Origin: Aquibium oceanicum
GTDB lineage: Bacteria > Pseudomonadota > Alphaproteobacteria > Rhizobiales > Rhizobiaceae
DNA length: 64,000 bases
Reading direction: 5' to 3'
Assembly (NCBI RefSeq): GCF_001889605.1
Contig: NZ_CP018171.1
Location: 2,192,501 to 2,256,500, forward strand
The notes beneath the pieces were generated by a model. That model ran no database searches and had not been told where the DNA came from. It saw only the letters and a list, made by a program, of their open reading frames with translations. Position numbers and translations under genes: made by a program. This document shows positions 1 through 64,000 of the stretch, piece by piece (position 1 is the first letter of the stretch; every line of letters begins with the position of its first letter).

Positions 1-1
1 G

Positions 2-724
2 AGGCCCGACGTGGTGGTCTCCGCCGCGGCCTATACGGCGGTCGACCAGGCCGAGGACGAGCCCGAGATCGCCGCGGCGATCAACGAGCGCGGGGCCGGC
101 GCGGTGGCCGAGGCGGCCGCGAAGATCGGCGCGCCCGTCATCCACCTTTCGACCGACTACGTCTTTTCAGGCGATGGCGATCGCCCCTATCGCGAAGACG
201 ATCCGACCGGCCCGGTCGGCGTCTACGGAGCGACCAAGCTGGCGGGCGAAAAAGCGGTCGCGGCCGCAACCCCCCGCCATCTGATCCTGCGGACCGCCTG
301 GGTCTACAGCGTCTACGGGAAGAATTTCGTGAAGACGATGCTGCGGGTCGCCGCCGACCGTGACAGCCTCACCGTCGTGGCGGATCAATGGGGAAACCCG
401 ACCTCCGCGCACGACATCGCCGATGCTATCCTCACCGCCGCAGAACGTCTTCGAAGCGACGCGGCGCCGTTTGGCACCTATCATCTGGCCGGTACGGGCG
501 ACACCCACTGGGCCGGGTTCGCGGCTCATGTTCTGGACACCAGCCGCACCCTCGGGGGCCCATGGGCCGAGGTTCGCGGGATAACGACGGCGGAGTATCC
601 AACCAAGGCACGACGTCCAGCCAATTCCAGGCTCTCGACCGATCGCTTCCGGGATGCCTTCGGATGGGTGGCGCCCGACTGGCGTGAATCGAGCCGGATC
701 GTGGTGGAACGTCTCTTGGCATAA
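2..724 (+). CDS. rfbD: dTDP-4-dehydrorhamnose reductase, 5'-truncated by window edge
   Basis: Reduces dTDP-4-keto-L-rhamnose to dTDP-L-rhamnose with NAD(P)H, the last step of activated rhamnose synthesis for surface polysaccharides. The reading frame is open from base 2 and begins inside the protein at the RPDVVVSAAAYTAVDQAE segment, so about the first 55 residues, including the Rossmann glycine motif, lie before the window. Visible family marks are STDYVFSG, the SDR catalytic YxxxK (YGATK), RTAWVYS and a C-terminal RP-NS-L segment (RRPANSRLST). It lies 48 bp upstream of a sulfotransferase-like gene on the same strand, which fits a polysaccharide locus. Identity is firm; only the 5' end is missing. 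Confidence 0.93.
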   Translation, partial: RPDVVVSAAAYTAVDQAEDEPEIAAAINERGAGAVAEAAAKIGAPVIHLSTDYVFSGDGDRPYREDDPTGPVGVYGATKLAGEKAVAAATPRHLILRTAWVYSVYGKNFVKTMLRVAADRDSLTVVADQWGNPTSAHDIADAILTAAERLRSDAAPFGTYHLAGTGDTHWAGFAAHVLDTSRTLGGPWAEVRGITTAEYPTKARRPANSRLSTDRFRDAFGWVAPDWRESSRIVVERLLA

Positions 725-772
725 ACGAAAAGCAACCCGCAGGATCGAGTTGCACAACCGGACGAACAGATA

Positions 773-3700
773 GTGGCTTCGAGAACTCCCCAAAGGGCCA
801 AAAGCATTACTACCAGGAAGCAGGAGCCAAGAACGGCGGTACTCGTTCTTGGCATGCACCGATCGGGAACATCGGCGCTGTCGCGTGTACTGAATTTGCT
901 GGGATGCCATCTGCCGGACGACCTCATTGGTGGCGATGCGAGCAATCAGCCCGGCCATTGGGAATCCAAGGCGGTTGCGAGGCTGAACGACCGCATCCTG
1001 GAGTCGGCAGGTTCGACCTGGTACGACTGGCAGGAATTCAATCCCAGGTGGTTCGACTCTCCGAAAGCCGACGAGTTTCGGGATGAGGCGATAACGACGC
1101 TGGCGACGGAATACGGTCCATCACGCCTGTTCATCATGAAGGACCCCCGTCTCTGCCGTCTTGTTCCCTTTTGGCTCGACATCCTGGCTCGGTCGAACGT
1201 ACGACCTGTCGCCCTGCTTCCGCTTCGCAATCCTCTCGAAGTTGCTGCATCTCTCCATAAGCGAAACGGGTTCGACCCGGCTTTCGGATATCTTCTGTGG
1301 ATTCGCCATGTCCTCGAAGCGGAGGCCGCTTCCCGAGACGTGCCCCGCATGTTCACCACGTATGACCAACTCTTGCAGGGATGGGGGCGCTTGGTTGAGG
1401 ACGCCCAGAACGCCCTTGGCGTGTCCTGGCCGCGGCTTTCCGATCGAACGGCTGCGGAAATCGATGCTTTTCTCTCCAAGAACCATCGGCACCATACGGA
1501 ACCGCCCGAAAAAATCGTCGAGAACCCCAACGTCACGAACTGGCTTAGAGAGAGTTATTCGATTTTCCTGAACTGGGCGAAGGCCGGAGAGCAGATCGAC
1601 GATAGAACTCGGCTCGACGGGATTCGTGACGAGTTCAATGCGGCATCGCCCGCCTTCGGTCGACTGGTCGAGTCTGGCAGGGTGGCCCGCTCTCGGGTTG
1701 GAAAGCTGGAGAAAGAAGTTTCCGTCATCACGGAAAGATCGGCTGTCGAAGTGGAGAAAGCCAAGAAGCTGGAGCAGGAGCTTTCTACCACCCGGTCGCG
1801 CATCGCCGAGGGTGATAAGAAGGTGTCCGAGCTGCAGGCCGAAATCGCCAAGCGCAGCACGGCCCTGTCGGAAGCTCAGCAAAAAGCGAGCGCTGCGGAG
1901 GCAGCGTCTGCGGCCAGCGGGCAGAAGCTGAAGCAACTGGAACAGGAACTCGCTGCAGCACGTGCAAACCTCGGTGAGGGCGAGAAGAAGGTCGCTGCGC
2001 TCGATGCCGAAATCGCCAAGCGCGGCAAGGCCCTGACCGAAGCTCAGCAAAAAGCGAGCGCTGCCGAGGCAGCGTCCGCGGCGAGCGGGCAGAAGCTGAA
2101 GCAACTGGAACAGGAACTAGCCGCAGCGCGTGCAAACCTCGGCGAGGGCGAGAAGAAGGTCGCTGCGCTCGAGGCCGAGATCGCCAAGCGCGGCACGGCC
2201 CTGTCCGAAGCTGAGCAAAGAACGAGTGCCGCCGAGGCAGCGTCCGAGGCGAACGGGCAGAAGCTGAAGCAACTGGAACAGGAACTTGCCGCGGCGCGTG
2301 CAGCCCTTGGCGAGGGCGAGAATAAGACCGCTGCGCTCGAGGCCGAAATCGCCAAGCGCAGTTCCGCGCTGGCCGAAGCCCAACAGAAGGCGAGTGCGGC
2401 GGAAGCAGCCTCCGCGGCGAGCGGGCAAAAGCTGAAGCAGTCCGAACAGGAATTGGCTGCGGCGCGGACTCAACTTGACGAACGCGAGAAGAAGGCCGCG
2501 GCGCTCGAGGCCGAACTCGCTAAGAGAAATACGGCGCTGGCAGAAGCGGAGGCTAAACGCGACGCCGCGGAAGCGGATGCTGCGGCGCAGCGGCAGAACG
2601 CAGCAGAGGTCGTAAACGAAATCACCGGACTGAAACAGCGGATCGGTAATCGCGAGAAGGAGTTGTCGGGCCTTCGGTCTGAACTCGAAAAGCGAAGCGC
2701 GGAAAATGCCACCGGGTCGGCGGCACGGGCCGAGCTTGAGGCGAATCTCGCGACAAGCCAAGCGAATGCTGCACGAGAACGCGAACAGTCGGAACGTCGT
2801 ATTGCCGAGATTGCAGAAGAACTGGATACGCAATCGAACCGCGCAGAAACAGCCGAACGCGAGGCCCGAGAGCTACGCGACAAACTCTCCGAAACCAGCA
2901 GTGCGTTGGCTCAGAGGCGTCTTGAGGCAGAGCAAACCGCAGCTGAACTGGCTTCTGCACGCGAGGAGTTGAGAGAGTCCGGAAAAGCACGGGCAGAGAG
3001 CGAGAAGAGGGTCGAAGGGTTGAGCGAGCATGTTGCGCTCCTCACCTCGGATCTGAAGCATCGAGATGCAGCCCTTTCAGAACTGCGCAACGAAGTGCGC
3101 AAAACCGAACAGGCACTGGGGGAGAAGGAAAAGATTGCATCCGGTCTTGCGGATCATGTCAAACTTCTCATTTCGGACCTGGACGAATTCCGCGCGCAGG
3201 CCGCTGAACGGGACGAAGCGCGCAAGAGGGCGGAAGCTGCGAGGGACGAAGCGCACAATGCAACGGAAGTGGCGCGGCAAGCTCTCGGGGCAGCGCAGGA
3301 GGAATCGGCCAGGCGCGAGGCCATCCTCAAGAGCGATCTGAACTCGCTGAAAAGCGAACTGGAAGATGTGAGAACGAGCAGCAAGACGGCTCTGCTCGAT
3401 GCTGTTCGTGAAGCGCGCACCGCAGAGGAAATGGCACGCCAGGCACTTTCCGCGGCGCAAGAGGAATCCGCGAGGCGTGAGACGGTCCTCAAGGGCGAAC
3501 TGAGCTCGCTGAAAAGCGAACTGGACGACGCAAGAACGAGCGGCGAGGCGGTTCACGAAGTCCAAGAACTCAGGACCGAATTGGAACGGGCCAGGTCTGC
3601 TTACGAAGCCGAACTAGCAAACTTGCGCGAGCAGGCCGAGACGAAGGTGCGGTTGCAGTATGAGAAGTTCGAACGGCTCCGGCTTGCCGGTGCAGAGGAG

Positions 3701-3955
3701 CGGGGACGAATGGTCGGTTTCATTCTGGGAAGCCGAATCTGGCGCTTCGTGCCGGCAGGTCTTCGGCTGCGGGGAAAAATGGCTGTTCTGCGCCGCTCGC
3801 GCATCTTCGATGCCGAGTGGTACCGGAACCATTATGACGACGTTGCCAAGGCGGGTGTCGATCCGCTACGACATTACGTAGAATTCGGCGCCCGAGAAGG
3901 GCGAGAGCCGAACAGCACGCTTGAAGGTTTGCCACGTGTCCCCGAGGGCGGGTAA
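773..3955 (+). CDS. Sulfotransferase-like domain fused to a very long repetitive coiled coil
   Basis: A 1060-residue protein with three parts. Residues about 20-290 look like a PAPS-dependent sulfotransferase: the P-loop-like LGMHRSGTSALSR (27 on), an IMKDPRLCRLVPFW block and a PLRNPLEVAASLHKR segment typical of the 3'-phosphate-binding region. Residues about 300-980 are a continuous Ala/Glu/Lys/Gln-rich coiled coil that includes nearly identical 56-residue tandem repeats (357-636) and a second 54-residue duplication near 834-940. Residues about 1013-1052 form a WY..HY..D module that recurs in the next protein. The start is GTG at 773, with no strong Shine-Dalgarno, but it must lie upstream of the P-loop. 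A likely role is sulfating a polysaccharide while the coiled coil scaffolds or measures. The enzymatic assignment is family-level and the substrate is unknown. Confidence 0.72.
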   Translation: MASRTPQRAKSITTRKQEPRTAVLVLGMHRSGTSALSRVLNLLGCHLPDDLIGGDASNQPGHWESKAVARLNDRILESAGSTWYDWQEFNPRWFDSPKADEFRDEAITTLATEYGPSRLFIMKDPRLCRLVPFWLDILARSNVRPVALLPLRNPLEVAASLHKRNGFDPAFGYLLWIRHVLEAEAASRDVPRMFTTYDQLLQGWGRLVEDAQNALGVSWPRLSDRTAAEIDAFLSKNHRHHTEPPEKIVENPNVTNWLRESYSIFLNWAKAGEQIDDRTRLDGIRDEFNAASPAFGRLVESGRVARSRVGKLEKEVSVITERSAVEVEKAKKLEQELSTTRSRIAEGDKKVSELQAEIAKRSTALSEAQQKASAAEAASAASGQKLKQLEQELAAARANLGEGEKKVAALDAEIAKRGKALTEAQQKASAAEAASAASGQKLKQLEQELAAARANLGEGEKKVAALEAEIAKRGTALSEAEQRTSAAEAASEANGQKLKQLEQELAAARAALGEGENKTAALEAEIAKRSSALAEAQQKASAAEAASAASGQKLKQSEQELAAARTQLDEREKKAAALEAELAKRNTALAEAEAKRDAAEADAAAQRQNAAEVVNEITGLKQRIGNREKELSGLRSELEKRSAENATGSAARAELEANLATSQANAAREREQSERRIAEIAEELDTQSNRAETAEREARELRDKLSETSSALAQRRLEAEQTAAELASAREELRESGKARAESEKRVEGLSEHVALLTSDLKHRDAALSELRNEVRKTEQALGEKEKIASGLADHVKLLISDLDEFRAQAAERDEARKRAEAARDEAHNATEVARQALGAAQEESARREAILKSDLNSLKSELEDVRTSSKTALLDAVREARTAEEMARQALSAAQEESARRETVLKGELSSLKSELDDARTSGEAVHEVQELRTELERARSAYEAELANLREQAETKVRLQYEKFERLRLAGAEERGRMVGFILGSRIWRFVPAGLRLRGKMAVLRRSRIFDAEWYRNHYDDVAKAGVDPLRHYVEFGAREGREPNSTLEGLPRVPEGG
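1841..2680 (+). repeat. Tandem 168-bp (56-codon) repeats inside the coiled-coil gene
   Basis: Units start at 1841, 2009, 2177, 2345 and 2513, each exactly 168 bp apart. The first four are close copies and the fifth is diverged. Each encodes a block running from EIAKR through EAQQKASAAEAAS and GQKLKQLEQELAAAR to GEGEKKVAAL. A degenerate part-unit is recognisable just upstream (KKLEQELS...GDKKVSEL). Fifty-six residues is exactly eight heptads, so copy-number change would keep the coiled-coil register. Confidence 0.9.
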
Positions 3956-4029
3956 CTCAAGGCTATTGGGGCTTCATGGCGCGGAGAAATCCATATCCGC
4001 GACAGGCGCAAGCATGTGTAGGAGCATAG

Positions 4030-7000
4030 ATGATCCGGTATTCCAAGCAGGACATCGAGCTGGTTCGCGAGTCCGAGCTTTTTGATCAAAATTGGTACCT
4101 AAAAAAGTACCCTGAGGTGAAGAGCCTCAACATGGATCCCGTCGAACACTACTTACGGCTTGGCGCTCGGCTTGGCCGCAATCCGTGTTCCGACTTCGAC
4201 ACCGCCGCTTACTTGACCAACAATCCGGACGTGGCGGAGCGCCGAATCAATCCGCTTATTCACTATCTTGTCTGGGGAAGGCGGGAAGGGCGCAGGATTT
4301 CGGTAGCCAGCGATCTGGGCGGCGGTTGGGGGCAAAGCCGAAACCGCAACTGGACGGCGGTGCTGGAACGCATCGAGCGCGTTGGGCGTCCTGCGGCAAT
4401 TGTCGTACCCATCTACAATGCGCCTGAGGAAACGGAGGATTGCATCGAGTCGGTGCTCAAGCACACCCCGGTCTCCGTCAGGTTCATTCTCATCGACGAT
4501 GCCAGCCCGGATCCCAAGGTGAGGGAAGTGCTGGCCCGATACGCCGACATCTCGAACGTGACCGTGGCCAGGAACGAGGCGAACCTCGGATTTACGCGAA
4601 CGGTGAATCGGGGCATCGAGATCGCCGGTGCGGCTGACGTGATCTTCCTGAACTCGGACACGAAAGTGACGCCGGGGTGGTTCTCGAACCTTCGGCTTGC
4701 AGCTTACAGCGAGGACCGGGTTGCGACCGCCACTCCGTTCTCCAACAACGCAGGCGCATTCTCGGCGCCGGAAATCGGGAAACAGAACCCGCTACCCCCG
4801 GCGTTCGTGCTCGACGAATGCGCACGCCTGGTGACACGTGTCAGCGGACGCTTCTATCCCAAGATCCCGACCGGCAATGGCTTTTGCATGTACGTCCGCC
4901 GTGATGCGATCGAGGAGGTAGGTCCGCTCGACGCCGAGGCATTTCCCCGCGGCTACGGCGAAGAGAATGATTTCTGCATGCGGGCCGGAAGAGCCGGATG
5001 GGATCACGTGATCGACGACGCGACGCTGATCTACCACGTGCGATCCGCCAGCTTCGGTGATGAAAAAACCCCGCTGATGAAAGCGGGGAGGGCGATCATA
5101 GATCAGCGGTACCCCGAATACACGCCGAGCGTACGGAAGTTCGTCGAGGATCCGGACATCGCAGCTATTCGCAGGCGCACCTCGCAGGCGTGGAACCTAC
5201 CGGTGGAGGAATATGGCATACGACCCCGGGTTCTGTTCGTCGTTTCGACGCGCACCGGAGGTACGCCGCAGACAAATGCCGATTTGATGGCAGCGCTGGA
5301 GGACCGATATGAGCCCTTCCTACTGCGCTGCGATTCCAAAACGATCGAATTCAGTTCCGTGAGCGGGCGGGGCACGCAACTTCTCGAGACGATAAAGCTC
5401 AAGACCCAGTTGAAGGGGTTTCCGCATCGCTCCCAGGAGTATGACGATGCTGTTGCGAAGCTCCTCGTAGAGCACTGCATCGACCTCTTGCATGTGCGCC
5501 ATATCGCCTGGCACGGACTGGATCTGACGCGTATCGCCAAGCTGCTTGGTCTGCCGGTGCTCTTTTCGTTTCACGATTTCTACACCGTCTGTCCGACGAT
5601 CAAGCTACTGGATGAGAACCTTGTCTTTTGCGGTGGCCGCTGCACTGCCACACAAGGCGAATGCAAGCACGAACTGTGGAAGGAACCGGATTTTCCGCCC
5701 CTCAAGAATGCCGCAATACGCGAATGGCAAAGCACGATGGCACGTGTGCTCGAAGATTGCGACACCTTCATCACGACTGCGGCCAGCGCGCGTGAGCAGA
5801 TTTCCAAGATATTCCCGATCACGCGAAAGCGGCCGTTTCCGGTCATTCCTCACGGCCGCGATCTTGATATGGTACAGGTGGCTTCGCCGCTAGACGAACC
5901 GTCCGGCAAGGTCAGGATACTGTTCCCCGGCAACATAGACACCCCGAAGGGTGCTCGCATCATCGAGGCGATTGCCAAGCTGGACATCGCCAAACGCTTC
6001 GAGTTCCACATCCTGGGCGTAAGCGACATCCAGGCGAATGAAAGCATCATCGTTCACGGGCATTACAAACGCGAGGAATTCGAGCGGAAAGTCGAAAACA
6101 TCCGACCTCATCTCGGTGCGATTTTTTCGATCTGGCCCGAGACGTTCTGCCACACATTGACGGAAATGTGGGCTTGCGGCCTACCCGTAGTGGCAATTGA
6201 CAACGGCGCGGTGGGAGAGCGGATTCGCGCCCATGAAGGTGGTTGGTTGCTTTCCGAAGCGGAGCCGGCTGCGGTCCTTGCAAAACTCATGGCCATCGCA
6301 GACGACCAGGAGGGAATCGCCGCCCAAAGGAGCCGTGTCCTAGTCTGGCAGGAGGAAATCGGCGCCTCTCATACCACTCTGCACATGTCGCATGGCTACG
6401 ACGCCCTCTACCGGCGCAATCTGATGCCGTGCATCACCATTCCGGATTCTCGCCCGCGGGTTGCCGTTCTTGTGCCCGACCTTGGCGCCGCTTCTAGCCG
6501 TATCCGCGTAATCGAGAAGATTCGCGATACTCTGGACCGACCGGTTCGCTATGACGTTGCGACGTTCACCCAGGTGGGGAACACAGGTGCTCTCGCGGAT
6601 TATGACGCAGTACTCGTACAGCGAACTGCAATTCCTTCAGAAAAAGTCGATTCGTTCCTAGACCGCTGCGCATCCGCGGGACAGAAGATAATCTATGAGA
6701 TCGACGACGACCTGACACGCTTTCATCGGCGCAAGGACGATCAGGTCGACTACGACGGTCTGCGGGACGGCGTCGTCAAGTTGCTGGTCGGCGCCGATCT
6801 CGTGATCGTGTCGACGCCCGAACTCAAGCACCGGTTCCGGCATTTCAACCACAACGTCATGATTGCGGAGAATGCGCTGGCCGAGCGCCTGTGGTTCACC
6901 GGGCTTGCCGAAGCGCACATGGTGCGGGGCAAACCGGTCAAGGCCGTCGGCGAGCAACACATTCTCTACATGGGCACGCGGACCCACGACGCCGATCTCG

Positions 7001-7551
7001 CTCTGCTGGAAGAGGCAATGGCGTCGGTGCGCCGCCATTTTCCGAAGACTCGCCTTTTCACCGTCGGGATAACCGCCGAACGCCGGACCTGGTACGAGCC
7101 GATCACCATTCCCGATCCTGCCAAGCACTATTCCCGCTTCGTACCTTGGTTGCGGGCGGTTTCGAAGGACATGGACCTGGCAGTCGCGCCGCTGGTCGAA
7201 ACCGACTTCAACCGTGCCAAGTCCCCACTAAAGCATTTCGAATATGCTGCTGCGGGACTGTGCGGGCTCTACAGCAACGTCGAACCCTACCGGTCCGCCG
7301 TTCAGGACGGCGAAACCGGCTTCTTGGTCGACAATTCCGCTGAGGACTGGACGGCCGCAATCATGCGCGCAATCGAAGACCCTGAGGTGACGCGCACGAT
7401 CGCAGAACGCGCCTATGCCGAGGTCGCACTGAAACGCGGCATGCGCCGCGAAGCCGAAAGGCTCGATGAGGCCGTGCTGAAAATGGTTCGGCGTGCGCCA
7501 GCGGTCCCGGTAACACGTTCGGAGAACGTGAAGCTCGTGGCGGCAAGATAA
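4030..7551 (+). CDS. Multidomain glycosyltransferase (GT2 plus two GT4-like modules)
   Basis: A 1173-residue cytoplasmic protein that probably builds a surface glycan. Residues 17-97 hold two copies of an about 40-residue WY..YP.V..DP..HY..G...GR module, also present at the C terminus of the preceding protein. A GT2 domain follows at about 120-340 (IVVPIYNAPEETEDCIESV, then FILIDDASPD and IFLNSDTKVTPGW). A GT4-like domain spans about 399-780 (VVSTRTGGTPQTNADL; later PETFCHTLTEMWACGLPVVA). A third GT-B-like domain runs from about 810 to 1150 (SPLKHFEYAAAGLCG, DGETGFLVDN). ATG at 4030 follows TAGGAG. There are no membrane spans or signal peptide. It lies 74 bp after the sulfotransferase gene. 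The three-domain reading is firm; linkage and donors are unknown. Confidence 0.85.
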   Translation: MIRYSKQDIELVRESELFDQNWYLKKYPEVKSLNMDPVEHYLRLGARLGRNPCSDFDTAAYLTNNPDVAERRINPLIHYLVWGRREGRRISVASDLGGGWGQSRNRNWTAVLERIERVGRPAAIVVPIYNAPEETEDCIESVLKHTPVSVRFILIDDASPDPKVREVLARYADISNVTVARNEANLGFTRTVNRGIEIAGAADVIFLNSDTKVTPGWFSNLRLAAYSEDRVATATPFSNNAGAFSAPEIGKQNPLPPAFVLDECARLVTRVSGRFYPKIPTGNGFCMYVRRDAIEEVGPLDAEAFPRGYGEENDFCMRAGRAGWDHVIDDATLIYHVRSASFGDEKTPLMKAGRAIIDQRYPEYTPSVRKFVEDPDIAAIRRRTSQAWNLPVEEYGIRPRVLFVVSTRTGGTPQTNADLMAALEDRYEPFLLRCDSKTIEFSSVSGRGTQLLETIKLKTQLKGFPHRSQEYDDAVAKLLVEHCIDLLHVRHIAWHGLDLTRIAKLLGLPVLFSFHDFYTVCPTIKLLDENLVFCGGRCTATQGECKHELWKEPDFPPLKNAAIREWQSTMARVLEDCDTFITTAASAREQISKIFPITRKRPFPVIPHGRDLDMVQVASPLDEPSGKVRILFPGNIDTPKGARIIEAIAKLDIAKRFEFHILGVSDIQANESIIVHGHYKREEFERKVENIRPHLGAIFSIWPETFCHTLTEMWACGLPVVAIDNGAVGERIRAHEGGWLLSEAEPAAVLAKLMAIADDQEGIAAQRSRVLVWQEEIGASHTTLHMSHGYDALYRRNLMPCITIPDSRPRVAVLVPDLGAASSRIRVIEKIRDTLDRPVRYDVATFTQVGNTGALADYDAVLVQRTAIPSEKVDSFLDRCASAGQKIIYEIDDDLTRFHRRKDDQVDYDGLRDGVVKLLVGADLVIVSTPELKHRFRHFNHNVMIAENALAERLWFTGLAEAHMVRGKPVKAVGEQHILYMGTRTHDADLALLEEAMASVRRHFPKTRLFTVGITAERRTWYEPITIPDPAKHYSRFVPWLRAVSKDMDLAVAPLVETDFNRAKSPLKHFEYAAAGLCGLYSNVEPYRSAVQDGETGFLVDNSAEDWTAAIMRAIEDPEVTRTIAERAYAEVALKRGMRREAERLDEAVLKMVRRAPAVPVTRSENVKLVAAR

Positions 7552-7892
7552 GAAATCACAAGATGATGCGGGTACGATGTTGAACGGCCAGTTCTGCTCT
7601 TCATCGGCCGGGCTGGCCGTCGACCGTAGACGAAAGCCGAACTGGATGCGCGTCGGAGCAGAGCTCGTCCCCATGTAGGTGAGCCGTATCGTTCGCCGAG
7701 AAAGCCGAGGGTGCGCTGTGGCATCGGAAAGCCCCTGTGTAAGTTGCCGGGGCAGTGTGAAACTTGCACAGCAGCTTCACGTGATCGGACTACAGGTGAG
7801 AATAACAGGGGTGCTCCTTGTTTTCGTCGCCTGCGTCGGCCTTTTCACCATCCGGGTGCAATGTGACATTGCCCCCAAACGTGTCCTCGGTT
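7552..7892. other. Gene-poor spacer after the glycosyltransferase
   Basis: No convincing gene. It contains a perfect 8-bp inverted repeat (ACGGCCAG at 7584-7591, CTGGCCGT at 7613-7620) 33 bp after the glycosyltransferase stop. This may be an end-of-operon stem-loop, though no T tract follows. The rest shows no family-like peptide in any frame. Confidence 0.5.
7584..7620. repeat. Inverted repeat downstream of the glycosyltransferase gene
   Basis: ACGGCCAG and its perfect complement CTGGCCGT are separated by 21 bp. The position just after a long operon suggests a transcript-end stem-loop, but the missing T run makes a rho-independent terminator uncertain. Confidence 0.4.
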
Positions 7893-8080
7893 TGAACTGG
7901 GCTCCGTCGAAAGGAGATAGAGATGAAGAAGAGCGGGTCACGGAAGACCAGATCATCGGAGTTCTAAAGGAGCATCAGGCGGGAATCGTGATGGAAGAGT
8001 TGTACCGCAAGCACGGGATCTCGGACGCGACCTTCTGCAACTCGCGTAGCCGCTACGGCGGTATGGGCAACGTCAGATGA
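7893..8080 (+). pseudogene. IS3-family (IS407-group-like) orfA remnant, frameshifted and truncated
   Basis: An IS-like left end (TGAACTGG at 7893) and an AAAGGAG ribosome site lead to ATG at 7923, which starts MKKS as in IS3-family orfA proteins. One base is missing about five codons in. After shifting frame, the expected helix-turn-helix sequence continues: TEDQIIGVLKEHQAG, then LYRKHGISDATFCNSRSRYGGM, ending near 8065. The usual orfA leucine zipper, all of orfB and the right end are absent, so the element is dead. An open frame running through it from 7679 starts upstream of the element and probably is not a real gene. Confidence 0.75.
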
Positions 8081-8477
8081 CTTGGCACGTCCGATTCGCT
8101 TCAGCATTTCGATTATGCCAGGGGCTCAGTTCAGCCGGATGCTGCTCAGACTTTCGTGGAATGCTCCACGTGGTCCTCGACCTCGGGAACTTTTCGTCCC
8201 GGCGAATGGTGAGGCGACGATAGCGGTCCTCTAAGCCGGCGGGTGGGCAGGGATTAGCGCCACCACCACCACTCGGGAAGGGAAATGCCAAATCTGCGAC
8301 AAGTCACGCGCGCTTGCCCGTGCGCTCGTACATGATGACGCCGGTCACCCTTGTCGATATCCTCAGAGTTCCTTCCTCCCAAGCAAGGAGAGCGAGACTA
8401 CGCGATCCGCATTCGACCTGAGGTGGATCGATGTCGCCGAACTTCCCGGATTAGGTGGCATAGCCTAATGGTTCGAA
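8081..8477. other. Non-coding or decayed spacer between IS remnant and tRNA-Pro
   Basis: No gene supported. A stop-to-stop open stretch on the minus strand (8304-8450, 48 codons, no start codon) reads like decayed coding sequence but resembles no family I know. The stretch probably is residual DNA from the same insertion history as the IS fragment. Confidence 0.5.
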
Positions 8478-8554
<77 letters not shown>

Positions 8555-8850
8555 ACACGCGGGAAGCCATATATTCGGAAGGTTTGCGGCGCAAGCGCTA
8601 ATTCTGCGAAAGCGGAGACGCGGGGCGTTCGGTTTCGGTTGCCTGGCACGCAGCCCTTCTGGACTATGGTCGCGAGCCACTTCTCGGCGGGGCGGCTTGC
8701 AGAAAGCGGGGGGACGCGGGAGCCTTGCTTTCGTTTCGGATGCGAAGCTCGACGGTGCCGGAGCGAGTTTCCCCGTCCCGGGTGCGGCAAATGTTGAGCT
8801 ATGCCGTCTCAACGGTCCGGGGACCTCGCCCCAGAGGTTGTCGTCTTTCG

Positions 8851-9654
8851 TCAGAATTTCAGCCCGGCTTCGTTCCAGCGCCCGAAGGCAGTGCAGTTCA
8901 AGCCGTCTTTCACGCGCTTCGGATCGATGAGTTCCGGCGCAAAGACGTAAGCGTACCGGCAAAATGGCCCGTGGACGATGACCTTGTAGGCCTCCTTGTT
9001 GGCGCGGACCAAAATTCTTGTGCCCTCTGGCAGATTTTTCGGCGCCTGCTTCTGAAGGTTTGCATCGATGCGCCCGATCGGAATGAACTTGCCGCCCGCC
9101 AGTTTGGTCAATCTGGCGGCATTCTCCGCCTGGAGGCGCTTCACGCCGGCCTCGGCAACATCGAGGAAGGAGCGGGCGGATTCGAAGGCGGGCGTCGAGG
9201 TCCGGAACTCGTCGTAGAGCACTGTCCTGATGCGCGCGCGATCGCCATATGAGATGTCGACGACCGAAGCGGCCGCCAGCGCCCCGAGACCGGCTGCACC
9301 CAGCGCCAAGCCGATGACGACCCCCGCGACAACGGGCAGAGCGCGGGTGGAGCGGTTCTTTCCATCGGCGACAGGTTCGGCGCGGTTCGACTGGACTGGA
9401 GCTTCTTCCGGGAGCGTTTCGGCCGCAGGCATCCCCATCCGGCTCTCGCGGTGGTCGCGGATGACCGCTTCGACAGCGGCGCGCAGCTCTTCCGCCTGGC
9501 CTGTTTCGGAGAGATGCTTGTTGTTGTCGAGCATCTTCTCGTTGGCCGCCCTCAGCCGGTCGTACCCGGCTTCTATCTGGGCCTCGTCGCCTGGGTCTAC
9601 GCCATCGAGTATCTTCGAGAGGTATTGAACATACTTCGGCTTGTACTGTTCCAT
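8851..9654 (-). CDS. Unknown single-span membrane protein
   Basis: A 267-residue protein of unrecognised family. Residues 1-100 are charged and probably helical (MEQYKPKYVQYLSKILDG...). Residues 106-130 form one Ala/Gly/Val-rich transmembrane helix. Residues 135-267 are a likely periplasmic domain with IRTVLYDEFR, a KFIPIGRIDANL segment and two cysteines (CRYAYVF and GLNCTAFG). Absence of a cleavable signal and a cytoplasmic N-terminal region suggest an N-in, C-out topology. It stands alone, with no co-directional neighbour closer than tRNA-Pro. Codon use looks normal for this genome, so the gene is probably real. Confidence 0.65.
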   Translation of the reverse strand: MEQYKPKYVQYLSKILDGVDPGDEAQIEAGYDRLRAANEKMLDNNKHLSETGQAEELRAAVEAVIRDHRESRMGMPAAETLPEEAPVQSNRAEPVADGKNRSTRALPVVAGVVIGLALGAAGLGALAAASVVDISYGDRARIRTVLYDEFRTSTPAFESARSFLDVAEAGVKRLQAENAARLTKLAGGKFIPIGRIDANLQKQAPKNLPEGTRILVRANKEAYKVIVHGPFCRYAYVFAPELIDPKRVKDGLNCTAFGRWNEAGLKF

Positions 9655-10019
9655 GCGATCCGACGGTACCTTTTTCTGCCGGTGCTTTCAGGCACCATGG
9701 GTGCCGCACCTTCGTTCGCCCCAAAAAGTTGCCGTCGGCCAAAGTGCGACATAAGGCGACGCATGGCCGAACGGCGAATTCTCCTCTTCAATGACGACAC
9801 CGAATATCGGGAATGTGACGCAACGTCGACAGCCAAGGCGCAGGAAATGCAGGTCGTTGGTCGCGAGGCGCAAACTGCGCCAGATCACGAAGGTGCTCCC
9901 GGCCTCTTCCACCGTTCGCACGCGCAAGACATCGGAAACCTTCGCAAATTAGCGAAACTGATCGAGAAAAGGATACGGCCAGGCGGCTGGAGAAGTGGAG
10001 ATGTGTACCCTTGATCCTG
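9655..10019. other. Intergenic stretch upstream of the BLUF gene
   Basis: No supported gene in about 365 bp. Open frames here (for example minus 9688-9927) lack a recognisable family or a good ribosome site. The stretch should contain the promoters of the minus-strand membrane-protein gene and of the plus-strand BLUF gene. Confidence 0.5.
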
Positions 10020-10052
10020 ATGCTGAGATTGCTCTAGGCGAACGATACCACC

Positions 10053-10445
10053 ATGCCGGCGAATGACGAGCTCCTCGAGAACACCCTGTTGGCGTCCCGG
10101 AGGAACAATGCCGGCAAGGGCATCACCGGCATGCTGTTTGCCGGCGAGGGCGTCTTCCTGCAGATCCTCGAGGGAGAGGCAACCGCCGTCCGATCGCTGG
10201 TGAGCCGCATTCGCCGCTATCCGCGCCACCGCAACGTCATGATCCAGAGCGCAACAACGGTTTCACGGCTCCTGTTCGGAAACCACGACATGGAATTTAA
10301 GAGGCTCGATCCGTCCCGCTGTCCCGATCGGGAGATCTTCCGCACGACGCGCGAGGCGCTCGCGGACCGCATCTCCCAGGCGGATGGCGGCATCCTGCGG
10401 GACACCGTCCTGGCATTCAGCGCGGATTTCCTCGCACCGGCATAG
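10053..10445 (+). CDS. BLUF blue-light sensor domain protein, N-terminal strand cut by amber codon
   Basis: A 130-residue frame matches BLUF (FAD-binding blue-light) domains: the flavin-contact Asn in LLASRRNNAGKGITGML, the key Gln in FLQILEGEA, RRYPRHRNV, and a DMEF segment where the family usually has W-S-M-x-F. BLUF proteins normally begin with a strand containing the photoactive tyrosine (L-x-Y-x-S). In frame upstream, ATG at 10020 reads M-L-R-L-L and then TAG at 10035-10037, just where Tyr is expected, followed by A-N-D-T-T-M-P. Translation from ATG 10053 therefore yields a domain without its first strand and tyrosine. It is probably a recent pseudogene or light-blind remnant. A sequencing error at one base is the alternative. 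Confidence 0.75.
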   Translation: MPANDELLENTLLASRRNNAGKGITGMLFAGEGVFLQILEGEATAVRSLVSRIRRYPRHRNVMIQSATTVSRLLFGNHDMEFKRLDPSRCPDREIFRTTREALADRISQADGGILRDTVLAFSADFLAPA

Positions 10446-10452
10446 CATAAGC

Positions 10453-11832
10453 CTATCGTGCCAGTCCCAGCGGAATGGCGAAGTTCCAGCTGCTGCGTCC
10501 GGCGGCGGCGGGGATAGGCGGGAACGGCGCGGCCTTACGCACTGCTGCGAGTGCTGCCTGGTCGAGGGCGGACGAGCCCGAACTCTGCGTGATGCGCGCC
10601 GAACCGAGGCCGCCGCTGGCGGTCACCACGAAAGACACGTGGACGTCGCGCTGGGCGCCGCGGCGGGCGGAGCGGGACACCGCGCGCACTGCGCGCCTGA
10701 GCTTCGAGGCGACTTGTCCGGGATAGTTCGAAACGGCGGCGTTGCCCGCCTGCGAACTGCGGTTGCCGGTGCCGCTCGCCACCGCGCTGCCTCGGTCGCT
10801 GCCATTGGCCTGGCCGCGCGTGGTGCTGCTCTTCTGCCTTCCGCCGTTGCCTGATGCGCGTGGCGCGGGTTTGCGCTCGGTCTGCTGCTGTCGCCGAGGT
10901 TCGGTCTGAGCGCGGTCTGGCCGCACCGCGGCTTGGCGGACGACGGGCGGCTCCGGACGAGCCGTCGGCAGCGGCACGTCTTCGGGAATCGGGAATTCTT
11001 CGATCGCCTCGATCACCTCTTCGGGCTCCACCGGCTCGACGGCTTCCGCCACCGGCGGAACCACGGCGAGAGCAGTCTGGACCTCATCGGCCACTTCGGG
11101 CGCATCGGCCGTCTCGGTTTCGGGCGCTTGCGGCGGCTCGATCTCGGAAGCCACCGGCGACGCGCTCTCCGACACCTCGACGGGCTGTTGCGGCGTTACC
11201 CCGGACGGCTCATGCGGGGTGGTCTCGACGGGCTGCGGCGGGTTCGCCTCGGCCAAGTCCGTCAACGGCTTGGATGTCGTTTCCGGTGTCTCCTCGGTAG
11301 GTACCGCGACCGCAGGGCTGGTCTCCATTGGCTCTTGGGTTTCCTCGGAAGCGACGGCGGGCGCCGGAACGTTCACCTGGGCCGGCAGGGTGGGGTCGCT
11401 CTCCATCGGCGCGGCGACCTCCGGCTCGGCCGCGGTCGCCTTTTCGGGCGCCACCGCTCCGACTGTTTTGCTCGCAGCAGGTTCAGCCGCTGGCACCGGG
11501 GCGACCGCCTCGGCGGGAGCGGCTTCGGCGCGCGCGGCCATCTGTGTCTCCACAGGCTGTACAGCCTGCGGTGTCTCCGCTGCCGTCTCGGCCGTCGTCA
11601 CCGGTTCGGCCACTTCCGAGGGCTCCTCGACGGGGGTGGCTGTGTCGACCGGTTCCACCGGATCGCCGGCCTGGAAGGCATCCTCGAACGAGCCGAGCAC
11701 GGCGATCTCCATCGCCGCCGAGCCTTCGATCTGAACCTCGTCGGGAGCCTCGCGCAGCATGAAGGCGGCGGCGCCCGCGTGCAGCACGCCGGATGCCAGC
11801 AGTGCGGCGGTCCATTTGAGCGAGCGCTTCAT
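10453..11832 (-). CDS. tonB: TonB energy-transducing protein
   Basis: A 459-residue TonB. It couples the ExbBD proton-driven motor to outer-membrane receptors. It has an N-terminal inner-membrane anchor (about 8-27), a very long Pro/Glu/Ala/Thr/Val-rich periplasm-spanning region (about 60-330), a basic Gln/Arg/Ser stretch, and a C-terminal TonB domain (about 375-459) with VHVSFVVTASGGL, SSGSSALDQAAL and APFPPIP. It is longer than typical TonB (240-300 residues), almost all extra length being linker. ATG overlaps the upstream exbD stop (ATGA), so translation is coupled. It is the last gene of a minus-strand haem operon. Confidence 0.88.
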   Translation of the reverse strand: MKRSLKWTAALLASGVLHAGAAAFMLREAPDEVQIEGSAAMEIAVLGSFEDAFQAGDPVEPVDTATPVEEPSEVAEPVTTAETAAETPQAVQPVETQMAARAEAAPAEAVAPVPAAEPAASKTVGAVAPEKATAAEPEVAAPMESDPTLPAQVNVPAPAVASEETQEPMETSPAVAVPTEETPETTSKPLTDLAEANPPQPVETTPHEPSGVTPQQPVEVSESASPVASEIEPPQAPETETADAPEVADEVQTALAVVPPVAEAVEPVEPEEVIEAIEEFPIPEDVPLPTARPEPPVVRQAAVRPDRAQTEPRRQQQTERKPAPRASGNGGRQKSSTTRGQANGSDRGSAVASGTGNRSSQAGNAAVSNYPGQVASKLRRAVRAVSRSARRGAQRDVHVSFVVTASGGLGSARITQSSGSSALDQAALAAVRKAAPFPPIPAAAGRSSWNFAIPLGLAR

Positions 11833-12236
11833 GGCATCGCGCGTTCGGTGACGACGGAAACGCGGGTGGCCCCTGCGTCGCGGAGTTCGGCGACGATCCC
11901 GATCAGTCGTTCAGCTGGAAGATCGCGGTCGGCCGCGATCTTGACCGTGATCGCGTCGCCGCCAAGGAGGAGCCTGTCCTGCCGAATCCTGGCGACGTAT
12001 TCCGCCGGCGTGATCTCGGCGCCTCGCGCACGGATCGAGCCCTGCGCCGTCACGAAGAGCGCGTCCGGCGGCTCTGCCTGGTCGGATTCGGCGGTGCTGA
12101 TCAGCGCCACCTCCTTGTCCAGCGGCGGCGTCAGCGAACCGGCGATCAGGAAGAAGATCAGCATCAGGAAGACCACGTTGATGAGCGTGATCGTGCTTTC
12201 CTGCTTCGTGCGTGCGGTGGGCCTGGGAAGCCGCAT
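11829..12236 (-). CDS. exbD: ExbD/TolR biopolymer transport protein (second copy)
   Basis: A 135-residue ExbD-type protein: a short cytoplasmic N terminus, one transmembrane helix (about 17-37, TLINVVFLMLIFFLIAGSL) and a periplasmic domain ending LRDAGATRVSVVTERAMP. ExbD normally has an essential Asp at the start of the helix (LIDVIF). Here the equivalent reads LINVVF, so the proton-carrying Asp is replaced by Asn, whereas the neighbouring copy keeps LIDVIF. It lies 4 bp after that copy and overlaps tonB. It probably forms a mixed ExbD dimer in the motor. Confidence 0.82.
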   Translation of the reverse strand: MRLPRPTARTKQESTITLINVVFLMLIFFLIAGSLTPPLDKEVALISTAESDQAEPPDALFVTAQGSIRARGAEITPAEYVARIRQDRLLLGGDAITVKIAADRDLPAERLIGIVAELRDAGATRVSVVTERAMP

Positions 12237-12240
12237 CGTT

Positions 12241-12627
12241 CTATCTCGCGACTTGCAGGGTCAGGTTGGTTTCCCGCCGGATGCGTTCGACTGCGCTGAC
12301 GAGCGCCTGCGAGGTCATGTCGCCGCGCACGAGGAGCACAGCCGACACCGCGCCGGCTTGTTCGAGGCGCTTCAGCTCGGCGACCGCGCCTTCCGCACCG
12401 ACCGGCAAGCCGTTAATCGTCCAGACGTCTCGGTTCACGCGAAGCAGGATGCCGGGCGCGACTCCCGGCGCGCGTGCGCCGGCGCGGCCGCCGACGATCT
12501 CGACCTCGGCGAATTTGGTGAACGTCGACGACAGCATGAAAAACAGCAGCAGCAGGAATATCACGTCGATCAGCGACGTGACCGAGATCGGCCGGCGCCG
12601 GGCGCCAGCGCCCGCGTCAATGCGCAT
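12241..12627 (-). CDS. exbD: ExbD/TolR biopolymer transport protein (first copy)
   Basis: A 128-residue ExbD with the canonical SLIDVIFLLLLFFML helix (about 18-37); the Asp is the conserved proton-pathway residue. The periplasmic part ends in the usual mixed fold (VSAVLLVRGDMTSQALVSAV). ATG lies inside the end of exbB (11-bp overlap), and the next gene is a second ExbD 4 bp on. With ExbB and TonB it should power the haemoglobin receptor of the same operon. Confidence 0.88.
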   Translation of the reverse strand: MRIDAGAGARRRPISVTSLIDVIFLLLLFFMLSSTFTKFAEVEIVGGRAGARAPGVAPGILLRVNRDVWTINGLPVGAEGAVAELKRLEQAGAVSAVLLVRGDMTSQALVSAVERIRRETNLTLQVAR

Positions 12628-13324
12628 GGCTCGCCCCGGTCAACGCCGCGACCGACGGTTCGGCGCGGGGAGAGGCGGCGCGGATCTCGCCCAGCGCGTG
12701 CTGCGAGAAGAAGCTGGTGGTGAGTGTTTCGATCGCCACGCGCTCGTTCTCCATCCGCGTTTCGAACCAGGTCAGCACCAGCGAGACGGGCATGGCGACG
12801 GCGAGACCGGCGGCGGTGGTGAGCAGCGCGACCCAGATGCCGCCGGCCAGGATGGAGGGGTCCACTGCGTTGCCGGCGCCTTGCAACTGCTGGAAGGCCT
12901 CGATCATGCCGAGCACGGTTCCGAACAGGCCGAGCAGCGGCGAAATCTGCGCGATGGCGTCGAGCGCGCGGAAACCGCGCTGCAGGTCGTGCAGCCGGCC
13001 GACCGCGATGCGCTCGACCTCGTCCTCGACCACGCCTTTGGGCACGCTGCGCGTCATGGAAAGCCGCATCGCCGCCGCGAGCGCTGATCCGACCGCCGAC
13101 GGGTCGGCGTCGGCGACCTGGCGCGCATCGCCATAGTTGCCGTGCACCCACAGATGCAGGGCACGCTGCGCGGCGCCGTGGAAGCCGACGCGCTCGCGCC
13201 AGAACTGCACCAGTTTCAACAGGATCAGCGCCACCGCGAAGACGGAGAGTACCAGAAGGATGGCGACCACCGGGCCGCCAAGCTCCAGGAAGGAGCGCAT
13301 GTTCTGAAAGACGCTGTCGGTCAT
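12617..13324 (-). CDS. exbB: ExbB/TolQ/MotA proton channel protein
   Basis: A 235-residue ExbB-type inner-membrane protein. A first helix (about 14-34, GGPVVAILLVLSVFAVALIL) is followed by a cytoplasmic loop and two helices at about 120-150 and 160-185 (ISPLLGLFGTVLGMIEAFQQL; LTTAAGLAVAMPVSLVL), the standard MotA/TolQ/ExbB pattern. ATG at 13324 begins MTDSVFQN; an upstream in-frame start would add an unlikely basic extension. It forms the pentameric proton channel around ExbD. It is followed by two exbD genes and tonB with overlapping reading frames. Confidence 0.9.
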   Translation of the reverse strand: MTDSVFQNMRSFLELGGPVVAILLVLSVFAVALILLKLVQFWRERVGFHGAAQRALHLWVHGNYGDARQVADADPSAVGSALAAAMRLSMTRSVPKGVVEDEVERIAVGRLHDLQRGFRALDAIAQISPLLGLFGTVLGMIEAFQQLQGAGNAVDPSILAGGIWVALLTTAAGLAVAMPVSLVLTWFETRMENERVAIETLTTSFFSQHALGEIRAASPRAEPSVAALTGASHAH

Positions 13325-13368
13325 GGGTCGGGTCCTGTCGCTGGGGTATGCTCGCCGATGCGGCGAGA

Positions 13369-13818
13369 TCAGCTGCCGAACGTCACGTCCGCAGCCTTGG
13401 TGGCGGCGTCGAGATGGCGGATGCATGCGCCGGCCTCCACGCCGTCACCGTCGCAGGCGACCGCGTCGTTGACGAGCACGCGCCCCACCGCCGCGCAGTC
13501 GGTGTCGGCCAGGTCGAACTGGCGCACCTTGGTCTTGCCGTCCGGCAGGTCCTTGAAGTCGAGCACGGTCAGCCGCTGGACCAGCCCCGCCTTGTCGAAG
13601 AGCACGATCTCGAAGGCGGCTTTCTCCAGCGCGGCGCCGAGCTCGTTGCGGACCAGGAAGGTAAGCCTGCAGCCGCCCGCAGACGGCTCCAACCCGTTGA
13701 GTTCCAGGGTCAGCGAAGGCGCCGTCGACGCCTCCTGCGCGAGCGCCGTGGCGCCCGCCAGCGGCGACATCGCGATCGATGCCGCCAGCAACCGTGCCGT
13801 TGCCGTCGCTTTCGACAT
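13369..13818 (-). CDS. Small exported protein linked to the haemoglobin receptor
   Basis: A 149-residue protein of unrecognised family. ATG at 13818 overlaps the receptor stop by one base (TGATG), so translation is coupled. The N terminus is a signal peptide (MSKATATARLLAASIAMS..., cleavage near ALAQE). The mature part is beta-rich (LTFLVRNELG, FEIVLFDKAGLVQRLTVL, KTKVRQFDL) and has four cysteines (GGCRLTF, DTDCAAV, VACDGDG, GACIRH), suggesting two disulfides in the periplasm. Its place between receptor and exbB suggests a role in haem or haemoglobin capture, but that is inference from context. Confidence 0.7.
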   Translation of the reverse strand: MSKATATARLLAASIAMSPLAGATALAQEASTAPSLTLELNGLEPSAGGCRLTFLVRNELGAALEKAAFEIVLFDKAGLVQRLTVLDFKDLPDGKTKVRQFDLADTDCAAVGRVLVNDAVACDGDGVEAGACIRHLDAATKAADVTFGS

Positions 13819-15986
13819 CACTGCCATCCTATCTGCTTGCTGAGTGAGATCTTGAACGTCCGGCCCATCGCACGGTCGTTGTTGAGGAATTCCTTGAAGT
13901 CCTCGTCGAACAGATTGTCGACGCCAGCCTGCACCTCCCAGCCGGAGAACTGGCCTTCCTGCGGAGTCCACGAGAGGAACACGTCGTGGACGTCGAAGGC
14001 CTTCGCGTAGCGCGTGGAGGTTCCGATGGCCGTGTCGGAGCGGAGTGCCGGATCCTGCGGGTTTGCAACGATGCGCGAACGCCAGCCGAACTGCAGGTCG
14101 TGCTGGGGAACCTTGCCACCGACGGTGAAGGCAAGCTCATGCGGGGCGATCGAGGTCAGGTACTTGTCGTAGTCCGCACCGGGCGTCTTGTTCTTCCCGA
14201 CCACGTAGGAGTAGGCGACGTTGGCGAAGAAATAGTCCGCGTCGTAGGCCGACTCCACTTCGAAGCCGTATATCTGCGCCGACGCTATGTTGACGAAACC
14301 TGCCCGGTCATTGAATCCCGCGGTGAAAGGCGAGTCGAGCGCGATCAGGTCCGTGACGTCATTGTAGAAGCCGGTGACCTTGATCTGGCCGGCATCACCC
14401 GGCTGAACCATGTCGTACCCCGAGACCGCGAAACCGCCTTCGAAATTGTCGGATCGTTCCTTGCGAAGGTCGAGGCTAGGAAGGAAGGTTGCAGAGGAGC
14501 TTGCCGTCGAGAAGACTTCATCGATGGTGGGGAATCGCTCGGTATGAGCGATGGAGCCGAAGACGGCGAAAGTGTCGTTGAACTTGTAGTGCGCCGCGAT
14601 CTTAGGCGAAATCGCCGTGTCGTCGCTGTCGCTCATGGGGTTCCCGCGGTCCGTGACGCCGGTGCCCGGAGTGAGGCGATGCCAGTCGAGCCGAATGCCG
14701 GGGATGAGGGTCAGCCTGTCGTCCCAGATGAACTCGTTTTGGACGAAGACGCCCGTCTTGAGATCGGTTCCTTCGGGGTGGAAGGTCACCGGGAGCAACG
14801 TCCCGTCGTTCAGGAAGGCATCGGCCACTCGGCGCTGGTAGGTGCTCTGGGAACCATATGTAAGATAGTTCTGCCAGTTGGCGCCGGTCCACTCCATCGT
14901 GTTCTGCGCATTCAGCTGCCACGTCTGGTAGGCGTAGTCCGAATCGCACACGATCGAAAATGACCCAGGGCTGCAGGAAGAGCGCAGATCGGCATCGCGC
15001 TGCGAATTGCTGGTATCCGAATAGGAGGCGGATACCTTCACATCCAGCATGTCATTGTCGGTGAAGGGATTCTCGTAGGAGAGTATGGCGGTCTGGTCGA
15101 TCACGTGCCGGTCGATCAGACCGAAGAAGGTCGCGGTGCTGGTTTGCGACAACTGCTGGTCGGCGAGGTCTGAATCCCAGCGCTGGTAGGAGGCGCGCAG
15201 CTTGCCTTCGTCTCCGACGTTGAAGGTGCCCTTGACCAGTCCCGACCATGCCTCGAAGTTCGATCCGACGATCTCATTGCCGGCTCCATCCTCATAGGGA
15301 TCGGCGAACCGGTAGTTGCCGGTGACGAGCAACTCGGCATCTCCGCCGAACCGCTGGGCGAGCACCGGTGAGAAGAGCCATCCGTTCCCGTTGCTGCTCC
15401 AGCTCGACTTCATCCGGAAAGCACCGTTGTCCCCGTCCCTGATGTAGTCGGAGGCGTCCTTGGTTTCGAAGTTGATCACGCCGCCGAGGGCACCGGATCC
15501 ATAAAGCGTGGAGGATGCGGGACCACGCAGCACCTCGACACGCTTGTAGAGTTCCGGATCGGAGAAGAACGAACCGAGCCGATACTGCTCGTAGAATTTC
15601 TGGACGCCATCGACATTGACGATGATGCGCCCGCCGTCGCCGCTGTTTTCCGGCGCGCCGATGCCCCGGATGTTGAAGCTTTGGCCCAGAACGCGATCCG
15701 AACCCGTCACGTTCACGCCCGGCACCGCTCGGATCACTTCACCGATCGTCTGCGGCTGCAGCCGATCGATCTCTTCCTGCTCGATCACGGTGACGGATTG
15801 CGGCGTGTCGATCGCGACCTTTTCCACGCCGGCGCCGAAGACCAGGCGCTGCAGCATGGTCACGCGGCCCTGCTTGTCTTCCGCGTTCGTGCGCGTTTCC
15901 TCCTGCGCGCCGGCCATCTGTACGACCACCGCGCTCAGCGCGGCTCCACCCAGCAATACCGCGACGTTCCGAGCCACCAACCCCAT
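13818..15986 (-). CDS. TonB-dependent haemoglobin/haem receptor
   Basis: A 722-residue outer-membrane receptor of the haemoglobin/transferrin/lactoferrin class (HmuR/ShmR/BhuR type). It has a signal peptide ending near MAGAQE, a TonB box region and plug (VTVIEQEEIDRLQPQTIGEV, SFNIRGIG, VEVLRGPASSTLYGSGALGG), then a 22-strand barrel ending in FKISLSKQIGWQ. It imports haem using TonB-ExbB-ExbD encoded just downstream. A minus-strand promoter is likely near 16090-16118, with a perfect TTGACA overlapping an iron-type operator, so repression by iron is expected. Confidence 0.92.
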   Translation of the reverse strand: MGLVARNVAVLLGGAALSAVVVQMAGAQEETRTNAEDKQGRVTMLQRLVFGAGVEKVAIDTPQSVTVIEQEEIDRLQPQTIGEVIRAVPGVNVTGSDRVLGQSFNIRGIGAPENSGDGGRIIVNVDGVQKFYEQYRLGSFFSDPELYKRVEVLRGPASSTLYGSGALGGVINFETKDASDYIRDGDNGAFRMKSSWSSNGNGWLFSPVLAQRFGGDAELLVTGNYRFADPYEDGAGNEIVGSNFEAWSGLVKGTFNVGDEGKLRASYQRWDSDLADQQLSQTSTATFFGLIDRHVIDQTAILSYENPFTDNDMLDVKVSASYSDTSNSQRDADLRSSCSPGSFSIVCDSDYAYQTWQLNAQNTMEWTGANWQNYLTYGSQSTYQRRVADAFLNDGTLLPVTFHPEGTDLKTGVFVQNEFIWDDRLTLIPGIRLDWHRLTPGTGVTDRGNPMSDSDDTAISPKIAAHYKFNDTFAVFGSIAHTERFPTIDEVFSTASSSATFLPSLDLRKERSDNFEGGFAVSGYDMVQPGDAGQIKVTGFYNDVTDLIALDSPFTAGFNDRAGFVNIASAQIYGFEVESAYDADYFFANVAYSYVVGKNKTPGADYDKYLTSIAPHELAFTVGGKVPQHDLQFGWRSRIVANPQDPALRSDTAIGTSTRYAKAFDVHDVFLSWTPQEGQFSGWEVQAGVDNLFDEDFKEFLNNDRAMGRTFKISLSKQIGWQ

Positions 15987-16051
15987 ACCCCAACTCCTTG
16001 ATCTGTCGGTTCAGGCTGGCTGGCCGTGAGGCTCGCTTGCGAATGATTGTC

Positions 16052-16084
16052 ATACCGGAAAACATGAATTTCAGACTCCGGTAT
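16052..16084. repeat. Inverted repeat in receptor 5' region
   Basis: ATACCGG (16052-16058) and CCGGTAT (16078-16084) form a perfect 7-bp inverted repeat separated by 19 bp, in the leader between receptor promoter and start codon. It could be an mRNA stem or a second regulator site. Confidence 0.5.
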
Positions 16085-16089
16085 TGCGC

Positions 16090-16118
16090 TCACTATTAAA
16101 CCTGATAAACGGTGTCAA
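16090..16118 (-). promoter_or_regulatory. Candidate receptor promoter with TGA-N9-TCA iron operator
   Basis: TGATAAACGGTGTCA at 16103-16117 fits the TGA-N9-TCA core reported for rhizobial iron-responsive (RirA/IRO) operators. On the minus strand it overlaps a perfect -35 (TTGACA, 16118-16113). The matching -10 17 bp on, TAGTGA, is weak. The site lies between the divergent haem receptor and hemP genes, so one repressor could control both arms. Confidence 0.5.
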
Positions 16119-16188
16119 CAATAAGAACGCGAGATTCAACCACGCCAAGCCAGCGACGCGAGCCAGGCGCGAACGGAGGTTCAGTGAC

Positions 16189-16401
16189 GTGACCACGACC
16201 CGCACCTCGTACGACCTGTCGTACCGCGACCATTGCAACGAGCCGGCCCCGCGCGGATTCCTGCGCGGCGACCCGCGCCAGTTGAGAACCCTCACCAGCC
16301 AGGCGCTGTTTCTCGGCGAGCATGAGATCGGCATCGAGCATCAAGGATCGCTCTACCGGCTGAAGATCACCCGCCAGGGCAAGCTCATTCTCAACAAGTA
16401 G
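16189..16401 (+). CDS. hemP: Haemin uptake protein HemP
   Basis: A 70-residue protein. Its C-terminal 38 residues match HemP/HmuP: RTLTSQALFLGEHEIGIEHQ, YRLKITRQGKLILNK. In rhizobia the homologous HmuP acts as a co-activator of the haem receptor gene under low iron. GTG at 16189 follows GGAGG at 16175-16179; an earlier ATG in frame would add an unsupported basic leader through the operator region. It heads the plus-strand haem operon, with hmuS 8 bp downstream. Confidence 0.9.
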   Translation: MTTTRTSYDLSYRDHCNEPAPRGFLRGDPRQLRTLTSQALFLGEHEIGIEHQGSLYRLKITRQGKLILNK

Positions 16402-16409
16402 GTGCGCCG

Positions 16410-17471
16410 ATGACCGCTGCTTCTATTCCGTCTCCCGCCGCGATCCGGCAGGCGAGGGCCGACAATCCCAGGATGCGCGAGCGCGATCTCGCGAGCCAGC
16501 TCGGCGTGACCGAGTGTCAGCTTGTCGCCGCCCATTGCGGCTTCGGCGTGCGCCGCATCCGGGCCGACGTCGAGAAACTCCTCGCTGGCGTCACCGCGCT
16601 CGGCGAGGTCATGGCCCTGACGCGCAACGAAAGCGCCGTCCATGAGAAGATCGGGGTCTATGAAAAGCCGGTTTCCGGCAAGCATGCCTCGATGGTGCTC
16701 GGCAGCGAGATCGACCTTCGTATTTTCCCAAAGCACTGGGTTCATGGCTTCGCCGTAGAGAAGGGGGAGGGCGACGACATCCGGCGCAGTCTCCAGTTCT
16801 TCGACGCCGCCGGCGATGCGGTCCACAAGATTCACATGCGCGAGAATTCGAACCTCGAGGCCTACGAGGATCTGGTGGCCATCCTGTTCTCGCCCGACCA
16901 GTTGGACGCACTCCCGGTCGCCGGCCCGCGCCTCGTTCAAGCGGCCAACGATCCGGGCTTGCGCGCCGACCTGGAAGGTCTGCGCGCCCGCTGGAGCGGC
17001 ATGACCGACGTGCACCAATTCGTCGGCATCCTGCGCGATCTCGACCTGACGCGCCGGCAGGCGGTGGAGCTCGTCGGATCGGACTTCGCCTGGCGGCTCG
17101 CCGACGACGCCGTCCCGGCCCTGATGCGCCTCGCCGCGAACGAGCAATTGCCGATCATGTGCTTCGTCGGCAATGGCGGCTGCATCCAGATACATTCGGG
17201 GCCAATCACCGAGATCAAGCCGATGGGGCCGTGGATCAACGTCATGGATCCGACGTTCCATCTCCATCTCAGGACCGATCGCATCACGGACGTATGGGCG
17301 GTGCGCAAGCCGAACCGGGATGGCCACGTCTCCTCGATCGAGGCTTACGGCGCCGATGGATCGATGATCATCCAGTTCTTCGGCAAGCGGAAGGAAGGCA
17401 CCGACGAGCGTCCCGATTGGCGCTCCCTCGTGGAGGGCCTTCCCAGGCTTGAACGGTCCAGCGCGGCTTGA
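16410..17471 (+). CDS. hmuS: Haemin-degrading / haem-handling factor HmuS
   Basis: A 353-residue cytoplasmic HemS/HmuS/ChuX-type protein with the internal duplication of the family: each half has a DL-LAVTGLG-like helical start and a beta platform (VMALTRNESAVHEKIGVYE and MCFVGNGGCIQIHSGPI). It receives imported haem and degrades or traffics it. It is 8 bp after hemP and overlaps the leader of hmuT, whose ribosome site lies at its stop codon. Length and order are typical of rhizobial hmuSTUV operons. Confidence 0.93.
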   Translation: MTAASIPSPAAIRQARADNPRMRERDLASQLGVTECQLVAAHCGFGVRRIRADVEKLLAGVTALGEVMALTRNESAVHEKIGVYEKPVSGKHASMVLGSEIDLRIFPKHWVHGFAVEKGEGDDIRRSLQFFDAAGDAVHKIHMRENSNLEAYEDLVAILFSPDQLDALPVAGPRLVQAANDPGLRADLEGLRARWSGMTDVHQFVGILRDLDLTRRQAVELVGSDFAWRLADDAVPALMRLAANEQLPIMCFVGNGGCIQIHSGPITEIKPMGPWINVMDPTFHLHLRTDRITDVWAVRKPNRDGHVSSIEAYGADGSMIIQFFGKRKEGTDERPDWRSLVEGLPRLERSSAA

Positions 17472-17482
17472 GGAGGTCAGAC

Positions 17483-18409
17483 ATGTCCCTGAGAACCTCC
17501 CGGCGCGGCATCGCGCGCGCGAGTGCGATCGGCTTCACCCTCGTCCTGACGCTGGTGCCGCTGCTGGCGCCGCCGCCCGGCGGTTTGGCCATGGCCTCGC
17601 AGGTGGAGGCGCTGCCCTCCGGTGCGCAGCGCGTCGTGTCCGTCGGCGGCTCCATCACCGAGATCCTCTACGCGCTCGGCGAGGAGGACCGTCTGGTAGC
17701 GCGCGATTCCACGAGCCTCTATCCGCAGGAGGCGCTGTCGCTGCCGGACGTCGGATACATGCGGGCGCTCTCGCCGGAAGGCGTCCTGTCGGTCAATCCC
17801 GACGGCATCCTCGCGCTTGAGGGCAGCGGTCCGCCCGAAGCGATCCAGGTGCTGGAGAAGGCAAGCGTCCCGATGGTCGTGATTCCGGAGCGCTTCGACA
17901 GCCAGGGCATCGTCGACAAGATCACGGCGGTCGGCCAGGCCATCGGCGAACCGGAGAAGGCGGAGGCCTTCGCCGCGAAGGTGGCCGGCGACCTTGATGC
18001 CGCGAAGAAGATCACCGCCGGCGTGGAGGACCGCAAGAAGGTGCTGTTCATCCTCAGCCTGCAGGGCGGAAAGATCCTCGCCTCGGGAACCGGCAGCGCG
18101 GCCAACGGCATCATCGAGCTTGCCGGCGGCGAAAACGCCATCATCGGCTATTCCGGTTACAAGCAGCTGACCGACGAGGCGGTGATCGAGGCACAGCCGG
18201 ATGTGGTGCTCATGATGGATCGCGAGGGCGACCTCAGCATCGACGAGAACGAACTCTTCTCCAATCCGGCCATCGCCGCGACGCCCGCCGGCATGAACAG
18301 GCAGGTGATCCGGATGGACGGGCTCTATCTGCTGGGCTTCGGTCCCCGGACCGCAGCCGCGGTGAAGGACCTCGCCGTCCGGCTCTACGGCGACGAGATC
18401 ACGAACTGA
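17483..18409 (+). CDS. hmuT: Haemin ABC transporter, periplasmic binding protein
   Basis: A 308-residue class III periplasmic binding protein. A signal peptide (residues 1-36, ending in AMASQ) is followed by RVVSVGGSITEILYALGEEDRLVARD and a C-terminal LLGFGPRTAAAVKDL. It binds haem in the periplasm and delivers it to HmuUV. ATG at 17483 was chosen over an upstream TTG because AGGAGG lies 8 bases before it. It begins 12 bp after hmuS stops. Confidence 0.93.
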   Translation: MSLRTSRRGIARASAIGFTLVLTLVPLLAPPPGGLAMASQVEALPSGAQRVVSVGGSITEILYALGEEDRLVARDSTSLYPQEALSLPDVGYMRALSPEGVLSVNPDGILALEGSGPPEAIQVLEKASVPMVVIPERFDSQGIVDKITAVGQAIGEPEKAEAFAAKVAGDLDAAKKITAGVEDRKKVLFILSLQGGKILASGTGSAANGIIELAGGENAIIGYSGYKQLTDEAVIEAQPDVVLMMDREGDLSIDENELFSNPAIAATPAGMNRQVIRMDGLYLLGFGPRTAAAVKDLAVRLYGDEITN

Positions 18410-18420
18410 CGGCGCCGAAA

Positions 18421-19521
18421 GTGGTTGACCAGACGATGATGGCGGCGGCCCGGCCGCGCCGGGAGGATCCGGTTGAAGGTGACAGGTCGGCCCGCGCGCG
18501 CCTCGCGATCCTGCTTTGCGGCCTGCTTCTCGGCGTGGTCGCGCTCGCCAGCCTCGGCTACGGCGCATCGGACACATCCGCGGCGACGCTGCTGTGGAAC
18601 CTGGTGTCAGGTGGCGGTGCCGATGCGATCTCGGCCCGCGACCGGATCATCGTCTACGACATCCGCCTGCCGCGCGTGATCCTCGGCATTTTGATAGGCG
18701 CCGCGCTCGCCGTCTCGGGCGCCGTCATGCAGGGGCTGTTCCGCAATCCGCTCGCCGATCCGGGCCTTGTCGGCGTCTCGGCGGGGGCTGGCCTCGGGGC
18801 GATCAGCGTCATCGTGCTGGGAACCACCGCGCTCGGTCCCGTCGTGCGGATGTTCGGCATCTACGCGTTGCCCTTCGCCGCCTTCCTGGGCGGCCTCGCC
18901 ACCACCCTCATTCTCTATCGCGTCGCGACTCGGCGCGGACAAACCTCCATCGCCACCATGCTGCTCGCCGGCATCGCGCTCGCGGCGATGGCAGGCGCGT
19001 TTTCGGGCGTCATGGTATATCTGGCCGACGACCGGCAGCTCCGCGATCTCACCTTCTGGGGCCTCGGATCGCTCGCCGGCGCGACCTGGAGCAAGATCGC
19101 GGCCGCGGGCCCGATCATCGTCGTGACCCTTCTCGCGGCACCCTTCCTGGCGCGCGGCCTGAACGCGCTCAGCCTCGGCGAGGCAACCGCGCATCATCTC
19201 GGCGTTCCGGTGCAGCGGTTGAAGAACGTCGCCATCGTCACGGTCGCGGCGGCCATAGGCGCCTGCGTTGCGGTCTCGGGGGGCATCGGCTTCGTCGGCA
19301 TCGTGGTGCCGCATCTGCTCCGGCTGCTGATCGGTCCCGACAACCGCTACCTTTTGCCGGCTTCCGCCCTGCTGGGCGCTACCCTGCTGCTCGCCGCCGA
19401 TGCGGTCAGCCGAACGATCGTCGCGCCGGCCGAATTGCCGATCGGCATCGTGACGGCGGCCGTCGGTGCCCCCTTCTTCCTCTGGATACTGCTGCGCCGG
19501 CGCGGCATCCTGGACCTCTAG
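18421..19521 (+). CDS. hmuU: Haemin ABC transporter, permease
   Basis: A 366-residue FecCD/BtuC-type permease with about ten membrane helices. Family marks are DIRLPRVILGILIGAALAVSGAVMQGLFRNPLADPGLVG and the coupling region SGGIGFVGIVVPHLLRLLIGP with NRYLLPASALLGA. Start is GTG at 18421, 11 bp after hmuT; ATG codons at 18436-18441 are possible alternatives. It carries haem across the inner membrane as a dimer with HmuV. Confidence 0.93.
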   Translation: MVDQTMMAAARPRREDPVEGDRSARARLAILLCGLLLGVVALASLGYGASDTSAATLLWNLVSGGGADAISARDRIIVYDIRLPRVILGILIGAALAVSGAVMQGLFRNPLADPGLVGVSAGAGLGAISVIVLGTTALGPVVRMFGIYALPFAAFLGGLATTLILYRVATRRGQTSIATMLLAGIALAAMAGAFSGVMVYLADDRQLRDLTFWGLGSLAGATWSKIAAAGPIIVVTLLAAPFLARGLNALSLGEATAHHLGVPVQRLKNVAIVTVAAAIGACVAVSGGIGFVGIVVPHLLRLLIGPDNRYLLPASALLGATLLLAADAVSRTIVAPAELPIGIVTAAVGAPFFLWILLRRRGILDL

Positions 19522-19532
19522 GAGCCTCGGCC

Positions 19533-20330
19533 ATGATCGAAGCGACCGACCTCGACGTCTTCATCGGCAACAAGCGGATCGTCACCGGCGCCAGCTTCGA
19601 AGCGCGTCCGGGAGAATTCGTCTCCATCGTCGGCCCAAACGGCTCAGGCAAGACGACGCTGATGCGGGCGCTGTGTGGAGACCTCGGTTATTCCGGCGAG
19701 ATCACCTTTTCCGGGCGCTCGATGTCGGCCTTGAAGCCGTGGCAGCTTGCCGGCATCCGCGCCGTCCTGCCGCAGGCCGCGACGCTGTCGTTTCCCTTCA
19801 CGGTCCGCGAAGTCGTCAAGCTCGGCCTGACGGGCGGCCGTTCCGGTGTCCTGCCAGGGGAGGCTGCCCGACTGCCGGAACGCGCCCTCGCCAAGGTCGA
19901 CCTGGAGGGTTTCGCGGGGCGCTTCTATCAGGAACTCTCTGGCGGAGAGCAGCAGCGCGTCCAGCTTGCCCGCGTCCTGTGCCAGGTGTGGGCACCGGTG
20001 CTGGAGGGCAATCCGCGTTTCCTCCTGCTCGACGAGCCGGTGTCGAGCCTCGACATCAAACACCAGCTGGTCATCATGCGCATCGCGCGCGAGTTCGCCG
20101 ACAGGGGAGGCGGGACGGTGGCGATCCTCCACGACCTCAACCTCGCCTCCATGTTCTCCGACCGGATCTACGTCATGCACCGCGGCCGGATCGCGGCATC
20201 GGGTGCGCCGGGCGAAGTGCTGCAGGACGATCTGATTTCGCGGGTCTTCGAGTGTGGAATGAAAGTGGGCGTTCCCGCGCCGATGGGCATGCCCTACGTG
20301 CTGCCGCAGACGGCGACGATCTCGCCTTGA
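19533..20330 (+). CDS. hmuV: Haemin ABC transporter, ATPase
   Basis: A 265-residue ABC ATPase with Walker A GPNGSGKTT, Q-loop QAATLSFPFTVREVV, signature LSGGEQQRVQLARVL, Walker B FLLLDEP and switch His in AILHDLN. It powers haem import with HmuU. ATG at 19533 follows TAGGAGCC, 11 bp after hmuU. The stop lies only 10 bp from the stop of the convergent polymerase gene, leaving no room for a separate terminator. Confidence 0.94.
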   Translation: MIEATDLDVFIGNKRIVTGASFEARPGEFVSIVGPNGSGKTTLMRALCGDLGYSGEITFSGRSMSALKPWQLAGIRAVLPQAATLSFPFTVREVVKLGLTGGRSGVLPGEAARLPERALAKVDLEGFAGRFYQELSGGEQQRVQLARVLCQVWAPVLEGNPRFLLLDEPVSSLDIKHQLVIMRIAREFADRGGGTVAILHDLNLASMFSDRIYVMHRGRIAASGAPGEVLQDDLISRVFECGMKVGVPAPMGMPYVLPQTATISP

Positions 20331-20340
20331 CGATCGAATT

Positions 20341-21612
20341 CTATCCCAACGCCGCTGTGCTGCGCCGTCGGAGAGCCAGGTCGGTGCGGATGGCTTCGTG
20401 CTGGTGGCGCGCTTCGAGCGCCAGCCCGCCCCACACCATGCCGAGCAGCAGGTAGAAGTGACGCCAGTGATCGGTGTCGATCACGGTTCCGAGCAGCACA
20501 TGGCCGAGGAAGACGACGTAGGCGCACAGGAAATAGGGCTGCCAGGGACGATCCCTGAACAGGATCCTGAACCCGGCCCCGAGCGTCCACATGATCATGA
20601 TGAACCAGGCGGCGAAACCGAGCCAGCCGTAGTCCATCAGCGCCTTCAGCCAGATGTTGTGTGTGTCCTCGCCGAAGGTGAGGCCGAACACCAGCGGCCC
20701 GATCCCGAGCGGCTTTTCGGTGGCGAGCATGAAGCCGATCGCGTGCCGCGCGAAGCGGCCGAGCCTGGCTGAATCATATTCCTGGACCAGCTGGGCGCGT
20801 GTGCTGAACAGGTCCGCAATAGCCGGGATCTGCAGCGCGATGACGAGCGCCAGAACGAGCAGGACGAAGGCCGCACCGCCCATCAGCAGGATGCGGAGGC
20901 GGAAGAGGCCGCTGCGGTGCTGGATGAACAGCGCGAGCGCCGTCATCAGCGCGCTGAAGGCGAACAGTCCCCATGCCCCGCGCGAGAACGACAGGAACAG
21001 GCCGAACGCGATGATCAGCAGCGGAACGCCGTAGAGCGGCATACGCGCGACGGGTCCGGTCAGGACCCGGTGAAGCAGCCAGATACCGGGGAGCGTGATG
21101 AAGGGACCGAAGACGTTCGGGTCCTCGAACACGCCCGCCGCGCGCTCGTACTTGGTGAACATCTCGGCGCCGGGAAAGGCATGGAAGTAGCCGAGGATGC
21201 CAAAGGCGGACGTGCTGACCGCGGCTGCGATCCAGGCCATGAACATCAGTCGGTAGAGATCGGGCCTCGCCTCCAGCACCGCCGCGTAAAACACTGCGGT
21301 AAAGGCCAGGAACAGGGACACGGCGATGTAGAGCGGCGCCTCCTTCAGGACCTCCATCTGCGTGATGGCGATCATGCCGCCGATATTGAACACGACGAGC
21401 AGGATGAGGAGCGGCGTCACGGAGCGCGAGATCCTGAGGCCGAAGAGGCCCCAGACCGCCATCAGCGCGACCATGTAGAGTTCGTAGGGCGCGGGTTCGC
21501 GGATGACGAACCCGGAGAGGAAGACGGCGATCGAGATGGCGCCCGCCACCAGCATCGAGACGAGTTTTGCGTTGACCGCCGCGCGCGGGACCGGCGAGGC
21601 GTGTGCCGTCAT
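20341..21612 (-). CDS. O-antigen ligase/Wzy-type polysaccharide polymerase
   Basis: A 423-residue integral membrane protein with about eleven hydrophobic helices and the long periplasmic loop of the Wzy_C/O-antigen ligase family (HAIGFMLATEKPLGIGPLVFG and FGEDTHNIWLKALMDYGWLG). It resembles ExoQ-type polymerases that join repeat units. ATG at 21612 gives a cytoplasmic start before the first helix; longer upstream starts overlap the preceding gene. It lies 17 bp after the priming transferase gene. Polymerase rather than ligase is favoured by the exopolysaccharide context. Confidence 0.85.
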   Translation of the reverse strand: MTAHASPVPRAAVNAKLVSMLVAGAISIAVFLSGFVIREPAPYELYMVALMAVWGLFGLRISRSVTPLLILLVVFNIGGMIAITQMEVLKEAPLYIAVSLFLAFTAVFYAAVLEARPDLYRLMFMAWIAAAVSTSAFGILGYFHAFPGAEMFTKYERAAGVFEDPNVFGPFITLPGIWLLHRVLTGPVARMPLYGVPLLIIAFGLFLSFSRGAWGLFAFSALMTALALFIQHRSGLFRLRILLMGGAAFVLLVLALVIALQIPAIADLFSTRAQLVQEYDSARLGRFARHAIGFMLATEKPLGIGPLVFGLTFGEDTHNIWLKALMDYGWLGFAAWFIMIMWTLGAGFRILFRDRPWQPYFLCAYVVFLGHVLLGTVIDTDHWRHFYLLLGMVWGGLALEARHQHEAIRTDLALRRRSTAALG

Positions 21613-21629
21613 GTCGCCGGTCAGCGCGG

Positions 21630-23168
21630 TCAATATGCGTTCTCGGTGTCGAGCAGGCGGATCGGCGTCATCAGAAGGATCTTGAGATCGAACCAGAGCG
21701 ACCAGTTCTCGATGTAGAACAGATCGAACTCCGTCCGCTTCTTGATCTTCTCGTCCGTGTCCATCTCGCCCCGCCAACCGTTGATCTGGGCCCAGCCGGT
21801 GACGCCGGGTTTGACCTTGTGGCGGGCGAAGTAGCCGTCGACCACTTCGGTGTAGAGCAGATTGTGCGACTGCGCGGCCACGGCGTGGGGGCGCGGGCCG
21901 ACGAGCGCCAGGCTGCCGAACAAAGCATTGAAGAACTGCGGCAGTTCGTCGATCGAGGTCTTGCGGATGACGCGTCCGACGCGGGTCACGCGCGGGTCGC
22001 CCTTGGTCACGGCGCGCTTGGCCGTGGGGTCAGACTGGTCCGCATACATGGAGCGGAACTTGTAGACCTCGATGACCTCGTTGTTGAAGCCGTGCCGCTT
22101 CTGCTTGAACAGGATCGGACCCTTGCTGTCGAGCTTGATGGCGATCGCGGTCGCCAGCATGATTGGCGAGAACACGGCGATGCCGATGAGCGAGAAGACG
22201 ATGTCGAAGGCGCGCTTGGCAACCGAATCCCAGTCGTTGATCGGCTTGTCGAAGATATCGAGCAGCGGTACCGAGCCGATGTAGGAGTAGGAGCGGGGCC
22301 TAAAGCGCAGTTCGCTCGAGTGCGCCGACAGGCGGATGTCGACCGGCAGGACCCAGAGCTTTTTCAGCATGGAAAGCACGCGCGCCTCGGCCGTAAGCGG
22401 CAGGGAGACGATCAGCATGTCGATGCGCGCGGCACGGGCGAACTCGATTAGTTCCGAGATGTTGCCGAGCTTCGGGTAGCCGGCGACGATCGGCGGCGAG
22501 CGGCGGTCGTCGCGGTCGTCGAAGATGCCGCAGATCCGGATGTCGTTGTCGGCCTGTCGTTCCAGCGAACGGATCAGCGTTTCCGCCGCTTGTCCGCCGC
22601 CGACGATGACGGCGCGCCTTTCCATCACGCCATTGCGTGCCCAGCGCTTGATCAGACGTGCCATCACCAGGCGTAGGCCAAGGATGACGGCGAAGCCCGA
22701 CACGTACCATCCGGCGAACCAGAGCCGCGAGAAATCCGCGGAATTCTTCATGAAGACGCTAGCGAGCGCCATGGCCGCGAAGGCACCCGACCACACGAGC
22801 GCGAAGGTGCGCACATGCGCCAGAGGCTTGCGAAGCGCCGCCATCTGGTAGGAATCGGTGAACTCGAGCAGGATGACGGTCAACAGCGAACCGCCGAGGA
22901 TCGCCGCAAGATAGTCCCAGTCGAACTGCCGGGGGACGCCGATACGGTATGTGTAGGCCAGGGCGCCGGCCGTGAGCAGGAGCAGGAATTCCAGGATGCG
23001 CAGCTTGCCGCTGACCATGACCGGGGACATGGTGTCGCGCCGGTACTGCGATGCGACCTGGCGCGCAACCGAACCGAGTTCGGCGCTCTTGCCGCGTTCT
23101 TCCTTCGCGTTTTCGAACCGGCGCACGGCATCCGGCGTGAAACGCGACGTTGGATCGATCTGGTTCAT
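21630..23168 (-). CDS. Undecaprenyl-phosphate sugar phosphotransferase (WcaJ/ExoY type)
   Basis: A 512-residue polyprenyl glycosylphosphotransferase that attaches the first sugar-1-phosphate to undecaprenyl phosphate. It has four N-terminal helices (about 50-185), a CoA-binding-like Rossmann region (VIVGGGQAAETLIRSLE), a fifth hydrophobic segment (AFDIVFSLIGIAVFSPIMLA), and the catalytic domain with KRHGFNNEVIEVYKFRSM, RKTSIDELPQFFNAL and LVGPRPHA. Full-length architecture suggests glucose-1-phosphate as donor, as in WcaJ; galactose cannot be excluded. It heads the polymerase gene. Confidence 0.92.
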   Translation of the reverse strand: MNQIDPTSRFTPDAVRRFENAKEERGKSAELGSVARQVASQYRRDTMSPVMVSGKLRILEFLLLLTAGALAYTYRIGVPRQFDWDYLAAILGGSLLTVILLEFTDSYQMAALRKPLAHVRTFALVWSGAFAAMALASVFMKNSADFSRLWFAGWYVSGFAVILGLRLVMARLIKRWARNGVMERRAVIVGGGQAAETLIRSLERQADNDIRICGIFDDRDDRRSPPIVAGYPKLGNISELIEFARAARIDMLIVSLPLTAEARVLSMLKKLWVLPVDIRLSAHSSELRFRPRSYSYIGSVPLLDIFDKPINDWDSVAKRAFDIVFSLIGIAVFSPIMLATAIAIKLDSKGPILFKQKRHGFNNEVIEVYKFRSMYADQSDPTAKRAVTKGDPRVTRVGRVIRKTSIDELPQFFNALFGSLALVGPRPHAVAAQSHNLLYTEVVDGYFARHKVKPGVTGWAQINGWRGEMDTDEKIKKRTEFDLFYIENWSLWFDLKILLMTPIRLLDTENAY

Positions 23169-23292
23169 GGACGAGACCCGTTGAAGCCTCGTGATATACG
23201 AAATGCCCTAACGTTCCCTTGATCGGGAAGGGTTGATTCGACCGAACCGGCAAGGGCGGACAGGACCGGGGAAGCCGTCGAGGCGTGTTGTT

Positions 23293-24423
23293 TCAGGTGC
23301 TTCGTGCTTCCCGGTAGATCGCTTCGATCCGGCTTGCCATTGCATCGGCGCCGAAACGGGTGCGGACTTCCTCGCCTGACGGCATGACGGCTGCGTATGC
23401 GGCGAGGTCTTCGACCGCCTGCGCCATGCGGGCTGCGATCGCTGGAGCATTCGGTTCGACCAGTGCCCCGGGCGCATTCTCGAAGATCTCCGGGATGCCC
23501 CCGACCGAGGTGGCGACCATGAGTTTGCCGGCAGCGAGCGCTTCGAGCACGATGTAGGGCATCGCCTCGGCGCGGGAGGGGACGACGACGACAGCTGCGA
23601 GCGCGAATGCCTCTCGTGCCGGCATCGGCTCGCGGAAATGCACCCGGTCGGCCAGCCCGCGTGCGGCAACCTGAGCGACGTATCTGTTCTTGTCGTCTCC
23701 CGCGCCGACCATGAAGGCGCTGAGCCGGCGGCCCGTCTTTTCTTCGGCGATTTTCAGGGCATCGATGAAAAGGTCCGGCCCCTTCAGGTCCCGCATCATG
23801 CCGATGTAGAGAAAGTCGGCCGCCTCGGGGGAGGGCGGGACGGGTTCGAACTCGGCCGCGGTCACGCCGTTGTAGACCACCGTGTTGGGTGCCCGCGGAG
23901 GCCCGACCTTGCGCACGAAGGTCTCGCGCTCCTGCCTGGAGACGAACAGGATGTGCTCCGAAAAGCGCTCCATGATGCGTTCCAGCGCAAAGAAGAAGCG
24001 TCCCGTGACGCTCTTCTCGTCATAGTGCAGGCTGCCCCCGTGGGGCGAATAGAGGCGGGCTACGCGATACCTGGATACCCGCAAGAGTGTGCCGAACATG
24101 CGCGAATAGACGCCGCCCTTGGCGCCGTGTCCGTGCAGGACGTCCGGCCGCAATTCCTTGATGATGTCGTATGTCTTCCAGGCCGACGACAAATCGCCGG
24201 GCCCGATGTGGCGCTGCATCGGCGTCCGGTGGACGCCGAGCGGAAGCTTCGTCTCGAGTTCCCGGAACATGCGGGCCTCGTATTCTCCGCCCGTGGTGGA
24301 ATCGCACACGATTCCCACCTGATGCCCCGCCGCCACCTGTGCGCCGGCCAGATCGCGGACATGGCGGAAGATTCCGCCGACCGGCGACCGGAAGCAATGG
24401 ACGATGCGCAGGCTCTCGGGCAC
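23293..24423 (-). CDS. GT4-family glycosyltransferase
   Basis: A 376-residue GT-B retaining glycosyltransferase: N-terminal VHCFRSPVGGIFRHVRDLA, middle DVLHGHGAKGG, donor domain DFLYIGMMRDLKGPDLFIDAL and the EX7E motif in EAMPYIVLEALAAG. It should add one sugar to the lipid-linked repeat unit. The start is GTG at 24423, 19 bp after the exporter gene. It is one of very few glycosyltransferases in this cluster, so others must lie elsewhere if the repeat unit is longer. Confidence 0.9.
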   Translation of the reverse strand: MPESLRIVHCFRSPVGGIFRHVRDLAGAQVAAGHQVGIVCDSTTGGEYEARMFRELETKLPLGVHRTPMQRHIGPGDLSSAWKTYDIIKELRPDVLHGHGAKGGVYSRMFGTLLRVSRYRVARLYSPHGGSLHYDEKSVTGRFFFALERIMERFSEHILFVSRQERETFVRKVGPPRAPNTVVYNGVTAAEFEPVPPSPEAADFLYIGMMRDLKGPDLFIDALKIAEEKTGRRLSAFMVGAGDDKNRYVAQVAARGLADRVHFREPMPAREAFALAAVVVVPSRAEAMPYIVLEALAAGKLMVATSVGGIPEIFENAPGALVEPNAPAIAARMAQAVEDLAAYAAVMPSGEEVRTRFGADAMASRIEAIYREARST

Positions 24424-24442
24424 GGAGACCGTCTACCGCTGC

Positions 24443-25006
24443 TCAGAACAGTCGCTCGCGGACATAGACCGTGTCTCCCGGCAGGATCGGATCCGACGTG
24501 AGGACGCGGCCGGTCAGCACCTTGCCGTTGATGTCGCGGGTGATGTCGACGTTCGCCTGGTTGGCGCGGGCCGAGTAGCCGCCGGCGGCCGCGATGGCCT
24601 TATGCACGGTCATGCCCGGCACATAGGAATATTGTCCGGCGGCGCCAACTTCGCCCATTACGAAGATAGGGCGGTAGCGGTCGATCTCGACGGAGACGTC
24701 GGGGTCGCGGAGATAGCCGTTCTGGAGCTTTTGCGCGATCTGCTGCTCGATCTCCGAAGCGGTGTGACCGCGCGCGGCGATCGCGCCCACCAAGGGGAAG
24801 GAGACGTAGCCGGCCTGATCCACGTTGTAGACGTTGGTGAGGCCGTCCTGTTCGTACACGGTGATCCGCACACGGTCGCCGGCATCGAGTACGTAGGGTT
24901 TGGAGATCGCGGCATGGAAGGCTGGCGGAACCGGCCGATAGCCGGCGCAGCCGGCTACGGCGAGCGTAGCGATCGCGGCTATGGAAAGTGCGAACTGGCG
25001 CTTCAT
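24443..25006 (-). CDS. Outer-membrane polysaccharide export lipoprotein (Wza/ExoF family)
   Basis: A 187-residue export protein. ATG at 25006 gives a lipoprotein signal (MKRQFALSIAAIATLAVAGC) with lipobox VAGC. Then come a Poly_export domain (YVLDAGDRVRITVYEQDGL) and a SLBB domain (IFVMGEVGAAGQYSYVPGMT). It is short, lacking the C-terminal membrane helix of Wza. It forms the outer exit channel and pairs with the co-polymerase divergently encoded 244 bp away. Confidence 0.9.
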   Translation of the reverse strand: MKRQFALSIAAIATLAVAGCAGYRPVPPAFHAAISKPYVLDAGDRVRITVYEQDGLTNVYNVDQAGYVSFPLVGAIAARGHTASEIEQQIAQKLQNGYLRDPDVSVEIDRYRPIFVMGEVGAAGQYSYVPGMTVHKAIAAAGGYSARANQANVDITRDINGKVLTGRVLTSDPILPGDTVYVRERLF

Positions 25007-25159
25007 TGGCGGACACACACCCTTCAACTGCTGCCGGGCGAGGGACCCGGTTGCGTGGACTGCGTGTTCGTTATCCCCCTGTTAGGGTTAATGGGCGGTA
25101 AAGGAGAACATGCCCAAAGACCACCTTCGTCCGCGTAAAGTGGTTGGTAAGGTCCTGTA

Positions 25160-25169
25160 AACGATCGTT
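25160..25169. repeat. Palindrome AACGATCGTT in the exopolysaccharide divergent promoter
   Basis: A perfect 10-bp palindrome in the 244-bp gap between exporter and co-polymerase genes, 22 bp before a second palindrome. It is a candidate operator half of a double site. Confidence 0.45.
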
Positions 25170-25178
25170 AATTTTGCG

Positions 25179-25208
25179 TTGCACGTTTCTTAACCGCGCG
25201 GTTACCAT
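25179..25208 (+). promoter_or_regulatory. Candidate co-polymerase promoter with 14-bp palindrome
   Basis: TAACCGCGCGGTTA at 25191-25204 is a perfect 14-bp palindrome. It sits in the 18-bp spacer of a weak -35/-10 pair (TTGCAC 25179-25184, TACCAT 25203-25208). Read as TTAA-N7-GTTA it also resembles the CtrA box (TTAA-N7-TTAA) with one mismatch. The regulator is not identified. Confidence 0.4.
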
Positions 25209-25250
25209 AGTTGTTTACGGTCACGCCCATAATGAGTGGAGTGACTTGCC

Positions 25251-27401
25251 ATGGCCGGCCCGCACGCCCCCGGAAGTGACCTGGACATCGACATCGGCGC
25301 CCTGACCGCGAGCCTTGCGCGCGACTGGTTGCGGATCGTCCTCGTCGTCCTCGCGGTGACGGCCGTGGCCTTCATCCTGGCATCGACCGCGCAGAAGCAC
25401 TACAAGGCGGAAACGCGGCTTCTGATCGAGGAGCGTGAATCGGTCTTCACGCGGCCCGACGCCAATGGCAGCAATTCGCCGGTCCTCGACGACCAGGGCG
25501 TCACCAGCCAGGTCGAGGTGATTTCGTCTTCCGACCTGCTCAAGCAGGTCGCGAGCGATTTGGGCTTAGCCAGACTGGAAGAGTTCGAGGCCTCCGGCGA
25601 AGTTTCGATGCTCGGCAGGCTGCTGATCATCGCCGGGCTGCGCAACGATCCCGTCGAATTGCCTCCCGAGGAGCGGGTTCTCAAGAACTTCCGCGAGAAG
25701 CTGACCGTCTACAGGGTCGAGGGGTCGCGCGTCATCGTCGTCCAGTTCTCGTCCGTGGACCCGGAACTGGCGGCGAAGGTCCCGAATGCCATCGCGGATG
25801 CCTATCTGGCCTTGCAGCGCAAGGCCAAGGCTCAGTCGGACACGGATGCGACGGAGTGGCTGGAACCCGAGATCGCCGACCTGCGCGACAAGGTGAAGGA
25901 AGCCGAGGGCAGGGTTGCCGATTTCCGCGGCGGGTCGGACCTCCTGATGGGGTCCAACAATTCGGCGCTGGCCACCCAGCAGCTCTCGGAACTCTCGAGC
26001 GAACTGTCGCGGGTCAAGGCGAACCGTGCCTCGGCGGAAGCGACGGCTTCGGCGGTGCGCAACGCGCTCGCCGCCGGGGCGTCGATCGATGCCCTGCCGG
26101 AAGTGCTGTCCTCGCCGCTGATCCAGCGCCTGCGGGAAAGCCAGGTTCAGCTCAGGGCGACGATCGCTGATCTTTCCTCGACGCTTCTCGACAACCACCC
26201 GCGCATCCGCGCGCTTCGTTCACAGCTTGCCGATCTCGACTCCCAGATCCGCAGCGAGGCCAACAAGGTGCTCGAAGGGCTGGAGACCGAAGCGGAGGCT
26301 GCGCGGCTTCGCGAGCGCGAACTCATCGCGGAAGTGAACCGCCTGAAGGCCGAGTCGGCGCGTGTCGGCGAGCAGGAGGTCGAACTTCGCGCGCTGGAAC
26401 GCGAGGCGGCCTCCCAGCGGGACCTGCTGGAATCCTATCTGTCGCGCTACCGCGAGGCGGTGTCGCGCAAGGATCGCAACTATCTTCCCGCCGATGCGCG
26501 CATCTTTTCGCGAGCGTCGGTGCCGTCCGAACCGTACTTCCCCAAGGTGGTCCCCATCACCGGTGCCGCATTTGCCGCATCGCTCCTGGTCATGGTGGTC
26601 TTCACGCTGATGCGCGAACTGTTCAGCGGGCGCGCCATGCGGCCGGCGGACCGCGCCGCGGCCGAGCCCGTCCGGCAGGTCGTCATGCCAACGCATGCGG
26701 AGAACGAAGCGGACGAGGACGTCGCCCCGGTTCCGGTCGCAGCGACCGTCGCCTCCGATCCCGAGCCGGAACGGCCGGTTGCTGTGCCCGTGTTCACGAA
26801 GGGACAGGTCTCGATCCAGGATGCCGCCGAACGGCTCATCGCGCGTGGCGCTTCTCGCGCCGTCTTCGTCTCTCCGGAAGGCGACGAGGGTGCCGCGGCT
26901 GCCGTCATGGTGGCGCGGGAGGTCGCGGATGCCGGATTGCGGACGCTGCTTCTCGATCTCACCTCCACCGGCGCGGCATCGGGGCCGATGCTCGACGGCG
27001 CGAAATTGCCGGGCATCACCGACCTGCTCTGCTCGAAGGCCCAGTTCACCGACGTCATCCATCCGGACCTCTATTCGGATTGCCATGTCATCCCCGTCGG
27101 CAATTCCGATCCGGCCCGCGCGATGCGTGCGGTGGACAGGCTTCCGATCATCATGGAATCGCTGACGACCGCCTACGACATGGTGATCGTGGAATGCGGC
27201 CCGGCCGACGGCGCGAGCATCAAGCGGCTGGTGTCGGGTGCGAGCGAGGTCGTGATCAGCGTGATCGAGGAAGACGACGCGGCGGTCTCGGCCACCGAGG
27301 ACGAGCTCAAGTCGGTCGGGTTCGAGAAGGCTTTCCTCGTGACCCCGATCGGCTACGAACCGCCGCATGCACCGCTCCCTGACGAGCGGAGCGCCGCCTG
27401 A
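25251..27401 (+). CDS. Polysaccharide co-polymerase with degenerate tyrosine-kinase domain
   Basis: A 716-residue Wzz/ExoP-GumC family protein controlling chain length and export. A first membrane helix (about 27-47) is followed by a Wzz domain, a long periplasmic coiled coil (about 195-400), a Pro-rich motif (VPSEPYFPKVVP) and a second helix (about 435-458). The cytoplasmic domain (about 520-700) aligns with bacterial tyrosine kinases, but the Walker A place reads SPEGDEGAAAA with no lysine, Walker A' reads LLLDLTS, and there is no C-terminal tyrosine cluster. It is therefore probably catalytically dead and structural. Confidence 0.87.
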   Translation: MAGPHAPGSDLDIDIGALTASLARDWLRIVLVVLAVTAVAFILASTAQKHYKAETRLLIEERESVFTRPDANGSNSPVLDDQGVTSQVEVISSSDLLKQVASDLGLARLEEFEASGEVSMLGRLLIIAGLRNDPVELPPEERVLKNFREKLTVYRVEGSRVIVVQFSSVDPELAAKVPNAIADAYLALQRKAKAQSDTDATEWLEPEIADLRDKVKEAEGRVADFRGGSDLLMGSNNSALATQQLSELSSELSRVKANRASAEATASAVRNALAAGASIDALPEVLSSPLIQRLRESQVQLRATIADLSSTLLDNHPRIRALRSQLADLDSQIRSEANKVLEGLETEAEAARLRERELIAEVNRLKAESARVGEQEVELRALEREAASQRDLLESYLSRYREAVSRKDRNYLPADARIFSRASVPSEPYFPKVVPITGAAFAASLLVMVVFTLMRELFSGRAMRPADRAAAEPVRQVVMPTHAENEADEDVAPVPVAATVASDPEPERPVAVPVFTKGQVSIQDAAERLIARGASRAVFVSPEGDEGAAAAVMVAREVADAGLRTLLLDLTSTGAASGPMLDGAKLPGITDLLCSKAQFTDVIHPDLYSDCHVIPVGNSDPARAMRAVDRLPIIMESLTTAYDMVIVECGPADGASIKRLVSGASEVVISVIEEDDAAVSATEDELKSVGFEKAFLVTPIGYEPPHAPLPDERSAA

Positions 27402-27437
27402 GGCGTACGCTCGCGTTTGGTGAACCGGGGGAGGGCG

Positions 27438-28646
27438 CTACGCGGCCTTTCCCTTGCCGGCCGCGGCCCGGCGCAGCCGCTTCACGAATGTCCAGGCGAA
27501 TTCGTTCGACTTGATGAGCCGCTTGGCGGTGTTGGTCGCCTGGCGAAGGCCGATCGCCAGCCGGCCCCTGGCGCCGATGGGAATGGCGACATCGAAATGC
27601 CTCGTCTCGACATCGCACCAAAGCCGCTTGTAGGTCTCGTCGCCGACACTGAAATCGTAGAAGGCGATATCGTCCTCGCAGGCTTCGCGGATGTTTTCGA
27701 AGAACAGGAATTCGCCGGGGCTCGTCGATGCGAGTTCGTCTTCCGCAATGGAGCCGAATTCGCAGATCACCGATGATGGCGTGAGGCTGCAGCCGGTGAT
27801 GGCACGCAATTTCCCGCCTATCTCGAGTCCGTGCAGGAAGAATTCCGGCTTCGCGTCCGCCTCGCTCGCAGCGCCGAACAGGTCGCGGAAGAATTCCTGA
27901 ACTGTCCGGTCGCCGAAGACGTCCTGAATGCCGTTGGCGGCGAGCCTCGCCGCCTTCATCGCGAAGAAGGCCTCCAGCAGAGCATCCGTTTCGGCACGGC
28001 TCGTCGCGCGTATCCGCTTGTATCCGCCGGCGGCTTCGAACTTCCTGATCTGCGATCGATGCTTCTTGCGTTTGCGCTTGGCGCTCGCCCGCTCCAGCAC
28101 GGCGTCGAACCCGCCGGCGAGATCGACGGCCAGCGCGGGGTTGGGGCTCTCCCAGGACGCCAGCGTGGCGAGAGGGTTCGCGGCTCCTTCGAAGGATTTG
28201 ACCTGGCGTTCGAGAAGCAACAGATCCACGTCCGGACGCGCCGCTTTCAGCGCCGCCGACAGAGCCTTGCCGCCGGCCAGGTCGAATTCGCTTTTGCCGA
28301 GGACCGCCGGAAAGTTGCCGTTCGCGTGGCTGCCGCCGGGGAAGCGGGCAATGCGGAACGCGCCCTCGCGAACGATCTCGAGCGGGATCGCCATGCCGCC
28401 GGCGTCGCTTTCCCATGAAAGCACGACGACGTCCGGATTACAGTGCCGCGCCCAGGATTCCACCCAGCGCGGGGATTGGGGCGGTGCAAAAAGCGCGCGG
28501 GCGCAGAATTCGGAATAGGCGAAAATGGCTGCTTCATTCGTGAGGCAGCGCACGGAGAAACCGGCGGCCGCCTTCGAGCCGGTACCGTCGAGTGTCCGCC
28601 CGTCTGGCGCGAAATGCAGGTCGGCGGATGCGCGGGCGTCAACCAT
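27438..28646 (-). CDS. GNAT-fold acyltransferase (CelD/BcsL-like)
   Basis: A 402-residue protein with the GNAT-type acyltransferase fold of the CelD/BcsL group, common in exopolysaccharide clusters. Recognisable parts are the N-terminal WVESWARHCNPDVVVLSW, the basic KRKRKKHRSQIRKFEAAGGY that often marks the domain start, LRAITGCSL and SPGEFLFFENIREACED, and DETYKRLWC. It probably acylates a sugar of the polymer. It is transcribed towards the co-polymerase gene and divergent from the deacetylase gene. Donor and acceptor are unknown. Confidence 0.8.
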   Translation of the reverse strand: MVDARASADLHFAPDGRTLDGTGSKAAAGFSVRCLTNEAAIFAYSEFCARALFAPPQSPRWVESWARHCNPDVVVLSWESDAGGMAIPLEIVREGAFRIARFPGGSHANGNFPAVLGKSEFDLAGGKALSAALKAARPDVDLLLLERQVKSFEGAANPLATLASWESPNPALAVDLAGGFDAVLERASAKRKRKKHRSQIRKFEAAGGYKRIRATSRAETDALLEAFFAMKAARLAANGIQDVFGDRTVQEFFRDLFGAASEADAKPEFFLHGLEIGGKLRAITGCSLTPSSVICEFGSIAEDELASTSPGEFLFFENIREACEDDIAFYDFSVGDETYKRLWCDVETRHFDVAIPIGARGRLAIGLRQATNTAKRLIKSNEFAWTFVKRLRRAAAGKGKAA

Positions 28647-28738
28647 ACCTTTATCCTTCGGGGCTAATGAATCGGTTTGACATGGCGCCGCCTGGCGCCT
28701 GCTTCAGGATGCGGAGCCTATCCGCAAATGGTGAAAGA

Positions 28739-29797
28739 ATGATCGACAGGGGGGAATTGCTGAGGAAGCTGATCCTCAATGCAATCCGCTTTTCGCTCCT
28801 GGCCCCGCTCGCCAGCCGCTACTATTCCGGCGTCGGCGCAATCCTGATGCTTCACCGGGTCAACGTCGCGCCGCTCACGACCATTGGTGCGAACCGGCAT
28901 CTGACCGTCACGCCCGGATTCCTCGACGAACTTCTGACCGAAGTGAAGCGCCTCGGCTTCGAATTCGTCTCCATGGACGAGACGGTGGAGCGCCTTTCCA
29001 GCGGCAGGCGCGGTGGCAGGTATGTGACCATCACCGCCGACGACGCCTACCGGGACAATCTGGTGGAAGCCCTGCCGGTGCTGGAAGCCCACGACGCGCC
29101 GATGACCATCTACGTGGCTCCCGGCCTGACCGAAGGCAACGTCTTCCTCTGGTGGGAACTGCTGGAGGAGGTCGTGAGCCGCCGGCCGACGGTCTATCTG
29201 AAGACGCCGGAAGGAAGGATGGTCTTCGAATGTGCTTCCAAGGCCGAAAAATTCCGCGCGAACGCGGAGATCCACGACTACCTCACCGAGAAGATCGCCG
29301 AGGAAGACCAGCTCGACGTGGTTCGTGAACTGGCGTGGTCTTCCGGCCTGGACCCCCGCGAACTCGGCAAGAAAGCTCTGCTCGATTGGGACGAACTGCG
29401 CGGAATGGTGGCGCATCCGCTGATCACTATCGGAGCCCACACCGTGCATCACTACAATCTGAGAAGGCTCTCCGAGGAGAAGGCACGTCGCGAGATCACC
29501 GAAGCGGCGGGGATACTGGAGATGGAACTCGGCGAGAAGCCGCGCCACCTGGCCTATCCCTATGGATACGACGCCGCGGTCGGAGCCCGGGAGGTCCGAC
29601 TAGCCCGGGAAGCAGGATACGCCTCGGCCGTAACCACCCGCCATGGGCTGCTGCAAGCGGAGCACGCCGCGCACCTCCACGCCTTGCCGCGCATTTCCAT
29701 CAATGGCCGGTATCAGTGCGTGAAGCACGTCGGGACAATGCTTTCGGGGATTACCACGCCGATCGCCAACCGCGGCAGGCGCGTCGTCACGGTCTGA
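28739..29797 (+). CDS. Polysaccharide deacetylase family protein
   Basis: A 352-residue NodB-fold carbohydrate esterase-4 type protein. Visible are ILMLHRV, YVTITADDAYRDN (the TFDD-like metal motif, here T-A-D-D), MTIYVAPGL, ITIGAHTVHHYNL (H-x3-H metal site) and HLAYPYGYDAAV. It would remove N- or O-acetyl groups from a surface glycan. ATG at 28739 is chosen; ATGs at 28667 and 28682 are possible. No signal peptide is clear. It is divergent from the acyltransferase, so the pair could set the polymer's acyl pattern. Confidence 0.88.
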   Translation: MIDRGELLRKLILNAIRFSLLAPLASRYYSGVGAILMLHRVNVAPLTTIGANRHLTVTPGFLDELLTEVKRLGFEFVSMDETVERLSSGRRGGRYVTITADDAYRDNLVEALPVLEAHDAPMTIYVAPGLTEGNVFLWWELLEEVVSRRPTVYLKTPEGRMVFECASKAEKFRANAEIHDYLTEKIAEEDQLDVVRELAWSSGLDPRELGKKALLDWDELRGMVAHPLITIGAHTVHHYNLRRLSEEKARREITEAAGILEMELGEKPRHLAYPYGYDAAVGAREVRLAREAGYASAVTTRHGLLQAEHAAHLHALPRISINGRYQCVKHVGTMLSGITTPIANRGRRVVTV

Positions 29798-29846
29798 GCC
29801 GGCGGTCGCCAACGCACTCGCGACGCTTGCACTCCAGTCGGAGCGG

Positions 29847-30062
29847 TCAGCCGCGAGGCTTCGGCGCGCTCGCCATCCACTTGATGATCCACATCGCCGG
29901 CAGGACCCACAGCAGGCCGGTGAAGAAGAAATAGGCCAGGTGGACGACCCAGCTGGACTCGGCCAGGCGCGCCGTCGCCACCGCGGTCGCGACCAGCGCG
30001 TAGATCACGACCAGGGCCACCAGCAGGATCGAGCCGATGAACTTTTTCAGACGGACGGGCAT
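29847..30062 (-). CDS. DUF2842 small membrane protein
   Basis: A 71-residue protein with two transmembrane helices (about 9-31 and 41-63) matching the alphaproteobacterial DUF2842 family: [20 protein letters not shown] and [19 protein letters not shown]. Function is unknown. AAAGGAA precedes the ATG. In related genomes it often neighbours the haem A synthase gene, as here. Confidence 0.85.
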
Positions 30063-30220
30063 CTCGGTTCCTTTCGCTCGCTTTTAGCGGCCGGCCCGCC
30101 AAGCGCAATCCCGGAACCCGAACGGATCGCGCGGCGCGACGGCTTGCCGCGCGATCCAATCTTGCCAGCGCCACACTGATCGTTCACGAGCATTCCATCC
30201 CGCGCATCTGGACCGATCAC

Positions 30221-31312
30221 ATGACAGCCTTCGCAGAACCGGTGCTTCACGACCGATTGGAACGGCAGGCGCACAATCGCGTCCTCGTCCGCGGCTGGCT
30301 CTACGTCGTCCTGCTCATGCTGTTCGCGCTGGTGTTCGTCGGCGGCGCAACCCGGCTCACCGAGTCCGGCCTGTCGATCACGGAATGGAAGCCGATACAC
30401 GGCGTCATTCCGCCGCTGTCGGACGCGGAATGGCAGGAGGAGTTCGAAAAGTACCGCCAGATCCCCGAGTACCAGCAGATCAACAAGGGGATGAGCCTAG
30501 ACGCCTTCAAGACGATCTTCTGGTGGGAATGGACGCACAGGCTGCTTGCGCGCGGCGTCGGCTTCGTCTTTGCGCTGCCTCTCGCCTTTTTCTGGGTCAC
30601 CGGCAGGCTGGAACGCAGCCTCAAGCCGAAGCTCGTCGGCATCCTGCTCCTCGGCGCCTTTCAGGGGGCGGTCGGCTGGTGGATGGTGGCCTCAGGGCTC
30701 GTCGAACGCACCGACGTCAGCCAGTACCGGCTCGCCACGCACCTCACCATCGCCTGCATCATCTTCGCCGCGACCATGGTCGTCGCGCGTGGTCTGGCGC
30801 CGCATTCGGCCCCGCGATCCTCGCCCGAGACGCGACGCTTCGCCGGCATCCTGCTGCTCCTAGCGCTCATCCAGATCTATCTCGGCGGCCTCGTCGCCGG
30901 CCTCAACGCGGGTTTCGCCTACAACACTTGGCCGCTGATGGACGGAAGCATCGTCCCCGGCGATCTGCTGGTCCAGCAGCCCTGGTTCCTCAACTTCTTC
31001 GAGAATGCAAAGACCGTGCAGTTCGTCCATCGTATGGGCGGATACGTCCTCTTTGCGGCCGCGCTCTGGCATGTCTTCGCGGCGCGGTCGGCCGATCGCG
31101 GCAGCACGCATGCGCGCCGCGCCGTGGTGTTCTTCCACCTCGTCCTGGTGCAGGCCGCCATCGGCATCACCACGCTTCTGACGGTCGTCGACATCGGCTG
31201 GGCGCTGCTGCACCAGGCCTTCGCGCTGGTTGTGCTGGGCTTCGCCGCCGCCCATTGGCGGGCGACACGAGGCAGCTATCCGGCCGAAACGGGCGTCGTG
31301 GTCAGGAGCTGA
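30221..31312 (+). CDS. ctaA: Haem A synthase (CtaA/Cox15)
   Basis: A 363-residue, eight-helix inner-membrane protein that oxidises the haem O methyl group to make haem A for aa3-type oxidases. Type-2 (Cox15) marks: [52 protein letters not shown] and [11 protein letters not shown] with conserved haem-ligand histidines. Start ATG at 30221. Its stop is 3 bp from the convergent YunG-like gene. An aa3 oxidase is implied elsewhere in the genome. Confidence 0.94.
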
Positions 31313-31315
31313 GGG

Positions 31316-31648
31316 CTAAAGCCGTTCCCGGAGCGCCGCGTACTGCGCGGGGCTTGTATCCGCCAGAGCGTCCTCGCGCGTCGCGGGCAGGTCCTCGAAC
31401 GGGATCGGACTTGCGAACTGGCCGATGGTGAGGTCCCAGCGCACGTTTCCGACGCGGTTGTAGAAATGCATGCCACCGGGCGTGCGCGTCTTCAGGATCT
31501 CGCCGCCGAACAGGTCCTGCACGACAAGGGCGTTGACGCTGCACTGCCCCTTCGCCGGCATGTCTGCCGTCCAAACGCTCGACGACTGTGCCGACCAGGC
31601 GGTCTTCAGCTCTTCGTAGAGGGCGAGCGGATCGCGATAGGCGCGCAT
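31316..31648 (-). CDS. YunG-like conserved protein
   Basis: A 110-residue protein similar to the uncharacterised YunG family: AWSAQSSSVWTADMPAKGQC, VNALVVQDLFGGEILK and MHFYNRV. No membrane span or signal. It begins immediately after argC stops (adjacent bases), so it is probably co-transcribed. Function is unknown; a Cys within AKGQCSV is conserved in relatives I recall. Confidence 0.72.
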   Translation of the reverse strand: MRAYRDPLALYEELKTAWSAQSSSVWTADMPAKGQCSVNALVVQDLFGGEILKTRTPGGMHFYNRVGNVRWDLTIGQFASPIPFEDLPATREDALADTSPAQYAALRERL

Positions 31649-32590
31649 TCAGGCGGCACGGCCGAGCATCAGGTCCATGTTCTGGACCGCCGCTCCGGAC
31701 GCGCCCTTGCCGAGATTGTCGAGCACCGCGACGAGATTCGCCTGTCCCTTGCCTTCGGTCCCGAAGACGTAGAGCTTCATCCGGTCGGTGCCATTCAGCG
31801 CCGTCGGGTCGAGGCGCGCGAGCTTCGCGCTTTCTTCGAGTGGAACGACTTCGACCACCGACTGGCCGGCGTAATGCGAAGCCAGCGCGCCGTGGAGGTC
31901 CTCCAGCGACGGATCGCCGTTGAGGTCGGCCATGTGCAGCGGCACCTGCACGATCATGCCTTGCGCGAAGCGGCCGACGCTCGGCGAGAAGATCGGCCGC
32001 CGCTCGATGAGCCCATGCTGCTGCATCTCGGGCACGTGCTTGTGCGACAGGGTGAGCCCGTAAAGGAAATGCGGCGCGGCAATGTGGTCGGGGTTCGCCT
32101 CGTCCTCCATCTGCGCGATCATCTGCTTGCCTCCCCCGGTATAGCCCGAGATCGCGTTGACCGTGACGGGATAATCGGCGGGCAGGATGCCGGCTTCCAC
32201 CAGCGGCCGGATGAGCCCGATGGCGCCGGTCGGGTAGCAGCCAGGATTGGCGACGAGCCGCGCCCCAGCGATCCGGTCGCGCAGCCCTCTGGTCATTTCG
32301 GCAAAGCCGTAAGCCCAGTCGGGATGCGTCCGGTGGGCGGTGGAGGTATCGATGATGCGGGTCGAGTTGGCGCCTTCCAGGATACCCACCGCCTCGCGCG
32401 AGGCATCGTCGGGAAGGCACAGGATCGCCACGTCCGCTTCCTTCAGCATGTCTTCCCGAAGGCTGCGGTTGCGCCGCTCGGCTTCGGGGATGGACATGAT
32501 TTCGAGATCGGCGCGTCCGGCGAGCCGGGTCCGGATCTGGAGCCCCGTGGTGCCGTGTTCGCCGTCGATGAAGATTTTCGGTCTGGTCAC
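31649..32590 (-). CDS. argC: N-acetyl-gamma-glutamyl-phosphate reductase (short type)
   Basis: A 313-residue arginine-biosynthesis enzyme reducing N-acetylglutamyl phosphate to the semialdehyde with NADPH. It belongs to the shorter type 2 family: [20 protein letters not shown] at the N terminus, catalytic Cys in [10 protein letters not shown], and [13 protein letters not shown]. Co-directional with the YunG-like gene downstream and speB upstream, as often seen in rhizobia. Confidence 0.95.
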
Positions 32591-32735
32591 TGTTTCGTCC
32601 GCCTGAAAAAGGAAAGAGGGTCAATGGCTTGAGGCCATGTCTGGAATCTGTCCGGAAAGGCGGTGAATCAGTGCGCGAAGACGCTGACTCAGAGAGCGAG
32701 CCTGTCCGGGCCGGCCGGTCCTGTTCGTCGTCGCA

Positions 32736-33689
32736 TCATCGCGGTCGCGCCTTCTTCTCCGCCAGCAGGCCCAGATAGTGCTGGGCGACCGTGGCGCCTG
32801 CGATGGCGGTGATGTCCGCGTGATCGTAGGCCGGCGCGACTTCTACAATATCGGCACCCACCATGTCGAGATCGCCGAGCTGGCGCAGCACCGACAGCAT
32901 CTTGGCGGAGGAAGGGCCGCCCGCGACGGGCGTTCCCGTGCCGGGGGCGAATGCCGGATCGAGGCAGTCGATGTCGAAAGTGACGTAGGTCTTCGCGCCG
33001 CCGGTGCGCTCCACGATGGCCTTCGCAATGTCGGCGGCCTTCATCTCGTCGAGATCGTAGCCGTGGAGGATCTCGATCCCGAAGTCTTCCGGCGCATGCG
33101 TGCGGATGCCGACCTGGATCGAGCGCTCGGGATCGATGACGCCGTCGCGCACGGCCCGCGCCACAAAGGAGCCGTGATCGATGCGCTTTCCGTCGTCAAA
33201 CCACGTGTCCTGGTGCGCGTCGAACTGCACGAGCGCCAGCTTGCCGTGCCTGGCGGCATGCGCCTTCAGCAGCGGCCAGGTAACGAAATGATCGCCGCCG
33301 AGCGAGAGGAGAAAGGCGCCGGACTTCAGGAGCTTCGCCGCGTCGCGCTCGATCTTGCCTGGGGTCTTCTGGTGATTGCCGGTGTCGAGCAGGCAGTCGC
33401 CATAGTCGACCACGGCGAGATCGGCGAACAGGTCGCGATGAAAAGGATACTGCGGATCATTGTCGAAGATCGCCGCCGCGCGGCGGATCGCCTGCGGGCC
33501 GAAACGCGCGCCAGACCGGTTGGTGACGGCGGCGTCGAAGGGGATGCCCCAGACGATGGCATCGGCGCCCTTGACGTTCTTCGTGTAGCGCCGCCGCATG
33601 AAGGACAGCGCGCCGGCATAGGTCGGATCGCTGGCGCTCCCGGTCATCGAGCGGGCGGTGAAGGCGTGGTCGATCGTCGAGGCGGGCAT
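32736..33689 (-). CDS. speB: Agmatinase / ureohydrolase
   Basis: A 317-residue Mn-dependent ureohydrolase converting agmatine (or a related guanidino compound) to putrescine and urea. Metal-ligand motifs are GGDHFVTWPLL, FDAHQDTW and DIDCLDPAFAPGTGTP. ATG at 33689 follows AGGAAC; a 17-codon upstream extension has no ribosome site. It lies 145 bp upstream of argC in the same direction. Confidence 0.92.
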   Translation of the reverse strand: MPASTIDHAFTARSMTGSASDPTYAGALSFMRRRYTKNVKGADAIVWGIPFDAAVTNRSGARFGPQAIRRAAAIFDNDPQYPFHRDLFADLAVVDYGDCLLDTGNHQKTPGKIERDAAKLLKSGAFLLSLGGDHFVTWPLLKAHAARHGKLALVQFDAHQDTWFDDGKRIDHGSFVARAVRDGVIDPERSIQVGIRTHAPEDFGIEILHGYDLDEMKAADIAKAIVERTGGAKTYVTFDIDCLDPAFAPGTGTPVAGGPSSAKMLSVLRQLGDLDMVGADIVEVAPAYDHADITAIAGATVAQHYLGLLAEKKARPR

Positions 33690-33841
33690 GATCCGTTCCT
33701 GTTCGCACAAGTAGGTAATCCATGACGGCAAGCCGCTCAAGCGAGCGGCACGGATATTGCAAGGAACGGACCAGGGAACGGGTGACTGTACGACGATTGT
33801 CTTCCTTCGGGACAGGGGAGATGACGAAGGAGGCTGCGCAG

Positions 33842-35095
33842 GTGAAGACCGTTTCCAATCAATCCGTCCAAGACATCGGCTCGACCATTCCGGGACGTTT
33901 CGATGTGCTCGACAGCTGGCGCGGCATCGCCGCCGTCATGGTCGTGCTGTTCCACGTGCAGATCGTCGGTAACATCCACGATCTGCCGATCGTTCGCGCG
34001 GGCGAGACATTCGTGGACTTCTTCTTCGTGCTCTCGGGTTTCGTGATCGCCCACGCCTATGCCGGCCGCGTGAACTCGGGTCAGCAGTTCGTGGGTTTCG
34101 TCGTGCAGCGCCTCGGTCGCGTCTACCCGCTGCACGCGGTGATGCTGCTTCTGTACCTGCTGTTTGAGACGGCCAAGGCGGTCGTGCCTTCGCTTGGCAG
34201 CGCGGCGGATCCCGCCTTTTCCGGCAGCAACGAGATGTCGGCCATCGTCAGCAACCTCCTTCTGGTGCAGGCATGGGGCTTCGAAGACGGGCTGACCTGG
34301 AACACGCCCTCGTGGAGCATTTCGGGAGAACTGCTCGCCTACTTGCTCTTCGGCGCGGCCGCCCTCTCGTTCGGGCGCAAGCTGTGGATGGCGGCCGCGG
34401 TCGGGGCCATCGCGTCGTTCGCGGTGCTTCTGCTCGCCGCCCCCAAAGGCATGGAATCGACCTTCGACTTCGGCGCCGTGCGGGCGCTCTACGGCTTCTG
34501 CCTCGGCGTGCTCCTGCACCGGGCCATCATCGCCGGCGTGATGCGGACGCGGGAAGAACTGCGGCGCGAACCGTCGCAGGCCGCGAGGCTCGCCTGGACC
34601 ATCGCCGAGCTCGCGGCGATCGGCTGCATCGTCGCATACGTCGGGGCGAGCCACCAGAACGCGGCCGCCTTCGCCGCACCGCTGGTCTTCGCCTTCGCCA
34701 TCAACGTCTTCGCGCACGAAGGTGGCCATGTCAGCCGGCTGCTGCGCTGGAGGCCTTTCCTGACAGTGGGCATGCTGTCCTATTCCATCTACATGATTCA
34801 CATGTTCGTGCTGCTGCGCTGCCTCAATGTGGGGCGCCTGGCCGACAAGGTGCTGGGAACGGAGATACTCCGGCCGATGGACGGCAATGCCGCGCATGGC
34901 CTGGTGATCGACTTCGGCAACCGCTTCGCGGGCGATCTCGCCATCGTCGGTGTGTTGGGCGTGATTGTCGCGATCAGCTACGTCACCTACCGGGTGATCG
35001 AGCGCCCGGGCCAACAGGCGTTCCGCAGGCTCGCACGACGGATGACGGACCGGCGTGATGAGCGTCTAGGCACCGTAGCAATCCGCACCGCCTGA
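33842..35095 (+). CDS. Acyltransferase family 3 (OafA/ExoZ-like)
   Basis: A 417-residue, about ten-helix membrane acyltransferase that O-acylates surface glycans. Family marks are RFDVLDSWRGIAAVMVVLFH (catalytic His), FVDFFFVLSGFVIAHAY and YSIYMIHMFVLL. GTG at 33842 was chosen because AAGGAGG at 33827-33833 lies 8 bases before it; ATG at 33821 is an alternative. It sits between speB and rpsI, normally a housekeeping neighbourhood, and may be an insertion. Target polysaccharide is unknown. Confidence 0.87.
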   Translation: MKTVSNQSVQDIGSTIPGRFDVLDSWRGIAAVMVVLFHVQIVGNIHDLPIVRAGETFVDFFFVLSGFVIAHAYAGRVNSGQQFVGFVVQRLGRVYPLHAVMLLLYLLFETAKAVVPSLGSAADPAFSGSNEMSAIVSNLLLVQAWGFEDGLTWNTPSWSISGELLAYLLFGAAALSFGRKLWMAAAVGAIASFAVLLLAAPKGMESTFDFGAVRALYGFCLGVLLHRAIIAGVMRTREELRREPSQAARLAWTIAELAAIGCIVAYVGASHQNAAAFAAPLVFAFAINVFAHEGGHVSRLLRWRPFLTVGMLSYSIYMIHMFVLLRCLNVGRLADKVLGTEILRPMDGNAAHGLVIDFGNRFAGDLAIVGVLGVIVAISYVTYRVIERPGQQAFRRLARRMTDRRDERLGTVAIRTA

Positions 35096-35105
35096 AGGCG
35101 GACAT

Positions 35106-35130
35106 GAAAAAGGCCGCGCGAGGCGGCCTT
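35106..35130 (-). terminator. Rho-independent terminator of rplM-rpsI
   Basis: Read on the minus strand, an AAGGCCGC/GCGGCCTT stem (8 bp, 5-nt loop) is followed by a run of Ts. It begins 39 bp after the rpsI stop. Confidence 0.85.
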
Positions 35131-35168
35131 GATCGGTCTTGAGCAGTAGGCGGGATCCCCGCCCGAAC

Positions 35169-35651
35169 TCAGCGCTTGGAGAACTGGAACGAACGACGGG
35201 CCTTGGCCTTGCCGTACTTCTTGCGCTCCACGGTACGCGAGTCGCGGGTCAGGAAGCCGCCCTTCTTCAGAACCGAGCGGAGGGTCGGCTCGTAGTAGGT
35301 CAGCGCCTTGGAGATGCCGTGGCGCACCGCGCCGGCCTGTCCCGACAGGCCGCCGCCGACGACGGTCGCGATGACGTCGTACTGGCCTTCGCGGTTGGCC
35401 GCGAGAATCGGCTGCTTCAGGATCATCTGCAGCACCGGACGCGCGAAGTACGCGTTGAAATCCTTGTCGTTGACGGTGATGCGGCCGGTGCCGGGGCGAA
35501 CCCAAACGCGGGCGATCGCGTCCTTGCGCTTGCCCGTCGCATAGGCGCGGCCCTGCGCATCGAGCTTCTGCACGTGGACGGGAGCGGCCGGCTGCTCGGA
35601 GGTCACTCCGGTTGCGGTGCCGAGATCGGCGAGCGAGTTGAGATCAGCCAT
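35169..35651 (-). CDS. rpsI: 30S ribosomal protein S9
   Basis: A 160-residue S9: [39 protein letters not shown] and the basic C terminus [11 protein letters not shown] whose tail reaches the P-site tRNA. The about 30-residue N-terminal extension is typical of alphaproteobacteria. ATG overlaps the end of rplM by 8 bp, so translation is coupled. Confidence 0.97.
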
Positions 35652-36117
35652 AGGCCTGTACCCTTACGTTCTTCTTGCTCATCGAGGCCACATCCAGCGT
35701 CTCGGGCTGCTGGGCTTCGTGAGGGTGGGCCGCGCCGGCATAGACGCGGAGGTTCTTCATCTGGCGACGACCGAGCGGACCGCGCGGGATCATGCGCTCG
35801 ACGGCCTTCTCCAGCACGCGCTCGGGGAAACGGCCCTCGAGCAGGTCGCGGGCGGTCCGTTCCTTCACGCCGCCCGGATGGCCGGTGTGCCAGTAGTAGA
35901 TCTTGTCGTTGTACTTCTTGCCGGTCAGCACCACCTTGTCCGCGTTGATGATGACGACGTTGTCGCCGTCGTCGACATGCGGGGTGAAAGTCGGCTTGTG
36001 CTTGCCGCGCAGGCGGTTGGCGACGATGGTTGCAAGACGTCCGAGGACCAGGCCTTCGGCGTCGATCAGCACCCACTTCTTCGTCACCTCCGCAGGCTTC
36101 TGCGAAAAGGTTCTCAT
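35644..36117 (-). CDS. rplM: 50S ribosomal protein L13
   Basis: A 157-residue L13: [56 protein letters not shown] at 36117 starts MRTFSQKP; an in-frame upstream extension would run through the promoter and is rejected. First gene of the rplM-rpsI operon with a strong promoter 128 bp upstream. Confidence 0.97.
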
Positions 36118-36244
36118 CGGGCTACTTTCCTGTCGGACCTTCCGTCCCCTCGAGGGCGCGAAAGGCGTTTCTTGTTGCTTGCATTGGCGAGCTCTTGACC
36201 CGCCAAAATGAAACGGCGACCATCGGGCCGCTGCTTCGTGGCGG

Positions 36245-36273
36245 CTTATAGGCGAGGGCGCCATGCGCGTCAA
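36245..36273 (-). promoter_or_regulatory. Sigma-70-type promoter of rplM-rpsI
   Basis: On the minus strand TTGACG (36273-36268), a 17-bp spacer and TATAAG (36250-36245) are close to the consensus. Transcription from here would give a leader of about 120 nt before rplM, long enough for structure or autoregulation. Confidence 0.75.
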
Positions 36274-36329
36274 GAGCGATTATCGCGCGGCTCAGGCAAT
36301 AATGCTATTAAAAACAATAAGTTAGAAAC

Positions 36330-36347
36330 GCGGTAACTTGATACCGC
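36330..36347 (-). terminator. Weak terminator after the thioesterase gene
   Basis: Perfect 6-bp stem GCGGTA/TACCGC with a 6-nt loop, 15 bp after the stop on the minus strand, followed by a T-rich but interrupted stretch. Plausible, not certain. Confidence 0.4.
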
Positions 36348-36362
36348 ATCTGAATTGGCTGT

Positions 36363-36812
36363 TCAGCGCTTCGGCGGCACCGAATAGGTCCCCGTCGCAT
36401 GCGCCACGGTAAGCCGTTCCGGCCCTGCAACGATGTCGATGTCGAACACCATGAGGCTCCTGCCGAGCTTGATGATACGGCAATGGCCGTCGATCGGGCC
36501 GGGTCCGGCCTTGCGTACGAAGTTGATGTTGAGGTTGGTCGTCACCGACAGCGCTTCGGGGCCTGCATGCGACAGCACGCAGACATAGCCGCCGATGTCG
36601 GCCAGCGTGAACAGGCAGGGGCCCGACACCGTGCCGCCGGGCCTGAGGTGCCGTTCGTTCGCGTTGAGCCGCACCGTGCAGCCGCCGGGGAAGACGTCCG
36701 TCGCGAGATAGTCGGCATACTCCGAATTGAGCTGCGGATAGACTTCGCCCATCATCCGGTTGACCTCCTCGGCGTTCATCACCGGCATGAGGGGAGGGGT
36801 GTTCTTCGTCAT
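36363..36812 (-). CDS. PaaI-like hotdog thioesterase
   Basis: A 149-residue hotdog-fold acyl-CoA thioesterase. Visible: a central helix region PGGTVSGPCLFTLADIGGYV, LSVTTNLNINFVRKAGPG and a C-terminal strand VAHATGTYSVP. ATG at 36812 lies 20 bp after the crotonase stop, so the two are probably co-transcribed and may act together in acyl-CoA turnover. Substrate unknown. Confidence 0.85.
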   Translation of the reverse strand: MTKNTPPLMPVMNAEEVNRMMGEVYPQLNSEYADYLATDVFPGGCTVRLNANERHLRPGGTVSGPCLFTLADIGGYVCVLSHAGPEALSVTTNLNINFVRKAGPGPIDGHCRIIKLGRSLMVFDIDIVAGPERLTVAHATGTYSVPPKR

Positions 36813-36831
36813 GGCATCCACCGGGGTGTCG

Positions 36832-37698
36832 TCAGGTTTTCGGGGCATTGATCGGGCGGTTCTGGGTCCAGTCGAACGTGCCGAGGTCGCGCTCGCGAAC
36901 GGCATGCTTCCAGCCCATCTCCTCCGCCCGGTGCTTGAAATTGAGCCCTTCGGGCGAATGCCGGGTGATACCGTCGAAGATCGTGGCGAACATCTGCGTC
37001 TGCTTCAGCCCCATCGCCTCGATCGCCTGGTTCACCACCAGCTTCTGCATCATCAGCTGGTTGACCGGAACCCCGGCCATGCGCTCGGCCAACCGCTCGA
37101 CTTCGCCGTCCAGTTCCGTGGCGGGAACCGACTTGAGCACCAGCCCCATGCGTTCGGCTTCGGAGCCCTTGATCTTGTCGCCGGTGAAGAGCATGCGCTT
37201 TGCCCGTTCCGGTCCCAGCCGGTAGACCCACATCGCCGTCGTCGGGCAGCCCCAGACGCGCACGGGCATGTAGCCGATCTCGGCGTCGTCGGCCATGACG
37301 ATCATGTCGGAGCAGAGCGCGATGTCGGAGCCGCCGGCGACCGCGAAACCGTGCACCTTGCAGATCACCGGACGGTGCGAGCGCCAGAGCGACATGAAGA
37401 GGTCCGTGTTGCGCATCATGAAGGCGTAATCCTTCATCGGGTCCCACGGCATGTCCTGGGTAACCGAATTGCCGGCGCCTCCGGCGGCCTCGGCGTAGTA
37501 GATGAGGTCGTAGCCTGCACAGAACGCGCGCCCCGCGCCCGAAAGCACGATAACGTGCACACCGGCATCGGCGTTCGCCTCCTCGACGGCCGCGGCCAGT
37601 TCGCGCGGAAGATCGTCGTCGATCGCGTTCAAAACGTCGGGACGGTTGAGCGTGATGCGCCCGATCCGCCCGTCCTTCTCATAGAGCACTTTCGGCAC
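36832..37698 (-). CDS. Enoyl-CoA hydratase/isomerase (crotonase) family
   Basis: A 288-residue crotonase: ITLNRPDVLNAIDDDL, oxyanion-hole segments AGRAFCAGYDL and VAGGSDIALCSDMIV, followed by EIGYMPVRVWGCPTTAMW. In the second active-site region the usual catalytic Glu pair is replaced by Val/Trp-rich sequence, so the reaction may differ from simple hydration. Divergent from another crotonase gene; upstream of the thioesterase. Confidence 0.87.
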   Translation of the reverse strand: MPKVLYEKDGRIGRITLNRPDVLNAIDDDLPRELAAAVEEANADAGVHVIVLSGAGRAFCAGYDLIYYAEAAGGAGNSVTQDMPWDPMKDYAFMMRNTDLFMSLWRSHRPVICKVHGFAVAGGSDIALCSDMIVMADDAEIGYMPVRVWGCPTTAMWVYRLGPERAKRMLFTGDKIKGSEAERMGLVLKSVPATELDGEVERLAERMAGVPVNQLMMQKLVVNQAIEAMGLKQTQMFATIFDGITRHSPEGLNFKHRAEEMGWKHAVRERDLGTFDWTQNRPINAPKT

Positions 37699-37825
37699 CG
37701 TATCCTCCCTGTTCCGGTTCCGTTTGCGTAAACGTCAAACAGCTTCGCCATTTCCCGGCTGTTCTTCAAGGCGGTCCGTGTTAGTTCTCTTGGGCCAGCC
37801 GGACGGCGTTTACGAGGAGATTTTC

Positions 37826-38647
37826 ATGGCTGAGGTGGTCGCAATGAAGCGCCCGGATGCGGAAGGGCCGGTGGCATCGCATCTGTCCGGCGGCGTGCTG
37901 ACGCTGACGCTCGTCAACCCGCCCGCCAACGCGCTATCGCTCGCCACGATGGAGGCGCTCCAGGCCGCTCTCGACCGCGCGAGAGAGGACGATGCGGTCA
38001 GGGTCGTCGTCATCGCAGCGGCGGGAAAGGTCTTCTGCGCCGGCCACGATCTCAAGGAACTGACGGCCCACAGGTCGGATGCGGATCGCGGCCGAGCCTT
38101 CTACGAACGGACGATGCGCGCTTGCTCGGACCTGATGCAGTCGATCGTCCGGCTGCCCAAGCCGGTGATCGCCGAGGTGGCAGGGGTCGCGAGCGCGGCG
38201 GGCTGCCAGTTGGTGGCCAGCTGCGATCTCGCCATCGCGACCACCGAGACGACGTTCGCCACGCCCGGCGTCAACATCGGCCTTTTCTGCTCGACGCCGA
38301 TGGTCGCCCTGTCGCGCAACGTGTCGCGCAAGCACGCGATGGAAATGCTGCTCACAGGCGAGATGATCGACGCCACCACGGCACGGGAGTTCGGCCTCGT
38401 CAACCGCGTGGTGCCGCCGGAGTACCTGAATCAGATCGTGCGGAAATACGCAGAAACCATTGTTTCCAAATCGCCCCTGACGCTGAAGATCGGCAAGGAA
38501 GCCTTCTACGCGCAAGCCGAGATGGGGCTTTCCGACGCCTATGACTATGCGGCCAAAGTGATGGTCGAGAACATGATGGCCCGTGACGCCGAGGAGGGCA
38601 TCGGCGCCTTCATCGAAAAGCGCAAGCCGGAGTGGACGGGGGAGTAA
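37826..38647 (+). CDS. Enoyl-CoA hydratase family (crotonase)
   Basis: A 273-residue crotonase: LTLVNPPANALSLATMEALQ, AGKVFCAGHDLKEL, and VAGVASAAGCQLVASCDLAIA with FATPGVNIGLFCSTPMVAL. It resembles rhizobial ECHDC3-like members. ATG at 37826 follows GAGGAG; a longer upstream start is unlikely. The next gene starts one base after its stop. Confidence 0.9.
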   Translation: MAEVVAMKRPDAEGPVASHLSGGVLTLTLVNPPANALSLATMEALQAALDRAREDDAVRVVVIAAAGKVFCAGHDLKELTAHRSDADRGRAFYERTMRACSDLMQSIVRLPKPVIAEVAGVASAAGCQLVASCDLAIATTETTFATPGVNIGLFCSTPMVALSRNVSRKHAMEMLLTGEMIDATTAREFGLVNRVVPPEYLNQIVRKYAETIVSKSPLTLKIGKEAFYAQAEMGLSDAYDYAAKVMVENMMARDAEEGIGAFIEKRKPEWTGE

Positions 38648-38648
38648 A

Positions 38649-38882
38649 ATGGCTCTGATAACGACGCTGGAGCGGGGCGATATGCAGCGAATGCAACTGC
38701 ACGAGGCGGCTGAAGCCAGGTATTTCGAGCAAGAGTTAGATGGACGGAAACTGCTTCAAATATCCACTTTTGGACGACCAACACGGGATATTCCCGGGAA
38801 AGTTAGTCAGACAATTCAACTGAACGAAGAGTCAGCGGAGCAATTGTTCAAGATTCTAAAGCAGCATTTTGGTTTTTCCTAA
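38649..38882 (+). CDS. AT-rich 77-aa conserved hypothetical protein
   Basis: A 77-residue soluble protein. It resembles a small uncharacterised proteobacterial family (RxxLQI-TFG, R-IPGKxSQ, N-ESAEQLFKIL), sometimes mislabelled methionyl-tRNA formyltransferase. ATG is one base after the upstream crotonase stop, with GGGGAG before it. The last two thirds are much more AT-rich than all neighbours, with codons rare here (TTA, CTA, ATA, AGT, TCA), a sign of recent transfer. Function unknown. Confidence 0.7.
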   Translation: MALITTLERGDMQRMQLHEAAEARYFEQELDGRKLLQISTFGRPTRDIPGKVSQTIQLNEESAEQLFKILKQHFGFS

Positions 38883-38883
38883 G

Positions 38884-39309
38884 GTGGAACCCCGCATCTC
38901 CATCGTCACGCTGGGCGTGGCCGATCTCGATCGGTCAGTCGCCTTCTACGAAGCGATGGGACTGACCCGCAACCAGGCCGTCACGGACGGAGTCGCCTTC
39001 TTCCAGATGGGCGGGATCATTCTCGGGCTCTGGCCGCGGAAGGAATTGGCCACCGACGCAGGGGTTGACGAAGCGGGTTCCGGCTTTCGCGGCGTCGCGC
39101 TAGCCTACAACACGCGCTCCGACGAGGAAGTAGGCGCCGTCCTCGACGCCGCCGCGAAAGCCGGAGGCAGGATCGTCCGCGCAGCCGGCCGCGCCTTCTG
39201 GGGCGGGTGGTACGGCTACTTCGCCGATCCCGACGGGCATCTGTGGGAAGTCGCTCACAATCCCGCCTTTCCCATCGCGGACGACGGCACGATCTCGCTG
39301 CCCGGCTGA
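38884..39309 (+). CDS. VOC/glyoxalase family protein
   Basis: A 141-residue vicinal-oxygen-chelate protein: RISIVTLGVADLDRSVAFYE, GVAFFQMGGIILGLWPR and GYFADPDGHLWEVAHNP, whose Glu is a metal ligand in many relatives. GTG at 38884 begins one base after the AT-rich gene's stop; a TTG at 38869 would add five residues. Substrate unknown. Confidence 0.88.
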   Translation: MEPRISIVTLGVADLDRSVAFYEAMGLTRNQAVTDGVAFFQMGGIILGLWPRKELATDAGVDEAGSGFRGVALAYNTRSDEEVGAVLDAAAKAGGRIVRAAGRAFWGGWYGYFADPDGHLWEVAHNPAFPIADDGTISLPG

Positions 39310-39376
39310 CCTTCGCCGGAATCCCGCCGCTATCGTCATGTCTGGTGTCGGCGAAGGGACGACGGAGATACCGACC

Positions 39377-40189
39377 ATGGCCATGCGCCTGGCCGCGGCC
39401 CTAGTCCTGTTGTTCGCCACCGCCGCCGAGGCTTCTGCACAGGATGCCGCGCCGCTCTATCCCGAAATGGTGCTCGAAACCGACGACAGCTACTCCGCCG
39501 ATGCCGGTCTGACGGCGTTCAGAACCGCCTTGATAGAAGCCAGCGCGACGCTCGTCGTTACTCCCGCCGGCCGGATGCTCGATCCGGATGCCATGCTTCC
39601 GTTTCTCGCCCGGGAGGTGGAGTTCTTCGTCGGCCAGGGTGGAGACACGTACCGCGACGCGTTCGTGTCGCTTGGAGGGCATCCCGCCCGAAGGGCGCTC
39701 GAAATGGCCGGGCGGCTATCGCACGAAAGCGAAAGCATCGATCCCGTCGTGTACAGACGCTACGGCATGAACGCGCTCGCGGCGCTTGCCGGAGAACCGA
39801 CGGTAGGGCGGACGGAATGGCTGGGCGGGCGTATCTGCACGGCGAGCTATGGTAGGATTTCCTGGCCCGACTGGATCGCGCTCGACGCCACGCTGCGGAC
39901 CCTCGACCGCCGCGAATGGGCGATCGCCGCCGCTGTGGATGGCGAGGGGGCGGAGGGCCTGGCAGGGATCGGCTGGCCCAAACCCTATCAGATGGTGCCG
40001 ATATCGCCGGGCCAGAAACGCTCCGGCGGCTGGCTGGGCGTTCTCGAACCGCAAGGCGGCACGGTCTTCTTCCGCACGTCCTACAGCCCGCACGCCAGCC
40101 ATTTCGCGCCTTACCTCAATTCCCACCTGTGCTTCGAGCAGCGCGGCGGCGAATGGAAAGTCTCGGCCGTCGCGATACGGCTTGATTGA
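39377..40189 (+). CDS. Exported protein of unknown function
   Basis: A 270-residue protein with a signal peptide (MAMRLAAALVLLFATAAEASAQ). The mature domain is not recognised; it has two cysteines (GGRICTASYG, SHLCFEQRG) placed for one disulfide and a beta-rich C-terminal half (GGTVFFRTSYSPH, WKVSAVAIRLD). It probably acts in the periplasm. It sits between the VOC gene and a CoA-binding protein gene, all on the plus strand. Confidence 0.75.
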   Translation: MAMRLAAALVLLFATAAEASAQDAAPLYPEMVLETDDSYSADAGLTAFRTALIEASATLVVTPAGRMLDPDAMLPFLAREVEFFVGQGGDTYRDAFVSLGGHPARRALEMAGRLSHESESIDPVVYRRYGMNALAALAGEPTVGRTEWLGGRICTASYGRISWPDWIALDATLRTLDRREWAIAAAVDGEGAEGLAGIGWPKPYQMVPISPGQKRSGGWLGVLEPQGGTVFFRTSYSPHASHFAPYLNSHLCFEQRGGEWKVSAVAIRLD

Positions 40190-40216
40190 TCGCCTGTGGT
40201 ACTGCAAACCGGATGC

Positions 40217-40738
40217 ATGAACCACGACGCTTACGAAAACAGCTACATCTCCGGCATTCTTCACGACGTGAAAACGATCGCCATCGTCGGCGCCTCGGCC
40301 AACGACGTGCGGCCCTCGCACTTCGTCACCAAGTACCTCATCGACAAGGGCTATACGGTCTTCCCGATCAATCCCGGCCACGCCGACAAGGAGATGCTGG
40401 GCCGCATGACTTATGCGAGACTGGCGGACGTTCCCGAGCCCATCGACATGGTCGATGTCTTCCGCGCCTCCGATGCCGTCCCGGCGATCGTCGACGAGGC
40501 CCTGGCCTTGGATCCGCTTCCCAAGGTGATCTGGACGCAACTCGGCGTGCGCAACGACGAGGCCGCCGCCAAGGCGGAGGCCGCCGGCGTCAAGGTTGTC
40601 ATGAACCGCTGTCCCAAAATCGAGTACGGCCGCCTTTCGGGCGAGATCGGCTGGAACGGCGTGAACAGCCGCCTGATCTCGTCGAAAAAGCCCGTCATGC
40701 GCCAGGGTTTCCAGAGCTTCGGCATAAGGCAGAGGTAG
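40217..40738 (+). CDS. CoA-binding domain protein (YccU type)
   Basis: A 173-residue Rossmann-fold CoA_binding_2 protein: KTIAIVGASANDVRPSHFVT, GYTVFPINPG, VDVFRASDAVPAIV and VVMNRCPKIEYGR. In many rhizobia this gene lies directly upstream of the homocysteine synthase gene; here an AraC gene and an orphan nuoB have come between. ATG at 40217 chosen over a GTG at 40196. Ligand and partner are uncertain. Confidence 0.85.
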   Translation: MNHDAYENSYISGILHDVKTIAIVGASANDVRPSHFVTKYLIDKGYTVFPINPGHADKEMLGRMTYARLADVPEPIDMVDVFRASDAVPAIVDEALALDPLPKVIWTQLGVRNDEAAAKAEAAGVKVVMNRCPKIEYGRLSGEIGWNGVNSRLISSKKPVMRQGFQSFGIRQR

Positions 40739-40767
40739 GCGGTTGCAAGGTAGCGTCGATTGGCCGG

Positions 40768-41652
40768 TCAATCGTATCGCATCCCGAGCAGCCGGTAGGG
40801 CCAGTAGCTCTCCTTGGTCGCAATGAGCCGGAGGATCTTCGCGGGCGGCATGCCGGTCATCCGGCGTACCTCCCGGATCATGTGCGCCTGATCGGCGAAG
40901 CCCGCCTCGACCGCCAGTCCGGCATAGTCGTTACCGGTGCCGTCCGACATCACCCGTGCGAACAGTTCCTCGTTGCGAACGAGCAGCGAAAGCTCGCGTT
41001 GCGTACGTCCGGTCTGGCGCTTGATGCGCCTCTGCAACTGCCGCAGGCTCCGCCCCGTACTCGACAGCGCCGCGCGCGTTGCCAACGCCGTCGCCCAGTC
41101 CCGCATCCAGAAGGGCGATACCCCGCCTTTCGGCCGCCTCTGCGCCCACAGTTGCGCAATCTGCTCCTCAAAACATGCGAACTTCTGCTCGGCGCTTCCA
41201 TTCTGGAACACCGGCAGCAGCATCTCGATCAGGTCGGGCCGCAATACCTCTTCGCCCGCCAAGTGTCTGTTGAAGAGCGGTGCAATGCGCGTGCCCGTCA
41301 GAACTTCCCAGACGTCGGGGTAGAAACCGACGGTCAGGACGAACACGGGACCCTCGCTCCAGGTCGTCACCGGCGTGCTGCCAGGTCCGGAGACCATCAG
41401 CCGCGGGAGCGCGATCCCGGTCTCGGGCGCGTTCATGTGTGCATCAGTCTCGACGAGATGCAGCTGCCCCTCGAAGTGGAAGGTCAACGAGCAATAGGGC
41501 GACAGGGGAAAATGATTGAAGCGGTCCTCGTGCGGTAGGGTGCGTCCCCGTGTGTCGCGGACGATGCCCAGCACGATGCAGCCCGCGAGGGTGGGACGAG
41601 GCATGAGCAGCACGGCACCCCGCGCTTGGAGTTTCGTGTCGGCCCGGGTCAT
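40768..41652 (-). CDS. AraC-family transcriptional regulator
   Basis: A 294-residue regulator with an effector domain (about 10-180) and a C-terminal double helix-turn-helix (about 200-285): [20 protein letters not shown] and [21 protein letters not shown]. Divergent from the orphan nuoB gene, starting 83 bp away, so it may control that gene. Effector unknown. Confidence 0.87.
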
Positions 41653-41735
41653 CGCCTTTCGATCGTGCGGCGTCGTTTCGCTTCAATACCGTTCCCGTCG
41701 ATCATCGCACGATCATGGCTCCTGGAAGGATGCCA

Positions 41736-42269
41736 ATGCAAGGTGATGCCGCGATGCTCGATCAGAACCACTCACCGTACAACCCGCATGCCGGTCTTTC
41801 GGATGTCCTTGCCGACAAGGGATTTTTCGTGACGAGCACGCAGGACCTGATCGGATGGGCCCGCACGGGCTCGCTCCATCAGCTTGCCTTCGGTCTCGCG
41901 TGCTGCGCGGTTGAGATGATGCAGATGTTCGGCCCGCGATACGATTTCGAGCGCTTCGGCATGGCGCTGCCCGGAACGCCGCGCCAGGCCGACCTGATGA
42001 TCATCGCCGGCACGCTGACCAACAAGATGGCTCCCGCCTTGCGCAAGGTCTACGACCAGTTGGCGGAGCCGCGCTATGTCATCTCGATGGGAAGCTGCGC
42101 CAACGGTGGCGGCTACTACCACTACTCCTACTCGGTGGTTCGCGGATGCGACCGGATCGTTCCCGTCGACATCTACGTGCCGGGCTGTCCCCCCACCGCT
42201 GAGGCCCTGCTCTACGCCGTGCTTCTCCTGCAGAAGAAGATCAGGCGCACTTCGACCATAGAGCGTTGA
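41736..42269 (+). CDS. nuoB: Orphan NADH-quinone oxidoreductase subunit B paralogue
   Basis: A 177-residue NuoB-type protein carrying the N2 [4Fe-4S] cluster ligands: adjacent Cys pair in [25 protein letters not shown] and [13 protein letters not shown]. The rest matches complex I NuoB closely ([36 protein letters not shown]). ATG at 41736 follows GGAAGGA; earlier ATGs at 41715 and 41730 are possible. No other nuo gene lies in the window. It may be an isozyme subunit that substitutes in complex I, or part of a small hydrogenase-like system. All four ligand cysteines are present, so it is not obviously decayed. Confidence 0.88.
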
Positions 42270-42420
42270 GGCGGGTGGCGACATTCCGCCGAAAGGACAT
42301 GCTCCCGTCTTTCACTGGAACGAGAATCCCTGCGCCAACCACTTTCGGCAACAATCTCCTTTGCGCTTTGCCGCGGCCTTTGCCATGAATGCCGCCGAAG
42401 AACTCCAGGAGGAAATGGAC

Positions 42421-43704
42421 ATGACCCAGCGCACACCGGGCTTCGATACGCTCGCCATCCACGCCGGCGCGCAGCCGGACCCCGCCACCGGTGCGCGGGC
42501 GACGCCGATCTACCAGACGACGGCCTACGTCTTCGACGACGTCGACCATGCCGCCTCGCTGTTCGGGCTGAAGGCCTTCGGCAACATCTACACCCGCATC
42601 ATGAACCCGACCCAGGCGGTGCTGGAGGAGCGGGTCGCAGCGCTCGAAGGCGGCACCGCTGCGCTGGCGACGGCATCCGGCCATGCCGCGCAGCTTTTGG
42701 TCTTCCACACGCTGATGCAGCCAGGCGCCAACTTCATCGCTGCCAAGAAGCTCTACGGCGGTTCGATCAACCAGTTCGGCCACGCCTTCAAGAATTTCGA
42801 CTGGCAGGTTCGCTGGGCCGACGTCGACGATCTGTCGACGATCGAGAGCCAGATCGACGACAAGACGCGTGCCATCTTCGTCGAGAGCCTCGCCAATCCG
42901 GGCGGCATCTTCGTCGATCTGGAGGCGATCGGCGAGATCGCCCGCCGCCACGGCCTGCCGTTCATTGTCGACAACACCATGGCGTCGCCCTACCTGCTGC
43001 GGCCGATCGAGCACGGCGCCGACATCGTGGTGCATTCGCTGACGAAATTCCTTGGCGGCCACGGGAATTCCATGGGCGGGGCGATCGTCGACGGCGGCAC
43101 GTTCGACTGGTCGAAGAGCGGCAACTATCCGATGCTGTCGCAGCCGCGGCCCGAATATGCCGGGATGGTGCTGCACGAGACCTTCGGCAACTTCGCCTTC
43201 GCCATCGCCTGCCGCGTGCTGGGCCTGCGCGATTTCGGCCCGGCGATCTCGCCCTTCAACGCCTTCATGATCCTGCAGGGCATCGAGACGCTGTCGCTGA
43301 GGATGCAGCGTCATTGCCAGAATGCGCTGAAGGTCGCGGAATGGCTGTCGAGCCATCCGCAAGTATCCTGGGTTTCGTATCCCGGCCTTCCTTCCGACGC
43401 GAACCATGCCATGATGAAGAAGTACTCGCCGAAGGGCGCTGGCGCGGTGTTCACCTTCGGGCTGAAGGGCGGCTTCGATGCCGGCGTGAAGGTGGTGGAG
43501 GGCGTCGAGCTCTTCTCGCATCTTGCCAATATCGGCGACGTGCGCTCGCTGATCATCCATCCTGCCTCCACCACGCACCGCCAGCTTTCCGACGAGCAGA
43601 AGGTCGCAGCCGGCGCCGGACCGGACGTCATTCGCCTTTCGGTCGGCATCGAGGAGGTCGAGGACATCATCGCCGACCTCGAGCAGGCGCTGGCGAAGGT
43701 CTGA
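42421..43704 (+). CDS. O-acetylhomoserine (or O-succinylhomoserine) sulfhydrylase
   Basis: A 427-residue PLP enzyme making homocysteine from activated homoserine and sulfide. Marks: [39 protein letters not shown], and PLP lysine in [13 protein letters not shown], plus [10 protein letters not shown]. Size and the [11 protein letters not shown] region match MetY-type enzymes. AGGAGGA 8 bases before ATG 42421 decides the start; an earlier ATG at 42361 is rejected. No SAM-II-like riboswitch is visible in the leader. Confidence 0.92.
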
Positions 43705-43709
43705 CGCTC

Positions 43710-44054
43710 GTGCGCCTGCTGGTTCCCGTCGACACCTTTGGCGTGGAGCCGGAGGAGGGCGCTCCGGCGCCCGACCGGGTGATCTCCGGCGATCCGCGCT
43801 TCCGCACCTGGAACGTGGAAGAGGCCGAGGGCGGCCTCTATTCCGGGCTTTGGGAAGCCTCGCCCGGCAAATGGCGGATCGAATACGACGAGTGGGAGTT
43901 CTGCCACATCCTGTCGGGGCGTTCGGTCATTTCAGGCGATGACGGCGAGACCCGGACGGTTGCGGCCGGCGACGCCTTCGTGATCCGCCCCGGCTTCAAG
44001 GGGACTTGGGAGGTGCTGGAGACGACGCGGAAGGAATATGTGATCAAAGCATAG
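43710..44054 (+). CDS. Cupin-domain protein (DUF861/EutQ-like)
   Basis: A 114-residue single cupin: WRIEYDEWEFCHILSGRSVI and GDAFVIRPGFKGTWEVLE. It starts at GTG 43710, 5 bp after the sulfhydrylase stop, and is almost surely co-transcribed with it. Small-molecule ligand unknown. Confidence 0.85.
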   Translation: MRLLVPVDTFGVEPEEGAPAPDRVISGDPRFRTWNVEEAEGGLYSGLWEASPGKWRIEYDEWEFCHILSGRSVISGDDGETRTVAAGDAFVIRPGFKGTWEVLETTRKEYVIKA

Positions 44055-44112
44055 CCCCAGGTGTCTCAAGGGAAACGGAGGCAGTTGATGAGGACCTTCC
44101 TCCGATAGGTCG

Positions 44113-45015
44113 CTACAGGATCGTGTGCCCGAGCTTGCGGGCAAGCGCATTGGCCTCGTCGAGCAGCGCCGCCACCAGCGGCGTGTGCGGTTCGCGGCGC
44201 GCCGCCACGAGGCCGACCAGATGGCTTGCGTCAGGCTCCACGATCGGGATCGCGCGGATCGGCTCGACGAACCCGAAGGTCTCGGCCAGGTTCATCGGCA
44301 TGATGGACGACCACTTGCCCGTCCGGATGTGGGAGAAGAGCACGATCATCGAATTGGATTCCAGCGTCGGACGCACCGTCGCCCCGACTTCCGCCAGATG
44401 CAGATCGATGATCCGCCGGTTCTGCATGTCGGGTGTCAGAAGGCAGAGCGGCAGTTCCGCGACCTCGGCCCAGCTGACCCTTTGCCGATCCGAAAAGGGG
44501 TTTCCCGCAGCCGTGATCAGCTGGTAGCGCTCCGAGTAGAGCGGTACGGATACGACGTTTCCCAGCGGCTCGTTGTCGAGATAGGTGATGCCGGCGTCGA
44601 TATCGAGGTTGCCGAGCATGGACAGGACCTCGATCGAGGTCCGCGACAGGACCGAGAACGAGACGCCGGGGTGCTTCTCGCGAAACGGTGTCGTCAACAT
44701 CGGCGTCATGGCGAGCGCGGTCGGGATCGCCGCGATCTTCAGGCGGCCGGAAAGACCGAACCGCGCGGCCCGCATCTCCTCGCGCATCGTGCGTGCATCG
44801 CTGGTGATGCGATGGGCCCAGGCAAGCACCTGCTCCCCTTCCGGCGTCAGCCCCTGGAAGCGCGAGCCGCGCCTCACCAGCATCACGCCCAGGATGTCCT
44901 CGAGTTGCTTGATGGCGGCCGAGAGTGTGGGCTGGGTGACGCCCAGCTCCTCGGCGGCGCGCCCGAAATGCTGGGCCCTCGCAAGGACGATGAAGGATTC
45001 GAGCTTGTCGATCAT
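44113..45015 (-). CDS. LysR-family transcriptional regulator
   Basis: A 300-residue LysR regulator: N-terminal helix-turn-helix (SFIVLARAQHFGRAAEELGV, QPTLSAAIKQLEDILG) and a periplasmic-binding-like effector domain. Sequence style resembles regulators often linked to formate dehydrogenase (fds) operons, one of which lies 8.5 kb away. Target genes are not adjacent, so the link is inference only. Confidence 0.88.
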   Translation of the reverse strand: MIDKLESFIVLARAQHFGRAAEELGVTQPTLSAAIKQLEDILGVMLVRRGSRFQGLTPEGEQVLAWAHRITSDARTMREEMRAARFGLSGRLKIAAIPTALAMTPMLTTPFREKHPGVSFSVLSRTSIEVLSMLGNLDIDAGITYLDNEPLGNVVSVPLYSERYQLITAAGNPFSDRQRVSWAEVAELPLCLLTPDMQNRRIIDLHLAEVGATVRPTLESNSMIVLFSHIRTGKWSSIMPMNLAETFGFVEPIRAIPIVEPDASHLVGLVAARREPHTPLVAALLDEANALARKLGHTIL

Positions 45016-45175
45016 CTTTCATTCGCCTGAACGAGGTCCGCGGCTGTCGCGTAGCCGGAAGCCCGGCATTGCGACCAGGCACGTTCGCGGCGAGCTGTGG
45101 CCGAGTGGACGGCACTCTCCGCCGCGAACAAGGGAGGCGCCGGGTTCGACCGGCCCTCCAGACCCGTCGGGATGA

Positions 45176-45448
45176 TCAGTTGACGGCGTCCTTGAGACCC
45201 TTGCCGGCCGAGAACTTCGGCACGTTGCGGGCAGGAATCTGAACTGGAGCGCCGGTCTGCGGGTTGCGACCGGTGGAAGCCTCGCGCTTCGACACCTCGA
45301 AATTGCCGAACCCGACCAGACGGACGTCGCCGCCCTTCTTGAGTTCGCCGGTGATCACCGAAAAAACAGCTTCCACAGCCGACTGCGCGTCGCCCTTGGA
45401 AAGTTTGGCCGCCTCCGCCACAGCCGATACGAGTTCGTTCTTGTTCAT
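45176..45448 (-). CDS. hupB: DNA-binding protein HU
   Basis: A 90-residue histone-like HU: MNKNELVSAVAEAAKLSKGD, VRLVGFGNFEVSKREASTGR (DNA-binding arms) and GRNPQTGAPVQIPARNVPKF. ATG at 45448 follows GAGGA. Downstream of lon in the same direction, as in many alphaproteobacteria. Confidence 0.96.
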   Translation of the reverse strand: MNKNELVSAVAEAAKLSKGDAQSAVEAVFSVITGELKKGGDVRLVGFGNFEVSKREASTGRNPQTGAPVQIPARNVPKFSAGKGLKDAVN

Positions 45449-45586
45449 GAAATCCTCATATTGTTTTAAAGACCGCATTCTTGCGACTCCACGGCCGCGG
45501 CGGGACTCTAGTGACATCGCGCGCGACAACCAAGCCGCAAATGGGCGAAAACCCCGGAATTCTGCGGTTTTTTTGCTCCGCTACAT

Positions 45587-45615
45587 GCAAAAGGCCGGGC
45601 ACCTGGCCCGGCCTT
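45587..45615 (-). terminator. Rho-independent terminator of lon
   Basis: A 10-bp perfect stem AAGGCCGGGC/GCCCGGCCTT with a 5-nt loop, then four Ts on the minus strand, about 28 bp past the lon stop. HU transcription must then start in the next 130 bp. Confidence 0.85.
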
Positions 45616-45642
45616 CCACAGCAGTTACGTCAAGCAATCGGA

Positions 45643-48057
45643 TCAGTGAGCCAGGGAAGCGGCTCCCGCTTCGTCACCCGCCGGCTTCTTGGCCGCCTCG
45701 ATAGGCTCGACCCATTCGATCGGCTCGGGCATGCGCAGCAACGCGTGCTGCAGAACCTCGCCAACCCGGCTGACCGGGATGATCTCCAGGCCGCTCTTCA
45801 CGTTCTCCGGGATGTCCGCCAGATCCTTGGCGTTCTCCTCCGGGATCAGCACCTTCTTGATGCCGCCGCGAAGGGCCGCGAGCAGCTTCTCCTTCAGGCC
45901 GCCGATCGGCAGCACGCGTCCGCGCAGCGTGATCTCGCCGGTCATCGCCACGTCCTTGTGCACCGGGATGCCGGTGAGGATGGAGACGATCGCGGTGACC
46001 ATTGCCACACCCGCGGACGGACCGTCCTTGGGCGTCGCCCCTTCCGGCACGTGCACGTGGATGTCGCGCTTGTCGAAGAGCGGTGGCTCCACGCCGAAGT
46101 CGATCGCCCGCGAGCGGACATAGGATGCCGCCGCCGAGATGGACTCCTTCATGACGTCCTTCAGGTTGCCGGTGACGGTCATCTTGCCCTTGCCGGGCAT
46201 CATGACGCCTTCGATCGTCAGGAGTTCGCCGCCGACCTCGGTCCAGGCGAGCCCCGTCACGACACCGAGCTGATCCTCGCCCTCGACCTGGCCGAAGCGG
46301 AACCGCGGTACGCCCAGGTAGTCGGAAAGGTTCTCCTGCGTGATCGCGACCGATTCCTTCTTGGTCTTCAGGATCTCGGTCACAGCCTTGCGCGCGAGCT
46401 TCATCAGTTCGCGCTCGAGGCTGCGCACGCCAGCTTCCCGGGTGTAGGTCTGGATGATCGACCGGATCGCCTCGTCCGTCACGGAGAACTCGCCGTCCTT
46501 CAGCGCATGGTCGCGGATGGCCTTGGGCAGCAGGTGCCGCTTGGCGATCTCGACCTTCTCGTCCTCCGTGTAGCCGGCGATACGGATGATCTCCATGCGG
46601 TCCATCAGGGCCGGCGGGATGTTCAGCGTGTTCGCCGTCGTCACGAACATCACGCTCGACAGGTCGTATTCGACCTCGAGGTAGTGGTCCATGAACGTCG
46701 AGTTCTGTTCCGGATCGAGCACCTCCAGCAGCGCGGAAGACGGGTCACCACGGAAATCCATGCCCATCTTGTCGATTTCGTCGAGCAGGAAGAGCGGATT
46801 GGACTTCTTCGCCTTTTTCATCGACTGGATGACCTTGCCGGGCATCGAGCCAATGTAGGTGCGACGGTGACCGCGGATCTCGGCCTCGTCACGCACGCCG
46901 CCGAGCGCCATGCGCACGAACTCGCGGCCGGTCGCCTTGGCGATCGACTTGCCGAGCGAGGTCTTGCCGACGCCGGGAGGACCGACGAGGCACAGGATCG
47001 GCCCCTTTAGCTTCTTCTGCCGGCTCTGGACGGCCAGGTATTCGACGATCCGCTCCTTGACCTTGTCGAGGCCGAAATGATCGGTGTCGAGCACGTCCTG
47101 CGCGAAGTTGAGGTCCTGCTTGACCTTGGAGTTCTTGCCCCACGGGATGGACAGCAGCCAGTCGAGGTAGTTGCGTACCACCGTGGATTCGGCCGACATC
47201 GGCGACATGGACCGCAGCTTCTTCAGCTCCGCGTTGGCCTTGTCACGCGCTTCCTTGGAGAGCTTGGTCTTCTTGATGCGCTCCTCGAGTTCGGCCGCTT
47301 CGTCGCGCCCGTCCTCGCCTTCGCCCAACTCCTTCTGGATCGCCTTCATCTGCTCGTTGAGGTAGTACTCGCGCTGCGTCTTCTCCATCTGGCGCTTGAC
47401 GCGCGAGCGGATGCGCTTCTCTACCTGCAGGACGGAGATCTCGGCTTCCATGAAGCCCATCGCCTTCTCGAGCCGCTCCCTGACGGAGAGCGTGGCGAGC
47501 ATTTCCTGCTTCTCGGGGATCTTGATGGCGAGGTGCGAGGCGATCGTGTCGGCGAGCTTCGAATAGTCCTCGATCTGCCCGGCCGCGCCGACGACCTCGG
47601 GCGAAATCTTCTTGTTGAGCTTCACGTAGTTCTCGAAGTCGGAGACCACGGAACGCGCTAGCGCCTCGATCTCGACCTCCTCTTCTTCCGGCTCGGGAAG
47701 CACGTCGGCCTCGACCTCGTGGAAGTCGGCCCGATCGGTGAAGGACGAAATGCGCGCGCGCGAGGTGCCTTCCACCAGCACCTTAACGGTGCCGTCGGGA
47801 AGCTTCAGAAGCTGGAGGACGTTCGCCAGGGTGCCGACGTCGTAGATCGCGTTCGGCTCCGGATCGTCGTCTGAGGCGTTCATCTGGGTGGCGAGCAGGA
47901 TCTGCTTGTCGGCCCCCATCACCTCTTCAAGCGCCTTGATCGACTTCTCGCGTCCCACGAAAAGCGGCACGATCATGTGCGGGAAGACGACGATATCGCG
48001 CAGCGGGAGGACTGCGTAGACGCCGTTCGACGAGGTTGGTCGAGTTGTCTTGGACAT
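45643..48057 (-). CDS. lon: ATP-dependent protease Lon
   Basis: An 804-residue LonA. N-terminal LON domain ([20 protein letters not shown]), AAA+ ATPase with Walker [14 protein letters not shown] and Walker [10 protein letters not shown], and the Ser-Lys protease domain ([23 protein letters not shown]). It degrades misfolded and regulatory proteins such as CcrM/DnaA in this class. ATG at 48057 begins MSKTTRP with AAAGG upstream. Confidence 0.97.
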
Positions 48058-48433
48058 TGTCTTGCCTTTCACTTCACGGCCGCCATGAGCCAACCGCGAA
48101 TCTCATTGTAGCCCCGGTGTTGCTCCACGCCTATCCACGAGTTGGGAGTGCTCGACAGCACGTGCAGATCGACCGGTCCGATAATCGTTAATTGGCGTCG
48201 CATCCGACAAAGATCAAGGGCGCGCACCGGCCGGGAGAGGGCGCCTTGCCGATGATCCCCGCAGGCCTCTTTCCGTGCACGAGGACGGCGAAATGCAGCA
48301 CTCGGGACCCGGAACGGAACCGGGCCACGAGGATGCTCGAGATGACGATAGCGCCGCCCACCGCGATGCGATGGGTTCTCGGACGAGCGGCATGCCTCGC
48401 CGCCGGAAAGGAACGTCAGTCGCAGGATACGTT
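48058..48433. other. Intergenic region between clpX and lon
   Basis: About 375 bp with no gene. It should hold the lon promoter. On the minus strand CTTGAT followed 18 bp on by CAATTA, near 48220-48190, loosely resembles the alphaproteobacterial heat-shock promoter, but the match is weak. Confidence 0.4.
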
Positions 48434-49708
48434 TCAGGCGACGCTGCCCTTTTCCTTCTTGGATTCCGAATAGATGTAGAGCGGCCGGGCCTTGCCGGTC
48501 ACCACGTCGTCGGAGATCACGACCTCCTGCACGCCTTCCAGCGCGGGAAGTTCGAACATGGTGTCGAGCAGGATCGCTTCCATGATCGAGCGAAGGCCGC
48601 GCGCGCCGGTCTTGCGCTCGATGGCACGCCGGGCGATCGCCGTGAGGGCGGTTTCGTGGAAGGTGAGTTCCACGTTCTCCATCTCGAACATGCGCTGGTA
48701 CTGCTTGACCAGGGCGTTCTTCGGCTCGGTGAGGATCTGGATCAGCGCCGGCTCGTCGAGATCCTCCAGGGTCGCCAGCACGGGCAGGCGGCCGACGAAT
48801 TCCGGGATGAGGCCGAACTTCAGGAGATCCTCCGGCTCGACGAGACGGAAGACCTCGCCGCTGCGCCGGTCTTCCGGAGAGGAAACCGTTGCACCGAAGC
48901 CGATCGAGGTCTTTCGGCCGCGATCGGAGATGATCTTGTCCAGGCCCGCGAAAGCGCCGCCGCAGATGAACAGGATGTTGGCCGTGTCCACCTGCAGGAA
49001 CTCCTGCTGCGGATGCTTGCGGCCGCCCTGGGGCGGCACGGAGGCCACGGTGCCTTCCATGATCTTCAGGAGGGCCTGCTGCACGCCTTCGCCGGAGACG
49101 TCGCGGGTGATCGAGGGATTGTCCGACTTGCGCGAGATCTTGTCGATCTCGTCGATGTAGACGATGCCGCGCTGGGCGCGCTCGACATTGTAGTCGGCCG
49201 ACTGCAACAGCTTCAGGATGATGTTCTCGACGTCCTCGCCGACATAGCCCGCCTCCGTCAGAGTGGTGGCGTCGGCCATGGTGAAGGGCACGTCGATGAT
49301 GCGGGCCAGCGTCTGCGCGAGCAGCGTCTTGCCGCAGCCGGTCGGGCCGATCAGCAGTATGTTCGACTTGGCGAGTTCCACGTCGTTGTTCTTCGACGCG
49401 TGCGCGAGGCGCTTGTAGTGATTGTGGACGGCGACCGACAGAACCCGCTTGGCGTAGGGCTGGCCGATGACGTAGTCGTCGAGGACCTTGAGGATTTCCT
49501 GCGGCGTGGGAACTCCCTCGCGGGACTTCACCATCGAGGTCTTGTTCTCCTCGCGGATGATGTCCATGCAGAGTTCGACGCATTCGTCGCAGATGAATAC
49601 GGTCGGACCAGCGATAAGCTTGCGAACCTCGTGCTGGCTCTTGCCGCAGAAGGAGCAGTAGAGCGTGTTCTTGGAATCGCCGCCGCCGCTGTTGCCGATT
49701 TTGCTCAT
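48434..49708 (-). CDS. clpX: ATP-dependent Clp protease, ATPase subunit ClpX
   Basis: A 424-residue AAA+ unfoldase. N-terminal C4 zinc domain ([11 protein letters not shown]...CDECVELC), Walker [18 protein letters not shown], Walker [11 protein letters not shown], substrate pore loop [10 protein letters not shown]. It feeds substrates to ClpP encoded upstream. ATG at 49708. 299 bp separate it from clpP, so it may have its own promoter. Confidence 0.97.
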
Positions 49709-50007
49709 GCCTTCCAGTCCTTTCAGTCCCTGCCGGCCTGTGGCCCGAATCGGGGGCGCACGCGTCCGACGGTCAAGCGTGCCGCCTCCTGTTCCTGCAT
49801 GCAGGCCCCGGCACCTTCGAACGATACACAAAACACGAGGCGCGGCAACGATTCGCCAAAACAGGCCGAGGCTATCCCCCGGGAACTCAACATAGGCTTA
49901 ACGTAGGCCGCTGCCAGCCCCGTGGGAACACCCGTATGTGACAGAAATGCCGCAGAATGTTTCAAAAATGCGGCATTGCACGGGTACGGCCGAAATGCCG
50001 ACGGAGA
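49709..50007. other. Intergenic region between clpP and clpX
   Basis: 299 bp without a gene. Near the clpP end is a 9-bp perfect inverted repeat, AATGCCGCA (49946-49954) and TGCGGCATT (49969-49977), 31-62 bp after the clpP stop. The T tract lies in the loop, so the usual terminator form is not met. The clpX promoter is expected here. Confidence 0.5.
49946..49977. repeat. Inverted repeat after clpP
   Basis: AATGCCGCA/TGCGGCATT, 9 bp perfect, 14-nt spacer. Possible transcript-end stem or clpX operator. Confidence 0.5.
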
Positions 50008-50640
50008 TCAGCTCGCAGTCGCGGCCTCGATCGCCTGACGGCTGGAGATCACCTTGTCGATCAGGCCGAAGTCGCGCGCCTCGTCGGAGGTCATGAAGTG
50101 ATCGCGGTCGAGCGTCTTCTCGATCACCTCGTAGTCCTGCCCGGTGTGCTTGACGTAGACCTCGTTGAGGCGCCGCTTCAGCTTGATGATGTCCTGGGCG
50201 TGGCGCTCGATATCGGAGGCCTGTCCGGAAAAGCCGCCGGATGGCTGGTGCACCATGATACGTGCATTCGGCGTCGCGAAGCGCATGTCCTTATGTCCGG
50301 CGCAAAGCAGCAGCGAACCCATGGAAGCGGCCTGTCCGACGCACAGCGTCGAAACGGCCGGCTTGATGAATTCCATCGTGTCGTAGATCGCCATTCCGCT
50401 CGTCACCACGCCGCCAGGCGAGTTGATGTAGAGCGAGATCTCCTTCTTCGGGTTCTCGGCTTCGAGGAACAGAAGCTGGGCGCAGACGAGCGTGGCCATG
50501 CCGTCCTCGATCGGCCCGGTGATGAAGATGATGCGCTCCTTCAGCAGCCGGGAGAAGATGTCATATGCCCGCTCGCCCCGGTTCGTCTGCTCGACGACCA
50601 TCGGAACGAGGTTCATCGCGGTTTCGACGGGATCTCTCAT
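50008..50640 (-). CDS. clpP: ATP-dependent Clp protease, proteolytic subunit ClpP
   Basis: A 210-residue serine peptidase forming the 14-mer chamber. Catalytic Ser in [11 protein letters not shown], His in [11 protein letters not shown] and Asp in the later DRDHFMT region. ATG at 50640 starts [10 protein letters not shown] with AAGGAAA upstream; a longer frame into the oxidoreductase gene is spurious. Confidence 0.96.
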
Positions 50641-50780
50641 TGGACGTTTCCTTCGTGGGAGCGATTCGGGCGCATGAAACTGCGGAATCGGCAAGTGACT
50701 TGTTGGCGCTAGATAAGGCGCCGTATCCCGCTCGCGCAAGGGCGCGCGGAACATTGCGGACACCAAACCGGCACGATGGT

Positions 50781-51884
50781 TTACCCGACCTCGGCGCGGA
50801 GCCAGGCAAGCAGCCCCGGAAGGTCGGGGCTGTCGACGTGGCTTCCCACGCGCCGCCCGACCGCCGCGCCGAACTTGTAGCCGTGCCCGGAGCAGGCCGA
50901 GACGATTAGACACTTCCCGCGCTCGTCCGCAAAGAAGCGCTCGTCGGCGGCGAAGGTATAGGCGCAGGTGACGACATTCTCCACCCGATACGCGCCGAGC
51001 CGCACCATCGGTGGTGCAAAGAGGTCGCGGATGGCCTCGCCCTCGCCAGCTTCCGGCACGCGGCGGGCATCGGCGTCGGCGGAAGCGAACTTGTGCAGGC
51101 CCGAGCCGAATTTCAGTCCGCCCTCGCCGGAGGGAGGAATGATGTAGCCGTCGGTCCGGCCGCCGACGTCGAGGATCACGGGCGCCGTCTGCCATGCATC
51201 CTTCAGGTCGGCAGGCGGCTCGAGGTAGACGACGGCGGTCCGGTAGGTAGTGAGGTCGGAGACGAGGTCTGGGAAGAGCTTCGTCACCCATGCCCCCGCG
51301 GTGACCACCACCCGGTCGGTCGACAACGTTTCGCCGGCGCCGATGGTGACGGTTCCGGCGACCGGATCGACGTCGCGCACCAGTGTGTTTTCGAGAACGG
51401 TCGCGCCGTGCGACTTCAGCCAGGCCGCCAGCCCGGAGGCTATCCGCCGGCAGTGAAGCGCGCCACCCTCGGGCGAAAAGTAGGTGTAGCGGATGGTAGC
51501 CGGGTCGAGGAACGGCCAACGCGCGGCCGCCGCTTCGGGCGAAAACATCTCATAGGGAAAGCCGCCCGCCTTCAGCCCGTCGAGATAGTCCTCCGCCTCG
51601 TCGCCTTCTTCGCGCGACACGCACAGAAAGCCGCGCGGATCGAGATGGCTCTCACCGAGATCCGCCCACATCTCGTCCCAGGCCTCGTAGGCCTCGGTGA
51701 TGGCGCGGCCGTAGCCGGTGCCGGACGGATAGGCGCGGCGGATGATCCGGTGGTGATCCCCGGACGCGGCAAGGGGATTGGGTATGCTGCCTTGCTCGAT
51801 CAGGGTCACCTCATGGCCGCGTTTGGTCAGCGACCAGGCAGTGGAAAGGCCGGCGATGCCGGCACCGACGACGATGATCTTCAT
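50781..51884 (-). CDS. FAD-dependent amine/amino-acid oxidoreductase (DAO family)
   Basis: A 367-residue DadA/sarcosine-oxidase-like flavoprotein. N-terminal dinucleotide fold [21 protein letters not shown]-terminal FAD-contact region [19 protein letters not shown], where the Cys before SGHG recalls the covalent-flavin Cys of monomeric sarcosine oxidases. It probably oxidises an N-methyl amino acid or similar. ATG at 51884. Divergent from the P450 gene. Confidence 0.85.
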
Positions 51885-51970
51885 TTCCCGGTCCACTGGC
51901 TCCGCGACGGTGTTTGCGGCCGCAAACTACGAACTGGCGCCGCCCTGACAAGCCGCACTATGGTCCGGCC

Positions 51971-53221
51971 ATGAGTCCAGAGACGATCGCGCCTTCCTTC
52001 CTGAACTTCGATTCAACGAGCCGCCGTGTCCGGCTGAACCCGCGGGACGCTGACTTCTTTCAGAACCCCTATGTCGCCTATGCGTATCTGCATCGGGTCT
52101 CTCCCACCTTTTTTTGGGAAGACTACGGTTTCTGGTGCGTCTCCGGCTTCGAGACGGTAAACCGGCTGCTGCGCGACCGCCGCTTCGGTCGGGAGAACCG
52201 ATGGGGGCCGCCGGTCAACGTCATCGAAGGCCGCGAGCACCTTTCGGCCTTCGACGCGGCCGAGCGCCACTCGCTGCTCGAACGCGAGGCGCCGGTGCAC
52301 ACGAGGCTCCGCGCCCTGGTGAACCGCGCATTCGTGTCACGACAGATCGAGCGCTTGCGGCCGCGCGTCGAGGCCCTGGCGCACGAATTGGTCGACCGCT
52401 TCGACAAGGACCGGCGCGCCGACCTGCTGCCCGCCTTCGCCACGCCCATCCCCGTCACGGTGATCGCCGAGATGCTGGGCGTGCCGGCCGACATGGGCCC
52501 GCAACTCGTCGCCTGGTCGAACCGGATGGTTGCGATGTACATGCATCGGCCGACCCGCGACACGCAGGACGACGCCAATGCCGCCGCGCGCGATTTTTCC
52601 GCCTTCCTGCGCGGCTATATTGTCCAGCGGCGCTCCGATCCGGGTGACGATCTGCTCAGCCTCCTGATCTCGGCCAGTGAGACCGGCGAGCGGCTGACCG
52701 AGGACGAACTGATCTCCTCGGTGATCCTGCTCCTGAACGCGGGCCATGAGGCGACGGTGCATCAGACCGGCAATGCGGTGAAGACCATCCTGGAGCAGGG
52801 GGGTGACCCGCGCCGCTTCGTGGCCGCCGAGGCGGACGCGGCGAAAGCCGTCGAGGAATGCCTGCGCTTCGACGCACCGCTGCACATGTTCACGCGCTAC
52901 GCCTACGAGACCGTCGAGATCGAGCCCGGGGTCGTGGTCCCGCCGGGCGAGAGCGTGGGGTTGCTGCTTGGCGCGGCGAACAGCGATCCGGCGGCGTTCG
53001 TCGATCCTCGCCGCTTCGATCCCGACCGGCCGGACCAGAAGAACGTCTCCTTTGGCGCCGGTATCCACTTTTGCATCGGCGCGCCGCTCGCGAGGCTGGA
53101 AATGCAGGTGGCGCTGAAGGTCCTGTTCGAACGGCTGCCGGGACTGAGCCTCGCGCAGCCGCCGCGATACCGCGACGGCTTTCATTTCCATGGCCTGGAG
53201 AGGCTCGTGTGCGTCTGGTGA
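51971..53221 (+). CDS. Cytochrome P450
   Basis: A 416-residue soluble class I P450. Haem-ligand Cys in FGAGIHFCIGAPLARLE, I-helix oxygen-binding AGHEATV, K-helix ExxR (ECLR). Needs a ferredoxin and reductase, none seen here. ATG at 51971; a 19-residue upstream extension is not needed. Substrate unknown. Confidence 0.92.
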   Translation: MSPETIAPSFLNFDSTSRRVRLNPRDADFFQNPYVAYAYLHRVSPTFFWEDYGFWCVSGFETVNRLLRDRRFGRENRWGPPVNVIEGREHLSAFDAAERHSLLEREAPVHTRLRALVNRAFVSRQIERLRPRVEALAHELVDRFDKDRRADLLPAFATPIPVTVIAEMLGVPADMGPQLVAWSNRMVAMYMHRPTRDTQDDANAAARDFSAFLRGYIVQRRSDPGDDLLSLLISASETGERLTEDELISSVILLLNAGHEATVHQTGNAVKTILEQGGDPRRFVAAEADAAKAVEECLRFDAPLHMFTRYAYETVEIEPGVVVPPGESVGLLLGAANSDPAAFVDPRRFDPDRPDQKNVSFGAGIHFCIGAPLARLEMQVALKVLFERLPGLSLAQPPRYRDGFHFHGLERLVCVW

Positions 53222-53232
53222 GCTGCCTAAAA

Positions 53233-53247
53233 TCAGGGAAACCCTGA
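53233..53247. repeat. Small hairpin after the P450 gene
   Basis: TCAGGG-AAA-CCCTGA, 6-bp stem, 11 bp after the P450 stop. No T tract follows; possible weak transcript end. Confidence 0.35.
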
Positions 53248-53473
53248 GATAGCCACTGCCTCCGTGCTCAGAGCGACGGGATTCCCACAGATCGCTGTCG
53301 CTTCTTCGATGGTTTGATAGGAAACGCCTATCGAACGACGGAACAGCTTTATTGAATCCCGTGGTTTTGTCTGGCTTGATAGCCAACAAGCGTGCGTTCG
53401 CGAATTCCGTGCCTTGATCTGGCGAAGGGAGTTCAGAGCGACCCGCCTAACAGCCAATCAGGGAGGGCGCTGC

Positions 53474-53965
53474 ATGTCCATGCAGCACGCAAGTACCCAG
53501 GCACCAGCCGATGTCGCAGCACGCACGGCCATGGTCGTGGACGAGCACGGGGCGCTCGAAGGCCCGCTGCTTCCGATTCTGCACGGCATTCAGGAGGAGT
53601 TTGGCTACGTTCCCGTCGAAGCGCTTCCGGTCATAGCCGATAAGCTCAATCTTTCGCGGGCCGAAGTCCATGGGGTTGCGACTTTCTACCACGACTACCG
53701 CAAGCATCCGGCCGGTCGGCACGTCCTGAAGCTCTGTCAGGCCGAAGCCTGCCAGTCCATGGGATCGGACCAGGTCGCGGCGATGGTGAAGTCCGCACTC
53801 GGTGTCGGCTTTCACGAAACGGCGGCCGACGGTTCGGTAACCCTCGAGCCGGTCTACTGCCTCGGCCTGTGCGCCTGCGCGCCCGCGGCCATGCTGGACG
53901 GCGCGGTGATCGGGCGTATCGATGCCGACGTGGTCGACGAGATCGTCGCGGGGGTCCGCTCGTGA
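53474..53965 (+). CDS. fdsG: NAD-dependent formate dehydrogenase, gamma subunit
   Basis: A 163-residue NuoE-like subunit with a [2Fe-2S] cluster: LCQAEACQSMG and YCLGLCACAPAAML hold the four cysteines. It passes electrons between the FdsB flavin site and FdsA. ATG at 53474 follows a GGAGGG stretch; a longer N terminus from 53414 lacks support. The stop overlaps the fdsB GTG. Confidence 0.93.
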   Translation: MSMQHASTQAPADVAARTAMVVDEHGALEGPLLPILHGIQEEFGYVPVEALPVIADKLNLSRAEVHGVATFYHDYRKHPAGRHVLKLCQAEACQSMGSDQVAAMVKSALGVGFHETAADGSVTLEPVYCLGLCACAPAAMLDGAVIGRIDADVVDEIVAGVRS

Positions 53966-55518
53966 CCCACGTCATCTATATACCCGGCGATTCCGGCGCA
54001 CTGGCGCTTGGCGCGGACAAGGTCGCAAAGGCGATAGCGGCGGAGCTTCAGGGTCGCGGCATGGAAGCGACGATCGTGCGCAACGGATCGCGCGGCGCCT
54101 ATTTCCTCGAGCCGATGGTCGAGGTCGAGACCGGCGCGGGCCGCATCGCCTACGGACCGATCCGGCCAGGCGACGTGGCATCGCTGTTCGATGCGGATTT
54201 CCTGTCTGGCGGAGCGCACCCGAAACTGCTCGGCCGGCCCGACGAACTTCCGTTCCTGACCCGCCAGACGCGGCTCACCTTCGCCCGCTGCGGCATCACC
54301 GATCCGCTCTCGCTGGCGGACTACGAGGCCAACGGAGGTCTCGCCGGTCTCAGGAAAGCGCTGGCGGTGTCGCCCCTGGAGGTGGTGAAGATCGTCACGG
54401 AATCCGGCCTGCGCGGCCGCGGCGGAGCGGGCTTCCCGACCGGCATCAAGTGGCAGACCGTCCACGACGCCAAGGCCGCCAACAAGTACATCGTCTGCAA
54501 CGCCGACGAGGGCGATTCGGGCACCTTCGCCGACCGCATGATCATTGAGGGTGATCCCTTCGTGCTGATCGAGGGCATGGCGATTGCCGGCATCGCGGTC
54601 GGCGCGACCAAGGGCTACGTCTACATCCGCTCCGAATATCCCCATGCCATTAAGGTGATGCGCCGCGCCATCGAGATCGCGCGCGAGGCCGGGATGCTGG
54701 GTTGGAACGTGCTCGGCTCGCCGAATATGTTCGACATGGAAGTGCGCGTCGGCGCCGGCGCGTATGTCTGCGGCGAGGAGACCTCGCTCCTGAATTCGCT
54801 GGAAGGCAAGCGCGGCGTCGTGCGCGCCAAGCCGCCGCTGCCTGCGTTGCAGGGGTTGTTCGGCAAGCCGACGGTCGTCAACAACGTCATTTCGCTCGCT
54901 TCCGTCCCGGTCATCCTCGACAAGGGTGCCGCATTCTACAAGGATTTCGGCCTCGGCCGCTCGCGCGGCACGATCCCGATCCAGATAGCCGGCAACGTCA
55001 GGAACGGCGGTCTCTTCGAGGCGGCCTTCGGCATGACGCTCGGCGAGATCGTCAACGACATTGGCGGCGGCACTGCGTCCGGCCGGCCGGTTAAGGCCGT
55101 TCAGGTCGGTGGCCCGCTCGGCGCGTATTTCCCGCCTTCGATGTTCGACACGCCGTTCGACTACGAGGCGTTCGCCGCCAGGGACGGCCTGATCGGCCAC
55201 GCTGGCATCACCGTCTTCGACGACACCGCCGACATGCTTAAGCAGGCGCGCTTCGCGATGGAGTTCTGCGCCATCGAAAGCTGCGGCAAGTGCACGCCCT
55301 GCCGCGTCGGCTCGATCCGCGGCGTCGAGACCATCGACAAGATCGCCTCCGGCGTTCAGCCGGAGAAGAACCTCGCGCTCGTCACGGACCTCTGCAACAC
55401 GATGAAGTTCGGCTCTCTGTGCGCGCTGGGCGGGTTCACGCCCTATCCGGTCATGAGCGCGATCAACCATTTTCCGGAAGACTTCGCGCCGCGTCCGATG
55501 GCGGAGGCGGCGGAGTGA
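53962..55518 (+). CDS. fdsB: NAD-dependent formate dehydrogenase, beta subunit
   Basis: A 518-residue NuoF-like subunit that reduces NAD+. FMN/NADH site: GRGGAGFPTGIKW and NADEGDSGTFADR; [4Fe-4S] ligands in ESCGKCTPCRVG plus a later Cys; an N-terminal thioredoxin-like NuoE-type domain. GTG at 53962 overlaps the fdsG stop (GTGA), coupling translation. Followed by a small gene that overlaps in the same way. Confidence 0.95.
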   Translation: MTHVIYIPGDSGALALGADKVAKAIAAELQGRGMEATIVRNGSRGAYFLEPMVEVETGAGRIAYGPIRPGDVASLFDADFLSGGAHPKLLGRPDELPFLTRQTRLTFARCGITDPLSLADYEANGGLAGLRKALAVSPLEVVKIVTESGLRGRGGAGFPTGIKWQTVHDAKAANKYIVCNADEGDSGTFADRMIIEGDPFVLIEGMAIAGIAVGATKGYVYIRSEYPHAIKVMRRAIEIAREAGMLGWNVLGSPNMFDMEVRVGAGAYVCGEETSLLNSLEGKRGVVRAKPPLPALQGLFGKPTVVNNVISLASVPVILDKGAAFYKDFGLGRSRGTIPIQIAGNVRNGGLFEAAFGMTLGEIVNDIGGGTASGRPVKAVQVGGPLGAYFPPSMFDTPFDYEAFAARDGLIGHAGITVFDDTADMLKQARFAMEFCAIESCGKCTPCRVGSIRGVETIDKIASGVQPEKNLALVTDLCNTMKFGSLCALGGFTPYPVMSAINHFPEDFAPRPMAEAAE

Positions 55519-55727
55519 CTGAGAAGGTCAAGGGTCCGGCGTCCTACTTCCCCTCGATCGAGAAGACCTACGGGCAGCCGATCGAGCACTGGACCACGCT
55601 GATCCGGACGAAGTCCGGCATGAAGCACATGGAGATCGTGAACTGGCTGAAAGCCGAACACGGTCTCGGACACGGCCACGCCAACGCGCTCGTCGCGCAT
55701 ACGCTGGCAAGCAAGCAGGATGGCTAG
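55515..55727 (+). CDS. DUF4287-type small protein in the formate dehydrogenase operon
   Basis: A 70-residue protein resembling the DUF4287 family (SYFPSIEKTYGQPIEHW, MEIVNWLKAEHGLGHGHANA). GTG at 55515 overlaps the fdsB stop (GTGA), and its end overlaps an in-frame alternative start of fdsA, so it is embedded in the coupled operon. Related proteins are mostly stand-alone and uncharacterised. Its position suggests a role in enzyme assembly or regulation, but nothing in the sequence proves it. Confidence 0.82.
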   Translation: MTEKVKGPASYFPSIEKTYGQPIEHWTTLIRTKSGMKHMEIVNWLKAEHGLGHGHANALVAHTLASKQDG

Positions 55728-55737
55728 GAGCATTCCC

Positions 55738-58623
55738 ATGGGCCTGATCCACGAAATCGACTACGGCACCCCGGCCTCCGGATCGGAAAAGCAGGTGACG
55801 CTGACCGTCGACGGCTTCACCGTCACGGTCCCGGAAGGCACCTCGATCATGCGTGCCTCCATGGAGGCGGGCATCGCCATTCCGAAGCTCTGCGCCACCG
55901 ATATGGTCGACGCCTTCGGCTCGTGCCGGCTCTGTCTTGTAGAGGTCGAGGGACGCAACGGTACGCCGTCCTCCTGCACCACGCCGGTGGCGTCCGGCAT
56001 GGTCGTCCACACCCAGACCGGCCGCCTGAAGGACATCCGGCGCGGCGTGATGGAACTCTACATTTCCGATCATCCGCTCGATTGTCTCACCTGCGCGGCC
56101 AATGGCGACTGCGAGCTGCAGGACATGGCGGGCGCCGTCGGCCTGCGCGACGTGCGCTACGGCTACGAGGGCGACAACCACGTCTTCGCCAGGAGCCGGG
56201 CGGACGGCGAGGAAAACGACCGCTGGATGCCGAAGGACGAATCCAACCCGTACTTCACCTATGACCCGTCGAAATGCATCGTCTGCTCGCGCTGCGTGCG
56301 CGCCTGCGAGGAAGTGCAGGGCACCTTCGCGCTGACCATCGAGGGCAGGGGCTTCGAAAGCCGCGTCTCGGCCGGCATGCACGAGGCCTTCCTCGATTCC
56401 GAGTGCGTCTCGTGCGGCGCCTGCGTGCAGGCCTGCCCGACCGCGACGCTGACCGAAAAGAGCGTCATCGAGATCGGCCAGCCGGAACATTCGGTCGTCA
56501 CCACCTGCGCCTATTGCGGCGTCGGCTGCTCGTTCAAGGCGGAGATGCGCGGCGAGGAAGTCGTGCGCATGGTGCCGTGGAAGGACGGCAAGGCCAATCG
56601 CGGCCACTCCTGCGTCAAGGGCCGCTTCGCCTGGGGCTATACGACCCACAAGGACCGCATCCTCAATCCCATGGTGCGCGAGAAGATCACCGATCCCTGG
56701 CGCGAGGTCACCTGGGAGGAGGCTTTCGCCCATATCGCGAGCGAATTCCGCCGCATCCAGTACCAATATGGTCGCGCTTCCATCGGCGGCATAACCTCCT
56801 CGCGCTGCACCAACGAGGAGACCTATCTCGTCCAGAAGCTGATCCGCCAGGGCTTCCGCAACAACAACGTCGACACCTGCGCCCGCGTCTGCCATTCGCC
56901 CACCGGCTACGGCCTCGGCCAGACCTACGGCACCTCGGCAGGGACGCAGGACTTCGATTCCGTCGAGCAGTCGGACGTCATCATGGTGATCGGCGCCAAC
57001 CCGTCGGCGGCCCATCCGGTCTTCGCCTCGCGCATGAAGAAGCGCATCCGCCAGGGCGCGAAGCTGATCGTCCTCGATCCGCGCGAGACGGAGACCGTCA
57101 ACTCCGTCCACGCGAAGGCGGACTATCACTTGCCGCTGCGGCCGGGCACCAACGTCGCGGTGGTGACGTCGCTCGCCCATGTCATCGTTACCGAAGGCCT
57201 CTTCGACGAGACCTTCGTCCGCGAACGTTGCGACTGGTCGGAGTTCGAGGACTGGGCGGCGTTTGTCGCCGAGGAACGGAATTCGCCGGAGGTCGTGGGC
57301 AAGCTGGCCGGCGTCGATCCGGAAGTGATCCGAGGTGCTGCGCGCCTCTACGCCACCGGCGGCAACGGCGCGATCTACTATGGCCTCGGGGTCACCGAGC
57401 ACAGCCAGGGCTCCACGACCGTCATGGCGATCGCCAACCTCGCCATGGCGACCGGCAATCTCGGCCGGCGCGGTGTCGGCGTAAATCCCCTGCGCGGCCA
57501 GAACAATGTCCAGGGCGCCTGCGACATGGGCTCGTTCCCGCATGAATTGCCGGGCTATCGCCACATATCGGGCGAAGCGGTTCGCGATGTCTACGAGAGC
57601 CTCTGGGGCGTCAAGCTCGACGACGAGCCCGGCCTTCGCATCCCCAACATGCTGGATGCGGCCGTCGAAGGTTCGTTCAAGGGCATCTACGTCCAGGGCG
57701 AGGACATCCTCCAGTCCGATCCCGACACCAAACACGTGGCCGCGGGCCTCGCCGCGATGGAATGCGTGGTCGTGCACGACCTCTTCCTGAACGAGACCGC
57801 GAACTACGCCCACGTCTTCCTTCCGGGTTCGACCTTCTTGGAGAAGGACGGCACCTTCACCAATGCCGAGCGCCGCATCAACCGCGTGCGCAAGGTGATG
57901 GCGCCCAAGAACGGCCTGGCCGACTGGGAGGTGACGCAGCGCCTCGCGCAGGCGATGGGCCTGACCTGGGCCTACGCGCATCCGAGCGAGATCATGGCCG
58001 AGATCGCGCAGACCACGCCGGCCTTCGCCAGCGTCTCCTACGAACTCCTGGAGGAGAAGGGGTCCGTCCAGTGGCCCTGCAACGAAAAGGCGCCGGACGG
58101 CACGCCGATCATGCATGTCTACGGCTTCGTGCGCGGCAAGGGCAAGTTCATCCGCACCGAATATGTCGCGACCGACGAGAAGACGGGGCCGCGCTTCCCG
58201 CTGCTGCTCACCACCGGCCGCATCCTGTCGCAGTACAATGTCGGCGCGCAGACCAGGCGCACCGACAACGTCGTGTGGCACGGCGAGGACCGGCTGGAGA
58301 TCAATCCGCACGATGCCGAACAGCGCGGCGTGCGTGACGGCGACTGGGTGCGGCTGGCGAGCCGTGCCGGCGAGACGACGCTCAGGGCGCTCATCACGGA
58401 CCGCGTCGCGGCCGGCGTCGTCTATACGACCTTCCATCATCCCGACACGCAGGCCAACGTCATCACCACCGACTTCTCCGACTGGGCGACCAATTGTCCG
58501 GAGTACAAGGTGACGGCCGTGCAGGTCGCGCCGTCGAACGGCCCGAGCGACTGGCAGCGCGAATACGAGGAGCAGGCCCGCATGAGCCGCCGCATCGAAG
58601 GCCGCTTGGAAGCCGCGGAGTAG
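55738..58623 (+). CDS. fdsA: NAD-dependent formate dehydrogenase, molybdenum catalytic subunit
   Basis: A 961-residue bis-MGD enzyme subunit that oxidises formate to CO2. N-terminal iron-sulfur clusters: [2Fe-2S] (GSCRLCLVEVEG), His-Cys3 cluster (HPLDCLTCAANGDCELQ), two ferredoxin clusters (CIVCSRCVRAC, CVSCGACVQACPTATL) and CAYCGVGCSFK. Mo ligand Cys in VDTCARVCHSPTG. AGGAG precedes ATG 55738. Oxygen-tolerant soluble FDH of the Rhodobacter/Cupriavidus type. Confidence 0.96.
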   Translation: MGLIHEIDYGTPASGSEKQVTLTVDGFTVTVPEGTSIMRASMEAGIAIPKLCATDMVDAFGSCRLCLVEVEGRNGTPSSCTTPVASGMVVHTQTGRLKDIRRGVMELYISDHPLDCLTCAANGDCELQDMAGAVGLRDVRYGYEGDNHVFARSRADGEENDRWMPKDESNPYFTYDPSKCIVCSRCVRACEEVQGTFALTIEGRGFESRVSAGMHEAFLDSECVSCGACVQACPTATLTEKSVIEIGQPEHSVVTTCAYCGVGCSFKAEMRGEEVVRMVPWKDGKANRGHSCVKGRFAWGYTTHKDRILNPMVREKITDPWREVTWEEAFAHIASEFRRIQYQYGRASIGGITSSRCTNEETYLVQKLIRQGFRNNNVDTCARVCHSPTGYGLGQTYGTSAGTQDFDSVEQSDVIMVIGANPSAAHPVFASRMKKRIRQGAKLIVLDPRETETVNSVHAKADYHLPLRPGTNVAVVTSLAHVIVTEGLFDETFVRERCDWSEFEDWAAFVAEERNSPEVVGKLAGVDPEVIRGAARLYATGGNGAIYYGLGVTEHSQGSTTVMAIANLAMATGNLGRRGVGVNPLRGQNNVQGACDMGSFPHELPGYRHISGEAVRDVYESLWGVKLDDEPGLRIPNMLDAAVEGSFKGIYVQGEDILQSDPDTKHVAAGLAAMECVVVHDLFLNETANYAHVFLPGSTFLEKDGTFTNAERRINRVRKVMAPKNGLADWEVTQRLAQAMGLTWAYAHPSEIMAEIAQTTPAFASVSYELLEEKGSVQWPCNEKAPDGTPIMHVYGFVRGKGKFIRTEYVATDEKTGPRFPLLLTTGRILSQYNVGAQTRRTDNVVWHGEDRLEINPHDAEQRGVRDGDWVRLASRAGETTLRALITDRVAAGVVYTTFHHPDTQANVITTDFSDWATNCPEYKVTAVQVAPSNGPSDWQREYEEQARMSRRIEGRLEAAE

Positions 58624-58630
58624 AGCACCC

Positions 58631-59452
58631 TTGAGAGAGCCGCTCACCTCCACCACGCGCCTCGCCAGACGGGCCGCCGGCATGCGTGCATCGGCGCGCA
58701 TGCTGCCGGAGGAGACGCCCGTCGCGCTTTCCTACGCCGGGACCACGCATGCGGTGATGATGGCCTCGCCGGCCGATCTGGAGGATTTCGCGGTCGGCTT
58801 CTCGCTGACCGAGGGCGTGGTCGCGTCTCCCGGCGAGATCGAGGCAATCGGGATCGAGCAGGCCGGGGAGGGCATCGATATCCAGATCCGCCTGATCGAG
58901 GACGCCAGCACGCGCTTCCAGGCTAGGCGCCGGCGGCTGGCCGGCCCGGTCGGCTGCGGGCTTTGCGGCATCGAATCGATCGAGGAGGCCGTGCGTGCGG
59001 TGGCAGACCTGAACGGCACAAGCGCTTCCTTCTCGTCGTCGGACATTGTCCAGGCCGTCCGGCTACTCTCGAAGGCTCAGCCAATGCACGCCGAGACCGG
59101 AGCCGTCCACGCGGCCGGTTTCTATGTCCCCGGCAAGGGCATCGTCGCTGCGCGCGAGGACGTCGGCCGCCATAACGCGCTCGACAAACTGGCGGGCGCT
59201 CTCGCGCGGGCCGGCACCGACTGCGCACAAGGCGCGGTGGTGATCACCTCGCGCGTCTCGGTCGAGATGGTTCAGAAAGCCGCGGCGATGGGATCGGCCG
59301 CGATCTTCGCGGTATCCGCCCCCACTGCGCTCGCGGTGCGCACGGCTGAGCAAGCGGGCATCATGCTGGTCGCGCTGGTCCGCGGCGACGAGTTCGACGT
59401 GTTCACCCACCCCGAACGGCTCACCGGTGGAGAGGCCCAGAATGTCGCATGA
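58631..59452 (+). CDS. fdhD: Formate dehydrogenase sulfurtransferase FdhD (FdsC)
   Basis: A 273-residue FdhD/FdsC that transfers sulfur to the bis-MGD cofactor to activate FdsA. Conserved Cys pair in VGCGLCGIESI; DVGRHNALDKL and ITSRVSVEMVQKAA are typical. The likely start is a TTG at 58631, 7 bp after fdsA; no ATG lies nearby upstream. The end overlaps fdsD. Confidence 0.93.
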   Translation: MREPLTSTTRLARRAAGMRASARMLPEETPVALSYAGTTHAVMMASPADLEDFAVGFSLTEGVVASPGEIEAIGIEQAGEGIDIQIRLIEDASTRFQARRRRLAGPVGCGLCGIESIEEAVRAVADLNGTSASFSSSDIVQAVRLLSKAQPMHAETGAVHAAGFYVPGKGIVAAREDVGRHNALDKLAGALARAGTDCAQGAVVITSRVSVEMVQKAAAMGSAAIFAVSAPTALAVRTAEQAGIMLVALVRGDEFDVFTHPERLTGGEAQNVA

Positions 59453-59675
59453 CAAGACCGCGCGCATGGCGAACCAGATCGCCGGCTTCTTTGCATCCAA
59501 GCCGCACGAGGAAGCCGTCGCGGGCGTTGCCGAGCACATCAACAAGTTCTGGGAGCCCCGCATGCGCGCCCGTCTGTTCTCCATCTTCAGGAGCGAACCG
59601 GAAGCGCTGCACGACCTCGTCCGCGCGGCGATGCCATCCATCCGGCCCGTGCCGGCGGAAGGCGTCAGCGGCTAG
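59442..59675 (+). CDS. fdsD: NAD-dependent formate dehydrogenase, delta subunit
   Basis: A 77-residue FdsD: KTARMANQIAGFFASKPHEE and HINKFWEPRMRARLF are typical. A small accessory subunit needed for a stable active FDH. ATG at 59442 overlaps the fdhD stop. Last gene of the operon. Confidence 0.92.
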   Translation: MSHDKTARMANQIAGFFASKPHEEAVAGVAEHINKFWEPRMRARLFSIFRSEPEALHDLVRAAMPSIRPVPAEGVSG

Positions 59676-59728
59676 AAGTCAGCAGCAAGCGGCGCGATGC
59701 CGGTCGGTTGTCGGGTCCGGTCGAATGA

Positions 59729-59804
<76 letters not shown>

Positions 59805-60016
59805 CAAGCGCGCGATTTAAGCGGTTTGACGCCCGCGTGCAAGTCTGTCCCACACGATTGCGGCGTACCTTTAATAGGTTCCGCAGCGGTAGCGCGACCC
59901 TTGAGGCAGCGCCCGAAAACAAGTTCGCCGCGCGCCGCCAATGCGCTTGACACACAGGGTCGAAGCGCCTAATTCACCGCCCACGACGACGGGCGCGCAA
60001 GCCCCAATGTCGGTGC

Positions 60017-60093
60017 GCGGGTGTAGCTCAGTCGGTTAGAGTGCCGGCCTGTCACGCCGGAGGTCGCGGGTTCGAGCCCCGTCACTCGCGCCA
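60017..60093 (+). tRNA. tRNA-Asp (GUC)
   Basis: A 77-nt cloverleaf: acceptor GCGGGTG/CACTCGC, D arm TAGCTCAGTCGG, anticodon arm CCGGC-CTGTCAC-GCCGG (anticodon GTC), T arm GGTTCGAGCCC, discriminator G typical of Asp, encoded CCA. Confidence 0.95.
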
Positions 60094-60474
60094 TTTCTTT
60101 TCACAGCATCGCGGTGCTTTCTCGCCCATATGTCCCGTTCGCTGCCACCAGGCTTCTCCAGCCTCCGCCGATACGCGGCCGGGGTATAGAAGGCGCCGCC
60201 GGGCATGGGTGCGAGGGTACTCTTCCGGGTTCAGCATGCTGCCTTCGCGGCTTCAAACCGCACCGGGCCGTCGCGGGACGGAGGCCGAACTGGGCCTGGC
60301 TTTCTTTCCGTCTTGCTAGAATGTCACATTTTCCTTCCCTGCGGACTCATCCACGCGTGACAGTGGACCTGAGCGGCGAATCCCGAGTATAAAATCGCGC
60401 AGAGGGGACGGCCAAACTCCGGGAGTAGTGAACTGTTTCGAACAACCGATGCCGGTTCGCTGGACCTTGAGGCG
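60094..60474. other. Intergenic region upstream of the light-sensing operon
   Basis: About 380 bp without a supported gene. It contains a weak -35/-10 pair for the kinase operon (TGGACC at 60364-60369, TATAAA at 60388-60393, 18-bp spacer). Nothing else recognised. Confidence 0.45.
60364..60393 (+). promoter_or_regulatory. Candidate promoter of the HWE kinase-phytochrome operon
   Basis: TGGACC, 18-bp spacer and TATAAA, about 80 bp before the kinase start. The -10 is good and the -35 moderate. Confidence 0.35.
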
Positions 60475-61923
60475 ATGTTCAAGGCTTCCCCGAACGCGTA
60501 CGTCATTTTCGACGAAGCCCTGAACATCGTTACCTGCAACGACGCCTATCTCTCGGCCGTGGGCCGCGGGAGCAGCGAGGAGATCGTCGGGCGTTACCTG
60601 TTCGACGCCTTCCCCAGCCCCACCGAGAGCGCGAGTTACAATCTCCTGCGCCGGTCGCTGGACAAGGTGTTGACGACGCACGAGCGCGACCACATCGCCG
60701 TCATCCCCTACGACACCTCCCAGCCCGGCGATCGACCGAACATGCGCTATTGGAGCGCCACGCACACGCCCGTCTTCGACGCGAGCGGCGTGTTCCGCTA
60801 CATCCTCCAGCACACCGTCGACATCACCGAGTTGCAGAGGCTGCGCGAGCGCGGCGCGCGCGAACTGGTCGCGGAAGCGGGCGTGTTGCAGCGGGCCCGC
60901 GAGGTGCAGGCCGCCAACCAGGCGATCAGCGCCGAAAGCAAGCTGCTGCGCGACATGTTCAAGCAGGCGCCCGGCTTCATCGGCATCCTGGCGGGGCCGG
61001 GGCACCACTTCATCCTGGCGAACGACGCCTACGAGCGGCTCGTGGGTGGCCGCAGTCTGGTCGGGCTCACCGTCGCGGAGGCCCTTCCAGAGGTGGTGGA
61101 CCAGGGGTTCATCGATCTCCTGGACGAAGTCTACCGCACCGGCGAGCCCTATGTTGGCACCAACATGCCCGTCTCGCTGCGGCAGCAGGACGGCGATGAG
61201 CCGGAGAAGCGCTACATCGACTTCGTCTATCAGCCGATCTTCACCGACGACGACCAGGTGAGCGGCATCTTCGTGCAGGGACATGACGTCAGCGACAAGG
61301 TGGAGGCCGAGCGCCTGCAGACGCTGCGCCGCAGGGAACTCGGCCATCGGCTGAAGAACCAGCTCGCTATGGTCCAGGCCATCGTGAACCAGACGCTTCG
61401 CTCCTCGACGGATCTGATGGCGGCGGGCAAGACGGTGTCGGAGCGGCTCCTGGCTCTGGCGGGGGCGCACGAGAGCCTGATTTCGGGGTCGAGCGGCAAG
61501 ACGACGGTGGGCGAAATCGTCAGGAAGACCATGGAGGTCCATGACGATCAGCGCATGCCGCGCATCCGGGCGGAGGGGCCGCACATGCAGATCGCCTCGC
61601 GTCCCGCCCTGTCCCTGTCGCTCATCCTTCACGAGCTTTCCACCAACGCCACCAAGTACGGCGCGCTGTCGGGGGAAGGAGGCAGCGTCAGCCTGACATG
61701 GGGGAGGGAAACGGATGGCGATACGTTGCTTTTCACCATGACCTGGCGCGAGGAAGGCGGTCCGCCGGTATCGCCGCCCGGCAAGAACGGCGCGGGGACG
61801 CGGCTGATCAAGGCGGGCCTGGCCGGCACCGTGGATTCGAAAGTCGAGATTGAGTTCGAGCCGGGTGGGGTCGTGTGCCGGGTCACGGCCGAACTGGATA
61901 GCTTCGGGCGCGAGGAAGCGTGA
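60475..61923 (+). CDS. PAS-PAS HWE-family sensor histidine kinase
   Basis: A 482-residue soluble kinase. Two PAS domains (about 1-125, FKASPNAYVIFDEALNIVTC; about 155-285, FKQAPGFIGILAGPGHHFIL), then an HWE kinase core: phospho-acceptor His in RELGHRLKNQLAMVQAIVNQ and ATP-binding HELSTNATKYGALS with GAGTRLIKAGL. No membrane spans. ATG at 60475 may omit a few residues. Followed by haem oxygenase and phytochrome genes, so it probably acts in the same light response, via an unseen response regulator. Confidence 0.92.
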   Translation: MFKASPNAYVIFDEALNIVTCNDAYLSAVGRGSSEEIVGRYLFDAFPSPTESASYNLLRRSLDKVLTTHERDHIAVIPYDTSQPGDRPNMRYWSATHTPVFDASGVFRYILQHTVDITELQRLRERGARELVAEAGVLQRAREVQAANQAISAESKLLRDMFKQAPGFIGILAGPGHHFILANDAYERLVGGRSLVGLTVAEALPEVVDQGFIDLLDEVYRTGEPYVGTNMPVSLRQQDGDEPEKRYIDFVYQPIFTDDDQVSGIFVQGHDVSDKVEAERLQTLRRRELGHRLKNQLAMVQAIVNQTLRSSTDLMAAGKTVSERLLALAGAHESLISGSSGKTTVGEIVRKTMEVHDDQRMPRIRAEGPHMQIASRPALSLSLILHELSTNATKYGALSGEGGSVSLTWGRETDGDTLLFTMTWREEGGPPVSPPGKNGAGTRLIKAGLAGTVDSKVEIEFEPGGVVCRVTAELDSFGREEA

Positions 61924-61988
61924 CGCTCGGGCACCGTGTGAACCTTCGATCGCCTTGTGCGTTTGTTTGCGCTCGCTCGGTTCGGGGA

Positions 61989-62621
61989 ATGCCGAAGATC
62001 CGGGCGGACGGTAGGGCGAAACTGAAAGAACAAGAGGACGTCTTGGCGCTACCGCTGCCACTCATGGAACGGCTTCGTAAGGAGACCGCAAGCCGGCACG
62101 TGCGCCTGGAACGGGACATGGGCCTTACCCCGTACACGGTAACGCGCACCAAAATCGTTCGCCTGCTCGGCCGGTTTCACCGCTTCTATCAGGCCTGGGA
62201 GCCGTGGATGGAGGCATCGCCCGTGGAGCGCGACTTCTTCGAGCCTCGGCGCAAGCTGCATCTGGTCGAGCGCGACCTCGCAGCCATGGGCCTGGCCCCG
62301 CTACGATCAGATGGTGCCGACGAGATCATGCTCGGAGAACCGTCGCTGGAGAGCGCCTTCGGTTCGCTCTATGTGGTCGAAGGTTCGACGCTGGGCGGTC
62401 AGGTCATCAATCGCTGGCTGGAGCATAGCCCGTGGGTCCCCGATCGGGGGCTTTCGTATTTCACCAGCTACGGCCGCGACGTCGGCAGGATGTGGCGTGG
62501 TTTCCAGGCCACCATCAGCGACCGCGTGCCTGTGTCGGCTCATGACGGGGTCGTCGCGGGCGCGGTGGCGACCTTCGACCAGATGTATCTTTGTCTTTGC
62601 GGAAACGAGGAGATGGCTTGA
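61989..62621 (+). CDS. Biliverdin-producing haem oxygenase (BphO type)
   Basis: About 210 residues from ATG 61989 (185 if ATG 62064 is used; TTG 62043 also has a ribosome site). Haem-oxygenase fold: LRKETASRHVRLERDM (proximal His), SLYVVEGSTLGGQVINRWL (distal glycine helix). Cleaves haem to biliverdin IXa, the chromophore of the adjacent phytochrome. The stop overlaps the phytochrome TTG by four bases. Confidence 0.9.
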   Translation: MPKIRADGRAKLKEQEDVLALPLPLMERLRKETASRHVRLERDMGLTPYTVTRTKIVRLLGRFHRFYQAWEPWMEASPVERDFFEPRRKLHLVERDLAAMGLAPLRSDGADEIMLGEPSLESAFGSLYVVEGSTLGGQVINRWLEHSPWVPDRGLSYFTSYGRDVGRMWRGFQATISDRVPVSAHDGVVAGAVATFDQMYLCLCGNEEMA

Positions 62622-64000
62622 CCGATCCGAAATCCGACGATCTGGACGAGTGCGCGCGCGAGCCGATCCACATCCCCGGGGCCATCCAGCCGCACGGCGT
62701 GCTGCTCGGGCTGGAGGGCTCGGGTCTCGCGATCACGCATGCGAGTACGAATGCCGCCGCGGTACTCGGATTGCCGATCGCCAGGGGCGCGCGTCTGGCC
62801 GATGTCCTTCCCGATGTCGCTCGGGAGGTCGCGGACGCGATGGGTACGGACGAGACCGGCTTGCAGCAGCAGTTCGAGATCGGCGGCCAGGCGATGAACG
62901 CCGCCGCGCACCGTTCCGGCGAGACCATCCTTCTGGAATTCGAAACCGTTCCGGTTGGCGGAGAAAAGTCGGTGGAACGGCTCTTTCCGCGCTTGCGACG
63001 GTTCGCTGACAGCTTGGCGACGGCGCGGGACGATCACGGGATCGCCGATCTGCTGGCACGGCATGTCCGCAACCTCACCGGCTTCGACCGCGTGCTCGTC
63101 TACCGGTTCGACGAAGAGTGGAACGGCAACGTCATCGGCGAACAGGGCAACGGCACCCTGCCGTCCTATCTGGGGCTGCGGTTTCCCGCTGGCGACATAC
63201 CGGCGCAGGCGCGTGAACTCTATAGGCTCAATCGGGTGCGGATCATTCCGGACGTGGACTATGCCCCGGTGCCGATCGAGCCGGACACCGATCCCCGCAC
63301 CGGGCGGCCTCTTGACCTCAGTTTCTCGGTCTTGCGCAGCGTCTCTCCAGTCCATCTCGAATACATGCGCAACATGGGCACCGCTGCCTCGATGTCGATC
63401 TCGATCGTCGTCGACGGCGAACTGTGGGGCCTGGTCGCCTGCCACAGCCGCAACCCCCACATGGTGGCGCTGAACGTGCGGGATGCTTGCGATTTCGCCG
63501 TGCAGTCGGCCGCGATGCGGATCTCCGGCCAGGCCAGGGCGCGCGAGGCGGCGAAGCACATGCAACTGGGGGAAACCTCGCGCCGGCTCCTTGCCGCCAT
63601 GACCTATGTCTCGGACTGGCGCAAAGGCATCATGGCGCAGGAGCAGGATCTGCTGTCGCAGGTCGGCGCCGCTGGTGCCGCGATCGTGGCGGAAGACGGA
63701 TGCTGGTGCACCGGAACATGCCCCGACGAAGCGCAGATCCGGTCCATCATCGACTGGCTGGAGAAAAAGGGGACTTCGGACATCGTCTCCACCGACCGGC
63801 TCGCCGTGGATTTCCCGGACGCATCTGCGTTCACCGGCGTCGCCAGCGGCTTGATCGCGATAACGATCTCGGAGCTCTATCCGAGCTGGCTCCTGTGGTT
63901 CCGTCCCGAAGTGGTGCGGACCGTTACCTGGGGCGGCGATCCGCACGAGGTGGTGCGCGAGGCCGGACGGATCCATCCGAGAATATCCTTCGAGGAATGG
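62618..64000 (+). CDS. Bacteriophytochrome, 3'-truncated by window edge
   Basis: 461 residues of a red/far-red photoreceptor. PAS domain with biliverdin-binding Cys12 in ECAREPIHIPGAIQPHG; GAF domain with DIPAQARELYRLNRVRIIPD and the PRTGRPLDLSFSVLRSVSPVH chromophore-contact region; PHY domain beginning near SDWRKGIMAQEQDLL. The output module lies beyond the window. The start is TTG at 62618, with GAGGAG upstream and a 4-base TTGA overlap with the haem oxygenase stop. Confidence 0.94.
   Translation, partial: MTDPKSDDLDECAREPIHIPGAIQPHGVLLGLEGSGLAITHASTNAAAVLGLPIARGARLADVLPDVAREVADAMGTDETGLQQQFEIGGQAMNAAAHRSGETILLEFETVPVGGEKSVERLFPRLRRFADSLATARDDHGIADLLARHVRNLTGFDRVLVYRFDEEWNGNVIGEQGNGTLPSYLGLRFPAGDIPAQARELYRLNRVRIIPDVDYAPVPIEPDTDPRTGRPLDLSFSVLRSVSPVHLEYMRNMGTAASMSISIVVDGELWGLVACHSRNPHMVALNVRDACDFAVQSAAMRISGQARAREAAKHMQLGETSRRLLAAMTYVSDWRKGIMAQEQDLLSQVGAAGAAIVAEDGCWCTGTCPDEAQIRSIIDWLEKKGTSDIVSTDRLAVDFPDASAFTGVASGLIAITISELYPSWLLWFRPEVVRTVTWGGDPHEVVREAGRIHPRISFEEW

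Follow-up and report, generated by a model that had tools for sequence, protein, structure and literature searches.

BLUF photoreceptors carry a Tyr on strand 1 and a Gln on strand 3, according to an excerpt of PMC4844311. In OaPAC, the pocket residues are Y6, N30, Q48, W90 and M92; the Tyr is called strictly conserved, and its replacement by Phe at Y6 gave a photoinactive protein in every case, as stated in an excerpt of PMC9486806, from which the role assigned here to the Tyr (Y6) is also taken. The OaPAC numbers Y6, N30 and Q48 also apply to a locus in Aquibium oceanicum, lying in the 64,000-nucleotide window (i.e., the whole stretch of DNA that was analysed). Its features are listed below, where "read-through" refers to the whole frame with the internal TAG read as a residue.

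10020 to 10034, plus strand: the first five codons from the start ATG (M-L-R-L-L), the beginning of BLUF strand 1; from the sequence, the alignment to relatives and strand 2-10 in the read-through model.
10035 to 10037, plus strand: in-frame TAG in place of the codon for the photoactive Tyr (Y6, OaPAC numbering); from the sequence and the alignment.
10053 to 10445, plus strand: rest of the open frame, from an internal ATG to the TAG stop, comprising the remainder of the BLUF domain and the C-terminal helices, with N30, Q48 and M91 kept and Trp89 replaced by His.
10001 to 10066, plus strand: short out-of-frame ORF (21 codons and a stop) overlapping the internal ATG; by eye.

On the plus strand, the ATG at 10020-10022 is followed by CTG AGA TTG CTC and then by the in-frame TAG (10035-10037), past which the frame is open up to a second TAG at 10443-10445. 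Where a functional BLUF photoreceptor is expected to have its strand-1 Tyr, the codon is thus TAG. When the best 80 of 123 related loci were aligned, this column held Tyr in 78 and Phe in 2, and the spacing from the TAG to the SRRNN motif was gap-free against eight rhizobial relatives. The first-pass annotation had placed the TAG right at the flavin-contacting Tyr, and both the sequence and the column alignment bear this out. In nine intact relatives there are 26-38 single-base routes to a stop, two of which (5-8%) fall at this Tyr codon; the coincidence of the stop with the Tyr codon is a modest one. No report of a nonsense codon at the BLUF Tyr was found in the open-licence literature, among the matches listed, by title or the start of the abstract.

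The open frame at 10020-10445 is not a chance frame. From the ATG at 10053, it matched the Pfam BLUF family (PF04940) with an E value of 2.5e-18 and 66.4 bits, above the curated cut-off of 25 that defines membership, while the read-through frame matched with an E value of 1.9e-20 and 73.2 bits, over model positions 1-91 of 92. This match and the alignments support the earlier view that the locus is a BLUF gene whose photoactive Tyr codon is replaced by a nonsense codon. A search of the genome with the read-through protein gave a match at this locus containing one TAG; the 5.32 Mb genome had no other BLUF match. The predicted structure of the read-through protein, a chain not produced by the gene in its present state, had a BLUF fold (pLDDT 80, pTM 0.76). 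Foldseek returned 89 rows for this model at an E value of 0.001 or better; the 50 listed, including 2hfo, 1x0p, 6w72 and 8qfi, are BLUF proteins, judging by their titles. The short out-of-frame ORF, which is preceded by a Shine-Dalgarno-like GGAG at 9989-9992, is probably due to chance. No sigma-70-like promoter appeared in a crude scan of 9600-10600, where 0.2 would be expected by chance.

The nearest relatives found were short, one-domain BLUF proteins from Rhizobiaceae (in the GTDB sense), with 35-47% identity and all with the Tyr. They come from Hoeflea alexandrii (two records), H. halophila, H. marina, a Hoeflea MAG, Chelativorans sp. ZYF759, Pararhizobium haloflavum, Rhizobium albus, a Mesorhizobium MAG and an alphaproteobacterial MAG (L133-L142); three further loci, L043, L044 and L045, from genomes in the family of the window, were protein-identical to those of H. 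halophila, Chelativorans and the Mesorhizobium MAG, respectively, which would put the genome studied here in the Rhizobiaceae (GTDB sense) as well. Like the gene studied here, L133-L142 are about 140 residues long and collinear over the full length, with SRRNN (SRANN in L139), F-Q-LEG, RHRN and the C-terminal region. In the A. oceanicum gene, however, a stop, Asn and His take the place of the Tyr6, Ser8 and Trp89 seen in those that were aligned. Of the 394 genomes covered by the family search, 14 (its own counted) matched at 1e-9 or better; these 394 were a sample of a larger group, the remainder of which may include closer relatives. A peptide-pattern scan of species-representative genomes yielded no relatives, an alignment-based scan yielded none above 47% identity among the best 80 of 123 loci, and no closer relative appeared order-wide (397 genomes, E limit 1e-9) or class-wide (385 genomes, E limit 1e-15). 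Within the genus, four further genomes yielded no orthologue; of these, G002 is 69% complete and G003 had a distant BLUF domain with 29% identity. In a tree with several weakly supported deep nodes, the terminal branch of the A. oceanicum gene (0.98) was the longest of the rhizobial group, the others being at most 0.68 and the two outgroups 1.7 and 2.9.

Three other BLUF-like loci were noted among the related sequences. One in Tritonibacter mobilis (L193, 3001-3435) has an open 144-residue ORF in which Tyr6 is replaced by Phe, Gln48 by His and Met91 by Phe; when 385 genomes were searched class-wide for its relatives, a single one reached 1e-15 or better, with 35% identity and with Tyr and Gln in place. 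A BLUF-like frame in Epibacterium sp. (L212) has the same Gln48 to His and Met91 to Phe replacements. Judged from these residues, L193 and L212 may be natural light-blind BLUF proteins. The third, in a Flavobacteriaceae MAG (L201, 3001-3258), carries Phe at position 6, Glu at 48, Phe at 89 and Thr at 91 in place of Tyr, Gln, Trp and Met, respectively.

The stop is not the only change at conserved positions. Nine distinct relatives share 43 invariant positions, and the A. oceanicum gene departs from them at 14 (Q3, Y6, V7, S8, G9, A10, I22, L40, D67, A81, R84, W89, G92 and L127). When each of the nine was left out in turn (with exact duplicates removed and, for the 87% pair L133/L136, the partner omitted as well), only 0-3 of 43-46 invariant sites were broken. 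In an earlier set of six relatives, 15-16 sites were broken here versus 1-5 in the relatives, of 48-52. Of 18 columns in which at least 90% of the 80 loci share one residue, this sequence was off in four; 77 of the 80 loci were off in 0-2, two in three and one in five. The conserved Asn (N30) and the strand 3 Gln (Q48) expected of a functional BLUF photoreceptor are both present, and M91 is kept (Met in 77 of the 80 loci). The semi-conserved Trp89 near the flavin is His here; this column holds Trp in 72 of the 80 loci, and since the other eight also lack it, its loss alone does not prove lost function. Position 8, Ser in the relatives aligned, is Asn. The description of the rest of the domain as intact and open therefore stood as regards the open frame, but not as regards intactness, with S8, D67, W89 and G92 among the positions altered. 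The broken invariant sites are also unevenly placed, with 6 of 7 broken ahead of the ATG at 10053 and 8 of 36 past it (Fisher 0.003, or 0.007 without the Tyr, with the split picked post hoc).

Around the locus, the following features were found:

7679-8080, plus strand: ORF with a match to a transposase helix-turn-helix (Pfam HTH_Tnp_1, 23.9 bits, just below its 24.1 cut-off) and probably part of an IS element.
8478-8554: tRNA-Pro.
8851-9654, minus strand: hypothetical gene (267-residue protein, no Pfam match).
10453-11832, minus strand: tonB.
11829-12236, minus strand: ExbD-like ORF; by eye.
12241-12627, minus strand: exbD.
12617-13426, minus strand: exbB.
13818-15986, minus strand: TonB-dependent receptor.

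The BLUF gene and tonB are convergent and lie 7 bases apart. Other members of the genus retain the tonB-exb stretch. The stretch 8000-10450 matched four other members of the genus at the tRNA only (40 of 191-456 candidates scored per genome), which fits a local gain or loss, and the DNA of the hypothetical gene at 8851-9654 had no match in four same-genus genomes. At the tonB end, 8 kb in G001, G003 and G004 contained no BLUF match better than E 0.19. This comparison covers those three genomes, as the contig of G002, which matches at 84% DNA identity starting within tonB, breaks off inside that gene. The 267-residue protein, TonB and a glycosyltransferase of the window had no match at 1e-3 in 88 relative loci, whose flanks cover at most about 1.5 or 3 kb on each side. 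Fur is reported among the partners of BlsA in an excerpt of PMC9948694; any link of the present locus to iron or haem would rest on position only, and we draw no conclusion from it.

We consider it likely that the locus is a diverged BLUF pseudogene that was stopped comparatively recently. It would descend from a rhizobial gene for a short blue-light receptor with BLUF as its single domain. In BLUF photochemistry, the Tyr gives an electron and a proton to the flavin. Translation from the ATG at 10020 would end after five residues, just ahead of this Tyr, and with a stop at that point no light-sensing protein would be made. To this extent we infer loss of function, relaxed constraint and an order of events.

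The age of the stop was considered against a neutral simulation (equilibrium GC 0.58, five relatives) run until the same 14/43 share of residues had changed. This needed a median of 81 substitutions and produced a mean of 1.4 stops, with a probability of 0.57 for at most one, and a median GC3 change of -0.06; the probability of no frameshift was 0.07 with an assumed indel ratio of 0.05 and 0.005 with one of 0.1. A version with a strong AT bias, which gave a steeper fall in GC3, was set aside for this one. Observed at the locus were one internal stop, no indel and a GC3 of 0.82 (0.78-0.86 in the five relatives). The single internal stop is compatible with neutrality; the absence of indels counts against it, weakly at the lower indel ratio. 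Compared with the simulation, the lack of any indel and the high GC3 make unconstrained decay over the whole divergence unlikely, and because no frameshift has accumulated the stop looks comparatively recent. Probably, the bulk of the divergence arose while the frame was still kept, the stop being recent by comparison. The sensor had initially been proposed to be just inactivated, which can hold for the stop, given the high GC3 and the absence of a frameshift, but not for the protein, which has diverged as well. Points against a pseudogene are the open frame without an indel, the GC3 and the retention of N30, Q48 and M91, together with the excess of broken sites before the ATG at 10053, which is unlike uniform decay.

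The main rival reading is an internal start at 10053, yielding a shortened, light-blind BLUF-like protein that still has a role, e.g., as a protein-binding remnant. The clustering of broken invariant sites before this ATG fits such a start, as do the intact frame and GC3 past it. However, the product would have neither strand 1 nor the Tyr, and its AlphaFold model lacked strand 70-80 too, with a pTM of 0.65 versus 0.76 (a prediction, and no measure of stability). By eye, there is no good ribosome-binding site before 10053, and 9 of the 11 codons preceding it have G or C at the third position, a GC3 not lower than after it. The lower GC of 10020-10052 had been considered as non-coding drift, an idea dropped in view of those third positions. 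On balance we regard a functional short protein as unlikely. The first-pass annotation had also proposed a light-blind form from the internal ATG: the site excess agrees with this, but the predicted short form loses two strands. In a more specific version, the stop itself made a light-blind BLUF core without strand 1, selected for a light-independent role while the upstream strand drifted; this, too, is improbable. Were the short form produced and under selection, it would show that a portion of the BLUF domain is able to work without flavin photochemistry.

A sequencing or assembly error, with the codon really no stop and the gene an intact, divergent BLUF receptor, is quite improbable. Although a single wrong base would suffice for the stop and the frame is otherwise open, 13 further invariant positions, including W89 and S8, are changed too, and the assembly (5.32 Mb in 2 contigs) is rated 100% complete. 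Reading of the TAG by a suppressor tRNA or through a context effect to give a full-length receptor, which had also been suggested, is very unlikely: the frame is open on either side of the TAG, but no tRNA with a CUA anticodon was among the 43 called by ARAGORN (an incomplete list, from which Ile-GAT, Ala-TGC and Leu-TAA were absent), RF1 is present (505 bits), the same ORF terminates in TAG, and suppression would leave the other changed sites unexplained. The genome contained 44 tRNA matches; the one uncalled by ARAGORN (L131, G000:C1:4084936-4085002, 32 bits) is possibly a tRNA remnant.

A stopped BLUF pseudogene thus remains the preferred reading, and the locus is most likely no new kind of sensor system. 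As a pseudogene, it mainly calls for an annotation correction, because a pipeline could call the frame from 10053 a BLUF protein; it would also be a clear case of a rhizobial bacterium losing a blue-light receptor, its nonsense codon falling on the active residue. The loss of a short BLUF gene within a related group has a parallel in blsA of several strains of Acinetobacter baumannii (PMC9948694, in excerpt). There, the loss is described as presence or absence, the main text as available using neither "stop codon" nor "truncated", and "pseudogene" only in the title of a reference (PMC9948694). The read-through model has its fold in common with the solved structures of PixD (Slr1694 and Tll0078), BlsA and the BLUF domain of OaPAC. 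Whereas these are working photoreceptors, in the A. oceanicum gene strand 1 is cut by the stop.
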